Below are positions 1-64,000 of a stretch of DNA of 64,000 bases, piece after piece. The notes under the pieces were generated by a model, which saw only the letters and a program-made list of their open reading frames with translations, had not been told where the DNA came from and ran no database searches. Positions within the stretch are counted from its first letter, which is position 1. Every line of letters starts with the position of its first letter. This DNA comes from Linyphia triangularis (Eukaryota > Arthropoda > Arachnida > Araneae > Linyphiidae), in contig OZ021733.1 in the NCBI GenBank assembly GCA_963978545.1, forward strand, positions 30,379,330 to 30,443,329. Reading direction: 5' to 3'. Position numbers and translations under genes: made by a program.

Positions 1-1630
1 AACCAACAAGTTGTTAATTTCATTTTATTAATGGAGCAAATTTTGAAAAGGAGAGGAAGGGTCTATCAAGCAAGAGGAACGTCTCTGCAATTTCATCTTG
101 AAGAGGAGAAAAACACATCTCAATCAACATCTGTAACAATTGCAATCTTTTTAATTAATTTTGAAAACAGATTTTGAGGAGCTACAGAATCTGATAGTTT
201 ATTCGAGCCCACTGTAAGGCACCTCTGAAATTCTGGAAGTCACATGATTAAGTTACATCTTAGCTCCGAAAACCCAGATGATCCTAGGGTGTTTTCTAAG
301 GGTGTCTTAATCGAAACTCAATCCGTTATGGAAATTTTTTTGAATGAAAATTGTAAAAAAAATCATGTAAATAATTGGTTTGAAATTTGTTGTAGATAAT
401 CTGTTCAAAAGTTTAAATAATCTGTTTTAATTTTTTTTTCCAATATGTTTGAAAAATGTCTTATAATCTATTAAAAAAATGTCAAACAATCTGTTAAATT
501 GTGTTGTGTAAAGCAAAGAGTTTAAAAATCCATTTAACAATAGTTAAATAAAAAGTCTAAACATACTTTTTTTCTCTTCAATTCTTGAAGTACTCATTAT
601 CTTTTTTGAAATTATTAATGTAATATTAATAAAGTTATTTATTGTTAGTGGTCATTTTCATATTCATTTTTATATTTTGAATATGAGAAAAGTAGGAAAT
701 TACCAGACAACAATGCTATAAAATATCCATCACAATTATAATTTAATCTACTTTGTGTTTGTAGTAAAAAAACTGATTTCAGGCAACAAAACTAAATAAA
801 TTAAAAGCAGACCATTAGCCTTCTCAAAATTGAAAGAAAGAAAAAATGTTAGGTCCACCTAGGGTACCACAGGTTTGCCAAAACTCAACTAGCAAGACCC
901 TAAAGCAAAAAATTCCCCACGAAGAATTATAAGCACATTGAAAGCGATAAAGAGAAACTGCACAATCATCTGGATGAAAGGTTTATAGTTTGTCTACCAA
1001 TATTTTAAAAAAAAATGAATGTATCATAGACAGAGAAATTTCATTGAGTAAAAAATACATTTTCAATCTTTCACTTTTAGGAAATACTGTGTTATGCCTT
1101 TTGTTAAATATAAAAGTTAAAGTTAAGAAATCTTTGTAATTTAATTTTAAATGCATAATAGTGCAAGTGTTCCCAGACACATTTCCTAGCTACAATGCAC
1201 TAATGCAAACAATCGTATTATGATTTCAACAATTTATTACATTGAATGAGAAATATGACAAGACTTGTAAAAATATTCAATAGCAAAATAAATCTTTGAA
1301 AATATCTTATAGTGCAATAAAAATGGCAATATTTCTGATCAAACAAAATTCAGAAGGATTGCGTAAAATCAGACACGAATACGACAATATTAGGAAAAAT
1401 AGGTATATATGAATTAAATGAGAAACTTGTACGATGACAAAAAGTCCTCAAGTCATCTTCAAATTGAGCTCAAGGCGTAATGTTTGTTTGATAAGATTAT
1501 AAAATACTGAATAAGGATACAAATACTTTGCTTACCATTGACTCCGATGCTCTTCAAAAAGCTAACTAAAATGACAAACACTGTAGAAACAAAAAATAAC
1601 ATTTTTGTAAATTCAGCTATATAAATCTAC
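1..1630. other. AT-rich stretch without recognisable gene
   Basis: I see no coding region, splice-bounded exon or repeat family here. It is AT-rich with scattered homopolymers; the only reading frames are short and low in complexity. It ends where the gypsy LTR relic begins. Confidence 0.5.
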
Positions 1631-2326
1631 GGTGTGTCGTAGACACATGAAGAAGCTACATTTGACAGCAAAGATCATCTATTGACACAGACTATTTCAT
1701 ATTTTGAATCCCGTTGTCGAGCATCACAACAAACACGAAACTATAAATATAGAACGAGAGAAACCAGACAAGTGTCCAGACGAGACCAGACTCTGCACCA
1801 GCAGAACACCTCAGGCTTTCCGATTCGAAGAAAACAAGGCAACTTCATACAGAGAGAGAGAATATTTGTTTCACCAAGCAGCCACTAGTGTCGCTAGTTA
1901 TTGTTCATAGTCCGAGAGGCGACTGCAAATTTTGGACCTCATCGAACATCACTCTGAAACTCATATGGAATGTAGAGTTATGCTAGCTGATTAACAATCG
2001 CGTGGTCTGCCGAAGCGCATTTGGCCGGAAGTGTCCGAAAAGCGTGACCGAAAGTGCAATTTTTGGAGCCCAAAATACCTCATCGAACATCACTCTGAAA
2101 TTCACAGAGAATGAAGAGAATTACCTACCGAGTAAGAATCACTTGGTCTGCCGAACCGCATTTGGCCGGAACTGTCCGACAGACCAATCCGAAAGTGCAC
2201 TTTTTAGAGCCCAAAATACCTCATCGAACATCACTCTGAAATTCACAGGGAATGAAGAGAATTACCTACCGAGTAAGAATCACTTGGTCTGTCGAACCGC
2301 ATTTGGCCGGAACTGTCCGGCAACAA

Positions 2327-2467
2327 AATAAAGCGTATGCAGCTTTCAATGGGCGAAGAACGGGATTTGAACCGAGGACCATGATGTCTCGGAATAGATA
2401 CTTTTACCCCTGTGCAAAAGAGTACTCCAGTGCACAGAAGTTTGATCTGTTATTTGATGACGCCACA
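2327..2467 (-). repeat. SINE-like repeat, copy 1
   Basis: This 141-bp segment is repeated almost exactly at 2643-2783. Read on the minus strand it contains GGTTCAAATCCC, which fits a polymerase III B box, downstream of a weak A-box-like CTTTTGCACAGGGG. A tRNA-derived SINE head is plausible; no A-tail or target duplication was found. Confidence 0.45.
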
Positions 2468-2642
2468 TATAGCCCCCTCCCAGTGACGAAGGAGCGATGC
2501 TGTTGATCAATGTCTGATCGGAGTTGGAGGTTTTTGAGATGCTTGTTGCATCGTTGTGTGAGTGTTGGCTGGTTGCGATGAAATGTCTCCTTTTCAGAAG
2601 CACCGATAGATGGCAGCATGAATCATTTTTAGTCCAGTCACC

Positions 2643-2783
2643 AATAAAGCGTATGCAGCTTTCAATGGGCGAAGAACGGGGTTTGAACCGAGGACCATGA
2701 TGTCTCGGAATAGATACTTTTACCCCTGTGCAAAAGAGTACTCCAGTGCACAGAAGTTTGATCTGTTATTTGATGACGCCACA
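2643..2783 (-). repeat. SINE-like repeat, copy 2
   Basis: This is the direct repeat of 2327-2467, with the same minus-strand B-box-like motif (GGTTCAAACCCC). The pair is about 316 bp apart, which looks like a segmental duplication inside the foldback element rather than two independent insertions. Confidence 0.45.
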
Positions 2784-3097
2784 AAAATAACAACTTAAGG
2801 AATAAATTAAAAATATCAATAAAACACGCTCCCGCATGATCGATGCAAAGACAGCATGGAGTGTTGCTGGATATGATATCATAAAGGACGATCATGGACG
2901 TCATATGATGAAGCTTATTAAAATAGGGGTGTGGAACATTGCACACCTTTCAATTACACTATAATACTGACATGGATTTGGGTCATTTACCGTTTTTATA
3001 ATTTCAAACCTTCATTTAGAATAAAGGACCAGTTTGGCGATATTTGTTGCCATATTTCTTGTACGGGTCTTGGAAAAAAAAAAAAAAAAAAAAAAAA

Positions 3098-3273
3098 GCC
3101 GACCAAACGGTATAGTGGTTAGCTTCTAGACCGCGAGGTTGCGGGTTCGAGTCCCGTGTTGGCATGGATGTTTGTAAATGTATGTTGGCTTGTCTAATGA
3201 CGAATGTTTCGGCGCATTATAGCCCTCGTGTTGCTGACGGCGCCAGATAATCTGAATACAACCAACCAACCAA
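3098..3273 (+). mobile_element. tRNA-derived SINE, copy A
   Basis: The head at 3098-3165 is tRNA-like. It has an A-box-like GGTATAGTGGTTAGC and a perfect B box GGTTCGAGTCC, followed by a body shared with the copy at 12331-12506 and an AACCAACCAACC terminus. Poly-A flanks it on both sides (3074-3097 and 3272-3291), so it seems to have inserted into an A-tract. It lies inside the foldback element. It is not a functional tRNA gene: the head is diverged and joined to a non-tRNA body. Confidence 0.8.
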
Positions 3274-4234
3274 AAAAAAAAAAAAAAAAAAGAATCACAA
3301 AAATGGTGAATTTGGCGATATACTTTTCGATCAACGATCGTTGATAAGTTTCCTCAAGGAAAGAGAGCTCTGTATTGAAATCATACATTTTTCAACTTTT
3401 TACGCCATTAAAACATTTTTACGGGAATTTCGGAGGTGGGGTTCTTTAGAACACTTTAAGAGGCATTATCAAAATCGTTAGAGCTGTTTTTTAGCAATCA
3501 TTGAAAAACATGATTTTTTCAATGGCAGCTACATTATGCGTATGCACGATTTTAACGAAAACCTTCATGGTAGGTCCCATGGCCGCCACTAACCCTCATA
3601 TCAAATTTGAACATCACTTGTCAATTTGTTCGGTAGTCATGCTGACCACACACACACACAGACAGAAATTTTGTCTAGATAAGTTTTTTGAAATCAGGAT
3701 ATTTCAAAACGTGGAGAAATGCGTTTTTTTTTTTTTTTTTTTTTTTGACCAAATGCTGTACTTTTATTATCCTACGTATATATACATATGGGTAATTGAA
3801 AGTAAAAATATATACATATATCATTTGGGTTAAGAATTTAAAAATCATTTGCTGAAATGAAAGTCATATTCTAAAAATTGAATTATTGTATGCCGATATT
3901 TCTGATCAGAACTTTCTACATTGTTATGTTAAGCGGTCGTCTTATTTTTCTATGGTAATTTCTTATTTCTTTTAAAATACAAATTAATGTCTCAAAATGA
4001 GTGTTTGTTTTTTGTGCAAAAAAGAAAACAAATTGTCGGAATTGAACGAAATGCGCAGAAGTAATAAAATATCAAGTATGGAAAGATTATTCTGTCTCCA
4101 GATCTTGGATATCATTTACGATGTTACCGAAAGGTTATGACATTAAAAAAAGAATATAAAGATGAATTGGACAACAGCATATCACCGAAAATTGTAAGTA
4201 GAATTAGTTTAATTAAGTGATATACGATACGTCT

Positions 4235-4729
4235 TTAGGTACCCAAACCTGCGCTTTTGGATTGGTCTGCCGGACAGTTCCGGCCAAATGCGGTTCGGTA
4301 GACCAAGTGATTCTTACTCGGTAGGTAATTCTCTTCATTCCCTGTGAATTTCAGAGTGATGTTCGATGAGGTATTTTGTGCTCCAAAAAGTGCACTTTCG
4401 GATTGGTCTGCCGGACAGTTCCGGCCAAATGCGGTTCGGCAGACCAAGTGATTCTTACTCGGTAGGTAATTCTCTTCATTCCCTGTGAATTTCAGAGTGA
4501 TGTTGAATGAGGTATTTTGGGCTCCAAAAAGTGCACTTTCGGATTGGTCTGCCGGACAGTTCCGGCCAAATGCGGTTCGACAGACCAAGTGATTCTTACT
4601 CGGTAGGTAATTCTCTTCATTCCCTGTGAATTTCAGAGTGATGTTCGATGAGGTATTTTGGGCTCCAAAAATTGCACTTTCGGTCACGCTTTTCGGACAC
4701 TTCCGGCCAAATGCGCTTCGGCAGACCAC
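4235..4729 (-). repeat. Right-arm tandem array readable as a 164-codon frame
   Basis: The 141-bp unit equals 47 codons, so the array stays open on the minus strand and reads as about 3.5 copies of a 47-residue unit containing VCRTAFGRNCP and NITLKFTGNEENY. The frame is carried by repeat structure, and the left-arm copy (2002-2331) encodes the same unit. I do not call it a gene: there is no recognised domain, and inverted-arm DNA with a period divisible by three gives such frames passively. Confidence 0.6.
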
Positions 4730-4995
4730 GCGATTGTTAATCAGCTAGCATAACTCTACATTCCATATGAGTTTCAGAGTGATGTTCGATGAGGTCCAAA
4801 ATTTGCAGTCGCCTCTCAGTCTATCAGATAAAATAAACGAGGAGCATGGTTACCAACAAAGCAACTGGTGAAAGGATGATACTGGTTCTAGGTGGGCTAA
4901 AAGCAAGCTAGTAAAGCACTGGTGTCAATGGGAATCTTCGACTGAATTGCAATTAGACACTATATTATTACACAAATTTTCTGTGTATAGTTCAG

Positions 4996-5013
4996 TGGTG
5001 TCAGAAGTGGGAT
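4996..5013 (+). promoter_or_regulatory. Putative retrotransposon primer binding site
   Basis: TGGTGTCAGAAGTGGGAT begins with the TGG complementary to a tRNA CCA end and lies between the LTR end and the gag relic, the expected place for a primer binding site in a plus-strand gypsy element. The priming tRNA was not identified. Confidence 0.55.
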
Positions 5014-5046
5014 TTTTAAAATTTTGAATGCCGATTACTCGATGAA

Positions 5047-5610
5047 TGATGGAAGATCAAATGAAACAATTGATTGAAATGATTGCTGCCGGTCAAGCCC
5101 ATCAAGAATCTAATATTGCTGGATCTGCCGCTACAATCGCTGAAATTGAGATCGGTCAAGGAAGAAGTTTTAACCGCCAAGCAAGGATCAACTTCTGCGG
5201 CTGCTGAGGGATTTATAGAGCGCACAGAGAATGTCCTTCAGTCAATAAAGACTGATATTTTACATTTCAAAGAAGATCGGGTGACAGTGAGAAAGGAAAT
5301 TGATGAAAAGGTTTCCATCTTGAGGGAGGAAGTAACCGGAAAATTTGACTGTTTAGAGGAAAGAATTCGATGTATTAAAAATAGAAGACCTGAACCAGCA
5401 ACAGTCTCGCTTCCGGGAGAGGTTTCCGTTCCCATTGTTGCGCCACGTTCTAACATCAAACAGGCCACTTTTAATGTGAAATCGTAATGGCGCGTATATC
5501 TGACGCAATTTGATATGATCACATTTGCAAATGGATGGGATGACACTGCAAACAGGGTCGGCCTGGGTCACCTCTAAGGACGGTGGACCAACATTCGAGA
5601 GGGCGCCTTA
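5047..5610 (+). pseudogene. gag: Ty3/gypsy gag relic
   Basis: Translation from about 5047 starts MEDQMKQLIEMIAAGQ, typical of arthropod gypsy Gag N-termini. It then needs a frame change to continue as a charged coiled coil (VRKEIDEKVSILREEVTG near 5290-5340). After a TAA near 5487 the frame continues with WRVYLTQFDMITFANGWDD, which fits the start of the Gag capsid region. At least one frameshift and two stops break it. It follows an LTR and primer site in the right order, so it is the 5' end of one plus-strand element. A MITE interrupts it at 5625. The assignment rests on remembered family features, not a search. Confidence 0.65.
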
Positions 5611-5624
5611 CCCCTTCTCACACC

Positions 5625-5796
5625 AAGCTCGTAGCCAGGTTTTCTTTTCGGGAGAGGGGGGGTGATGGTCGAAGATTTGATCAAATACACAAAACAAGTT
5701 ACACAAAAAAGAAGAAGAAGGGGAAGGAGTTAAAATAAGATTTCACACAGTTTCGGGGGAGGGGTCCCCCCCCCTCCGCCGTATCTACGGCCCTGT
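5625..5796. mobile_element. MITE with CGTAG-containing ends, copy 1 (172 bp)
   Basis: The segment is bounded by CTCACACC (5617-5624) and CCCACACC (5797-5804), an 8-bp target duplication with one mismatch. Ends are AAGCTCGTAGCC and GTATCTACGGCCCTGT. An inverted homologous copy of the same length lies at 59775-59946. An 8-bp duplication and CAGGG-type ends suggest a hAT-derived non-autonomous element. Confidence 0.65.
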
Positions 5797-6002
5797 CCCA
5801 CACCGATGAATAAACTCACTCATTTTGTATGAGCCACTGCGGCATCATGGTTAATTAGGACTACCTGTTATGCCGCAATGTGGCACATTCCCAGAATTAT
5901 AGAAATGAACAGAATTGTGTGAAAGCCTTTGTTTTTATGAATAAAATTTCAAGTTACAATACAAAATACAAATTGCTCATAATGATGAGTAAGAAAGATA
6001 CA

Positions 6003-6005
<3 letters not shown>

Positions 6006-6070
<65 letters not shown>
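6006..6070. repeat. (CT)n microsatellite
   Basis: About 65 nt of pure TC dinucleotide, followed by an imperfect GA-rich inverted stretch (6074-6098), so the locus can form a hairpin. Confidence 0.97.
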
Positions 6071-6074
<4 letters not shown>

Positions 6075-6099
6075 GAGAGAAAGAGAGAGAGAGAGAAAT

Positions 6100-8870
6100 C
6101 GAGCAGAATATTACAATGAATATTTTTTTCGAAATTAACCTTTGGTTAGACGCGCGACCTTTTGTCTTGCGGTTATAGTCGCGTGGGAAAAAATTTTCCC
6201 CCAAATTCAAATTTTCGTGCATACCATTAAATTCGTGACCAAATATCATAGTAATTGAGTATTTTAATTAAAAGCACAACATTATTGAACAGAATAAAGT
6301 AAGAATTAAAAAATATTTTTGAAATAACTTGAAAAAAACTGTACGAATGCTGTGATCATGGGCTGCCCTACAATAAATTTATCAGTAGATTGATAAATTG
6401 ATAGTAGGGGACATTTGTCAACCTCGCAAACTAACAAAGGGTTAAAACGCGATATATTTATAATTTACAATTGATGCAGATTTTTAATGATCATTTAACT
6501 TTTTACGTAGAATACGTTTATCGTTACGAAATGAAAGAGCTTTATGAAGAGTTGATATTGTCTGAAAATAGTGTGTACCACAGACTTTAATTAATAAATC
6601 AAAAAAGAAAAATATAGCAAAAGGTTATAACTGATTTTGATACTGATGAAGAAATTAATGTATTAGTAAAAAAAAATTCACAGAGCGAGGTGAGAGGTTG
6701 TCATTTTTAGTGACTTTGACCTCCCCGAAATGAAATATCTAGAAGATTAAATATGAATCTTATTATGTTTGATAATAACTTAAATTGATTGGGGAATTTT
6801 TTTTATCGTTGTCTTATGAAACAGAGAAAATTAAAATGTCTTAGGTGTCTCAAGAATTGGAAGGAAAATATATAGAATACGTTTACGGTTAAAAATTTTA
6901 ATTTCCTTAAATGTTTTCCCCCTGTATGCAAATGTATTTTTTAGTAATTTCAATAGCAACGTAAAAATATCTTTTAATTGTTTTTATGAATAGTTTATAA
7001 TATTTATGTTAACTAAAATGTGATTAAGTTTGCTTAGTGAGCTGTCGAGTTTATAAAAGAAAAGCTGAGTTTAAAAATAATTTTAAACACTTTTTGTTAA
7101 CAAAATTACTAATGTGACATTCAAGTACAAAGGTAAAAAATTGTTTTATTGCCGATAGAGTTAATATGGTCTTCTATATACTATTTTTTATCCCAGCGTC
7201 TTCTTAATCCTAAAAATATTTCCCAAGTGATGACTCAATGCAAAAAAAAATCCGTCTTAAAAAAAAAAAAAAAAAGGCGCTTCCTGTCACCACATTATAC
7301 ATCACGTCAATTTTTGTCTGCAATTTCCTATTTCTTGCTACATTTCCCGCCGAAAAGCAAGTAGTGCTTGGGAGAGAAAAATTATGTAATTATTTGATAA
7401 AAAAAAGTATTAATTTACATTTGCGTAATGTAACATAAGTAACATTACGCATTTCCCTGGGTTTTTTTTGTTTTTTTTTGTGGTTTTTTTTTTACCTTTA
7501 ACCCACTCCATGCAGCCTTAATTTTATATAAAAGAAAATGTAGCTGGAAATTACGTTACACATTCAGTTTCATTTCATCGGAAAAAGAAAAACCAAATCG
7601 ATTAATCAATAAATATTGTGTTCTGTTCAGATGCATACATTTTAGTTTTGAAGCAAGTATTCTTCGAAAGAGGGAGATTGTTATTAAAGACTAGGACATT
7701 TTATGCAGCGGCACCTGAACTTATTTTTTAGACCCCCCCCCCCCCCCCTTCTTAATTTTAAGTTTTTATACTGCAATTTCAAAATTTTGGATCGTTGAAC
7801 AAACCTTACAAATTTTAAGTCAAATTCATTTTTTCCTATAGTACACTATCTACTAAATCGTCATACTGACAGATTTGTCTTATGGAAAAATGATAAATCA
7901 GCAGAAATAATAGGTGCTTAAACATTATCCATATTAATTGAAGCAACATCAACGAGTGTAGCTATAAACTTGGTTTGAATGTGGGAATACTCGCATGTTT
8001 TTCTAAATTTTAAGTCTTATGCTGCGATGAACCCATACGTTTAAAAAAAGTTCATTTCTTAAATTCACACATGCCTAAATAGTTTTCAAAAAAATTTATG
8101 GAAAAAAAAATCATTGCATTGCATACCTTGTGTAATTTTTTGAATACTTGCTTCTAAAAAGTCAACAGTTTTGTATTATTTGTAAATCAAATAAATGTAT
8201 TTATACAGCTTTACCCATAAATTTACCCATAGCATTTTAAAGTTATAAATCCTAACTAGGACATCCACTTTTATTTAATGAGCCCTTGAGTTTTGCCAAT
8301 CGCTATGTCAAGCTGATCTTACTTTTCATTATATTTTATTTGTATGTCTTAGTTTTTAGACCTTATCTATGTTATTTTACTTTGTCACTTTTCTTTGTCA
8401 TTTTGCTGTTCTAGGTCTTTCGTTGTTATTTTTATATTTAAACTTCTGATTTTAATGTTTAACATAATATAAAGATTTATATTTACATTGTTTTAATTAT
8501 TTTGTATTGTTATTCAACTTTAAATTGGTGACCTTTCATTTGAAGTTTAACTTAATGTAAAAATAAATCGGAAAAGAAAATTGCAGTTAAAATTAGTGAA
8601 AAACTAAATTATACAAAGTGAATATTCCATTTAACATTACAACAGAATAATTTAGATTAACATATTGTTTGCATTTTATGCTCAGCATTTCAATCGGTAC
8701 GTTGACATTAAATTATTACAGATTTTTTTCCCTTTCAAGGGCAAATAATTTAAACTAATAAAATAATTTTTTAAGGTACTTGACCACCTTATAAATTAAA
8801 AAACCCTCTCTCCAAATAGAACTCATACGATAACTCTTTGCCTTTTATTGTATGGACTGAAGATTCTTAT
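6100..8870. other. AT-rich stretch without recognisable gene
   Basis: This holds only short low-complexity frames, A- and T-runs and a run of about 16 C at 7732-7748. I see no family signature and no exon with matching splice sites. Confidence 0.5.
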
Positions 8871-8879
8871 GAACTTTTC

Positions 8880-9800
8880 ACACGAAAACTTCAAGAGCTA
8901 GAAAGGATGGTGAAAAGTTTACCAGGATCTAGGGTTCAGAAACTAAGAGTCGCTTGCTGGTACTGCAAACGGGAAGGACATCTACGACGTAACTGCTCTG
9001 ATTAAAAGGAAACTGGATAATACTGCCTCGGAATCTCAACAGTTAAATCTAAGAAGATGCCATATATTGCAGGGCAGAAGCGGCAATGTAGAACAGGTGG
9101 AGACCCGACCAGCCTATTCCGCATTTCATCCCGTCAATCACGAAACCAGGGTTTATTCATGAAGGGGGAGATCAACGGAACTCCATGTCGTTTAATCGTC
9201 GACTCGGGTGAGAACGTACCGATCTTAAAGGACGTACTTGGCTCGTCACCTAAACAGACAACTCCTCTACACTGCCCCTTCTGTTTCGTTAGAAACTGTG
9301 TCTGGTGACAAGATTTTCATGCATGGGAAATTGGATGTGAACATTGCCTTTGGATTTAACACCTACGTGCCATAGTTTACGTTACCTAAATTGTGGATCC
9401 ATGTATTGTCGGACTAGACTTTTAAAGAAAAACGGAATTACGTTGAATTTCGAGAATAGCGATCTGCAAATACGGAGAGACGGAGTTCCGTTACACGGTC
9501 TGGGCACGAAAGAGCTGTGCGTATATCGGGTTGTAGCTCTTGAAGACAACGTCGTGGAGAGCTCTGCAGAGTTCGCGAAGATCTCCCGATTTGGAGAGAC
9601 AGAGTCTACATTTACGGAAAGTACCATTCCGATACCTGGCAGAGACTTGGAGGAATCAGCGCTGATGGACTTTTCCCAGGAAATGGTTCGTGTGGGAATA
9701 GACAGGGTTAGTGATGCTACCCGAGCAGGGGCGGTCCTTATAATTACTTTGCTACAAGCGAAAACGATTTTGGCCCTCCCTCCCCCCTCCCCTTTAATTG
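8880..9800 (+). pseudogene. Gypsy-like gag zinc knuckle and protease relic
   Basis: 8955-8996 encodes CWYCKREGHLRRNC, a CX2CX4HX4C nucleocapsid knuckle, ended by a TAA. About 200 bp later the frame LFMKGEINGTPCRLIVDSG (DSG at 9201-9209) matches a retropepsin active site. After a frameshift, a downstream part (LLKKNGITLNFENSDLQI near 9422-9475) fits the conserved strands at the protease C-terminus. Homology fades after about 9760. No reverse transcriptase or LTR is seen nearby. It is a broken internal fragment of a plus-strand gypsy element. Confidence 0.7.
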
Positions 9801-9849
9801 TCACATGCTGCTTTTTAAAAAAATACGTTGTCGATTTCTAAAGAATAAT

Positions 9850-11740
9850 AAATGCTGATTTTTTTAGAAGCAAAAAAGAATATAAATACATTTAAATTTT
9901 AGAAATCAAGTATAATCAACATGTAATTTGTTTGATGCCATTTTTCTATGAAAACCAATTCCAAACTTGTCTCCTCTGGCCTGAGCAATCTCAACATTCA
10001 CAATGTTTCTATAAATAGTCCTTCTTTAATTACTTGATCGATCAGTATATTTGTTGCGAGTATTTGCAACGGTTGTAGGGTGTTTTCAATACATAATATA
10101 TCTAATTAACGTTCTTTCCAAATTTAGAACAACGATAATACCATTTATGTGACAATTGCATCAAATCTTTTTTATATTTTGTTTGAATTTGTAAAACCTA
10201 TTCCCGTCGCCTATTTCTGCTACAATTAAGTTCTCCTCAGATAATGAAGTCTATACCTGAGTGAGCACCTCTCACTTTAATCCTACTCACCATAACAGTG
10301 ATAGGGTTTAGAGGTTACAATGGATTTATGTGCACCAGCTCTCATTAATGAATATACCGTTATTTGAAGAGACCAGACCGAACTTTGGAATTTTCCATCA
10401 CGAACTCATTGTCAATACTCACTAGGATACCGGGGCCCCATATTTTGTTTTCAATATTATGCAGCAATCCAAAATCTCGTCGTAAGTTAAGAGAACATAA
10501 TTATGGAAGGATAAATATAATACAAATAAATTAAACAAACTTAATATGTTCCAAAATTTTTATCATAAGTTATCAAAAAACCAAGCTTTCTTAGAAACAA
10601 AACCATCTATATCAATAAGTTAAGCAAAATAAAAATATTAGAAAAAGGACAACATCATCTGACTCCACCACGCAGTGACGGAGAATAAGAGGTTGTGGAA
10701 GCGATATTATTAAAATTTTGCAATGTGCCTGCCCCTCCTTATACTTCTAGTTCTTTTTGACGCCCAAGCACCATCACTGTCTCAATTTTTTGTTTTTAAA
10801 ACGTTGAAATAGACAACTTTAACTTTTAATATTCACATTTTCTTCTAAATTTTTGGCACTTCTTAAATTAAACTGACACAGGATTAAGTGCATTTTCAAA
10901 GCTATTAAAATTTCATATAAATGACTTACTTTGATTTAGCAAACCATCTGAGAAACTGAATTTTTTTATATTAGTAAATAATAATAATAATAAAAGAAAA
11001 GCCAAATGGCTATACTTAGAGTTTTTCCTCTACTGCAACACAAAGCTTTGGTTGCGAGCACAGCAGCAAGATACAAGGAATAGCAGAGTGACCATTGGAT
11101 CGTCTACTCTCTCTTGTGTGCCTATGATTTCCCGCCCGTCTGTAACAAATTTTACAACCTAATAGCCCTTCTAAGAACTTACTCTATACCCTACCAAGAG
11201 GAGTACTCAATAAAAAGAACCAGAAATCTGATTTGGTGGGTTGATGGATTTTAGCCATTGATGGAATAAGCAGACAATGGGTTTGGTTGGTTGAACTCCC
11301 GGATGGAAGTGGAAAGGAAGGACTTTGTGATCTAGCACCTGCCTCCGCGTACATATGTGACAGAACCCCCTCTCAGGAACAGGTTGAAGTAAAAAAAAGA
11401 ACTAATTTTTTTTTAAAAAAAAGGGGGGGGGGTCAAATCATTTCGATGCAGAAGGAATTTTGTGAAAGTTACCATTTCAATGCTTTCTCCGGGTGAGGAC
11501 GTGGACACCACGCCACGCTTTTTCTGATCCAATACAGACAATGGGTTTCTGAAGAACTTATATTACCTCAGGCATGCAAAAGAAGAGTTGTTTGAGGGGG
11601 GGGTTCTGACCATACAACGCATTCCCACCATGTAAGTTTCAACCCCCCACCCGTACGGAGGTCCCGAGATCTACCAGCTGCATCCGCAGACGATTCCGAT
11701 GCAGACAGAGATCAGCTTACTGGAAATGAGGCTCGATTGA
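9850..11740. other. Mostly featureless stretch, retroelement-like near its end
   Basis: There is an (ATA)n run near 10977-10994 and a G-run near 11424-11432. About 11640-11752 has higher GC and an open frame that would continue into the integrase relic at 20221 if the hAT insertion were absent, so it is probably the left half of that same gypsy copy. Nothing else is supported. Confidence 0.45.
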
Positions 11741-12330
11741 TTGAGAATGCAACAGTGGCGGCTCGTGCTCTACATCCAGTGCAGCCGGGCTGCATTTAAG
11801 CATTCCTCACTTTGATTCAAACCACAGAAGGAAATGAGAGTGCGCCATTGGCTGATATGTTGCTTTCATGGAAGCCGCTAACAATGTTTACTGTGTTGAC
11901 ACAGAGAATTAAACGCATGTTTTAAATCTTGAGTTTAGGAACTGATTTTTAAATGGTGAATGTTTTATAAATGATAATTTTATTCCTGATTAATGTTTTA
12001 CTCCAATTGAATCTAATTAACTGCTTTTAACAACAAAGTATAAATTTTGGATATTTATCAAGGAAAATTATGCAGCTGGAATATATTTTTGAAACTAAGT
12101 GTTTGTTTTTTTTGTAAACATTTAGACGTAAAAGAAAAATTCGGGTGACTCAGAAACTCGAATGCTACTTTTGAAATTATCAATTCTTATTATTTTATTA
12201 ATAGTCATTTGTTTTCTGCCATTATAAGGAAGAAACTAAAATATTTCTGAATAAATGACAGCATCATTGCGACGCATAAATTTTTTAGAGCCTTTTTGTT
12301 ATAATTTTTATGGCACAGATGCAGAATATG

Positions 12331-12506
12331 GTTGGTTGTATTCATATTATCTGGCGCCGTCAGCAACACGAGGGCTATAATGTGCCGAAACATTCGTCAT
12401 TAGACAAGCCAAGATACATTTACAAACACCCATGTCTAACACGGGACTCGAACCCGCAACCTCGCGGTCGAAGCTAGCACGCTAACCACTATACCGTTTG
12501 GTCGTC
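12331..12506 (-). mobile_element. tRNA-derived SINE, copy B, with perfect target duplication
   Basis: This is the minus-strand copy of the SINE at 3098-3273, with the B box seen as GGACTCGAACC on plus. It is flanked by a perfect 14-bp duplication AGATGCAGAATATG (12317-12330 and 12507-12520), proof of LINE-style retroposition. Length is 176 bp. The partner LINE is unknown; the shared AACCAACC terminus is the candidate recognition sequence. Confidence 0.92.
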
Positions 12507-13984
12507 AGATGCAGAATATGACATTTCTTCGACATGATTTTATATAGGTGTTGTTTTTTTCCGGATAAATGCGGTTTCTGGAAACAGATTTAAGTTATAT
12601 TTTAAATTGATACTTTATATTATTTACATTTTAGCTTAATTTTAGTGTTATTTTAATTTTATTACTATTAGTATTTTAATTTAATTATTATTAATATTTT
12701 AACCTTATTACTATTAGTATTTTAATTTAATTATTATTAATATTTTAACCTTTTTACTATTAGCATTTTAATTTATTTATCATTAATATTTTAACCTTAT
12801 TCCATTATTATTTGCATTTTGATTTTGACCCTTTTTGCTATTACCAAATAAAAAATATTGCCCTATCTCCTATATACTATATCTGTTCCATTTTTATAAT
12901 AATAATAATAAATGCTAATAAATATTGAGATTTTTTAATATTGTCTTGTATTTAATAAGAAATATTTTAATGTGCATTCTATAGTATTATATTGGATTAT
13001 AATATTGTGAACATAAGTTATGACAGTTAATTTATATTTATCTATTTTATGATAGATGAAGTTATAGAAATTATAAGCATGTCTATTCTATAATTTAACT
13101 ATAAGTAAAAAATCATAAAACGTCTTCACTGAATATTAATTATCACGACTCTTACGGCCGTATTCACGAAAATCTTTACCCTCGCGCCGAACCCCTGGGT
13201 TGATAAGCGCTGGGGCAAGACCTCTTACCCCAGGGTTAAGAAAGCGGTATTCACAGAGCTTTTTCCGACCTGTGTTTGTCAAACCAGTGTTCCTCACCCT
13301 GCGTTTGACCCCAAGGGTGAAATACAGCTTGCTATTGGTTGAAAAATATGTCATGTGACTTTTTTCCCAGACTGCTTTGCGTTTGCTCTCGTAATGTCGT
13401 AATGTTTTGATTATATTATTGAGCTATAGTTTTTCAATGAGTTTTGAAACTTGATGTTATATTTATCTTCAATTTGTGATGATTGAGGGGAAAAAAAGAT
13501 TAAAAAAAACATTTGAAATATTCATATTGTACTTTATATATAAAAAAATTAATGATAAATATACACATTTCATAATTTCAGGCTGAACATAGATACGTCT
13601 TGCTTACAACATGAAATGTCATCATTTATTTTATGTCACAGGGAAAATTTGTGTCTATTTTATGCGACTTTTTTTTTCTGTAATGGATTTTAAACAAATA
13701 TCTTACATTTCTGTTAATATTGGAACAAAAAAGGGACATGTTGTTTGGTATTAATTTCCATGCATTTCTTTGGTTGATATTTTAAAATTGCAACAATCTG
13801 CATTTCTGAAAAAAGGTGCTGCTTTGAAATTTATTTTTTTGTAAATTTCTTCATTTGTGTAAACAAGAAAGTTAATTTCAATTATATAAATCTATGTGAA
13901 AAAATAGACAACAATTTTGTTCTGTTGAATATGATAACTGCAATGAAAACCATGTTAGGATATTAAAAAAAATTCCCACATGGT

Positions 13985-16200
13985 TAAGTTTCAGCCTGCA
14001 TAAAATATTTCGAAACTTGACATAGAAATTAGAGTTTAGTCCCAGGGACCCCCTCCTAATAGCAGTTATAGTGTTACATACTTATTGTAAAATTATGTCG
14101 AATAATTCTTGCATTTCCTCCTGATTAGTGGCATTGGATTTATAACCTCGCAAAAGTTACACTAGCTATACTGTAGTAAATTTTTGTAGCAGCCCCTCGT
14201 TAAAATTATCTCGGTAACAAGTTCAAAGTTACAGCCTGCATAAAAACTTTCAAAATACATAGAAATCAGAATTTAATCCCTGGGACCCTTAACATGTGAA
14301 CTACTTTTAAAAAAATCAGATGGTTCATACATTTCTTCTTAATTTGTTGCATTGTATATCTAATGGCGCAAAAGTTACACGAGAACTATATTGCAGCGAG
14401 TTTTTGTAGCAGAGCCTCGTTAAAATTATTTCGGTTACAAGTTCAAAGTTATACAGCCAGTGTAAAAAATTACAAGACATACAAAATTAAACTTTGATCC
14501 CTGGGACCCCCTCCCATCAAGAAAATTTGCATAATGGCACTTAAAATGTTAACTACTTAAAAAAAAATCAAATAGTTCATGCATTTCTTCTGGATTTGTT
14601 GCATTGTATTTCTAATGGCGCAAAAGTTACATGATATCTATACTGCAGTGAGTATTTGTAGCAGCGTCTTAAAAATTATATCGGCAACAAGTTTCCAGTT
14701 ACACCCTGCGTAAAAAATTACAAAACACATAAAAAATAAAACTTTGATCTCTGGGCCCCTACCATCAAGAAAATTGGCATAAGGGTACTTAACATGTTAG
14801 CTACTTTTAAAAGAAATCAAATAGTTCATCCATTTCTTCTGGATTTGTTGCATTGTATTTATAATGGCACAAAAGTTACACAAAATCTATAATACTGCAG
14901 TGAGCTTTTGTAGTAGCGCCTCGATAAAGTTATCTCGGTGACAAGCTTCACAAGTATCTGCGTAAAAAATTTCAAAACACATAAAAATTAGAATTTGATC
15001 CCTGGGACCATCACCCTCCCATTAAGAAAATTGCCATAATGGCACTTAAAATGTTAGTTACTTTTAAAAAAAATCAAATAGTTCATGCATTTCTTCTTGA
15101 TTTGTTGCATTGTATTTATAATGGCCTAAAAGTTACACGAGATCTATACTGCGGCGAGTAATTGTAGCAGCGCCTCGTTAAAATTATATCGGCAACAAGT
15201 TTCCAGTCACAGTCTGCGTAAAAAATTACAAAACACATACAAAATAAAACTTTGATCCCTGAGCCACCTACCATCAAGAAAATTGGTATTAGGGTTACTA
15301 CTTAACATGTTAGCTACTTTTAAAAAAATCAAATATTTCATGCATTTCTTCTTGATTTGTTGCATTGTATTTATAATGGAACAAAAGTTACACGAAATCT
15401 ATAATACTGCAGTGAGCTTATGTAGTAGTGCCTCGTTAAAGTTATCTTGGTGACAAGCTTCACAAGTATCTGTGTAAAAAATTTCAAAACACATAAAAAT
15501 TAGAATTTGATCCCTGGGACCCTCCCCCCTCCCATTAAGAAAATTGCCATAATGGCACTTAAAATGTTAGTTACTTTTAAAAAAAATCAAATAGTTCATG
15601 CATTTCTTCTTGATTTGTTGCATTGTATTTCTAATGGCGCAAAAGTTACATGATATCTATACTGCGGTGAGTATTTGTAGCAGCGTCTTAAAAATTATAT
15701 CGGCAACAAGTTTCTAGTCACAGTCTGCGTAAAAAATTACAAAACACATACAAAATAAAACTTTGATCCCTGGGCCACCTACCATCAAGAAAATTGGTAT
15801 TAGGGTACTACTTAACATGTTAGCCACTTTTAAAAAAATCAAATAGTTCATGCATTTCTTCTTGATTTGTTGGATTGTATTTATAATGCAGCAAAAGTTA
15901 CACAAGATCTAAACTGGAGTGAGCTTTTGTAGTAGCGCCTCGTTAAAATGATCTCGATAACAAGCTTCAAGTTACAGCCTGCGTAAAAAATTTCAAAATA
16001 CATAGAAATTAGAATTTGATTCCATCGACCTTCTCTCGTGAAGAAAATTTGTATAATGGCAGTTAACATGTTAGCTACTTTAAAAAAAAATATATTATTC
16101 TTGTTTTTCTTCTTGATTTGTTGCGTTGAATTTATAATAGTGTAAAAGTTACCCAATATCTATATTGAAGCCATTTTTGGTCGCAAAGTCTTTGCTACTG
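13985..16200. repeat. ~250-bp tandem array with a two-unit higher-order pattern
   Basis: About nine units mark their start with a CTGCGTAAAAAATT-like motif near 13993, 14233, 14456, 14705, 14955, 15212, 15471, 15725 and 15977. Each has a 'CCCTGGGACC' core, a T-rich segment with GATTTGTTGCATTG, and 'CAAAAGTTACA'. The middle units alternate between two variants (AAAATTGGCATAAGGGTACTT and AAAATTGCCATAATGGCACTT types), giving a ~510-bp higher-order repeat. Confidence 0.9.
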
Positions 16201-18370
16201 AAAGTACTATAAATTTCTATTACTATTACGAAACAGCTTCAAATCGAACACTGTTACGTTTAATTCACGTTTCAACGGAAGTAACCTGAAAAAAAGAAAA
16301 CTTGATAGCCTGACAATTCACAAAGCTATTTTTCACAACTTATATTCATAGTTAAATTCTTTATATTAATTTTGAAGGGTTTGTTTGTAGTGGGCAAATC
16401 TCAGGAGCCACTTACCATCATTCAATTGGGCTGAAATTTAACACATATAAGCGTTGTCGAAGACAATCTACCAAGTTTGTAGGCATGTCTCTAATAAGGC
16501 ACTTTTGCTCGTGTTTCTATTGGCGTTTCGGAGGAATAATTAATCCACTTGTCCCATGTCTACCAAAGGACACTTTTGGTAGATATGGGTTACGAAAGGG
16601 GTACAGTCTATTGTATTTTTTTTAATCGCAGCGTGTTGCACAAAAATAGTACTTAAAATAAAGTAACACTTGCCACAAATTATAAAAGATTATGAACTTG
16701 TACTTACATCCGCAGCACAATGAAACGAAACAAATTTCATAATCTACATGCCATTTTTATTTTCTTTATAGCTTTGTGCATCTTTACTTTCCTTTTGTAT
16801 TTATCAACCACACAAAATGTTCTCAATTAATTTTTTAGAACCGAAAATTTAAAAACTTCACACACAATCATAATAACAATGACTAAAAGTTTAACTAATG
16901 AAAGTCCACTTTGTAAATTTTTGGAATATGCAAAAAAAGAGGTCAAAATTGATATTTTCTTAAACCTTTTCCGCTAAATTATTATTTAGAAGGGGAAAAT
17001 ACTATTTGCGACAGAACAAAAATCAATGACACGAAGAATTGTAAATTTGGTCACCGATTAGTAAAATATAGGATTATTTGCAAAGTTCTTTATACATTAA
17101 AATATAGCAGTATTTTGAAAGTTGGTATACTATTCCATTGGCCGGATACATAGAAACTGCAAAATTGCAGACAGAAATCCAAACAATCTTCAAACCATTT
17201 TTAATTTCTATAACAAGCCATAACATTTAGGATTGATGATACATTAATGCATCATTTAAACATTTAGGCTTGGTGACTAATATTATTCGGCTAACAGAAG
17301 AGTACAAAAAAGTTTATTCAATACTAAAATATAGGACAATATATCCAAAAACATTATCAAATGAAATACTTTATTTTCAAAACAATCTTTTTAATAAAAA
17401 CAGTTACTTAACAGCCAAAGTACATTCATTTTGGTATGGATGCACTATAATCCCCTGTCGATAAACCTTGAACTCATTTCCAGAATTCTTTATTGCGAAA
17501 GAAGTTTGCAATATAACAGTGGGTGGAAACTTATCACAGAATTAAAAAATATGTTCAAATGTTTTCTGTAGTATAACAATGCTTTAGTTCTTCTATGCAT
17601 TGTGGCATCCTAAATTACTAATGAAGAAAGTTTTGAGATTAATAAACTTGAGCACAGGCATGTAAATGTTGTGAAGAATTAGGACAATACAAATAATATT
17701 CTCTTGAATAGAAAGAATTGGAAATGTACCTGTTGAATTAATAGAAAAATATCCAAAAATTTGCCGATATAAAAGCGAGGTACAGATCTATTATAGGGAT
17801 CTGACAATTTTTGTTGATTTACTTTGGCTTTTTAAAGTAAGTTTAAATAGTAGCGTTTTAGTCTTGCTCTATAAACACTTTATATCTATAATTGTGTATT
17901 TTAGCTTGAAAACAAAGTTAACAGGTCTGTGCAGTACCTCTGTAACAAATGCATCTTGGGAAATGTAACGGAACTGCAAAATAATCCCAGAGGAATTTCC
18001 CGACAATTTATTGTTGCGTAGAAAAAAAGTGCTATTCGCAAGGAAACCAAGTTGTTCCACAGAATCCAGGACATTGTTGGTATTTTTCAGCAGCTCTAAT
18101 TTTACATGAAGTCATTTGTAAATTTCAAAACCACCTCTTCTTCGTAAAGCAGCATGTGACACTTGTGTCATTCAGTTCCGAAAAAAAAAATATTTTATGT
18201 TTGCGCACAGTTTTCTATCACATTCAACTATCTCCAATAATTCGAGATAGTCCCACAACTTTAGATTATCCATGATTGAAATTTAAAAGTACGATGCATT
18301 TCTCTTGTGATCGTCAGAAGGTAGCATTGAGTCTCGATTCTAGCGAAAATCAAAACAAACGACTCAAATT
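16200..18370. other. Interior of the TTA-flanked element, no gene seen
   Basis: AT-rich with short open frames only (for example 17270-17464 plus and 17869-18060 minus). None shows a transposase motif or splice-bounded exon. Confidence 0.45.
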
Positions 18371-20212
18371 CATCATCTGCGCATGGGCGGGTTAAGAAAT
18401 TCTGCCTTACCCTAGCTTCACCCCACCTTCCGAGGTGGGGTGGAATTAGCGGTGTTTATCAACACCGTGTTAAGTTGGCCCGAGGTCGAAACTAGTCCGT
18501 GAATACCACTTTTACTTGCCCTCATGTTGAGACCGGTTTTTCGAGGGGCGAGATTCGTTAGCGCTGGGGTGGAAAAATTCGTGAATACGGCCGTTAGATG
18601 GTAAAAATATTTCCTAAAAGCTAAATTGGGATTTGCTAAATTTTGATATAGATGGCACCACCATTCAAATTTTCAATTATTATTAAAAATCAGTTTTACG
18701 ATTATTTATAAGTATATTACAGTTTTGAAGTCACAAACTAACTTAGCGACTATAAAATCATCAAACTTCATTAAAAAAGCTACGTCAATAAGAAATACCA
18801 GCAAACATAACTTTTCCCATTTAATAAGAATATGGCTTCGTCGAATTCAGCACTTCGTAATACTGTAAAAATCGTCCACCAGGATTTTTTTTTCATACAA
18901 TGATTTGACGTTGCTTCTAATGAAAACAATATCTTCCTTCTTTTTTTTTTCTAATCATATTTTCAAAAATAAACGAAGAAAATACGAATTCTCTGTTAGA
19001 ACTATTAACTTCCCATTCAGCATACAGCCGCCATTTTGTGTGGGCGTTACTTCTTCCCAGACTGACAGGAAGATTGACCAATGGCACACTCTCATTCCCT
19101 TCTGTAGTTTGAATCAAAGTGAGGAATGCTTAAATGCAGCAGGGGTGTTCCTAAATTTATTAGTTTAAATCTAAAATTTTATATTTTCAAATTTTTTAAT
19201 GAAGATCCAATTTCTATAGTAAGTGTAAGAAAATCCGATAAACAGCCAACTTTTTGCCTCAATACTCAGTTCACGAGAAGAAAAAATTTCCAATCAAGTT
19301 GATCTATTTTTCCTAAAGGCAGCAGCCATGTGTTCCTGAAACGGTTTTTCGTCTGCGACGTTGCCATGGTAACGAATGGAATCCAATAGAGCCTTTTCTG
19401 CTGGTTATATGTAGCGAGGCAGCCAAATCAGCGATTTTCCGACTTCGGTTGCCCTTGAGAATTTCTACTTTAAAATATTCTCTAGACGGAATTTTTGGAA
19501 GATAATGGTATCATCCGAAGGCTAGAGAGATATTTTATCAGTTTGAAATACTATTTTGTTCTGAAAATAAATTTGAATATTTTAAATTCATCATCTAAAA
19601 AAATCGTGTTTTTGGCTCGTGAAACTTCATTTAGACAGTGATAACTGAAGTTTGATAAAAAAAAAAATCTTAATGAAAAATTATTTGAGAATACAAATCT
19701 GCATTAACTATTAGATATTTTGAACCTCAGTCAAATTGATTGGAAAAGAAAACGATTTTCGCAAAATTTTGAAATGCAGAAGTTTTTAGAAACATTGCGA
19801 TTTTTTCTTTCAATGTTAAAAAAATTATATACTCTAGAAACTAGATGGAGGTTCATAAGATTAAGAATGATAATACGAGCAATTTCCAACCATAATTTCT
19901 TTTCTTAGCTCCATAAAACTCGAGTAATCACTGTTAAAAAATATGCTAATTATAATGAGCTAAATGTTAATTAGTTAATTAATTTTTTAATAAAAGTGAA
20001 TTTTTTTTCACTTAAACATCATTACTAGTTACGTACTTTGAAGTACAAAAAAAAATCCGATTTTTAAAAAGATAATTAAAAAGCAAAATTCAAGCGTGAT
20101 TGTACATGATTGTGGAAAATGTGTGTGGTTGGGGACTAGATGGGGAAGGGGGAAGGGGGGGGGGGGGGGGGGAGTCACATGTACTAACATTTTCGACCAC
20201 GGGCCGCCACTG

Positions 20213-20490
20213 GAATGCAAACTCTCCTTCTGAAAGTCCATGTCCGGAGAACTGTCGACGTTCACCCAAGGTGGAGTCCAAGTTTGAAACACTCACGTTC
20301 TCTGTTCAACAATCAACCTCAATGTCATGCAACCAACAAGTTGTGGGTCATAAAATTTCACCTCTTCTGTTGGCATACAGGAGTGCAACTCAAGAGACCA
20401 CTGAATTTTCATCACCTCTAATGATGTTTGGAAGAGACCTGCGACCTCCCCTTTGGACGACCACCGAACTGTTGCGTGGATGGGTTTGTA
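20213..20490 (+). pseudogene. Gypsy integrase relic
   Basis: The frame contains ISPLLLAYRSATQETTEF and MMFGRDLRPP, closely resembling the C-terminal part of the gypsy integrase core (LLAYRSA..E.TG..P..M.FGR.LR.P). It begins at the hAT target duplication and dissolves near 20490 next to LTR sequence of opposite orientation. It is the right half of the gypsy copy into which the 11753-20212 element inserted. Catalytic D,D,E residues are not within the surviving piece. Confidence 0.7.
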
Positions 20491-20519
20491 AAACGTGAAG
20501 CCAAGGCAGATTAAAACTT

Positions 20520-21693
20520 GAAAAAAAATTATTCCGATAAAACTCTTCGCAGATTCTTTTACAACTCCAAAACTTCCCGTTCTAATAAACTCAATACAGC
20601 TCTTTACACACCAATGGAGCACAAACAGCAGTTAAAAACTAGATACACAACTGATAAAATCGACGGAAAAGACAATGCAATACAGTTTACTTTCGGAACT
20701 ACTGAATTCTCGCTGAGAGACAACTAACTAACTCAATTACACGCTCCCTTAGCAATATATAGGAAAGCTAATCCATCGCGAATCTTCTAGAGATAGAAAT
20801 TCGGAGAATTTTCTAGATTTTCGAAAAGCCCTATATTGGTACACGGGGACCGAAAGTGTCACCAAATGGTTGCCAAGTTTGACGACATTTGGCAATTTCT
20901 CGCCAAATTTGGCGACCAAAATTAGTCTCCAAAACCTTCGCCAACTTGGCTCTATCTCTCCAACTTGGCAAGATTGCCATTAACCATAATGTTAAATGGT
21001 CTTCTCCTTGTAAAACTCGTTTCCTAGCATTATCCCTGTAAAACTCGTTTTCAAGCAATAAGAGACGCATTGCAGGAAAGCGAAGTAAAGACAAACTCTT
21101 GCACTGCCTTATGCGAAATGTACATAAATTTTCCTTTTTACATAATTAATACTACGAAATATTTACAAATATACAGAAAATCGTAACACAAGATACGCAA
21201 CTGCTAAAATCGACGCAAAAGACAATGCAATACATTTCACTTTCGGATCTACTCTGAATGCTCGCTGAGAGACAACCACCTCACTCACTCGATCACCCAC
21301 TCTCTTGGCCTTATATAGGAAGGCCAATCATTTCGAATCTTCTAGAGATAGAAATTTGGAGAATTTTCCAGATCGCAGTTAAAAAGCCCTATACAGGTAC
21401 ATGGGGACCAAAAGTGTCACCAAGTTTGGCGACATTTGACGATTTCTTGCCAAATTTGGTGACCAAAATTAGTCGCCAAAACTGTCGCCAACTTGGCGAG
21501 ATTGCCATTTTCCATAATGTTAAATGGCCTTCTCCTTGTAAAACTCGTTTTCCAGCATTAAGAGACGCATTGCAGGAAAGAGAAGTAAAAACGAACTGTT
21601 GCACTGCCTTATGCGAAATGTACTTAAATTTTTCTTTTTACATAATTAATACTACGAAATATTTACAAATATACAGAAATTCGTAACAGGACA
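20520..21693 (-). repeat. Gypsy-type LTR with tandem ~500-bp U3 duplication
   Basis: On the minus strand, blocks beginning TGTTACGAATTTCTG (from 21688) and TGTTACGATTTTCTG (from 21188) repeat with a spacing of exactly 500 bp. Each has GGCCTTCCTATATAAGG-like TATA sequence or its diverged version; the second block carries about 50 bp of extra sequence. A purine-rich GAGGAAGGAGTG sits just upstream (minus) of 21693, as a polypurine tract should. Sequence at 20520-20640 may be the rest of the LTR. The GCCAAGTTGGCGA motifs inside recur in inverted form. Confidence 0.6.
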
Positions 21694-21699
21694 CTCCTT

Positions 21700-24600
21700 C
21701 CTCGCGAGATTTTCGCGAAACATCGCATAATCACACGTTTTTGAAAAAATAATAAACTAACATTTCAAATTATCTATCTATATTAAAAAAAAGTTAGGAG
21801 TAGAATTTTGTGTCACGTGTATCTAAATTTCTGGTGCAAGGAGAACTGTGAAATTTAAAACATAAGTAGTTTCTGCATTCATTTAGTTTCAAAAGAAATT
21901 TTTTTTAATTGTTCATTAGTTTTTTTTTAATTAAATTTTAAAATTTGGCAGTAATGGTGATCTAATGGGACAAATTTTCCCCCTACTCTTCTATCCCAAT
22001 AAATACTCGAAATATTTACTTTTTCAATTGAAAAAAATATGGTTCGAATCTTTGAAATCTCCTCTATCCGATGGAATTACAAATGCCGTTGAATGATAAA
22101 AAAATCAATTAGATACATCAAGTTTTAGACAGCACTAAACCCCATTTTTTCTGAATTCGCCCTCCTTCAAAACGGGTATTCCCGTTTTTCGGCGGTTGTG
22201 TGTATGCGGGTGGGAGAATTGTGACGTAATTTTTATGTGTTGCATGCATAAATTCCAAGTACGATGTATAAAGCTCATTAATATTTTTAATTGACTTTCT
22301 GCTAAAAAATTGATTATCAGCATTTACTTGGTTGATTTTTTAATTAGTTTTTTTGACAACACATTTAAAAAATTTGCATAATCTAAAATTATTGTTTATC
22401 CCTTGGGTTGTTTTGTATTTTTTAATCGGCAACTTTCAGTTATTTTGAAATCGGCCATCTATCAATAAAGAGGTTGTTTGAATATTTGGGAAGAATATTC
22501 CAGAATTTCGTTCTACTAGCAAAAATGTATTCTCTGGCCCGCGTAACCTCTTTTTGCAAACAACAATTTAGTTGGTTTGTGTAAGTGCAATTAATGTTCT
22601 TTTGAGTGCAATTTAAAAAAAGAAACTCTGAGAGGATGTCTTATAGGAGCCCCCTAGTATTTCCAAATAAAACTTTTTTGTATTAATGTAAAACCAAAAC
22701 ACTATTTTAAAGTCAAACAAATATAATTTGACACTGACAAGTATAAAGGGAAATACCACCTTCGTTCGCATTCTAGCCAGAACAACCCCCACCATTTTAT
22801 CGTTTTATCGTCTGACGCCATTTGCACCGCTAGCCGCTCGTATCGTGCATGAGGGCTTAATTTAAAAACTCCTTTATTCTCCTTTATTCACTCCTTTATT
22901 ATATTTGCGGGTAACTAGAACATTTCTGTGTGTGTGTGGGGGGGGGGGGGAGGAGAGATAGTTGAAAAATTCACCCAAAAATTATCTTAAGTTCTTTTAT
23001 GCATTGAAACGCATTTTTCAAAATAAGTGTAGTCACACTGATTTAAAATAAAGACTTAATTTATTAAAACTTAGGTTTCATCAAAATTTATTCATATTAA
23101 ATTTATACATTTTTAATGGTTTATGTAAACTCAAATTAGCATCACTGGAAGAGGTGTTATTAAAGCTTAATACCTAATCTACGGTAATGGTCCAGCGAGC
23201 TCGCCGACATCGAAAAATATTTTGTGTTGTTTGGCATCTGGCATGACTACAATAAACAAAAGCCTAACCCTGACGTCCCAAATGAACAAAGATATTTCAT
23301 TATTTATTTTATATATATATAATAAGCTTATGAACATGTGAAAGATTGGAATTAAAAATAAAACCAAATGTACAATATTGTTTTTACCGCTCACATTTTA
23401 ATGCACGTTGCTCTCAGGTTTTGGATGAAGTCAATCAAGATTTGACAAATCCGTACTGTACGTCTTTAATGCTAATGTTCTCATCACCAAAAATGGAGAT
23501 GAAAAAAACGAGAACGAAGCAAGACAAGAACAAACCAAATTATAATTGTTGTATATGTACTCTCTATTAGTTAAAGACAACTCTCATTTACTGTCTTAAA
23601 TTCACATGTAGTCAATCATAGCCTCGAAGGGTAACCAGTAAGGAATACTTATGGTGTTGGGAAGGTTGGAAATATGAAAAATAATTTTTATGATTTCAAA
23701 CTATTGATAAATTCATGATTCAGAAAAAAAGTTGAAAAATGTTTAATTATGATAAATAATGAAAAAAAATTTTAACTAAGAAACGATGGGTCTGTATTGG
23801 GTATTAAGGTATGGCATATTCAGAAACGAAAGTATGGAAGAGTGCAATATAAAGATTAGGAAACACATTATATATTTAGAAAAAAATATATTTTAATGTT
23901 TATGGGAAATTTCTTTTATGTTTATTTTTGGCAGATGTTTGAAATATTTCGCCACTGGTCCTATTTTGTTTGCTGTCTCTTGAAAATTTGTTCAAAAATA
24001 TTGTTTTCTCTTATTTTACAATTATATCATATCCTTTCTATTTCCATGTTTTTAAATCCTTTATATTAAATTCGATTTTGTGTGTGTGTGTGTGTGTATG
24101 TGTCGATGGAAAGCAAATCTGCAGACGCCTAATTAACCTCCTTGCTGCTATCCAATCCGTCTGAAACTTAGCAGATATAGATTCGATGTTGATGACAATG
24201 CATTCTACATAATTTTGGGGCTGCTATTGTCACTAAAAGGTTGCTTTTACGGAATACTAATAAACCAACTGGCCGTCATCCAATCGCGTTAAAATAGAAT
24301 TGAATCGACCATTGTTGAAAGTCTTTCCTGTTGCCAAAATTTTTTTAATAAATGAATAAATAAATAAATTACTTTAATCAGAATAAATAAATGATATTTG
24401 GATGTGAGAGCATAAATTCACGTTCATTTTTAATAAATAAATTTTGAAACGTAGTTTGCCGCACATTTTGCTGATAGAAATGTTTGTGATATTTAAAATT
24501 AGATGCAAACACCAAGCATACACTGTTTACAGAGTCGGTGCTGTGTTAATGAATATAAAAATTGGCACTGCATATAAAGGATTTAAATTTAAAACTTTGT

Positions 24601-24900
24601 TTTTATGGGTTACATTATTAAAAACATTTTCTTCTTTATTCTGTTGGGGAAAAAAAAGAAGTCTTCAGAAATTTTCCTTTATCCTGTAGGTTTAGAAAAT
24701 TGTACTTCTCATATGATTTGAACTTTTTTCAATAAGATAAATCTTTTTTTCTCCTCTTCCCCTTTTTTTCACTGGTGTAGCGAGTCCTTATTTTTCGAAA
24801 TCACCCCTCCCTCAATAGATTAATCCTAGTTACGCCTATGGTGCTTGTTTTTACTCTTTCCCGTCGATTTGTGAAATAATCTTGCTCACAAAGTTCTCAT
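21700..24900. other. AT-rich stretch without recognisable gene
   Basis: It contains a GT/G-run near 22928-22950 and a (TG)n tract at 24078-24097. Frames at 22613-22795, 23179-23394 and 23346-23570 show no family signature. Confidence 0.45.
24770..24843. repeat. Short MITE-like sequence
   Basis: The ends CACTGGTGTAGCGAG and, inverted, CACCATAGGCGTAACTAGG are similar terminal inverted repeats of a 74-bp C-rich segment. No clear target duplication. Confidence 0.3.
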
Positions 24901-25319
24901 AAGTGGACTGTAACTTTATTGGAATTTGCACTGCATTATTATGTATCTCCATTTCCAGAGAGAAGAGCACATGATGCTTCCGTTAGATTCGAAGCTGTCT
25001 TCCAAAACGCAGTGTCCATCTCGGACAATACCCACGCGAGCCTCCCTTCTAGGGGGCCCCAAAAGGGGGCTGCCAAACTGGATATCATATTTCACTTCAC
25101 CCACTCCTCTCTAGAAACGGAGACTGGACAGTGCCTTTTGATCCATCTTGTTGCACACAGCTGTTATAAACGTTGTACCTTGGGAAGAGGATCCAGATTG
25201 TTGATATATTTCTGGAGTTTAATCTGCCGTTTCAGGAATTTCATACTGAGGGAATTTCGCATGAATCAGAAATTCCAAAAAGAAGTGCATGGGAGCTGCA
25301 ATGTTTATATATGGCTTTT

Positions 25320-26953
25320 GGAATTTCTTTAAGACTATACGATTAAACGCCTTCAAGTTTTCCGCTCATTGCACTAGTTCCTTCATAGCCTTGCACAATC
25401 AGAAATTCAGTGTTTATTCTGAAACTAAGTAACGACTCTAAAATTTGTTTTGCGAGACTTTTTCTTGTTGCTTCTCTTACAGGAACAAATTGCAAAAATT
25501 CTTTTAAAATTGTAGCATTTTTATCGAAAAATCGGACACATAAAACACATTAGAGATATTCATAGTCTCATCAGCAATTATTGCAAAGCACTTTGCGTCA
25601 TTAATTTTGTTGACTAATTTTTGAAGGACTATCATATATTGTATTTCATTTTATATATTCCAACTTAGAAAAAGAGAGTTCCCTCCATTATTTCCCAAGT
25701 GCTCTTGTAGAACAGAATCTCCTGCATCTACCTTCATTCTCGACAGAGCCCGAAAATTCACCTCATTCATCTGTTTCTCACTTGCTCTATCAAGATCAAT
25801 GCGTCCATGATCTGTATGCTCTCTTAACACAATTACTTCCCATCTACAAAATAAAACGCATTTAATTATGGGAGTCAGAAAAAACGAAAATAATTTTTTA
25901 TACAAAACTATTAATACCGTACGCATAATAAAGAAATAACACTTTTTTCACTCATATTTTCTAACATTTAACATCATTATTAAAATTATTGCTTTTACTG
26001 AACATTGATTCAATGTAGTTACCATGTTCCGTTTCAACTATACCAACCTGTCCTATGTACAAGATTTGAGATAAGCGTAATGCGCATGCGCCAGATGTTA
26101 GAAATCTTGGATGGGAATGAAATGTAGAAAATATCACATTGAAACAATATTAAGAATCCACATATATCAGTTAATAATATTTTTTTTTTGCTTTTATAAA
26201 TTGTTTTTACGAAAGTTTTCAAATAATATGATTCTTGAACAGGATTGGCTTTCTAAAAACCAAAGAAGACATTCATTTCAGGTCTGGTTGAAATATCATA
26301 TTGAAACAACATTGTGATATCACATCAGAAAAGTAAAGAAAACAAAATTCTGACTTTATTTTTACTAAACGATTGAAACCACACTAAAATATACGAAATA
26401 AATTGATATCTGCTAATATCTGCTACAAAATATCATCTTCCTTAAAAAATATATTGGAATTGCATATTGATACAATGTGGTTACAATGTGCCTTTCTCAC
26501 TTTCAACGTATCCACCAGAAAACCACATGGAAACAACATGAGTGTGTTGCTTGGGAAGAATGTGGCGATTTTTCTCTATTTTTTCACGAACACCACAATC
26601 CAAACGCTGTTCAATAGAAACCATTTCTCCTTCACGAACAGTTACGAAACTTTCTGCGTCTAATACATTAGTTTGGTAGTACTTTAAGTTTTCATGTTTG
26701 AAGAAAATTTCCACTGCGTTTTTCCAATTATCTTATATCATTTTCACAAATTTTCCTGCCGGAAGATATTGTTGACCAGTTCCTGATGGTGCAAAGAGAA
26801 GAGATAACAGTACTTACAAAAAGCACCATTGAGAGTCCGCGAGTACACCAACCATTTCCATCTGCTCAACCATTTATACTGGAATCGTAAATTTCGCTCT
26901 CCTGTCTTTGGAAAATTAAAATTTGATTCTGGCGCCCGAGCATTTTTCAGCAA
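25320..26953 (-). pseudogene. hAT transposase relic (ZMYM1/DUF4371 type)
   Basis: Minus-strand fragments occur in the order of a ZMYM1-like hAT transposase. At 26953-26744 is a TTF-type zinc-finger region (RNLRFQYKWLSRWKWL, then FCKYCYLFS). At 26714-26540 is YYQTNVLDAESFVTVREG..IEKNRHIL. At 25850-25680 is HTDHGRIDL..NFRALSRMKVDAGD. At 25610-25560 is KCFAIIADET, containing the first catalytic Asp. At 25400-25340 is FLIVQGYEGTSAMSG. Stops and frameshifts separate them, and about 550 bp of unrelated AT-rich sequence (25930-26480) splits the reading frame. The usual GYDG is GYEG here, so the second catalytic Asp is probably lost. No TIRs were located. Confidence 0.8.
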
Positions 26954-26959
26954 ATCTTC

Positions 26960-27655
26960 TTTTTTCCACTGTTCAACCTAAAAAAAAGATTTGTATCAGA
27001 AAAAGTTGCATTGAGCAGACGATTCATTTTTAGTCTTTCATCACATTTTAAAAAGGAATGCGCCATGTAATCACTTCCATTTTTAAGTGTGTTTAAGGCA
27101 ATACCCAAATATTTTACAAAAAGATGCTTCAGGTAAGTAAAGAAAAGAAGAAAAAAAAAAAAAAAAAAAAAACAGGCGAGTAGCCACACACCGAGTGTTC
27201 CCTACTCTCTTGCTGTGCGTGTGATTAGTCGTTTCTGCCCGCAGTCATTAAATTATTCAGCCAGTTTGTAAAAAATTATTTTCAACGGTTAACAAATGTG
27301 TCGAGATACTATTCACTCCACTTGAATGACAGTTTAACACTACTACATCAACTCGGCCAGTATCTTCCAATCCTTTTTAATTAAGTAATTTTTTTATGGG
27401 AAAAACAAAATTTGTATTGTAGGTTATCCAAATCAAAAAAAATGTGGAAATATAATAAATTTTATTTGCCTGTTCATTTATGAAATGTCCAATATCATTT
27501 GCATTGCTGCATGATATAACCTAATATGGTCTAACTACTTTCACCCCTTCAAAAGTCTTTATTGCATTCACAGTTATTTGTAAGAGGGGAAGAGGAACCC
27601 TTTTGCCTTCCTCTCCCCCCTCCCCTTTTTATTCGCACTCCAAAGAATGCATAGG
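26960..27655. other. Intergenic, low complexity
   Basis: It contains a 20-nt A-run (27152-27171) and a pyrimidine-rich block near 27600-27630. No coding signal. Confidence 0.45.
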
Positions 27656-28200
27656 TTGGGTAAGCTACAGTGGCGGCTCGTGGGTATTAAAAGTGAGGGG
27701 GCCCAAATTAACAATTGCATGCCATGGAGGGGGGACATACAAATATCAAGACACATGAATTTCATGTAATTTTGTAAATGTTACTTAAATATATATGGGA
27801 AAAGACAACAATATTAAACAGTTAAATTATCTAAGCATACTGATATCTGATAAAGTAAATATTTCAATAAAAGGAATTATTATTACGAAAACGACGCGAT
27901 GTTTCGTTTGAGAATGGACGACGTCAGGACGTGAATGTACTTGCACCTTTTGCTTTTGAAAATTAAAAATGAAGCGAAGAATTCTTAGGCAAAAAAGTAA
28001 AGTACAGGCTTCAAATTATTCAATTGAACGTAAAATTACGGCATATCCATTTATAAATTGTTCCGTAAGAAATCCGATACTCATTCCCGGTTGAAAATTC
28101 CTGGTTTGAGGTTTTAGCCGCTTTGCACCCTTTTGTATGCGATCTGCACCCCCTTCCCACTGTCTATGCGTTTGAGGGTTTCAATTTTTTATTTATGGAG

Positions 28201-28317
28201 ATTATTTTAAGGATCTTCTTGGTCTTCCGGGAAGCCTACCAAGAGCTGGACGCTATTTCAATGACCAGTGGTCAGTGATTAGGAACAGCCATAAGTACGA
28301 TATTATCGGGACTCACT
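28201..28317 (+). CDS. Candidate captured exon, function unknown
   Basis: A 117-bp open segment lies between an acceptor-like T-rich tract ending ATGGAG (28200) and a good donor CACT/GTAAGA (28317/28318). In phase 1 it reads DYFKDLLGLPGSLPRAGRYF and continues NDQWSVIRNSHKYDIIGTHC with no stop. It starts and ends in phase 1, so it would be a symmetric exon. The composition is protein-like, unlike the AT-rich surroundings. I do not recognise the family. It lies between the left end of the hAT-type element and the LTR retrotransposon, so it may be host sequence picked up by a non-autonomous element. Confidence 0.4.
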
Positions 28318-28329
28318 GTAAGATAAAAA

Positions 28330-29119
28330 AAAAAAATTAAAAAAAAAATTTAAAAAAAAAGTGTGTTATAGTTTACCTTTTGTTCCCTCCCCCCCCCACT
28401 CCCCCGTTAATATTACTAATTACTCCTAATCATATAATGAAAAGCATGTTATAATTAATAATTTTATTAAATTAAGAATAGAGAACACATTAAAATGAAC
28501 TCATGTCGGTTGGACGAAGTGTAAAAGTTAAACAGCCTTGAAGATAAAACTTTTTTAATATAAGAAAAGTTACCAATATTTTCAACAGTATAAAACATTT
28601 TATGTACAATACAGGTGGCTGGATTAGATACCAACAGTATAGGAAGCAAAAGCTTTTTTATTTTGTTTGACATCATAATAATAAATTAAAATACTAATCA
28701 CAAAAAAATAAGTGAAAGTATGAAAACCGATGTCACTCAATTTCTATTCTGTATTTAAGAAAAAGAAAACAAAGAGTTAGGGAAGAGTTATAAAATAAAT
28801 TAAGTCAAAACCTTGGTTAAAAATTCTGTAGAAATCACAGGCGAAAATTTTTCATCAAATATTACATGAATCATAGAAAAAAAACAAGAAAAAAAAAATG
28901 CCGACAGCAACAATTTCACTTTTCGTAACTTTAGAGTGAATACCTAAATAAAAAATTTTATAATGTTTTAAAATAATTTAAATAAATCATTTTAAAGACA
29001 TCGGTATTGCTCCTAATATTCGAGTCAATGATATTTCATGAATCAATTCATGCAAAATAATTATGGCTTAACAGTAGAACTAATGAAAAATGCCATTAAC
29101 TTAGAGTGTGCAATATTTA
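28330..29119. other. Left interior of the hAT-type element, no gene seen
   Basis: AT-rich with A-runs and a C-run near 28390-28398; no coding signal beyond short frames. Confidence 0.45.
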
Positions 29120-29349
29120 TGTGGGAGTAGACGATCAGAGAAGGGACACTTGCTAAGTGTAGAATCCAGCTTTAATGAATCCTTATTGCCTCTTATCTCA
29201 TACTACATCAGGCACAAGCGCCTTTCTTACGTATATTCACATCGAGAATGTTCAGTGATTTGTCTCTCTAATCAGAATGAGGAATACCTCCCTCTGCCGC
29301 TAGGAGTCGCCACGAGGGGTTCTCTAGTGGTGCGCCCCCTATCTCCACA
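29120..29349 (-). repeat. 3' LTR of the retrotransposon
   Basis: 230 bp, ends TG..CA on the minus strand. The stop codon of the 423-codon frame (29339) lies inside it, so the last codons of that frame come from LTR sequence. No clean polypurine tract precedes it; the adjacent minus-strand sequence is AAGATGACCGAG. Confidence 0.93.
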
Positions 29350-30610
29350 CTCGGTCATCTTGGCGAACTATGTCCTCATAGTTTATGTCTGAAGTTATCT
29401 GAAATAGAAAAACACAAGGAAAGCAATATGCACAGATACTATGATTGTCACATCTATGATTGTTTTTGATTGGTGTCTCTTTGTAATGGCCAAAAAATTT
29501 TGTTCGCTGAGTGTAAACTTTAAATGTTCTGTTTTTTTTGCGTCTTTTCTTAAACTGTTTGAGGCTCTCCTTATTCATTGAGGTTTCTTCAGTCTTCTTA
29601 TTTGCATCTGATAATGATCTCTTCTTTTTATGTTTTTCCTTGACATCCTTCTGTCCTTTTTTGGTTCCATCTTGTTGAAGGTTCATTTTAATCTTTGAAA
29701 TTTCTGCATTTTGAAGTTTCTTTCCATGCTGAATATGTTCAACGAGAATAGAATCTTCCTTCATTGCTCTAACTTGTTTAGTTATCTTCACATCCATTTC
29801 CTTTACTTCTTTTTGTCTGGAACATAATTCTCTCTCCAATTCAATGCTGTGATTTTTCTCCTTTAGCTGTCTTTTTAAGTTTGCTCCTTCTTCTAAAAGT
29901 ATGACTGAGGGTTGTAATACTTTATTAGTGGCACTCAACTCACACTTTTCAAGAGTTTGGCATCGTTGACCTAACTGTTCTTGTAGTAACTTGGCTAGCT
30001 TTAATTCATTTTTAAGATTGACAATTTCTTCTTTAGCAGATCCAATTTCCATTTCACAACCTGCAATGTCTTCTCTGTATTTTTCAAGAATTTCAGTGGT
30101 TTCTGCCAGTTCCTTTAAATTTTCCGATTCTATTTCTTCAAGTTTAGCTTGTAATGCATCATTCTTAACTTCCAGTTTAGAGTACTGTACTTTGAAAGTA
30201 GAACCTTCTGTATGCAACTGTAAGATTTCATCTTCACATTCTTTTATCTTACTTTGAGCTTCGTTCAGTTTGCAATTAAATTCTTCCATTTCTCTCTTGA
30301 AATCTTCATCTCCTCTTGGTAGAGCTTTTTTCGCTTCTACTTCAGGAAGTTTTTCTTTAAAAGGCGTACATTCTGTAAGTAAACATGAAGCAATCCTACG
30401 CTTTTCGCCAAATAATTTCGCATCTGCTACGGAATCTTCTCTCTTCTTTTCGCCGCCAAGGTCTAATCTTTCTCGGGCCACACCAGTAAGATGACTAGCG
30501 CTTCTGCATTCGGAAGGCGGAGCTACAAATTTCTCCTCTGCTCTGCTTCCTGATTGGCTGCCGCGGCTGTCGATCTTCTTCTCAACTGTCAGAACAGATT
30601 TGATTGACAT
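29339..30610 (-). CDS. Captured coiled-coil protein gene within an LTR retrotransposon
   Basis: An uninterrupted 423-codon frame starting MSIKSVLTVEKKIDSRG. Residues 1-75 are polar and probably disordered. Residues about 95-300 are a long coiled coil rich in K/E/L heptads (for example KLNEAQSKIKECEDEILQL and EEIVNLKNELKLAKLLQEQL). Residues 305-370 are very basic (KKGQKDVKEKHKKKRSL, KKRRKKNRTF). The last 50 residues are hydrophobic/cysteine-rich and may be read-through of 3' UTR, and the final 16 or so reach the LTR. No pol-like motif is present. Heptad pattern and charge recall HMMR- or centrosomal-type coiled-coil proteins, but only at composition level. The absence of introns over 1.27 kb and its position between protease and 3' LTR suggest a reverse-transcribed host mRNA. 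Transcription would be from the 5' LTR. Confidence 0.75.
   Translation of the reverse strand: MSIKSVLTVEKKIDSRGSQSGSRAEEKFVAPPSECRSASHLTGVARERLDLGGEKKREDSVADAKLFGEKRRIASCLLTECTPFKEKLPEVEAKKALPRGDEDFKREMEEFNCKLNEAQSKIKECEDEILQLHTEGSTFKVQYSKLEVKNDALQAKLEEIESENLKELAETTEILEKYREDIAGCEMEIGSAKEEIVNLKNELKLAKLLQEQLGQRCQTLEKCELSATNKVLQPSVILLEEGANLKRQLKEKNHSIELERELCSRQKEVKEMDVKITKQVRAMKEDSILVEHIQHGKKLQNAEISKIKMNLQQDGTKKGQKDVKEKHKKKRSLSDANKKTEETSMNKESLKQFKKRRKKNRTFKVYTQRTKFFGHYKETPIKNNHRCDNHSICAYCFPCVFLFQITSDINYEDIVRQDDRVWR
29398..29425 (-). promoter_or_regulatory. Strong 3' splice-site-like sequence inside the captured region
   Basis: On the minus strand TTGCTTTCCTTGTG is followed by TTTTTCTATTTCAG, a long pyrimidine tract with an AG ending at 29399. 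Splicing into it would yield a short terminal exon reading into the LTR. It could be the original element's splice acceptor for a subgenomic mRNA, marking the 3' junction of the capture, or simply an intron end. Confidence 0.4.
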
Positions 30611-30744
30611 CTTGCGGAGCGGTTCGCTTTTATTTTCTCTTTTGGCCTCGCCAGACTGGCGCCTGATAACTTGTAAATAAAAAACACGTGGATCCTCTCG
30701 GCTTGGATCTCGAAGCTGTCTGTAAAAGGATGGGTTTTCGAATT

Positions 30745-31080
30745 ATCCTATAACGTCCATTCCAATTATTAATTCATTTGTGTGGTCTTTGATGACGTAT
30801 ATTTTTGCATGATTGAATGAGTTTCGATTTTAATGTCAGTATGGAAATATCCTAATGGTTGTACTTCTATATTACCTAATCCTTTTAGTAATATGTCATT
30901 TCTCATTAATTGGGGTGAACCTATTTTTATATACAAGTCCTCAGAAATGAAGGTGACTTGGCTCCCTGTATCATTCAGAGCAACTATTTCATGATCGAAT
31001 ATTATTACCTTTGTGGTGCTTTTATTGTCAGTGTATGCGCTAATTTTATTGATTGGACTATTATAACTTTCATTTTCGGG
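30745..31080 (-). pseudogene. Retropepsin (protease) domain of the retrotransposon
   Basis: Minus-strand frame with IFDHEIVALNDTGSQVTFIS, the DTG active site of a retroviral-type aspartic protease. After a single frameshift near 30815 the C-terminal part continues (AKIYVIKD, then LIIGMDVIG), the conserved strand closing the fold. A TAA follows immediately, and the sequence then leaves the element, so pol stops right at the protease end. Before the hAT insertion this was in frame with gag: the 8-bp duplication lies between Gag's last readable codons and YPENESYN. Confidence 0.85.
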
Positions 31081-31285
31081 ATACACATTAGGGATGGAAC
31101 GGATGTGAGTTTTGCCGGATACCGTATTTCGGATATCCGGGGTACCATGTCTACCGGATACGGATATCCGAAATGGATTTCGCCGGATATCCGGCCGGAT
31201 ATTCGGTCTATATACTAAAAACGATAGTTATACGATATGCTATACGAAAAAAATGGTCATGATATGAAGTATTAAGTAAATTATA

Positions 31286-31541
31286 ATTAGTGGTTAGCTC
31301 ACCGCACTGCATGCCACAGGTCCATGGTTTGATTCGCGGACTGGGCAAGGTTGACTTAGCTGTTTATACCTGAAAGAAATAAATTGAGGAGGACCATGCA
31401 TGATTGGGAACTAAACACTGGGGTTCGGCGTCAGAATGACCATCTGACTGAAACATCTGCTATGTGACACACAAATGCCACAGTCGAGAAAGCTGAGCTG
31501 GGCCCAGCAGGCCTTAGTCCACACGGGCTGTCGCGCCACTG
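31286..31541 (+). repeat. tRNA-derived SINE-like repeat
   Basis: Begins with GTGGTTAGCTCACCGC (A-box-like) and a B-box-like GGTTTGATTCG near 31328, followed by a GC-richer body ending CTGTCGCGCCACTG. No A-tail or target duplication was identified. A different family from the copies at 3098 and 12331. Confidence 0.5.
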
Positions 31542-31650
31542 CCCTAATAGCACACATCCTCCCAGGGAGGTCCCTGGGAAGTCATTCGTAGTCCCGGGGA
31601 TGACTGGGGACTTCCTAGGGACCTATCTGGGAAGATGTGTGCTATTAGGG
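31542..31650. mobile_element. 109-bp hairpin MITE
   Basis: Ends CCCTAATAGCACACATC (31542) and GATGTGTGCTATTAGGG (to 31650) are exact inverted repeats. The inner parts (CCCAGGGAGGTCCCTGGGAAG and its counterparts) also pair, giving nearly full self-complementarity. No clear target duplication. Confidence 0.75.
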
Positions 31651-31664
31651 TGAGTTAATTTTTT

Positions 31665-31928
31665 TTATTTAAACTTTAGTTGATGAGTGAAAGAGATCTT
31701 TGTTGCTGATTTTATATCTTGTAATATTGATACTTTTAGTTTTTCATATAGTTCTGGCAGGGCTTTATCACGAAAATAATTTCTATTTGGAAGCGGATAA
31801 CGAGGAGCTAGGTATTTTAATAACTGACAAAATCCTTCTCTATTCAAAATGGAGAATGGTTCAGCATCAAGAGCCATTAACTCACCTAAAATTATATTAA
31901 AATTTTTTTTTACAATGTTGAAGTGCAA
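31665..31928 (-). pseudogene. hAT transposase fragment
   Basis: Encodes about 87 residues including ALDAEPFSILNREGFCQLL, then APRYPLPNRNYFRDKALPEL. This matches the conserved early catalytic-domain segment of BED-type hAT transposases (the 'pf..ve..gF..ll..l.P.Y..Psr' region). The rest of the catalytic domain and the C-terminal dimerisation domain are missing; the SINE/MITE insertion lies directly downstream. Confidence 0.8.
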
Positions 31929-32404
31929 AATATAGCTACTTTCAATTTACTTCATGCATTGTTTATAATTGATAAATGATTACAAAATTATACCGGAGGC
32001 ATTTGTTAATAACAAAAGATTTATTTTAAATATTTTATGAAATTGAAGTCTATTTTTTTTTGTAATGCACCTAAAACATTACGGATTTAAAGAAATCTCG
32101 TAGAAAACTTAAATTGGATCTATCGGAATATTCCGTCTTTAAATATAAACTTAAAAAATTTCGAACCCAAAATTCATCAACATTATGTTATACCATATTT
32201 AAAATATATATTTAATATAAACAAACAAAATTAGTACTTACATATTTTTGTGGTTAAGGCTTTTGCTTTAGGATCATCTAAACTCCACAATTTTGGTACA
32301 AATAATTTCGATTCCAATGTTGTCTGCGTGCATTTCTTGTTTTGATGAATTGTTTTTTCTTGTTAATCAATATTTGATGCATTTAGTGAGTCTTTAAAGC
32401 TTCG

Positions 32405-32545
32405 GTGAATTTCCTTATGCACACTCATTAAATGGTTCCATAAGGGTTTTGTGGGAAAGGATTTTGGGCTTTTGCCGCGCACATTTTTTAAACGATTCTG
32501 TGGAGCAAGTAACACATAGGGCTTTGCTTTCGTCATTTCCCATTA
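32405..32545 (-). pseudogene. BED zinc-finger relic of the hAT element
   Basis: The minus strand reads ESKALCVTCST and, in a second frame about 45 nt on, PTKPLWNHLMSVHKEIH. The C-x2-C plus H-x4-H arrangement and WNHL.S.H fit a BED finger. One frameshift separates the halves. It lies upstream of the transposase fragment, as expected for an N-terminal DNA-binding domain. Confidence 0.65.
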
Positions 32546-33388
32546 ATTTTAAAATACTTTCAAATGGGTGATTTTAAATGAGCCATTATTAAAAATTATA
32601 AATTGGATTGTAATTGGAGAAAACTAAAATTCAAGGCATTCTAGAGAGCTAAATATAATTCCACATTGTGGCGCTGCTTTAAAGACCTAAAAATTACAAT
32701 ACTTCATTTTACGTCAGAAAAAATACACCAGCTTTCAACTTCTGCCAATGAAAAATCAGAAATTAGACCATACCATTCACAGCATAAAGGGGTAGGGAAT
32801 TATCGTCGATAGAACAAAAAAAAGCATTGAGGATTGCGCATTGATTATTTATTGCTTTTTACTCGCTAGCAAATGTCAGAAAAAAAGGAGGAAGTGAGAA
32901 TAACTAAAACTCTTAAGTCACTTATGTTATGGAAAAAAAGTACTATTTATTAGTATTTCGGTTCGAGTTTTACGGAGAAGCATTCAAATATAACATCTAG
33001 AATTAATCAGATCATAAACTTGGAATGAAAAGAACATATTGCAAAACACGTATGAAGGATGTGTATGGAAAAAGATTGGAGGAATGGTTTATGCTTATCA
33101 ACTCAGCGTCAATAATACGGCGCCTCTTTCTGTTTTCGTTTTCTAATTTGACTGCAATTTATGTCCAAGAAAAAAAAATTACAAATAAAGTGTAGGGTGC
33201 GGTGTTTCCTTTGTCCGAAAAAGATTATTATTTTTTTCAAAAAATTATTTCTTGTAGATACCTGGTGGTCGGATATACAGCCGGATATCCGAATGAAATT
33301 ATCGGATGTCCGGTATTTCAAATCGGATATCCGACGGGGTTTCGGATATTGAAAAATCAGCCGGATATGCCGGATATCCGTTCCATCC

Positions 33389-34558
33389 CTAATACACATT
33401 ACTTTTATAATTAGGAAAATTACTAATTACAGCTCTATTTGCCTTCTTTTTTGGACAATAGGCCTGAATGTGCCCGATTTCATTACAATTAAAGCATTTA
33501 ATACCTTGATTTTTAACTTCAAACTGGTTATATTCATTAGGCCACTCTGTATTATCAACAATACCATTATTTATTTCCTTATAAAAATGGTTAGTATTGG
33601 TTTGAGCACGAACGAATGGACGTTCCTGTATATTTTCTCTAGACTGCCAGTGCTTCCTGTTTTTTTCTTCATATTTATTTTCGCGAAATACCGTATTCTT
33701 TTTAAAATTATTTCTAGTTGAATCAAAGTCATCGAGTTTGTTGACCAAAATTTCCCTATTTTTTATTTTCGGAAGTTCGTCCATAAAGTGTTCTCGAATT
33801 TCTTTGGGTAATTTTCTTTTTATTTGATCTACTAGCATTAATTCTTTTAAATCTTCAAATGTTGCGACATCAAGTCCGCTCAACCATTCGGTTAGATAAT
33901 TGTTTAGTTCAAAAGCAAAGTCTCTCCATGTCTGACATTGTTCTTTTTTATGGAAGGAGAATTGTATTCTGAACTGTTCTGGGCTAAGTCGGTATCGTCT
34001 CAGCAAAATGCTCTTAATGTGGTCGTAATTATTCGCTAGTGTTTCCGGCTCACGTGTTATTAAGCTTGCTATGTCAAGTGGAAGCAATGTGATTAAATAA
34101 TTCACCCAAGTATCTTTCGATATTTCTAGACGACTTATTTGTCTCTCAAATAGTGTCAAGTAGATGATTATATCACTACCATCAAATGGTTTCATATACT
34201 GTAATATATTTGGGCTTCTGCCTACTTCGTTTTCCCGTGCGTTTGTTACAGTAGCGCCAAGTTGGCGAATTTCTGCTTCTATGCGCAGTTTCGCTAACTC
34301 GAATTCTTTCGCTTCCCTATCTTTTGCTAACTCAAACTCTTTCGCTTCCTTTTCTTCACGATCATTTACAATTGTGTTTAACATATTTTTAACGAGGTTT
34401 TCATCATAATCGGCGTGTTCTGTTATTAATTTACATAATTGAGCGATTTTTGGATTAATGGGTTGTTCCAATCCCAGTTCATCTATTAAAGCGAGTAAGT
34501 CATTCTTTCGTGCTCTGGCAAGAAACGCGATGTTAGTATAATCGAAAATTGTACTCAC
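33389..34558 (-). CDS. gag: Gag polyprotein, interrupted at its end by a hAT insertion
   Basis: 389 codons before the hAT sequence; the stop is supplied by the inserted element. Residues about 60-105 form a charged helix with a direct repeat (AKEFELAKDREAKEFELAK). Residues about 120-280 resemble the capsid/SCAN-like region of arthropod Ty3/gypsy Gag (YMKPFDGSD, then RYRLSPEQFRIQFSFHKKE and MLVDQIKRKLPKEIREHF). Residues 358-371 are the zinc knuckle CFNCNEIGHIQAYC (CX2CX4HX4C). The start ATG follows the leader from the 5' LTR directly. The frame is otherwise free of stops, consistent with the young LTRs. Confidence 0.88.
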   Translation of the reverse strand: MSTIFDYTNIAFLARARKNDLLALIDELGLEQPINPKIAQLCKLITEHADYDENLVKNMLNTIVNDREEKEAKEFELAKDREAKEFELAKLRIEAEIRQLGATVTNARENEVGRSPNILQYMKPFDGSDIIIYLTLFERQISRLEISKDTWVNYLITLLPLDIASLITREPETLANNYDHIKSILLRRYRLSPEQFRIQFSFHKKEQCQTWRDFAFELNNYLTEWLSGLDVATFEDLKELMLVDQIKRKLPKEIREHFMDELPKIKNREILVNKLDDFDSTRNNFKKNTVFRENKYEEKNRKHWQSRENIQERPFVRAQTNTNHFYKEINNGIVDNTEWPNEYNQFEVKNQGIKCFNCNEIGHIQAYCPKKKANRAVISNFPNYKSNVY

Positions 34559-34559
34559 A

Positions 34560-35195
34560 GTTTTTCTGTTGACTTGTTACCTCGACTTGTGACAGTCAGT
34601 GCCTATGTTTCGTTATGGTCTTCCAGTGCTTGCTGGTCCCCTCCTTAATGATGTTGACCTCTTGTATTTGACACGAAGTTTCTTGGCTTCGACGGCGGTG
34701 TTCCAATGCTTGTTGTTTCCGCTAAACAATCCTCTTCGTCGGCGCTGACTTCGCTTTTCCGACGTGGTGGTTTCGCTTTCCGATGAGACGTGATTTCACT
34801 TTCCGGTCACTGTGCTAGCTGGTTCACTTCTCAGTGATATCGACTTCTTTTATTCGATGAGCAGTTTCTTGGCTTCATTAGCGGTGTTCCAATGCTTGTT
34901 GTTTCCGCTAGGCAATCCTCTTCGTCGGCGCTGACTTCGCTTTTCCGACGTGGTAGTTTCGCTTTCCGGTGAGACGTGGTTTCCCTTCCCGGTCACTGCG
35001 CTGTTATGTCGTTTATACTGCTAGGTGATACGACGGCTTATACTCCGATCCCCGGTTCACTGCTGGGTGACTACGGTGCTGTTCGGTTTCATTTGTACTC
35101 GTATCTCGTACTTCTGGTTTGCCCTTACACGTTCTGCCGTTTGGTTCTTAACGTAACGTTCTGACACCTACTCAGTTCGTGATGCCGAGCCCCCA
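34560..35195 (-). other. Untranslated leader with a ~186-bp direct duplication
   Basis: Two copies of a block of roughly 135 bp (about 34682-34815 and 34868-35000) sharing GTGTTCCAATGCTTGTTGTT and CTGACTTCGCTTTTCCGACG. The plus-strand motif CACTTTCCGGT also recurs. Such repeats in the leader may relate to packaging or translation control. GC content is higher than in flanking DNA. Confidence 0.7.
35178..35195 (-). promoter_or_regulatory. Primer binding site of the retrotransposon
   Basis: Directly adjoining the 5' LTR, the minus strand reads TGGGGCTCGGCATCACGA. It begins with TGG, complementary to a tRNA CCA end. I could not identify the matching tRNA. Confidence 0.6.
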
Positions 35196-35425
35196 TGTGG
35201 GAGTAGACGATCAGAGAAGGGACACTTGCTGAGTGTAGAATCCAGCTTTAATGAATCCTTATTGCCTCTTATCTCATACTACATCAGGCACAAGCTCCTT
35301 TCTTACGTATATTCACATCGAGAATGTTCAGTGATTTGTCTCTCTAATCAGAATGAGGAATACCTCCCTCTGCCGCTAGGAGTCGCCACGAGGGGTTCTC
35401 TAGTGGTGCGCCCCCTATCTCCACA
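35196..35425 (-). repeat. 5' LTR of the retrotransposon
   Basis: 230 bp, two mismatches to the 29120-29349 copy. It is followed (plus strand) by TTTA, matching the four bases before the other LTR. Confidence 0.93.
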
Positions 35426-36246
35426 TTTATAAATTTGCAACCAAAGTCAAAGGTATTGTTATATTGACCAGTTCAACAGTTTTAATTTAAATTCATGAAA
35501 AAATGAATAATTACTTGATTTGAGGATGAATAATTACTTGAAAAATGCATTGCATATGCATCTCAAATTTGAGATGTCTACTTACATTGAAACCAACCTG
35601 CAAAACATCCGATGGGGCTCGATTCGATGACGTTTCACATGTGAATTGAATATATTGCCTCTGGTCAATGAGTTTTGACATAGCGATAGTTAAAAATAGG
35701 TGTTTTACCATGATTCTTGATATTTTGAAAAGAAGTTGAGCAAACATGGAACTAGCTTCAAATTTTAATATTATATTTAATTCAGAATTTATTTTGAGAA
35801 TTGGATCCTACCTGAGTTAAGAATAAACACCGTTTCTTCAATTTTAAGAATGCACAAATTTTATTTGACAATTTCAAATTGCTTGTATGATTTTGCTTTT
35901 TAAAGGGTGTAGGTTCTTGACTCAGATTCTTTACTAAATGCTCATGAATTTTTTTTTTGGTAACAGTAACTAGGTTTGCTTTATCTACATTTTACATATT
36001 ATTTGGGAGAGAGGGAGGGGGGGGGGGTGAAAATTCTGTAACTGTGACGTTTATTATTTAACTTTAACACAGCATTATGCGATGGCTTAGTTCTAGTGGA
36101 GCCCCTTATTTAGAGAAGAACATTTTTTATTCTCTGTATAGAAATTCTTCCGTTGATGGCATCGGATTGTAAGTTACGTTAATAATTTAATAGGATATCA
36201 AATATTAATGTAAGACAAATCACTTCTTCCGATCATATATCCTATT

Positions 36247-36368
36247 GTTTTTATTTTGATATTTACTTTTTTCCCGAAAAATGTTTGAGTATTTAAATGT
36301 CGTCTATATGGACGACATTTAAATACTCAAACATTTTTCGAGAAAAAAGTAAATATCAAAATAAAAAC
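36247..36368. repeat. Near-perfect 122-bp palindrome
   Basis: Arms of about 58 nt with a single internal mismatch (CCCGAAAA versus CTCGAAAA) around a 6-nt centre GTCGTC-TATATG-GACGAC. It lies inside the outer hAT-type element. Probably a MITE of fully paired type or an unprocessed inverted duplication. Confidence 0.9.
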
Positions 36369-36868
36369 ATTTTGCAGAGAAAATCTTACTCTTACATTTT
36401 GAAAAACAAAGAGCGAAAATGAATGCAATGGATATTTATTGTAGCCACTTTTTTCGCACCGTTATACTAGAGGACCAACGTGCAATCGCCGTCTCTACAA
36501 AAAATGGCCATTCCTTTACAGAGAAGTCCACCCCAGAGCAGAGCGATCAGGGATGTTTTAGAAATTTTGTATTTATGCTATGGCAAAACAGGATGTCACG
36601 TGAAAGTCGCAACCTTATATGCCCTATCGGTTTAAAATTCAAGGTCGTCCGAAGAAGGGGTCATTTTGTCCCCAGGAAAACTAGCATTTTTAAAAGAAGG
36701 GTCGCTTTTTTGCAGTAATGATTGTGATTGATTAAAAAATTTTCGAGTTTGTTGCAAGAGCTCCCTGCTCCCTTCACAATAGTTAATGTCTAATGACAGA
36801 ATAAATAAGTTTTAAGCTCTTTTTTTTTTAAATATTAAAAAAATCCCACAACAAAACAATATTAACAA

Positions 36869-36948
36869 GCTTATTTGTAAGTGAGGCCAGGGTCCAAAAA
36901 AGTGAGTGGTCCCAGGCCCCCCTTGGCCCCCTGCACCAGCCGCCACTG
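36869..36948. repeat. Additional right end of the CAGTGGCGGC hAT family
   Basis: The sequence GGCCCCCTGCACCAGCCG continues to CCACTG at 36948, the same terminal sequence as at 37617. No left end with a matching 8-bp duplication (CCGACAAT follows it) was found, so it is a truncated copy nested within the outer element. Confidence 0.6.
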
Positions 36949-37629
36949 CCGACAATCAAGAAGAGACCATCCCAGTTTTTGTGCGAAATAAGTTAGTTTC
37001 TTTCATTCAACTTATTTTTTCAAACGGTCACAGATGAGCATAAAAAATATCTTAGTTGGGCATTTCAAATTCATTCCTTCAGCAGCGAATTATAGTATGA
37101 CTTACATCGTTAAACTTTATGAGCCTAGTAATAAAATAAAAAATATCGATGCGTAACATTCATATTGGGTCTCTGATCTAATGAGATTAACTTTTATTTC
37201 GGCCGGGGATCTCCTTATCCTATAAATCAGAAGACAGTGCCAAAACACGAAACTCAGGAATTTTGTAATTTGAGAACCACTCAAGGGGTATAGACTTGCA
37301 GGATATTGCAGGTGGCGAAAGTCAGTCTCTCACCCCCGCCCCTTCATCTTTTTTCCAGCCCTTTTCTTCTACGTGCAAAGGAAAAGAAGCTCAATCAGGC
37401 GACTTAAATATTCATCCATAAGGAAATTTATTAGTTGAGTGAAAGTGGTCAGTTTCAAGATTAAAACTTCAGATAAATCAGTATATTAACTAGTAACTAA
37501 TAAAAAATTTAAAAAAAAAATCATTTGTAAAAAAAAAAAAAAATGTGGGGGGAACTGACCAAAAAAGTGAGGGGGCCCGCCCCCCCCCCCCGTGACCCCC
37601 TGCACCAGCCGCCACTGGTAAGCTATGAT

Positions 37630-40600
37630 TGTTTTGCGAAGTACTAGATAATTTTATTTTTCTGAAAATAAAACACTAATTCGCAATTTTTAAAGAAAAA
37701 CGATAAAAAAAAATTAAGGACAGGATCAGTCCCGAGGGGAGGATTTAATTCTAACCCCTCCCCCGTGTTGGCATGTCTGTCTTATTTGTACAGTTGTATT
37801 TTCCATGTCGAAGTGTAATTTCTATTCGGTTTTACAAGTTTTATTATTTTTTTCTGTAACTACACTTTGAAAGAATAAATAATAAAAAAAAAAAACTAAA
37901 AAAAAAACCCCAACAACATCGAAATGAATTTCTTGTACTTCTTAGTTCACGGAGGGAATTTTTTTAAAAGCATTTGATCTGTAAGTGGTATTTATTTCAC
38001 TGTCATTTTGAAAATTACGTTTTATTAAAGTTTTACAACCATGTCTTGATAAAAAATTAGCTTCGAAGCAACTGAAAAGATTCTGTGCGGTGAGTGAAAA
38101 ATTATATCTGGGGGTAGCGGTAAGTGGTAAAGTAAATCGGCTACATGTTTCGTCCGACGCTCGTGTTTATCAGAGCCGGCGGGTCTCATACTCCCGTTGC
38201 AACTAATATAAACCTAAACGTTAGCGGTACTGCTCCCTAGTTATGCCTTCCGTCTCTCACTGCTCACACCATTAACGAGGTTTAAGTGCATCGGGTAAGA
38301 TACGTATGATGTTTTATGACAATCTCGCAACATAAATAATTTAAAATTTAGAAGTACTTCATATTGTAAAGTGATAATCACTCAAAATGACGAGTTTAGT
38401 TAGTTCACTGGATAACGCCATGTTAGAACTGGAGAAAAATACAGTTTCCGCTCTCCTCGTAACCAGCATCACTACCGCTCTACAGGAACTCTCCTACCGC
38501 TCACCACCCGTATCGTACTCGAAGCCTTTTAATAGTGAGCTTTTGTTCATTTCATTGGAACTTATGTAAGACTTTATTTTTAGGAGGATTTCATTGAAAG
38601 GCAAAACTGGTAGCATCCTTGGGGCCAAACACAATATACTTTTAAAACAAATTAATTTTTGTTTTATTCCATTAACTAATCATAATGCATTATTTATTTT
38701 CCTTGCAATTGACTCTAATGCTTTTGCTTACGCTATACTCGAGGGGCAAGTGACACTATAGAACCTGTCATGTGCAACATTGCTAGCCAAAATCAAGCTG
38801 AAATCATCTCTTTTCACCACGATTTCTTCGAAATTCGATCATTAAGAGCCCTTAATACATATAAACCACAATTTTAACGTAGTCAAAATATATTTCTGAA
38901 TGTCTAAAATCCATTTAGAAGATCTGTTGAAGGAATTGAGTGTTTTAAACTTGATTATTTATCGTTTAATTACAAGACACTCCCAGATTCCCATTGAAAC
39001 TTATGCTTTACAAGCCAACCTATCAGTGGCCAGCCTTCTGCCAACTCGAAACGTCCTGGAACTTTTTTTCAACCCTCCTCCAATGCTTTGTTGGTAAGCA
39101 TGCCCCTCGCCTACTAATGGTGCCTCCACATTTTTTGTTAGTCGTTTCTGGCAACATGTCTTTTGTAGTCAGCTTGAGCTTCTCCAGTTTTGATGTTTTA
39201 ACCCGTTTTGTTCAAAGTAGCTCTGTTTCTTTGTTAATGAAAGTCATACATCTTGCATATGAATCTGAGATTTTGCTTTGATCAAAATTTATATTTAAGT
39301 GAGTACTCATTTATTTCATGTTCACCTTTCTCATTGATCTGTAAATTTTATTTTGTTGTTGATTGCATAGGTACCGTATACTGATATACTACTCTTTTAA
39401 AAGCCGATCTGTCATGATGTAAGCATGGCGGCATATTTTTTCTCTTTCAATGCGATTGGTGAAAGAACACTCCCTACTTTTTTCTATAATATATTGATGG
39501 CTTTTGATTGTTCTTCGTGTAATGTTCCCTAAATGTAAAATGATTTCGAATATTTTTGTACTGTTAGAATTGGTACCGTGTGTTTTCGTTTTCATTTGCT
39601 GCCATGATATACGCATGGCGGCCATTGTTCGTCTTGCTGATGCAGGGAACTGATTCACTGCTACCACTGGCCAACATTAAATATTTTTCTTTTGCACTTT
39701 TTATGTATTTCTGTAATTTTAAAATTTCTACCTTGGTTCGCTTTATTTCAGAAATAATATTAATCTACAATTATTTGATATTCTAAAATCGCAGACAGTT
39801 CAGTGGAAATACTGATTTTAAATTTTTTGACCACAATTTTAGCAATTTGAATGTTGCTTTAAAAATTAAAAACTGAGTTTTTTTAAATTTATCTGTTTTG
39901 TCCATATAGTATAATTGTGCAAGTTGCTTAGCTTTGAAATTTGAGGGTTTTTGCTGCAAGTTCAGATTTTTTGCTCCTATACATAAAATGGGTAAAATGA
40001 GTTTCCGTATGCAGCTATGACTATAAATGAAAGTTTATTTTGTCGCATGAAATCCTGTGTAAAATTGAAAATTAGCAAATTTGTTCAACACAATTGCATA
40101 TATTCAGGAATGTTATAAAAAAATATATTGAAATAATTAAATAATAAATTTAAGGAAACAAAATATGTCACTAATAAGGGACAAAAAAATTTCTTCACAG
40201 TATTTTTATAGTTAATGAAAAATCTTTTTCTTATTAACCAAGTTTTATTTACTGGTCGGTAGAGTCATCTTTGGTCTTTTTTACTACTTGCAAGTGTTGT
40301 GGAATGGCTCTCGTGAGTTATTTTGTTGTTTCAGGCAAAATGTTTCTCCAAATGTCCTGAATGAAATTTTTTAGCTCAGCCCCTATCTTAATTTCATGAT
40401 GTTTGAGTTTGCAATTGATTTCTTTGTTTTCAATTTAGATATATATTTAAAGAAGTAGAAAAACTATTTTAAAGTTAACATTTTATTTTTATGATAATTT
40501 TTATGCAATTGGGAAATATGATTTGAATGAAAATTTTATAAATAATTTGGGAGTTATTTTTCTGGTATTAGATTATTGGATTTGATTATATTTAAGATTC

Positions 40601-40940
40601 TAAATTTAGACAGATTGTGTGGGAACTCAAAAGAGTGTTTGTTAGGAAACGGATTTTTGCAAGGTACTTATTTACAACTTTATTTATTGAATAATTATCA
40701 TATCATTTATAGAGTTGATATTTTAAAACAGATATACATTTTTCACAGTCATTGTACAATTACTTTCAAAGATAAATCTGTGACTATTCTGGTGCTCTTT
40801 ATTTCAAGAAAATAATTAATAAATATTATTTAAACATTATTCTTAAGAATCATTATTATTAATAATATTGAAAAGATAAATAATTCAAAAACTGTACCTC
40901 AAAAAGAAAATAAAATCTGCACCTGAATATATCTAACAAT
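37630..40940. other. No recognised gene
   Basis: It contains A-rich low-complexity sequence (37870-37910) and a GC-richer patch at 38150-38300. A 60-codon frame at 38387-38569 starts MTSLVSSLDNAMLELEKNTV and has no recognised family. Two related CATGATGTAAGCATGGCGGC / CATGATATACGCATGGCGGC segments lie near 39412 and 39604. Confidence 0.45.
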
Positions 40941-40949
40941 CTAATTCCA

Positions 40950-41490
40950 TGAGCACGCAAGTGCGTGAACATGTTAACTAAATCATTTAAAGTATAGGGG
41001 GCACCATATTCGCGTCACATATTTACTCGCAAATCGCGGTCACCCGGTATGAGATATGGAAACTGTCCCTTCCTTGCAAACTCAAAGCATTTTTTTCTGT
41101 TAAAGTAATAGGTTTCTGTAAAGGCTTCTTACGGTGTGCACGTCCATTCAGAGAAGCTTTTTTGATAAAATTTCTCACCGTTTTGAGTTATTTCTGCAAC
41201 GTTGTAATCAATTTTTAAGGCATGTGTGACTTGAGGTGCACTTATTTGTGGATTATCTTGAAACTTACGATGGTATATTTCATTTATGCAAGCGGTTTAG
41301 CTTTGAAGATCTTCTGGATTGATCTCTATCCTCAAAAGTTTGAAGCTCACAGTGTCTTTCAATAATATATTGTACTATAGACTTCAATATATTTAAGATT
41401 TCACCAATTTTTTTCATAGATAATCCATCATTTCATAACTGAATCACCAACTCACGAGTAGCTTTAGTAATTCCATTTTAAGACAATCAG
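40950..41490 (-). pseudogene. Tc1-like transposase relic
   Basis: On the minus strand from about 41478, TKATRELVIQL, NDGLSMKKIGEIL and IERHCELQTFEDRDQSRRSS follow the helix-turn-helix and GRPR-like region of Tc1 transposases. TQVTHALKIDYNV-like and RKKPLQKPITLTEKNALSLQ parts fit the second HTH and the linker into the catalytic domain. Many stops and frameshifts; the DDE core is missing. The match is from pattern memory, with moderate confidence. Confidence 0.6.
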
Positions 41491-41499
41491 CTACAAGCT

Positions 41500-42720
41500 A
41501 AAATTAAACAATTATTGCTATCATTCATGTCTTCATGACACTTGCGTACGCTTCAGTTGAAAATTTACTGCAAGTCGTTTGGGGAAGACGTCAGAATTAA
41601 ATTTTATATTGCGTACAGAAACATTTTTTGTATGGCACTTAGCAACATCTCCTAAATATTTCAATTTAAATACTAGCTGTGTTTTATAAAAACAAACACT
41701 TATTATAAATTTATTTTAAAGACTCAAATTGAACATATGTCAGTAATTACTGAAGATATGAAGCAGAAGATTAAATGTTATGCTATTTTATTTGTAACTT
41801 TGTCTTGTGTACAGAGACTACTTTTACCCACTGTACGTGGGTCATTCTCCCAAAACAGGAAAAATGCATGTTACAACATTTTACCACTTTAAAAACAAGC
41901 ACGAAAATAATGAATTGCATTTTAATAACTTTCCCATGATCCAGGCTAACTTTCTCTTCAATAACATATTGAATTTTTCTTACATTTATATACATTTATA
42001 AATATATTTAAAAATATTTCAAGCATCCAAAAATCTTAATCCTGGCTTGTCACTAGAGCCATCTATGATGTTATAAAAGTTAAATAAATTAATAAAAAAA
42101 CTAATTTTCCAACAACAATTAATTTAATGCATTTATAATAAAGTGTTTTATACAATGGTAAATAATTTCATTGTTTTTTCTTTAAAAAATTACTAAAATG
42201 CATGTCGCTGAACAAAGAAAGCACATCTGTCCTGGCATATTGCATTACACTCAATATTTTAACTACAGAAGGTAACTGCATTCCATTTATTGTGCCTATT
42301 CCAAGAACTTTTATTTCTTTAATAAGCTGTGTGAATAATTATTCTTGGTTGACACCATTTTTTCACAGAATTTTGAAGTTCTATTCCATCAGAGTTGTGT
42401 TTAATTCACATCATTTTCCTCGCATCTCCAAAACATAAGAGATGTATAGAAAAAAAATTTATACTGCTATATAGAATACATATAAAGTCACCTTTTAGAA
42501 AACATATACATTAACCTGGCATATAAAGAACACATTAACAGCAAATCAGGATAATGATGCTTGTTATTTATTCAAAGTATTATTAAAATTGATATCAGTT
42601 TAACAGTACCCCACTACTATAGTTATTATATTTGAAACTTTTTTTAAAATATTAATTAGCATTTTCTTAAATTGCCTCATTTAAAAAATTGTATTATGAA
42701 CAGTGTCTTAGTAGGGTCAA
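41500..42720. other. AT-rich spacer, no recognised gene
   Basis: Only short frames (41783-41995 minus, 42202-42438 plus) without family signature. A run of microsatellite-like TA-rich DNA lies near 41990-42020. Confidence 0.45.
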
Positions 42721-42726
42721 AACACG

Positions 42727-43220
42727 TCAGATCAAACAAAATAATGGAAAAAGTTCACCCACCGTCTCAGATTTTCTCCAAATTTTGTATAATGGAATTA
42801 TGAGCTAGGATGGCCACAAATCTCTAATTTGAAGGCTCCATGATTTTTAATTACTGAGAAATTAATTATTGTAACTTTAAAATTTTCCGCGAGATGCACC
42901 ATTTTTCTTCTTAATTTCTTAAATAACTCCTTACCTATACAAGTTACTGAAGTGAAAGTTTGTTTCTAGGGGTAACTTTTTAAGCTGATTTCAAAAATGC
43001 AATCAGAAATTGTGTATATCCTATAGTTTTTGCATTAAACATATTTTTGCCAAAAAAAATTCAAGAATTTTTTTTGACATGTTTGATCAGGAGCACATGT
43101 TTTAAATTTTTATATGTTGTTAAGATGGTATACCACTACTTCCAGAAACAAATTCATCTTGACTTTCTGTCTCAGAGCTGAGAAAAAGATTATTGAATTT
43201 TCACAAGGAACGACTATAAA
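42727..43220 (+). repeat. Left terminal inverted repeat
   Basis: 494 bp pairing with 45348-45831. Landmarks shared in inverted orientation include GGATGGCCACAAATCTC, CCGCGAGATGCACCATTTTT and GGTATACCACTACTTC. Confidence 0.85.
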
Positions 43221-43484
43221 TGAGGAGTTTTGCTCTATACATCCAACAAAAGCTTTATTATGCATACAGTTTAACTTTTCTAGTAGCACATTCAAGGCAT
43301 AAAAAATACAATAATGCTAATATGGTATGTATATATGTATGTTCAAAACATAATTTATAGACTATAATAGCATATTACTTCCATATCTGATTTTAATTTA
43401 AAATATACGATAGTGTACACAGACTACAACTATAATTAATATTTTAAACAAAGCACATAAAACAGAATAGAAATAAAAGAAAAG

Positions 43485-44970
43485 CTATTTTCTAGCTGAT
43501 CTGAACTTATTAAGTAAGACACTAATACTTTTAATCATGTTGCTGTCAAGAACATATTGTCGTCCAGTCCTACCTTTCACTGAAGGTGCTGGTGTTACAC
43601 ACAACACATGCTCAAAAGGAACGGAGCAACTATCTTCTGAAGAAGGCCAAGATAATACATTAGTGTCGGTATGTGTCTGCATAAAATTTATCAGCAAGTC
43701 TGTTTCATCTTAATGCTTTTTCATAATACAGCCAATGAACCAGTTGTCATCATATACTACAGCTACATAAACTCCTGGTTGCAAGTCATTAGTGTTTATA
43801 CTGCTTACATGCTTTTTTCTGATAGTGAAACTAACTTTTAATCCCGAATTTGCATCATCTGATGACAATCGATACAGGGTCAACACGTCATTGTTGTTTG
43901 GAACAAACCTGTGGTAACTGCGAGTTTCAGGTATTGTTTTCACGGTTGAAAACTGGTTTCCAAGCTTTTGGCGTGTTTCTCAACATCAGCATGGGAAACA
44001 AAATTTTTTTTATATGATGTATGTTAGAATTAGCCCAGTTAAATAAATCAAGAGGGGTAAGTATGTGGTTGTTCTGGGTGGCCTGCAAACTTGCATGAGT
44101 TTTTACTGTGCCGCCAATCCCATCACATGGACTTTTCCCATGTGAAGTGGCGAAGAAGTTCCATTCAGCAGGGATGTTGAAATCTGTCTCATGCAAGCAC
44201 AAATTAATGAAGTTTTTATATTGTGCACTTGAACCATCACTAAAATAATGCATGTATTTTAAATCTGGCAATACTTGATATGTTGTATAATTACTTTTAG
44301 AAAGTAATCGGTGCAAAAGTTAATAATTTCAGGATCTCTTGTCCAGATGAAATTTTACATTTTTCTTTTTAGAGTTCAATCAGACACTCTAAATCTTCAC
44401 ATCCAACACACTGTTTTTCATTTGGTTGAGTCAGAGTCTGGAGGAACATTTAGCACTGTTGCAAGTTTCTTCTGCAAAACAGAACTAGCTTCTGCTGATT
44501 TTCTTTTCGTGTAGCTTTGTCGTTGTTTTTTTATTTACCCCATGCAATTTGACAGGTGTGCATCCAAGATTTGTAATACTTTGAATCAAAGCTTCAGCAG
44601 CTTCTGAGACAAAAAGTTCCTGAGGTGCACTTTCAGTTTCAGGCTGCCCCTTTGAAATAGCCTCATTATTGCATGATTCTTCAGTACCTGTTATTCGAGT
44701 TCAACACTGGGAACATAATTTTTGCCCTGGTTTAAGATAGCTGTTTTTTTTTTTTTTAAATTCCAATAACACAAATCTCAAACTCTTCTTGATACCTCTA
44801 CTGTGTGAATGAAATGGATCACAACAGTATCTCTGAAGTTGCTCACATGCAGAAAGGAAATTTTTTTCATGGTGAATACAAATGGTTGCATTATTATTAA
44901 ATTGTGCACTTGGAATTTCAAACCTAAGTGCAATAACTTCTTTTTGCTTCTCTAAAGCTATTCCATTCAA
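43485..44970 (-). pseudogene. Uncharacterised transposon-borne protein with zinc-ribbon-like N-terminus
   Basis: The fragments on the minus strand follow one order. 44970-44701 (EVIALRFEIPS, RYCCDPFHSH, LKPGQKLCSQC) suggests a CxxC zinc-binding start, ending at a TGA. 44700-44510 continues in the same frame (EAAEALIQSITNLGCTPVKL). 44480-44330 is frameshifted. 44316-43927 carries LKYMHYFSDGSSAQYKNFIN and EWNFFATSHGKSPCDGIGGT. 43943-43710 has TIPETRSYHRFVP. 43697-43485 is the C-terminus (LSWPSSEDSCSVPFEHVLCV). I recall this protein as a multi-copy, unnamed family in arthropods and cnidarians. The SDG and CDGIGG motifs could be acidic catalytic positions of an RNase-H-fold transposase; that is inference. 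Confidence 0.7.
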
Positions 44971-45347
44971 AAAACCCTGTTCTTCTTGAATAATTGGTTA
45001 CATGACACTCAGTCTGCAATCTATCGACAACAGTGCACTTTGACAATGTATCCAACATTGTTATGAATACTTGCTTTAACAATATACAGTAACACCTATT
45101 TTAAATTCTTATACTTAAAACCTTCCGTAAAACTAATCAGAACATAATTTTTTAACTCTCTATTAATGATAAATAGGTATTCTAACTGACAAGGCTCCAA
45201 ATCTATATAATCCTTTGTCTAGTCTTCAAGGTCATCAAAGATTTTTTGGCTAATTGGCAGAATTAAAAGTATATCTTTATTAAAAAAAATTGTATTGCCC
45301 TATATTGCATGTACATTTTGTGTGTGTGTGAAAAGAAAAATATTCAG

Positions 45348-45831
45348 TTTATAGTCGTTCTTTGTGAAAGTTCCAATAATTTTTTTCTCTGCTCTGAGAC
45401 AAAAAGCCCAGATGAATTTTTTTTTGAAGTAGTGGTATACCATCTTTACAACATATAAAAATTTAAAACATGTGCTCCTGATCAAACATGTCGAAAAAGA
45501 TTCTTGAATTTTTTTTGCAAAAAATTGTTTAATGCAAAAACTATAGAAGATACACAATTTCTGATTGCGTTTTTGAAATCAGCTTAAAAAGTTACCCCTA
45601 GAAACAAACTTTCACTTCAGTAACTTGTACAGGTAAGGAGTTATTTAAGAAATTAAGAAAAAAAATGGTGCATCTCGCGGAAAATTTTAAAGTTACAATA
45701 ATTAATTTCTCAGTAATTAAAAATCATGGAGCCTTCAAAATTGAGATTTGTGGCCATCCTAGCTCATAATTCCATTATACAAAATTTGGTGGAAATCTGA
45801 GACTGTGGGTGAACTACACTGTTTGATCTGA
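45348..45831 (-). repeat. Right terminal inverted repeat
   Basis: Inverted partner of 42727-43220, 484 bp. The outermost TTTGATCTGA mirrors TCAGATCAAA on the left. Confidence 0.85.
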
Positions 45832-46149
45832 TGTATATAGGGATTTTTTAAAATATTTTTTCCATCTCACAATTAACAAATTTTTGCAATGCTGTTTTTT
45901 CCCCTTGTTGTATAAAGTCTAAATTATAATAAGAAATATATAACATACATACATTTATGGTATCCTTTTTTAAAAAATATTTTAATATTGAAAAGTTGTC
46001 TGTTTTGCAAGAATGACACCTGGGGAGAGTTTCCGTATTCCTGTCCGCTTGGCACGATTTGCGATAAACGTCTTTAATATATTTCAAAATGATTGGAAAG
46101 CACTTTGCTTTTAGAAAACCTTTTCCATGCCAAGATCTTTTTAATTAGG

Positions 46150-46470
46150 GTTACTAAAAATGCTGCTTTTTCTTTTCAGGAGTGACCTAATAACTCTAAA
46201 AAGTATTTTGTAAATTACATACTCATTTAATATGCTTTGAAGTAATCTCCATCTGCCATAACATAATACACTTCTAGACTTGGCTGTAAAAGTTTTTGAA
46301 TTTTTTTTAAAAATCCTCTATAATTCTGATGTACAGTTTTCTTGTTATCTTCGACATCTTCAAACCTTGTTCCCTTCAGCAAATTTTTCTGTTTCGAAAA
46401 CATCAAAATGTCTGCTGGTGCTATGCCTGTTGAATATGGAGTGTGATTTATCTCCATGACTTCATGCTGG
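46150..46470 (-). pseudogene. mariner transposase C-terminal relic
   Basis: The minus frame reads HTPYSTGIAPADILMFSKQK, LKGTRFEDVEDNKKTV and ends VMADGDYFKAY. This corresponds to the mariner segment PPYSPDLAPSDY-LF..L...L.G.RF, in which the Asp of 'APAD' aligns with the third catalytic position, and to the terminal GDYFEG-like motif. Upstream parts are not recognisable. It lies 320 bp outside the long-TIR element. Confidence 0.75.
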
Positions 46471-46499
46471 GCAAAATATTTATTTTCTTACTACGCCCT

Positions 46500-47720
46500 T
46501 TTTTTAAATAACAAGTTCTTACTCTACGAATTCTTTGTTATAGTTGGACAAGAAATTTTGTGTAAAACTGCCTTGTGACAGTCTTGTCTTGCCAGGTAGA
46601 AGAAATCCACAATGAATGAGTTGTAAGAAGTGTTTGCCATTTAAATATTTTCAGAGGGTATTTTACCCCCTCTCTAAATTTTAAGGTGTTTTTGAAATCC
46701 AAAGGGCATTTTTTAGACTAACTTTTTTTCAAACTAAAGCAAAATAAGTTTTTTGACAAAATTAAAAATTACAACAATAACAGTGATGCGCAATCATGAT
46801 TTCACGAATCAGAGCGGAAAAATGCTTTTTAAAAGCTTATTAAAAACACTTAATACTAGCTAGTTTAAGTTTTATGACCATTAACACTATGAAGTCCGGT
46901 GACATCGTGATGGTATCCAGCGAAAACTGTCAGGCAAATGCCGGCGACACCTCAAAAACTATTGTTGGAAAATAAAAAAATTTGCATTTTTTCTTAAAAG
47001 GACGCTATTTTTGAAGGAAAAGGCCAGGAAGGTAGTGCCGCCTGTATCGAAAAATGGATAGATGATCTCTAATTTTATAAAATGGATGATTATTTAAAAA
47101 AATTTAACTATGATTGTCGATGCATGAATTCACGCATGAGGTTAATTCTATGGGGTGAAATTGATTTTCAATGCGTGTTCACACAGATGTCACGCATTTT
47201 GGCGAATTTTGGTAGTAAGGTTGGTTTGGGGATGTCAAAGATATCAACAAAACTGTAAAGTCAGAATTGAAAGCATTCGGATAGAGGACTTAAAAGTTGT
47301 TGCTGAAACTTTTACGGCCTAGCACAGAAGTGCATTACTTCAGATGAAGATTACTCCAAAGTATGTTAAAAATAGTGTTAACTCTCAAAATATGTTCAGG
47401 AGGTATTAGATCAGTCCTGGAAATTAATAGCAGCATCTTATATTTTATTTAACGTTCTATAAATTACATAACAAAGATACAATTAATCTATTGTACTTGT
47501 GTGTTTTGATTGGCATTCTTTCTAGTGAAACCATAAAATAAATTGAATATGTTCTAAATTAAAAGTTTTGTACTTATTTTGTTACCTTAAATTTTTATTT
47601 CTGTATGTTTAAATTTGATGTGTATTACAAGTTCTATTGATTTAAAATTAGTTTCAGATTATATTTAATTTTATTGGGGCATTGTTTAATTTAATCTTTT
47701 TTTGTGGTTGTTTAATTGTT
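46500..47720. other. No recognised gene
   Basis: AT-rich with T-runs. The stretch leads into the exon at 47735; no first exon was recognised for that gene. Confidence 0.4.
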
Positions 47721-47734
47721 TTTATTGTTTTCAG

Positions 47735-47930
47735 AACAAAACAATCCCTCGTAGTGCTTTCCTTATCTAATGAACCTTCCGTTAGTGGAGGTAGTGCATA
47801 TTTTGATATGGATTTAAAAGGTGGTGCTTCAGGATGCAGTTCAATGGATGCTACTCCTTCCACATCTAGAGGAATTGGAGCATCTGTAAACTTGGAAGAT
47901 AGTTCATCGGACAATGTAAAAAAAAAAGAT
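47735..47930 (+). CDS. Exon of an unidentified gene
   Basis: A 196-bp open segment bounded by an acceptor (TTTTTATTGTTTTCAG ending 47734) and donor GAT/GTAAGA (47930/47931). In phase it reads TKQSLVVLSLSNEPSVSGGS, then YFDMDLKGGASGCSSMDATP, ending SSSDNVKKKD. It is serine/glycine/acid-rich and likely disordered. It begins with one base completing a codon and ends in phase 0, compatible with the 30-bp exon at 49618. No domain recognised. Confidence 0.5.
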
Positions 47931-48030
47931 GTAAGATTTTAGTTATTTTGTAGTTATATCAGTACAACTTGAACAAATATTTCAGTTATCCTTTAGGCAA
48001 CCAAAATTACTAAGTAGCTTATTACTATAG

Positions 48031-48300
48031 GGGGAACTAGGGATACTTGACCCAATTTTTAGTTTTGGGTGTTTAATTTTTTATTTTTCATTACTTATGG
48101 GTGTGTGAATGCTGTCTATTTAAACTTCATTAAGTTTTACACAATATTTATGAATATCTTTCTGAAATATTAATTGTAAAGGTAGTAAGATATGAAGTAT
48201 AAAAAACCTTCAACTTGAGTCTAAAATACCAATGTATAGGGATACTTGACCCACACCTTAGGGATAGTACTTGACCCATGTCCAGTAGCAGAAACTTTTC
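48031..48300. repeat. Direct repeats of GGGATACTTGACCC
   Basis: The motif GGGATACTTGACCCA occurs near 48048 and 48239, with a variant GGGATAGTACTTGACCCA at 48262. Inverted relatives (AAGTATCCCTA) lie near 49922 and 49947. This could be the subterminal region of a degraded DNA element of about 1.9 kb that includes the 48540-49070 repeat block. No target duplication was established. Confidence 0.35.
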
Positions 48301-48539
48301 TGCCTGTGTGCGACACTAATTTGGATGTTAGAAAATAATCTGCAGCGTAATGATTATTTCTTTTGAATTTGCATAAAATACTTAAGCACCTAATCCATCA
48401 ATTTTACCAAAAACTCCTGTTTTACATAAATATAGAAATTTAGCAAAATAAATTAAATATTAAAACGGAAATGCTTAAAATTATTGTATCTTAAATTAAA
48501 ATTCTAATCATTCCGTATAAATTCAAACCAAACGGCGAA

Positions 48540-49070
48540 AGCGATCTTCACACTAATCATGGACATAACGGCTCACGCCTACGCGGATGACATCAAAACG
48601 GCATCACAATTCTCGCCGATAGCTACTACCAAAACGGCTTAAACCTAGGTGAAAATTATCACTACTCCAATGCAAATATTGACCACCATATCGGCGCAAA
48701 TCTTGACAATTACATCCAAGTAACAATCCGCAAAAAGGACCATTATTAAGTATTGGCGTTAGCACCTAATATACTGGTAGAAATCTGGAAATTTATGCAA
48801 TAGGGACGATTACACTATCGACGTAACACTCTGCGAAGTTGACTATCACAACCACGTAAATCTCGGCAATGGTGACAATTATTGAGGTGCAAACCTTCGA
48901 AATAGTGGTTATTATATCGACGTAACACTCGCCGAAAAGGAACATCGCAACGACGTAAATATCAGCGATATCTCCCGTCTTAAGCAGCGTGATTCTCGGC
49001 AACAGCGGTCCTCACATCAGCGTAACTTTTAGCGAAGCTAATTAAACTACTACACATCAACGTGCAAAAG
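48540..49070. repeat. CpG-bearing degenerate repeat block
   Basis: Imperfect repeats share CGACGTAACACTC, ACGTAAAT-TC-GCGAT and CCGAAA/CGGC motifs at spacings of about 75-115 bp (clearest at 48816-48980). CpG density is far above the surrounding DNA. The minus-strand frame 48793-49002 merely mirrors the repetition (AEIYVVVIVNFAECYVD) and is not a gene. Confidence 0.55.
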
Positions 49071-49617
49071 CACTCATTATGTTTCTATACAATCTCCTTA
49101 AAATCACGCATGGAGAGCACCACGATTCCGATTCCTCTTTTATGAAATGAAGTATCGCGCATGTGTGTTGACTCAAATCACCTAACTTAGGAATTGGACT
49201 AAATAAAATTTTTTTTTTTTAAAGTTAAATTTGTAAAACGATCTGCAGGCTACTGAAAAATCTACGACGTCCATCTCCCGTCTCGCATTTTCTGCTTCCG
49301 GGCCCATGTCATATATTTATGAGTATACAATTTAAGTTATAATTGCAACACTTTTCTATAATAACAACATAACTCCCATTTATAAGTACAGGATTAATAC
49401 TTTCCTATTCTTGTTAAATAAAAAGAATACTTTTAATTTTTATTAGCTACATAATGTCTACTTTAATTTTTATTGTAGAAAGCTAAACATATTAGCAGTC
49501 TGATAGCTATTTCTGTTCTTATACAAATTCAAGAATAAGAAAATAACTATTTAACTGCAAATTTAAACTCGCATTAAAACCCCAAATTTTTAATTATCAT
49601 TTTTCATTGAAACTTAG

Positions 49618-49647
49618 GTGGATGAAGAAAAGCCTGAATTTGGTCAG
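49618..49647 (+). CDS. Candidate 30-bp micro-exon
   Basis: Flanked by AAACTTAG (acceptor, ending 49617) and CAG/GTTTGT (donor, 49648). Reads VDEEKPEFGQ in phase 0, which continues the 47735-47930 exon without a shift. The acidic composition matches that exon. A further exon may begin after TTCTTTTTCAG at 50989, but its phase does not fit simply. Confidence 0.4.
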
Positions 49648-50385
49648 GTTTGTGTATCATCAGGCGATTTATGCATTGAACATTATATCTTTTTGAAAGG
49701 AGAGTAAACGGATACACCTAATGGTTGTAGTCTGTGAAAACAATGTGGAAGATATTATTATACTGTTAGCTCATGCAACATATCGGTAGCAGGCAACGAC
49801 ATACAACTTTCAAGAATATCTATCAATAACAATACCTTATTATCAATTGAACATCTTACATACTTAAGAAAATGGTATTAGAAGAAGAAAAAATCAATAA
49901 AACCTGCAAAATTCATTCAATTAGTATCCCTATATGCCTTTGGTTAAGTATCCCTAATTGTGCATTTACTACATGCAACCATTTGCAACTTAGTGGATAA
50001 ACACTAATATATATGTAATTGTAGGGCAATTCCGTGGTAACTAATCTGTTTTGGAGGAGACATTTTAGATCATTTTCTATTTCTTATTTAAAAAATGTAA
50101 AGCATATTATGTTTCTTATATTTTTAATCAAGTCCTTTTGATAAGATAAGCTAGTAAAATAATTAATAGTAAGTTTTTTTTGTGCATAAATTAATTTATT
50201 ATAAAATAAAAACAAGCTGTGCAGAGGGGACTGGAAAATTTAACTTTTTAATTAGTTCACTTATCAGCTGGAATCTCTGCTCTACTCAGTATAGTTAGAT
50301 CAATAAAAAAAATTCATTTGAATTTTGATTATTTAGTTACTGAGAAAAAAAGCTTGAAAGAAATCTGATATATATTTCACTTATA

Positions 50386-50745
50386 CAGGGTTCATATGCC
50401 TCAGGGAAATTAAATCAGCCTTTAAATCTCTGGGAATTCTCAGGGAAAAAAGAAAAATATCCTCTAAAACCTGGAAAAACTCATGGTTACTCTGGAAGAA
50501 ATCCTACTCTTCGGTTCTCCTTGTTTAACCCTAACTCAAGGAATTTACAACTACTGAATTATTTGATTACACAGAGAGAAAATTATTCTTAACTTGAAAA
50601 AGGTCTTTTTTTTTTTATCTGAAGAATTTGTGTAATTAAGGTTTGACTATATTTATGTGGCTAAAAATAATTTATTCCGTGAAATGGAGAACATGACTCT
50701 TGAAAACTCAGGGAAATTTTTTTCCTAAATTGAGTATGAATCTTG
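50386..50745. mobile_element. MITE-like element, CAGGGTTCATAT ends
   Basis: Ends CAGGGTTCATATGC (50386) and, inverted, CAAGATTCATACTC (to 50745), flanked by TTATA on both sides (50381-50385 and 50746-50750). CTCAGGGAAA motifs recur near both ends. Probably hAT-related. Confidence 0.5.
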
Positions 50746-51422
50746 TTATAATTTATTTTTTGAAATTATTTTTCCACATTGCGGAAGGGTACAATAATTT
50801 CCAATTCGTATAACGCTTGCAAAATTGCAATTTGCACTTTAAAATGTTAGTTTTTCTTCAAAGAGTTCATTTGTAGATTTTGGCTACGTATTCTGAAAAT
50901 TTGTAATTGAATTTTTTTTCATCAAATGTTGGTTCAGTCAAGTTTTGCATGACTTGTGAATGGCAGATCCAATTCCGTTTCTTTTTCAGGGAAAGCAAAC
51001 ACTGTTCCTGATTCATTGCATTTTTTGAGAAGTATAACTTTAATGTTGTTTTTTCAATTACAACAGTACAAAAGTAACTTGTGCTACAAACAATCCATCC
51101 TTATTTCTAAAACTTTTAAGTTTAAGGACAACAAAACTTCCTAATGATGTTGCCCTACTGCAGGTGTTATTTTGGTGTAAATACCAAGTTATATATCTTT
51201 TTCACATAAACATGGTGAATTTGACATCTTCTGTAAGTGTAAGTGGTGAATTACTTAAAATTATCTCTATATACTATATGTAAGGCAAAGCCCTCACTCA
51301 CTCACTGACTCATTCATTCACTCACTCATCACTAATTTTCCCACATGTAAACAACTCTGAAAATTGGTACAAATATCAACAATAGTTGTTGTTGTTTCTA
51401 ATCTCCCTTTTGTCTGACGAAG

Positions 51423-52487
51423 TCAGACAATATCAGTGAAGCCATTGACATTAATGAAGTCTGACACTAGTTGTGGACAGTTATAAATGTCCTCCCAGTC
51501 CAGTCCAAGGCAGTTCAAAATGTGCTCAGGTGATGCCTGTTCTTTTTGGCATTTAGGGCAAAGAGGAAAATTTTTGCTTCCCCCAGAATATGTGAGGCCT
51601 TTAAGGTGACCACTAGCAAGTCGGGACAGACTGGTATTGGTGTGCCTATCACAAGGAAGAGATAGAGAGTGTCCTGGCTTTTTGGCTTTATACCATTCGT
51701 GAGATGGAGGTATATGCCATTTCGCTTTATTTTGAGCTATTTTCTTTGAGTATAACTCTTGATATGTGAGTTCTTGAGTAGAGAGGACAGGGTGTTCTAG
51801 TCCCTCCTTAGCAAGAGTGTCAGCCAATTCATTTCCGTGGATGTCTACATGTGACGGGATCCACTGAAAGTGCACTTTGTGCAGTCGGGATATGCTCTTG
51901 ACTTTGCGTATTATGGATAGACTGGTTTTGTCTCCCACGAGGGCCCAGTTTTTAAGGTGTTGAATGGAACTTCGGCTATCGGATAGAATCCATAAGTCTC
52001 CGTAGTTGACCTTGCCAAAGATATTCTCTAAACCCAGGTCAATTGCTATTAATTCACTTCGAAAGACAGAGCAGAAATCTGGATTACGTTGTTTAATAGA
52101 ATGTTTCTCTACGGGCGTTTCTATATAAATTCCACTGCCTGCCTGTATATCTATTTTGCTGCCATCTGTATAGATTTTGATGTCAATTGAAGGAATTTGA
52201 TTAATAATTTCCAATGCCAATTGCCTAAGAAATTCCAGACAACATTCATTCTTATTAAGTGTGGTGGGAAGGCAATCAATAAAATCAACATTGGAGAGTC
52301 CATCGTAAGTGTTCAAATTAGTATTAAGACAGTGGGGCTCTACATTATCTGCCATTAACTTCTGTGATTTAACTTGGCTGAAAGGACTGTGTTTCTTAAG
52401 TCTTTGATTGCTTGTCCAGTTATTTAAGTAATAGGCCGTTTTATTTTCTTGGTTTAAGCTGGAAAGTTTATTGAAATATTTGACCAA
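51423..52487 (-). pseudogene. LINE RNase H domain and C-terminal zinc finger
   Basis: 354 codons. RNase H catalytic residues are present: D in IKIYTDGSK (near 52175), E in FRSELIAI, D in ILSDSRSS and H/D in WIPSHVDIHGNELAD. The C-terminal CPKCQ..SPEHILNC is a CCHC finger typical of jockey/LOA-type ORF2 ends. One frameshift near 52480 separates it from the reverse transcriptase part, so ORF2 is broken although this half is intact. Confidence 0.88.
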
Positions 52488-52933
52488 GCCTGCCGCCTTC
52501 TGAGAGAGAGTGGTTGCAGATCCGCTTCGTAAAGGACAATTTCTGAAGGACAGCTACGTTTCAGTCCTGTGATTATGCGGGCAGCACTCAAGTGAATCCT
52601 TTCTAATTTGTTCAAGTTCGTATCAGAAGCACAGCAGTAGATAGGGCAGCCATATTCTAGAATAGGTCTAATAAGTGCCTGATAGGAGGTTCTGAGCGTA
52701 GTTGCGTCCGCACCCCAGTCTCTACCTGCAATGTGCTTAACAATATTTAATCTTTTCCTGGCTTTCAAGGCTATATATTCAATGTGTTTATTGCAAGTAA
52801 ATTCGGGATCAAGAATGAAACCCAAATATTTTGGATGTTTCTCGTAGGTGAGTTTCTGGTTTTTGAGGAACAAGGATGGCTGGTAGTTATAGAGGTGCTT
52901 ATTTGTAGTAAAGAAAGTGGTAATAGTAAACAT
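52454..52933 (-). pseudogene. LINE reverse transcriptase thumb region
   Basis: About 159 codons. HPKYLGFILDPEFTCNKHIE is the conserved segment after the RT palm, and IRPILEYGCPIYCCAS, then LERIHLSAARIITG, are the jockey-type thumb motifs. The catalytic YADD box lies upstream and has been lost to truncation. Overlaps the RNase H frame by 34 bp through a frameshift. Confidence 0.85.
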
Positions 52934-52936
52934 AGA

Positions 52937-53830
52937 AAAAGTAAGCTATTCCGATCTCGATTAACCTACTTTAAGGGGTGGAAAGGGGTTAAACGTTCCA
53001 AACGAGGGATATTCGAATATCCCACTTCTCATATGGTCACAACTCTGAAAATCGGTGCGAATGTCAAAAAAGATAGAGAAAGATTAAGCTATTCCGATCT
53101 CGATTAACCCACTTTAAGAAGTCGATAAAGGATTAAATGTTCCAAACGAGGGATATTCAATGTCCTACTTCCCATTTCGTCGCAACTCTGAAAACTGGTG
53201 CAAATATCAACAAACACAGAAAAATTAAGCTATTCCGATCTCGATTAACCCACTTTGAGGGGTCAAAATTTGGGTTAAACGTTCCAAACAAGGGATATTC
53301 GAATGTCCTACTTACCATTTCGTCACAATTTTGAAAATTGGTACAAATGTCAACAATGGATTGGTACAATGGATATTTGAATGTTTTTCTTCCAATGTAC
53401 AATTCTGATATTTGGTGCAAACGTTAAAAAAAAAAGTGATTCCAGTATCAATTAATGAATTTTTAAGGGATGAAAAGTCGACGCAACATTGAAACTATTC
53501 GAGAAATATCTTAATGTATCACTTCCAATACATCTACAACTTTGAAATTTAGAACCAAGAGTAAACATAAACACATTAAACTATTGTAATCTCGATTACG
53601 TATTTGAAAAAGGTCCAAAGGGGGTTAAACTTTATAAATGATGGATATTCAAATGTCTCATTTCCAATATAGTATTCACAATTAATAAATTTTGGAAAAA
53701 ATTTCAACTAAAGAAAGTTCCTATTTTGATACATCAATTTGTTGGGATCGAAATGCCATCAAGCGTTTGAAGTGTAGAATACATGAATGTCTTTTGATTG
53801 CTAAAATGCTCAGTGTAAAATTTCGTAGCT
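52937..53830. repeat. ~140-bp minisatellite of the Helitron
   Basis: Units begin AAGCTATTCCGATCTCGATT at 52943, 53086 and 53226 (spacing 143 and 140). Further diverged units follow to about 53830, each with a GGATATTCGAATGTC-like core and an AACTCTGAAAATTGGTGC segment. Confidence 0.9.
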
Positions 53831-53921
53831 CAGCACGGGTATTCAGCTAGTTAATTTATATTTATCCAAAGGTTTATATAATGAAGAGTGCGAAGCACAG
53901 ATTTCTCCCTATTGGAAAAAA

Positions 53922-54078
53922 AAATTCCGGTATAAAAAGAATATACTGGCTTATGAAACAGGTTCCGGTATGATACTGGATCTGGTATGATACCGGAACC
54001 AGTATCATACCAGATCCAGTATCAAATCGGAACCGGTGTTTCATAAGCTGGTACATTTTTTTTATACCAGAAAGAATT
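53922..54078. mobile_element. 157-bp hairpin MITE
   Basis: Nearly self-complementary: AATTCCGGTATAAA..GGCTTATGAAACAGG on the left pairs with AACCGGTGTTTCATAAGC..TATACCAGAAAGAATT on the right. GGTATGATACTGG repeats inside the arms. It lies 200 bp beyond the 3' end of the BEN gene. Confidence 0.7.
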
Positions 54079-54267
54079 CTGGTATAATATCTGTTTCAAC
54101 ATAAGATACCGGTCTTAGTGTGAAACAGGTACCAGTTTCATACTGGAATCCGTATAGTATTGGAATATTGAATACAGAATTGATATTTATGAGCACAGGA
54201 TTTATCATAGTAACACAATTATATTAATACAAATGTAAAACATTAAATTAAAGAATAAGAAAGATAA

Positions 54268-54273
54268 TTTATT
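54268..54273 (-). terminator. Polyadenylation signal of the BEN gene
   Basis: AATAAA on the minus strand, about 10 bp after the TAA at 54283-54285. An overlap of stop and signal this tight is compact but seen in small genes. Confidence 0.6.
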
Positions 54274-57190
54274 TATAACATTTTAAAAAGACTGAGACAA
54301 ATTCTTTTTATGCTGTTTTAACAAATCCATGATTTTGTCTGATAAAAATTTTCTGACAGCAGCTGTTGAGGCGAGTTTCACAATCTCCGGCTCCTCCTTT
54401 CCTTGATAATCCTTTAACCAGAATAGTAATCCATCTTAATCGGACCAAAAAAGCATAAAATAATTAGCTAAATGTTAATTGCTAAACAGTGGAAGCATGT
54501 AATATAGAGTACAGAATTTTAGAGGGCTGCAACGAAGCTCGGCAAGAACAGTGCAATAAAACTTTTCAACCATGCTATCGCCCATAATTTATGAGACAAC
54601 GAAAAGCAGCCAAGTTTCCTTATACAAGGAAAAAAAGGAGGGTACAAAAAATACTACCAAGATACTGGATGAATATAAATGTTAGATCTAAACACAGGAT
54701 ACACAAATTTAATTTAAAGTTGTGAAGAGAAAAAAGTATCTTTTAAAAACATTAATTTTTTTTTAGTTGGGGGGGGGGGGGGAATCCAAAGGTTTGGCAC
54801 GTTATCTGGGGTTGGTTTAAATACCGAAAATTATGCATGTTTTTAATCTTCATGGGTTGCTTTATAATAAATGTAAATAATGACGTCATGTAAAAATAAA
54901 TCTTCAATAACAAGAAATCACAACACTGTGATTGATATGACATACAAAGATTGCTACAGTCCATGTATTTCCAAATATAATAAGAAAATGCCAATTTCAA
55001 ACTAAACTCACTTTGAACTGCATCAATTTTGATAGGCGTCAGTGACCTTTTAGCTTCAACTCTATTCTTTTTTAAGCGTCTGCAGGCTAAGCCTGTCACA
55101 CTTCTTTCCTTTAGGGTTTCTGAACACCACAAGGACATGGCAAGATTGCGGGCCAATCTTGACTCGTTGAGATTTTTGCTGGATACAATCTTCAACCATT
55201 GATTTTTTTAATAAAAATTCCTGGTGCTAGTTCCATCTGCAAAATAAGGTAATACCAATTATAATAAAAAGATCAACTGGGTATTTGACTAAACGTTCTA
55301 TACTAATCATGTAGATCAAACAGTTTTTGTACTTGCTCCTACTGAAAGAACAACTCTTTTATCATAGAATGTGTATACTGGAAGTGTACCATTACATTAA
55401 GACCCAAAAGGAGATTAAGGATATGGAAAAACTACTACATTATCATAAAATATTCCAAAATTTACATAACACAAGCCCAAAGGAAATTATATGCTATATA
55501 TATTAAGCTGCTTGAGGCAAAATTTACCCATGATTTTGGGCACCTTGAAGGTAGGTCATTATATTGTTCAGTACAAAGAAACCTGATATTTAATCTATGA
55601 TAATGTAAAACTTAATACTTTTTCAGTAATACTTGAACATGTTACTCGACTAGGGGCTAGTTGTACAATTAAAGAAAAAGCTTGATTGAAATTGTGTCAA
55701 TATTTCAAAATGTTCAGATAGTTTAATTTTTTAAATATAAATATTGTATATAAATACATACCTCCTCATTTTTCCACTTCATTATTATATTATTTTTGTT
55801 GTGAAGGTGTAATTCATTTCCAGCCAATTCAAATGAAGATGAGTTACCTGGAGTAGAAAAATAACACAATTGAGGGCACCCATAAACACGGACATGCATT
55901 TTGCCTTGTTTATAACATCCCAACTAAATCCACAGCAAAATTCCATAAAACTAAAGCTTAAATTAATAAAAGAAAAAAGTGAAAAGCTGTAGTTATATTC
56001 AACTACCAGAGCTTTCAATAAAACAAAAAATTCTTTACTGTAAAAAACTTTTGTTTGGAAATGGGAATTTCCTCAAAGGATCTCATTTGAAGGACAAGTC
56101 ACTTCACAAAGATTCTCAGGAATTTCCTACCTTCTTAAGGGAAATATTCCTTAAACGTCTCCCATTTTAAGCACACATAATTCAATTTAAAATAAGTACT
56201 AGCAATTTTCAAAAGCTTGATATTTAATATTTTTTAAGTTCAAATGATTTCTGATTAAATATTTCAGAACATACTTTCTTGGGGGGTTGGGGCTAAATTT
56301 ATTTCCTGATCACAAAGGTTTGTTAGGGAGAAAGCATCAGGCTTCCCTCGTGGAGGTGGAGTTTGTTCCAATAAGCTACCTTTGGAAGAAAAGATTAATC
56401 AATTATAACTAAGCTAAGATTAATAATTGTAACACATGATTATTATTACTTTTGAATTTTTTCAGACTTAATATCGCAATACATTCCTTCTTCATTATCA
56501 ACTCTTTCATTGGGAAGATTGTTCGTTGCAATTTCGATTACCTGTGGAGGATTTTGCTTTGGAGGCAAATTCTGTTTTGAGCTACCTTTAGAAAAAAAAC
56601 ATTAAACAATTTTAACTAAGATGTAATAGTTATTAATTGCTATAAATTAACTCATCAACTAATTTTATAATCCAGCTTCATATTTTATTTTTCAGAGTAC
56701 ATCACATTAAATATTTAATTATGCAATTAAAATGGATCTTACTTAAAAAATACAGTGTATCCAATACTAATATCAAATTGTCAAGCATTGAGAAAGACAA
56801 AATATATATTTAACATACCATTTGCATTTAGAAATGTAAGCTCATATTCAGATCTTGAAGCTGATCATTTTTTTTCTTTAGCTGTGCAATTTCTTCTTCT
56901 TGCTTAAGCTATAGCAATAATTTGTTTTGAAAAACCACTTTCAATTCTTTACTTTTATAAAAAGATTGCTAATACAATAGAACACCAGGTACTATAAATA
57001 AGGGTACTTTTCCCGTTTCAGAGGAGGGGTGGGGACGTTAAAGGTGGTTAACGTACCACAATATAAAAGGATGTTACTGAAATTTTTATTATTATTACGA
57101 TTTTATTATTGTATTCCGTGACGAGAATACACCATACCATAGTATAGTAACTCAACCGAACTATATAACGTATCCCAATCGTATTTCGTC

Positions 57191-57362
57191 CAACTGATGG
57201 CTGTTTGGTTAGCTCTCTGACCTCGCATGACAAAGGTGGCGAATCCTGGGTTAGGCGCGTATGTTCGTTGTGTTTCGGAATCCACCTAAGTTGTAGATCC
57301 GTCCTGATAAACCTTTATTGTGCATAAAGATGTTCAGCTTACGAACCAACTAACCAACCAAA
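57191..57362 (+). mobile_element. tRNA-derived SINE-like repeat in a BEN-gene intron
   Basis: GTTTGGTTAGCTCTCTGACC resembles an A box region and GGTGGCGAATCCTGG a degenerate B box. It ends AACCAACTAACCAACC, like the SINE copies at 3098 and 12331, but the body differs. Perhaps a related subfamily sharing the 3' end. Confidence 0.55.
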
Positions 57363-59774
57363 ACCGTGTTTCCCATGTTTCAATTACAAAAATGAGATTC
57401 ATTATTATCTTGTTTAATCCAGTGGTTATGAAGGGTATAATTTCAAGCTTACAAGCTAGCCATACACTACTGCAATATTTTGGAATTTGTGGATAAGCTG
57501 CCTATTTGATGGTTGTTAGGCTTGCGCTGTGATGGTTTCGCATGATAAAAATGTTAGGGTTTATCCCCCCTCTTACACGGAACCCCCTGGTTGGCGTTAT
57601 TGTGCTAAGGTTGTCATTTAGTAAAGTAACGAAGTTGTTCAAGTTAAATATTGTAAAAGTTCATGATATATTTGTTTTACTTGCAACGCATTATCTTTCT
57701 GCAAAGTTGGGAAATATATTTTTATTTAGTAATTTGTTTGTAATTGTTTTCAATGCTTAATGATTCCTCGTAGCAGAAAACCCTCGACAATGTGATTTTG
57801 GCGCAGCATCCGTATATAGGATCGCCTCAAATTACTTGATATGGAATTAAATTTCGAATCACTTTCAATTGTGATTTGGAGATTTTTATTATCTCTTATA
57901 TACTGCCCCCTTCTTTGCCTTTAAGGTTGGTTTGTTTGTACGTGTAACCATTCAATTCCTTCTTAGTCCAGCCACTTCAGCGTTATTGCTTAATAGTTCA
58001 CATAATATTGTAAAGTGATACATCTATTTAAAATACACTTAACTTTGCTGTTTTCTAACCATTAATAATGTAAAGAAAGATATCACTACTTATATACTTA
58101 ACAATTTAATAAGTTTTTTTTTTTTTTTTTTAAACATTGGTAGCTCTTGCTTCAAGGTACAGAATGATTAAAAAGAAATGTAAAAACTACATCCAAATAC
58201 AATAATTTTTACGATATACTAGAAGTGTTTTCATTCGAGGATGTTCTCTTATTTAGCAATTATGTGATACATCACACTTATGGTTGCATGATTTTAACCT
58301 TCCGTTAGTCGCCTTCCGCTTCCTGACATGGTTAGTCGCGTTGCACCTATGTTTCCGGTTTTTTGAAAGCCAAATTAAATTTATTCTATTTTAAATAGTT
58401 GATTATTACCGATTTAAGATTCATTGGAGATATAAAGTATTAAACAATCTATTTTAATAGTAACTGTGGTTACTGGATGCATTTCAGTAAATCAGTTATT
58501 AACAAATTATTTAGAAGCGATTTACGCATTTAAGATTTAACTCGTTTTGCGTATTTAAAAAAAGTTCAGAAACTGAAATTGTCCTATGAAACACAATTCA
58601 ATAAAATTATCGTTGTATAATATACAGTAACTACAGTTGTTGCATTTGATGTAACTGACAAAATGATGAAATTTTAATGAAAAGGACATCTTCAAATTTA
58701 AGTGATACTGAATGCTCCAATCAATTTTTTTTCTATTTTCTTAAATATTTAAAGTTGTAATGAACTTTTTGTCAAGTATCTTGAGTAAAAAATCAAATGC
58801 AATATTTTTCACAAATTATATGCTATATTTCCGTCGTCGAACATTATTATTATTTTTTAAAGATTTTTTTTAAATTTAATTTTAAGGTCCTTATTTTTTT
58901 GTTTGGAAGGTTCTTGAAAAGTCCTTAATAAGTCCTTGAATTTGTTTTCAAAAAATCCGTACGAACCCTGTTTATACATATGTGGATTTATGTAAAACTA
59001 AAATAAATTTATATTTTATCTAAAAATACATTACATTTTTTATCAATTTATCATTTTAATGTGGGTACAGAACTATAAAAACTCTACCTTCAATTTACGA
59101 AGAACTTTCTCATGCTCTGCACTCTTCTCTTTAATTCTGATCTTCAAACCAAATCATCTTCATCCGAACTATCACTTAGAGATGAAGATAAGCCCTTGCT
59201 TCGCACTTTAGAGGTGGACGCTCTTCTTTCGTCTTCATCAGATGAAAGTGATGGAGATTTTCTCTTTTTTTCTTTCAATTTACATTTAAAAATTTCTTTT
59301 AACTTTTCTTTTTCACAAGCAGTCCTTTTTTCCTGTATTTCCTAAAAGCATAAATCTGTGTAAGCCAAGCCTGCTTTAACGATACTAGGATTGTTTTCAA
59401 TGAAAAGTTGTCCTGCAACATTGTAAATATAAATAAAATTTTACCTTGCTTTTTCATCGAGATTCTTCGTCAACTATATTGTTTTTTGCCTCATTATCCA
59501 ATGTCATGGCTAGAAGCTCCTCTAACCTCTTCGGTGAAGGCAACTTGACTCGTTCTGTCCTTGATCCAATAAGTTCTTCAGTTTCTAAAAATCATGACAA
59601 GGATTCAAAATATATCCTAATAATACTACGTCGTTCGTAATCTACTATTTTAGTTGGTTTAAAATTCAGGCTCATTCCTAGTATACATGGATTTATTGTC
59701 AAGCTGATAAGGCGTCATTTTTAACTATTTCAAATTAGCTGGCATATTCAATTGGCGATGTTTTGGCCTTGGCA

Positions 59775-59946
59775 CAGGGCCGTAGACAAGCTCCTCTAAC
59801 CGACGGGACACTCCCCCTCCCTAAAATTGTGTGAAATCTTGTTTCACCACTTCCCCTTCTTTTTTTGTATAACTTGTTATATGTATTTAATCAAATACTT
59901 GAACATATCCCCACCTTTTCCGAAAAAAATCCTGACTACGGACTTT
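59775..59946. mobile_element. MITE with CGTAG-containing ends, copy 2 (172 bp)
   Basis: Inverted homologue of 5625-5796: CAGGGCCGTAGAC end, shared 'GTGTGAAATCTTGTTTCA' and 'TTAATCAAATACTTGA'-type blocks. Flanked by CCTTGGCA and CCTCGGCA (59767-59774 and 59947-59954), an 8-bp duplication with one mismatch. It sits in intron 1 of the BEN gene. Confidence 0.7.
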
Positions 59947-60190
59947 CCTCGGCAATAACCTATCCACATAAACTAGGAATTTAACCTCTACATAAAAACA
60001 TTTAACTTACCAGCAATAAGAAGAACAACGGCGTACCAATATCCTGTTCCTTCACCGTTTGGGGACTTCCAAAAGACTTCATGGGCTCGAAATAAGTCGG
60101 TTTCAAAAGTTTTGCAATCAAAGTTTTAATATTTTTCACAGGCACAATCGCCTTTACTTTATCTATTAAAAATTGCACTAATGCAAACAT

Positions 60191-60624
60191 TACTTTATCT
60201 TAAAAAAATAAAATATTTACCAACAAAAAACAAACAACGTGCACGCCTCATAAACTCCTTATATTGCCATTTTTAGAAATGAAATACCTATATGCTGAAT
60301 TAACTATATAAAATAATAATAGAACTAGATGTCTAAAATATCAAATCATGCTTGATAAAAATTAAGGTTTTTTTAATGGAATGAACTCAAAATTTCATTA
60401 CTTATTTTTATAAAAGTTGTAAAGGTAACACAAATGACAAGTATTCAGCCACCGCAACAATTTGTTTCTATTTGATGTGGGCAGAGGATTGGCGAAGGGA
60501 AGTGAAGACAATCGATTGAATTCGTTTTTAAAATCAACAAACAGACCAATTATTTTCAAAAAATTTCATTCATCAAATCTTCTCTAATTAAGCTTTTTAA
60601 TTATTAAAACGGCTTCACCATGAG
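60191..60624. promoter_or_regulatory. Shared upstream region of two divergent genes
   Basis: 434 bp separate the BEN-gene start codon (60190, minus) from the ATG at 60625 (plus). No TATA box or initiator is clear. Arrangement alone suggests a bidirectional promoter. Confidence 0.4.
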
Positions 60625-60876
60625 ATGAGTGAAAATCAATTACGCAATAAGAAGAGGAAGAAGTACTTGGAGCCCGATGCGTCCGACCAGGAAAAACTAA
60701 TTCCTCGTACGTCTGTATGGCGCGGTAATCAGAATAACGTGCGAGCTGATATACAAACACAAGAATCAGAAGATGTAGTCGAAGTGATTGCGCATGAAGA
60801 ATACTTACGCGATAAGGATAATTTCTGCAACAGTGAGGAACAAGATCTTGAGATGCATATTTCAGAAGTTACATAA
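60625..60876 (+). CDS. Small acidic ORF, possible first exon of a KYLEP-type gene
   Basis: 83 codons starting MSENQLRNKKRKKYLEPDAS and ending EEQDLEMHISEVT, then TAA. A basic N-terminus (RNKKRKK) is followed by an acidic tail. The R/K-YLEP motif followed by PRTSVWR recalls the N-terminus of multi-copy arthropod genes of unknown or transposon-related function; that recollection is tentative. No homologous continuation was found downstream, so it may be truncated. The frame is intact, unlike the BEN gene across the shared 5' region. Confidence 0.45.
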   Translation: MSENQLRNKKRKKYLEPDASDQEKLIPRTSVWRGNQNNVRADIQTQESEDVVEVIAHEEYLRDKDNFCNSEEQDLEMHISEVT

Positions 60877-61077
60877 ACGGCGTTCAAATCAAACCAAAAC
60901 CTAACGATCACGTGACCCTCTAAAGCTGGCCCACTCTGGCGTGGCGACAGAAGTGACTGTTTTATGTAACTTCAAACTATTCTAGAATACAACATACCCT
61001 GAGCTTACTGAATACGCTGTAGGATGGATCCTTCCGCCGAAAAGATATAGTTCCAAGCAAATCACAACTTGGATAGT

Positions 61078-61804
61078 CAGTGCTAGAAGTGTAGGTAGAC
61101 GCGGGGTGACGCGTCCCCCCCCCCCCCCAGTTTTAAAGAAAATACCCATGCGTCTCCCGTCTTCTAAAACCACTGAAATCTATCCCCCCACTTTTAAAAA
61201 ACATTCAATCCATCTGAAAATTACTAATGAAAAATAACATTAACTTCTTTAACACAAGAAGGTAAATTTTAATTTCGCAATTTTTTTTTTTTTTTTAATT
61301 TTTGAATGCACGATATAATACTTGTTATACAATCAATGCCAAAATTGCTGAAAAAGAATAATCCTACCACTGACTGTCTAACCAATGCACGTCTTCCGAG
61401 TCATGCACTATATGCATATATATATATATATATTTTCTTAAATTTTTCAGTTTTATCAGTAAATTTTTTTTTAAAATTTCTTGAAATCTTAAATAGTAAT
61501 GAAGATGGAATATTAGATAGTACTAAAATTACTTAGACGAATATTTTTTCTTCTTAAAAAATATATCAAGCATGTAGGGAAATGCAAAATGTAGTGACAC
61601 TGCGAAAAAGTGATTTAAAATTTTCAAACAAACAAAAAAAAAAAAACACTTGTGTATATATCAGGCACTGTTCCAAAAATGTATTGCACTCTTTTGTATA
61701 AAGATAGAAATATTTTTATTTTATTCACAAATACAGGGGAGGGGGTGCACTTGCCGCCAACTTTTAGGCATCCCCCCACCTTTTTCTTCCCACTTCTACC
61801 ACTG
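61078..61804. repeat. Segment with 14-bp hAT-like inverted ends
   Basis: CAGTGCTAGAAGTG at 61078 and, inverted, CAGTGGTAGAAGTG ending 61804, one mismatch. C-runs follow both ends (61118-61130, 61771-61777). No matching target duplication was found, so boundaries may have decayed or the ends belong to two fragments. Confidence 0.4.
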
Positions 61805-61899
61805 TTATTATATTGTTAACCTCCGTATATAGTTTTGTATTAAACTTAAATATAAGTAAAACTGGTTCATTCATCGTTAAAGGGTATTCATTGAGCTCA

Positions 61900-63051
61900 A
61901 GGTATGGTGTCTTCTAGTATAGAAACTAGAACTGTGGGTCTTTTGATATCATACGGTATGAACGGCAAAGGTCAAACACCACGTTTTTTAAAGAAAGAAA
62001 AAAAAAAAAAATATTATGCTAAGTTAATTGATTTAAATTTTTTTACAAAGCTATTTCAAATAGGGATACAGCTCTGGAATATATTTAACATGAGTAGTTC
62101 TGGACTTTTGGAAAACAATGTTAAAGTTTGGATAAATATTTTTAATTATTATTATTATTATTATTATTATTTTTTTTTAAATGACTTGTATATGGCTGCA
62201 GCTTTGAAACTTTCAACATAAGTAGTTTTGGCCTTCTAATTAAATTTTAAAAAATGTAATATTAAAATTTTGATTACTTTTTTAGTTTGAAATTTTTTTA
62301 CAAAGTGACTTCCAATAGGAATGGAGCTCTGAAATTTTCAACAGAAGTAGTTTTGGCCTACTAATTGCTTTTTTGGAAAATAGAATACTAACATTTAAAT
62401 TATATATTTTTTTAATTAGTTTTATTTTTTATTAAATGACTTCTAATATGGCTACAACTCTGAAACTTTCAACATAAGTAGTTTTGGCCCTTTAATTGAA
62501 TTTTTAAAAAATGTGATGTTAAAATTTTGATTACTTTTTTTAATTAATTTGAATTTTTTTTACAAAGTGACTTCCAATAGGAATGGAGCTTTAAAATTTT
62601 CAACAGAAATAGTTTTGGCCTTCTAGTTGGACTTTAGACAAACACACTTAAAATGTTCTGTGAGGGGGAGGGATTGTGTTGATGTATGAACGAGGAATTT
62701 TTTTTTTGTTTCTCGACAGGAGTGTATTTTATTGAATAGCAATTCATCATTTAGCGAGTGAAATTATCATATGCTTACGCAGCAATGAACCTTTGAGCGA
62801 GCATGTTATTGAATATTATTCGATTAATTTTTTACAAAGCGAGTTTTACCAGGCCTAGAGCTCTGAAATTTTCAACATAGTAGTTTTAGCCTGCTATTTA
62901 GACTTGATACACAGAATGCAATTTTTTTTTACTTAATTTTTTACAAAGTGACTTCTAATAGATGTATAGCTCTGATATTTTCACGAGAAGTATCAAAAGC
63001 TGGAGCCTATACACAATGACGGGTTTCAGCAACGCAAGACCCCACTGCTAG
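61900..63051 (+). mobile_element. Second Helitron-like minisatellite element
   Basis: About seven diverged units of roughly 128 bp with the core GAAATTTTCAACAGAAGTAG and TTTTGGCC (near 62072, 62206, 62331, 62462, 62593, 62857 and 62970). Two alternating variants give a ~258-bp period. The array ends in GACGGGTTTCAGCAACGC..CCACTGCTAG followed by T (63051), a Helitron-like 3' end. The 5' end is not defined. A (TTA)n tract lies at 62147-62171. Confidence 0.5.
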
Positions 63052-63435
63052 TTCAAGATATTGTTTTTTAAGATTGTCACGCTATTAATTTTAGTATTTG
63101 AGGATACTATTTTTTACATCTGAGGCTACTAAAGCAACTATTTTCAATTCTATTAAGTTGTGGCAGCCCTGTAAGTGGAATATTTTTTAAATGGTTCCGG
63201 TTTTGACGATTTTAGTGTTGGGTACCACTATACTAAAATGCAACCTTACTTGGCATCAGTGAATAAGCTTTGGGATATGTCCTCCTGCGGAAAGAATACT
63301 TAGTTCCGGGAAATTCGTACATTTTATAATAATAGGGTCAGCAAATAGTTTTGTATTAAACTTAAAAAATATTTAGAATATAGAAGTTTTTGAGTTTAAA
63401 ATTCGATTCTTATTTTACTTTCCTTACTACAGATG

Positions 63436-64000
63436 TTTTAACCCTTTGCACTCGTAATTATGCTTTAGAAAATTAGCAAATAACTCGGAATTTTTTTTCA
63501 TGTTCAATCAAGATGAATTTTTTTTATGGAAATGTGTTCCAATTTAACTAGAAGGTTTACCATCCTTAAATCAAAAATTTAAAAATATAGCCCCTGAATA
63601 CACCCCTTGACCTAGGATGGGAATGTGACCACTTAATATTTTATTTTTCAATGTGTCAAAATAATTTATTGAAACTACTAAGAATACTTAAGTATTTTAC
63701 ACTACACCGCATAACTCTTTGCATTCCGCTGTCCCCTCTCAGGGGACATCGTAATCTAGCTTATCACTCGGATGTACCCTCTCAGGGGACATAAAAGTTT
63801 ATTAGTGATTACGGACAATTTACTTTTCCAGCACAACTTTTTGAGAAATACATGTTTCCCTGAAATTTTCTCTTGAAATGGCACAAGAAATCAAATCAAA
63901 ATATGGTAAAATTACCAAGATATATATAAAAAAACAAAAACTTTTCAGCGGGGTTTTGTGTCAAAAGAGAACGTGAGAAGTGTTGGTTCACGACGGTCCG
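63436..64000 (+). mobile_element. Left end of a piggyBac-like element, running off the window
   Basis: TTAACCCTTTGCACTCG at 63438 combines a TTAA target with a CCCTTTGCACTCG end, as in several piggyBac families. About 280 bp inside, two copies of a short hairpin motif with CCCTCTCAGGGGACAT occur at 63731-63751 and 63777-63792, plausible transposase-binding repeats. No transposase is visible before the window ends. Confidence 0.5.

What the first reader, a model, noticed from the sequence alone, without database searches (positions are those of the whole stretch)
29120..35425. LTR retrotransposon that appears to have replaced pol with a host coiled-coil gene
Seen: two 230-bp LTRs with two differences, TTTA duplications, primer site, gag with CCHC knuckle and protease, all on the minus strand. 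The protease ends at its last conserved strand, followed at once by a stop and then unrelated sequence. An intact intronless 423-codon K/E-rich coiled-coil frame occupies the place of RT/RNase H/integrase. Known: acute transforming retroviruses capture cellular mRNA this way; gene-carrying LTR elements exist in plants and a few animals. Inference: a Ty3/gypsy element captured a processed cellular mRNA and the chimera was mobilised recently by an intact helper.
Basis: partly seen in the sequence, partly recalled or inferred. Interest (0 to 1): 0.88.

Follow-up and report, generated by a model that had tools for sequence, protein, structure and literature searches.

The report
Jumping gene with swapped-in coiled coil
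A spider-like genome carries a large, apparently recently active family of retrovirus-like jumping genes whose copying enzymes have been replaced, inside one continuous protein, by a coiled-coil protein of unknown origin, so the family probably depends on complete relatives and may repay them with shell protein.

Summary
The window holds a Ty3/gypsy-type LTR element: 230-bp LTRs with 2 differences, TAAA duplications, gag, protease. Against a complete relative in the same genome (L018, gag-pro-RT-RNaseH-integrase, one 1530-aa frame), pol is replaced by about 813 bp encoding two long helices (a coiled coil). It is not a one-off: at least 142 genomic places encode the coil at 87% identity or more, and in 81 it lies in one open frame of 950 aa or more. 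Reading frame is conserved; selection on coil residues is weak or undetected. Gag and linker trees conflict over L018, so pol-bearing and coil forms recombine. Best reading: a semi-autonomous family making Gag-protease-coil and using RT and integrase in trans (inferred). The coil's origin (host mRNA?) was not found. Plant analogues exist (RLG_Quinta, RLG_Sabrina). New variant of a known kind.

The parts
35196..35425 (-). 5' LTR, 230 bp, TG..CA
35426..35429 (-). 4-bp target duplication TAAA (minus sense), 5' side
35186..35195 (-). primer-binding-site-like TGGGGGCTCG (tRNA-Pro match recalled)
   Evidence: sequence
34626..34997 (-). tandem duplication of 186 bp in the 5' untranslated region, also seen in other family copies
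33392..34576 (-). gag frame (395 codons, cut by the hAT-like insertion)
33449..33502 (-). CCHC zinc knuckle
   Evidence: PF00098, 22.6 bits, cut-off 20.8
31089..33391 (-). hAT-like insertion, 2303 bp, 16-bp matching ends, inside gag-pro
   Evidence: second copy beside L028, 97% identical
33392..33399 (-). 8-bp duplication ATGTGTAT, one side of the hAT-like insertion
31081..31088 (-). 8-bp duplication ATGTGTAT, other side
30720..31086 (-). protease region (weak Pfam match; frame broken in this copy, open in some relatives)
30372..30719 (-). element's own linker between protease and RT
29559..30371 (-). foreign coiled-coil segment, about 271 codons, in the place of RT, RNase H and most of integrase
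29350..29558 (-). degenerate integrase tail (FFGHYK.. against FFGPYK..) and 3' region shared with the complete relative
29339..30742 (-).
29120..29349 (-). 3' LTR, 230 bp
29116..29119 (-). 4-bp target duplication TAAA (minus sense), 3' side

Best explanation
The window copy is one hAT-damaged member of a large, young, semi-autonomous Ty3/gypsy LTR family. Its open members encode a single polyprotein, Gag - protease - linker - coiled coil - integrase remnant, in which about 813 bp of unknown source replaced RT, RNase H and most of integrase in a lineage ancestral to the sampled copies. Shown: layout, shared joins, pol-bearing relative with the same LTRs, a lower bound on copy number, open frames, recombination with the pol form. 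Inferred: family RNAs are packaged in shared particles, reverse transcribed and integrated by RT and integrase of pol-bearing relatives, while Gag-protease-coil contributes shell protein; the coil, at the end of each Gag chain, acts as an oligomerisation or spacer domain. The swap most likely arose by reverse-transcriptase template switching between an element RNA and another RNA.
For: The 40 scored LTR matches (of 648 candidates) lie in 29 places, window included: 24 carry the coil, 1 carries pol, 4 show neither. L018: one open 1530-aa frame with RVT_1, RNase H, H2C2 and rve. The coil copy L010 matches L018 at 94.9% over its first 2.8 kb and at 95.6% over its last 313 bp. Own-genome protein search: 335 candidates, 142 scored, all 142 at 87% identity or more; 128 without a stop in the coil, 81 of these also in an open frame of 950 aa or more (tally 104). 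LTR pairs identical in 11 of 22 other two-LTR coil copies, 1-4 differences in the rest. Exact 4-bp duplications in 19 of those 22. Indels: 6 of 7 in coil and 4 of 4 in linker are multiples of 3, against 0 of 4 in the 5' region and 0 of 4 in tail/3' region. Stop changes 4 of 194 coil variants against 5.5% expected, p 0.016. Gag and linker data reject each other's grouping of L018 (AU p 1e-46 and 5e-17). Coil segment modelled as helices 21-147 and 155-266, mean pLDDT 83.
Against: Residue-level selection on the coil is not significant (57 copies, 51 in frame used: N/S relative to expectation 0.91, p 0.57; variants in one copy 0.95, in 2-4 copies 1.55, p 0.29, in 5 or more 0.57, p 0.07), so the coil may be a tolerated spacer. 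Copies were picked by LTR or coil similarity to the window, so youth and frame counts are biased upward. Only one pol-bearing copy was seen; their number is unknown, since that search did not complete. No expression or particle data. The AU groups were chosen after seeing the trees. The coil model is from a single sequence (pTM 0.31). Only 3 of 13 coil copies have the whole frame open.
Confidence: 0.8

Rival explanations
1. The coil is a captured host protein that does something specific for the element, for example drives Gag assembly or targeting, so that the family is a true gene-carrying element.
For: Frame and indel phase are kept; two long confident helices; no significant match to pol; at least 142 copies keep it.
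Against: No parent or homologue found; residue selection weak or absent.
Confidence: 0.35
2. The coil is neutral filler: an internal deletion of pol patched by unrelated sequence, carried along because the RNA is packaged; its open frame reflects youth.
For: N/S ratio near 1 over all coil variants (0.91), linker likewise 0.92; very young copies.
Against: Indels in multiples of 3 in coil (6 of 7) but in 0 of 8 events in the 5' and 3' parts; stop changes under-represented and none shared by two or more copies (0 of 84); long frames in 81 of 142.
Confidence: 0.3
3. One-off capture of a processed cellular mRNA by a single element.
For: The window locus alone looks like this.
Against: Many copies with the same arrangement, most of those checked with their own target duplications.
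Confidence: 0.03
4. Ordinary intronless host gene with LTRs joined by assembly error.
For: None found.
Against: Same arrangement on many large contigs, with separate target duplications in 19 of 22 other two-LTR copies.
Confidence: 0.01

Closest known systems
RLG_Quinta with its autonomous partner RLG_Cereba, wheat (PMC11302176, passages read)
   Same: Non-autonomous Ty3/gypsy partner that shares LTR ends and primer site with an autonomous family, keeps GAG, lacks RT and integrase, and encodes an extra domain of unknown function; recombination by template switching proposed.
   Different: Plant, centromeric; Quinta's gag differs strongly from Cereba's at DNA level and its ORF is said to encode only GAG and DUF1. 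Here an animal-type genome, gag and protease about 95% like the pol form, the extra domain is a coiled coil in the polyprotein frame, and an integrase remnant remains.
RLG_Sabrina_SA and RLG_Sabrina NA variants, wheat (PMC9744471, passages read)
   Same: 'Semi-autonomous' high-copy Gypsy elements encoding GAG-protease without RT/INT; variants carry unrelated coding segments.
   Different: In Sabrina the unique segments replace GAG-Pro; here the foreign segment replaces pol and GAG-Pro is kept, fused to it.
LTR-mediated retroposition in metazoans (Tan et al. 2016, seen only as a citation in PMC8232201, passages read; paper itself not held)
   Same: LTR machinery copies a non-element RNA next to LTR sequence.
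   Different: Here no parent gene was identified, and the product is a multi-copy family, not a retrocopy.
ORF3 capture by bdelloid rotifer LTR retrotransposons (PMC5408684, abstract and outline read)
   Same: Animal LTR elements with acquired extra ORFs.
   Different: There, by the abstract, ORF3 comes in addition to gag and pol; here the acquired part replaces pol.
Acute transforming retroviruses (recalled)
   Same: Gag fused to a foreign segment in place of pol, dependent on a helper.
   Different: A family with at least 142 genomic copies; cellular origin of the segment not shown.

Membership tests
Ty3/gypsy LTR retrotransposon | Two LTRs with TG..CA ends and short target duplication | tested here: met
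   19 of 22 other two-LTR coil copies and L018 have exact 4-bp duplications
Ty3/gypsy LTR retrotransposon | gag with CCHC and aspartyl protease | tested here: met
   (CCHC above cut-off; protease matches weak, below cut-off); in L018 protease matches are stronger but still below the curated cut-offs
Ty3/gypsy LTR retrotransposon | pol order protease-RT-RNase H-integrase | tested here: not met
   not met in the window copy; met in the relative L018
Ty3/gypsy LTR retrotransposon | tRNA primer site after the 5' LTR | tested here: inconclusive
   TGGGGGCTCG seen; tRNA-Pro match recalled, host tRNAs not scanned
Ty3/gypsy LTR retrotransposon | polypurine tract before the 3' LTR | tested here: not met
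   the 40 nt before the 3' LTR are nearly identical in the 14 copies, L018 included, and hold no purine run; the window copy reads the same way
Semi-autonomous LTR element (Sabrina_SA / Quinta type) | intact gag(-pro), no RT/integrase | tested here: met
   whole gag-pro-coil frame open in 3 of 13 coil copies; 81 of 142 genome-wide matches in a frame of 950 aa or more without a stop in the coil; the window copy itself is broken
Semi-autonomous LTR element (Sabrina_SA / Quinta type) | autonomous partner with the same LTR ends in the same genome | tested here: met
   L018
Semi-autonomous LTR element (Sabrina_SA / Quinta type) | mobilisation in trans | not testable with these tools
   recombination with the pol form is indirect support
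Host-gene-carrying LTR element | identifiable spliced host parent gene | tested here: inconclusive
   none found; own-genome search filled by element copies, 142 of 335 candidates scored
hAT transposon (the insertion) | 8-bp target duplication and short matching ends | tested here: met
hAT transposon (the insertion) | hAT transposase | tested here: inconclusive
   the one frame scanned, 93 aa at 31665-31946, has no Pfam match

The most novel reading that the evidence does not exclude
An animal retrotransposon captured a cellular coiled-coil coding sequence in exchange for its entire copying machinery, and the Gag-protease-coil fusion made it a better particle builder or packager than its parent, so it now outnumbers the autonomous form and lives from it by exchange of proteins and by recombination: a stable, gene-carrying satellite of a retrotransposon.
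Probability: 0.3. Interest if true: 0.75.

Novelty: new variant of a known kind. Interest (0 to 1): 0.58.

Why it matters
Replacement of pol by a foreign domain within the polyprotein, kept open in many young copies and still recombining with a pol-bearing form, gives a natural system in which to ask what a retroelement gains by trading its enzymes for another protein, and how gene capture by LTR elements starts and stabilises in animals. Described partner systems of this type that I read about are in wheat. My open-access searches (only the listings seen, apart from the four papers opened) listed no title or abstract start that describes an animal case of this layout; subscription journals are mostly not held.

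Tried and rejected
Homologues of the coil: none at E<=10 among the 7999 scored candidates for the 467-aa frame (by the tool's length rule about 257-817 aa), none among 5706 candidates for a 596-aa protease-to-tail piece of L010 with the coil region scored (about 328-1043 aa), none in PDB, none in IMG/VR (the tool finds close relatives only). gag in IMG/VR: none. NCBIfam hits to SMC are weak and coil-type. Coil as rearranged pol: rejected; six-frame comparison with L018 pol gave nothing at E<=1, one 14-residue match at E 4.6. 'No polypurine tract means a broken chimera': rejected, since the complete relative ends the same way. Splice-acceptor-like sequence inside the frame at about 29399: it lies in the 3' region shared with L018, so it is no evidence of a captured intron. 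Purifying selection on coil residues: a pairwise dN/dS of 0.48 on 10 copies became 0.91 when the mutation spectrum and 51 in-frame copies of 57 were used (the expectation was computed on 12 of the 51 sequences); I do not claim it. Rows dropped before counts: copies out of frame and L018, 6 of 57 out of frame, L018 for coil and tail, and copies under 90% coverage or of very different length. Number of pol-bearing copies: the same search asked 17 times, never answered. A structure-library search of the coil model was not run, since coiled coils tend to match one another.
Full report
Observation. The repeat search finds two 231-nt copies 6076 bp apart. As LTRs they are 230 bp, TG..CA, with differences at two positions; both sides read TAAA in minus sense, and TGGGGGCTCG follows the 5' LTR. 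The gag frame carries a CCHC knuckle above the Pfam cut-off; the protease piece has only weak matches. Such a frame is not chance: the longest stop-free run in 500 simulations was 192 codons.

The stop that ends gag comes with an insertion, 31089-33391, 2303 bp, with 16-bp matching ends and an 8-bp duplication ATGTGTAT, typical of hAT elements (recalled). A second copy lies beside another family member, 97% identical (L028). The protease frame of this copy is further broken by a frameshift and a stop; several other copies are open through this region.

The family. The window lies on contig C15 of a 1.349-Gb, 369-contig genome. Of three gag relatives found, the named one is from Trichonephila clavipes, 41% identical over 48% of the query; the others are 45% and 42% identical over 98% and 65%. 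I therefore call the host spider-like; this is inference. Of 648 first-look LTR candidates 40 were scored, listed at 98% or more. They belong to 29 places, the window included. I read all 29: 24 carry the coil (one, L021, reaches only partly into the fetched stretch), one (L018) carries pol, four show neither (two with the LTR alone, one LTR with part of the 5' region, one gag-pro that breaks off). Twenty-two coil copies besides the window have both LTRs; 19 of 22 have exact 4-bp duplications, 3 (L025, L028, L032) do not; 11 of 22 have identical LTRs, the others 1 to 4 differences. The set was chosen by LTR similarity to the window, so it leans young.

The complete relative. L018 is 5.8 kb, with identical LTRs and one open frame of 1530 aa containing CCHC, weak protease matches, RT, RNase H, H2C2 and integrase core. 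The coil copy L010 matches it over its first 2.8 kb at 94.9% and again over the last 313 bp at 95.6%. Between, the window copy holds about 813 bp with no significant match to L018. Upstream the break falls shortly after the shared protease-RT linker; downstream it falls in the integrase tail, where FFGHYKETPIKNNHR faces FFGPYKITAVKKNHR in L018. So about 271 codons are foreign. L010 (995 aa), L014 (969) and L015 (994) read gag, protease, linker, coil and tail in one frame; 3 of 13 coil copies do so completely.

Scale. The 270-residue coil protein gave 335 first-look candidates in the own genome, 142 scored, every one at least 87% identical; coil DNA gave 216 candidates, 40 scored, all 96% or more. 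128 of 142 have no stop in the coil, and 81 of 142 also have an open frame of at least 950 aa (tally); that such frames are gag-protease-coil was seen only in the fetched copies. Some copies share identical scores and frame lengths on different contigs, as after a recent burst, and six stand about 8 kb apart on C10. These are lower bounds, and any weaker match, such as a multi-exon parent gene, would not have been scored.

The coil segment. AlphaFold2 on the segment alone gives two helices, residues 21-147 and 155-266, mean pLDDT 83, pTM 0.31: a coiled coil of unknown partners. No homologue was found. The protein searches covered subject lengths of about 257-817 and 328-1043 aa, so a very long or short parent is not excluded.

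Is it kept? Of 57 coil copies (23 picked by LTR, window included, and 34 by coil similarity), 51 are in frame and 44 are also stop-free (22 and 16 of 23; 29 and 28 of 34). Indels in the coil are multiples of three in 6 of 7 events, in the linker 4 of 4, in gag 6 of 10, in the 5' region 0 of 4 and in tail plus 3' region 0 of 4. Changes to stop are rarer than expected (4 of 194 against 5.5%, p 0.016) and none is shared by two copies (0 of 84, p 0.02); read in the two other frames the shared variants give 12 of 83 and 9 of 81 stop changes. But amino-acid-changing variants are not rarer than expected overall (ratio 0.91, p 0.57); variants in 2-4 copies go the other way (1.55, p 0.29) and only those in five or more copies hint at constraint (0.57, p 0.07). 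In the smaller set gag (0.58, p 0.007) and protease (0.41, p 0.02) look constrained over all variants, though shared variants alone are not significant (0.58, p 0.06; 0.72, p 0.59); the linker is not (0.92). Thus the frame is kept while the exact residues are loosely constrained or the test lacks power. A working coiled coil and a tolerated spacer are not separated by these data.

Relation of the two forms. In the gag tree L018 groups with coil copies L022, L028 and L012 (98/99.9); in the linker tree with L010, L026 and L027 (90/98.9). Each data set rejects the other's grouping (AU p 1e-46 and 5e-17; groups named after seeing the trees). Pol-bearing and coil forms therefore exchange sequence, which for LTR elements is usually taken to mean co-packaging and template switching (established knowledge). 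This is the best evidence here that one serves the other.

Mechanism. Shown: structure, joins, copies, recombination. Inferred: RT and integrase come in trans from the pol form; Gag-protease-coil goes into common particles; the coil helps or at least does not hinder assembly; the swap arose by template switching into another RNA. Wheat RLG_Quinta and RLG_Sabrina_SA are described as such partners supplying GAG or GAG-Pro, so the way of life is known; a pol-for-coil swap within one polyprotein in an animal is the new variant.

Open points. Origin of the coil; number and activity of pol-bearing copies (the search was asked 17 times and not answered); absence of a recognisable polypurine tract in the 14 copies, L018 included.

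Noticed in passing
window 31089-33391: hAT-like 2303-bp insertion with 16-bp matching ends and 8-bp duplication inside gag-pro; another copy, 97% identical, lies at L028:4810-7113 next to a family member.
   Followed up: partly
window 31542-31650: A 109-bp near-palindrome nested inside the hAT-like insertion, perhaps a small foldback element.
   Followed up: no
before the 3' LTR in L009-L018, L020, L022-L024; window 29350-29390: No purine run next to the 3' LTR in the inspected copies, complete relative included; the LTR itself begins TGTGGAGATAGGGGG. How plus-strand priming works here is unexplained.
   Followed up: partly
L032:2267-4590: A still shorter form: gag, protease and the start of the linker are missing, the 5' region is joined to linker and coil; LTRs with one difference.
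   Followed up: partly
G000:C10:28308984-28350131: Six coil matches about 8 kb apart with identical scores: apparently a tandem array containing the element.
   Followed up: no
window 51426-52945: LINE-like remnant: RNase H domain (Pfam 7.9e-13) and an upstream frame without a Pfam match, minus strand.
   Followed up: partly
window 13986-16192, 20635-21688, 62024-62992: Repeated sequence in direct copies, looking like long-period tandem arrays of diverged units.
   Followed up: no
window 42752-43220 and 45348-45815: Inverted pair of about 470 bp, 94% identical.
   Followed up: no
window 36246-36369: 62-nt inverted repeat with no spacer, 97% complementary.
   Followed up: no
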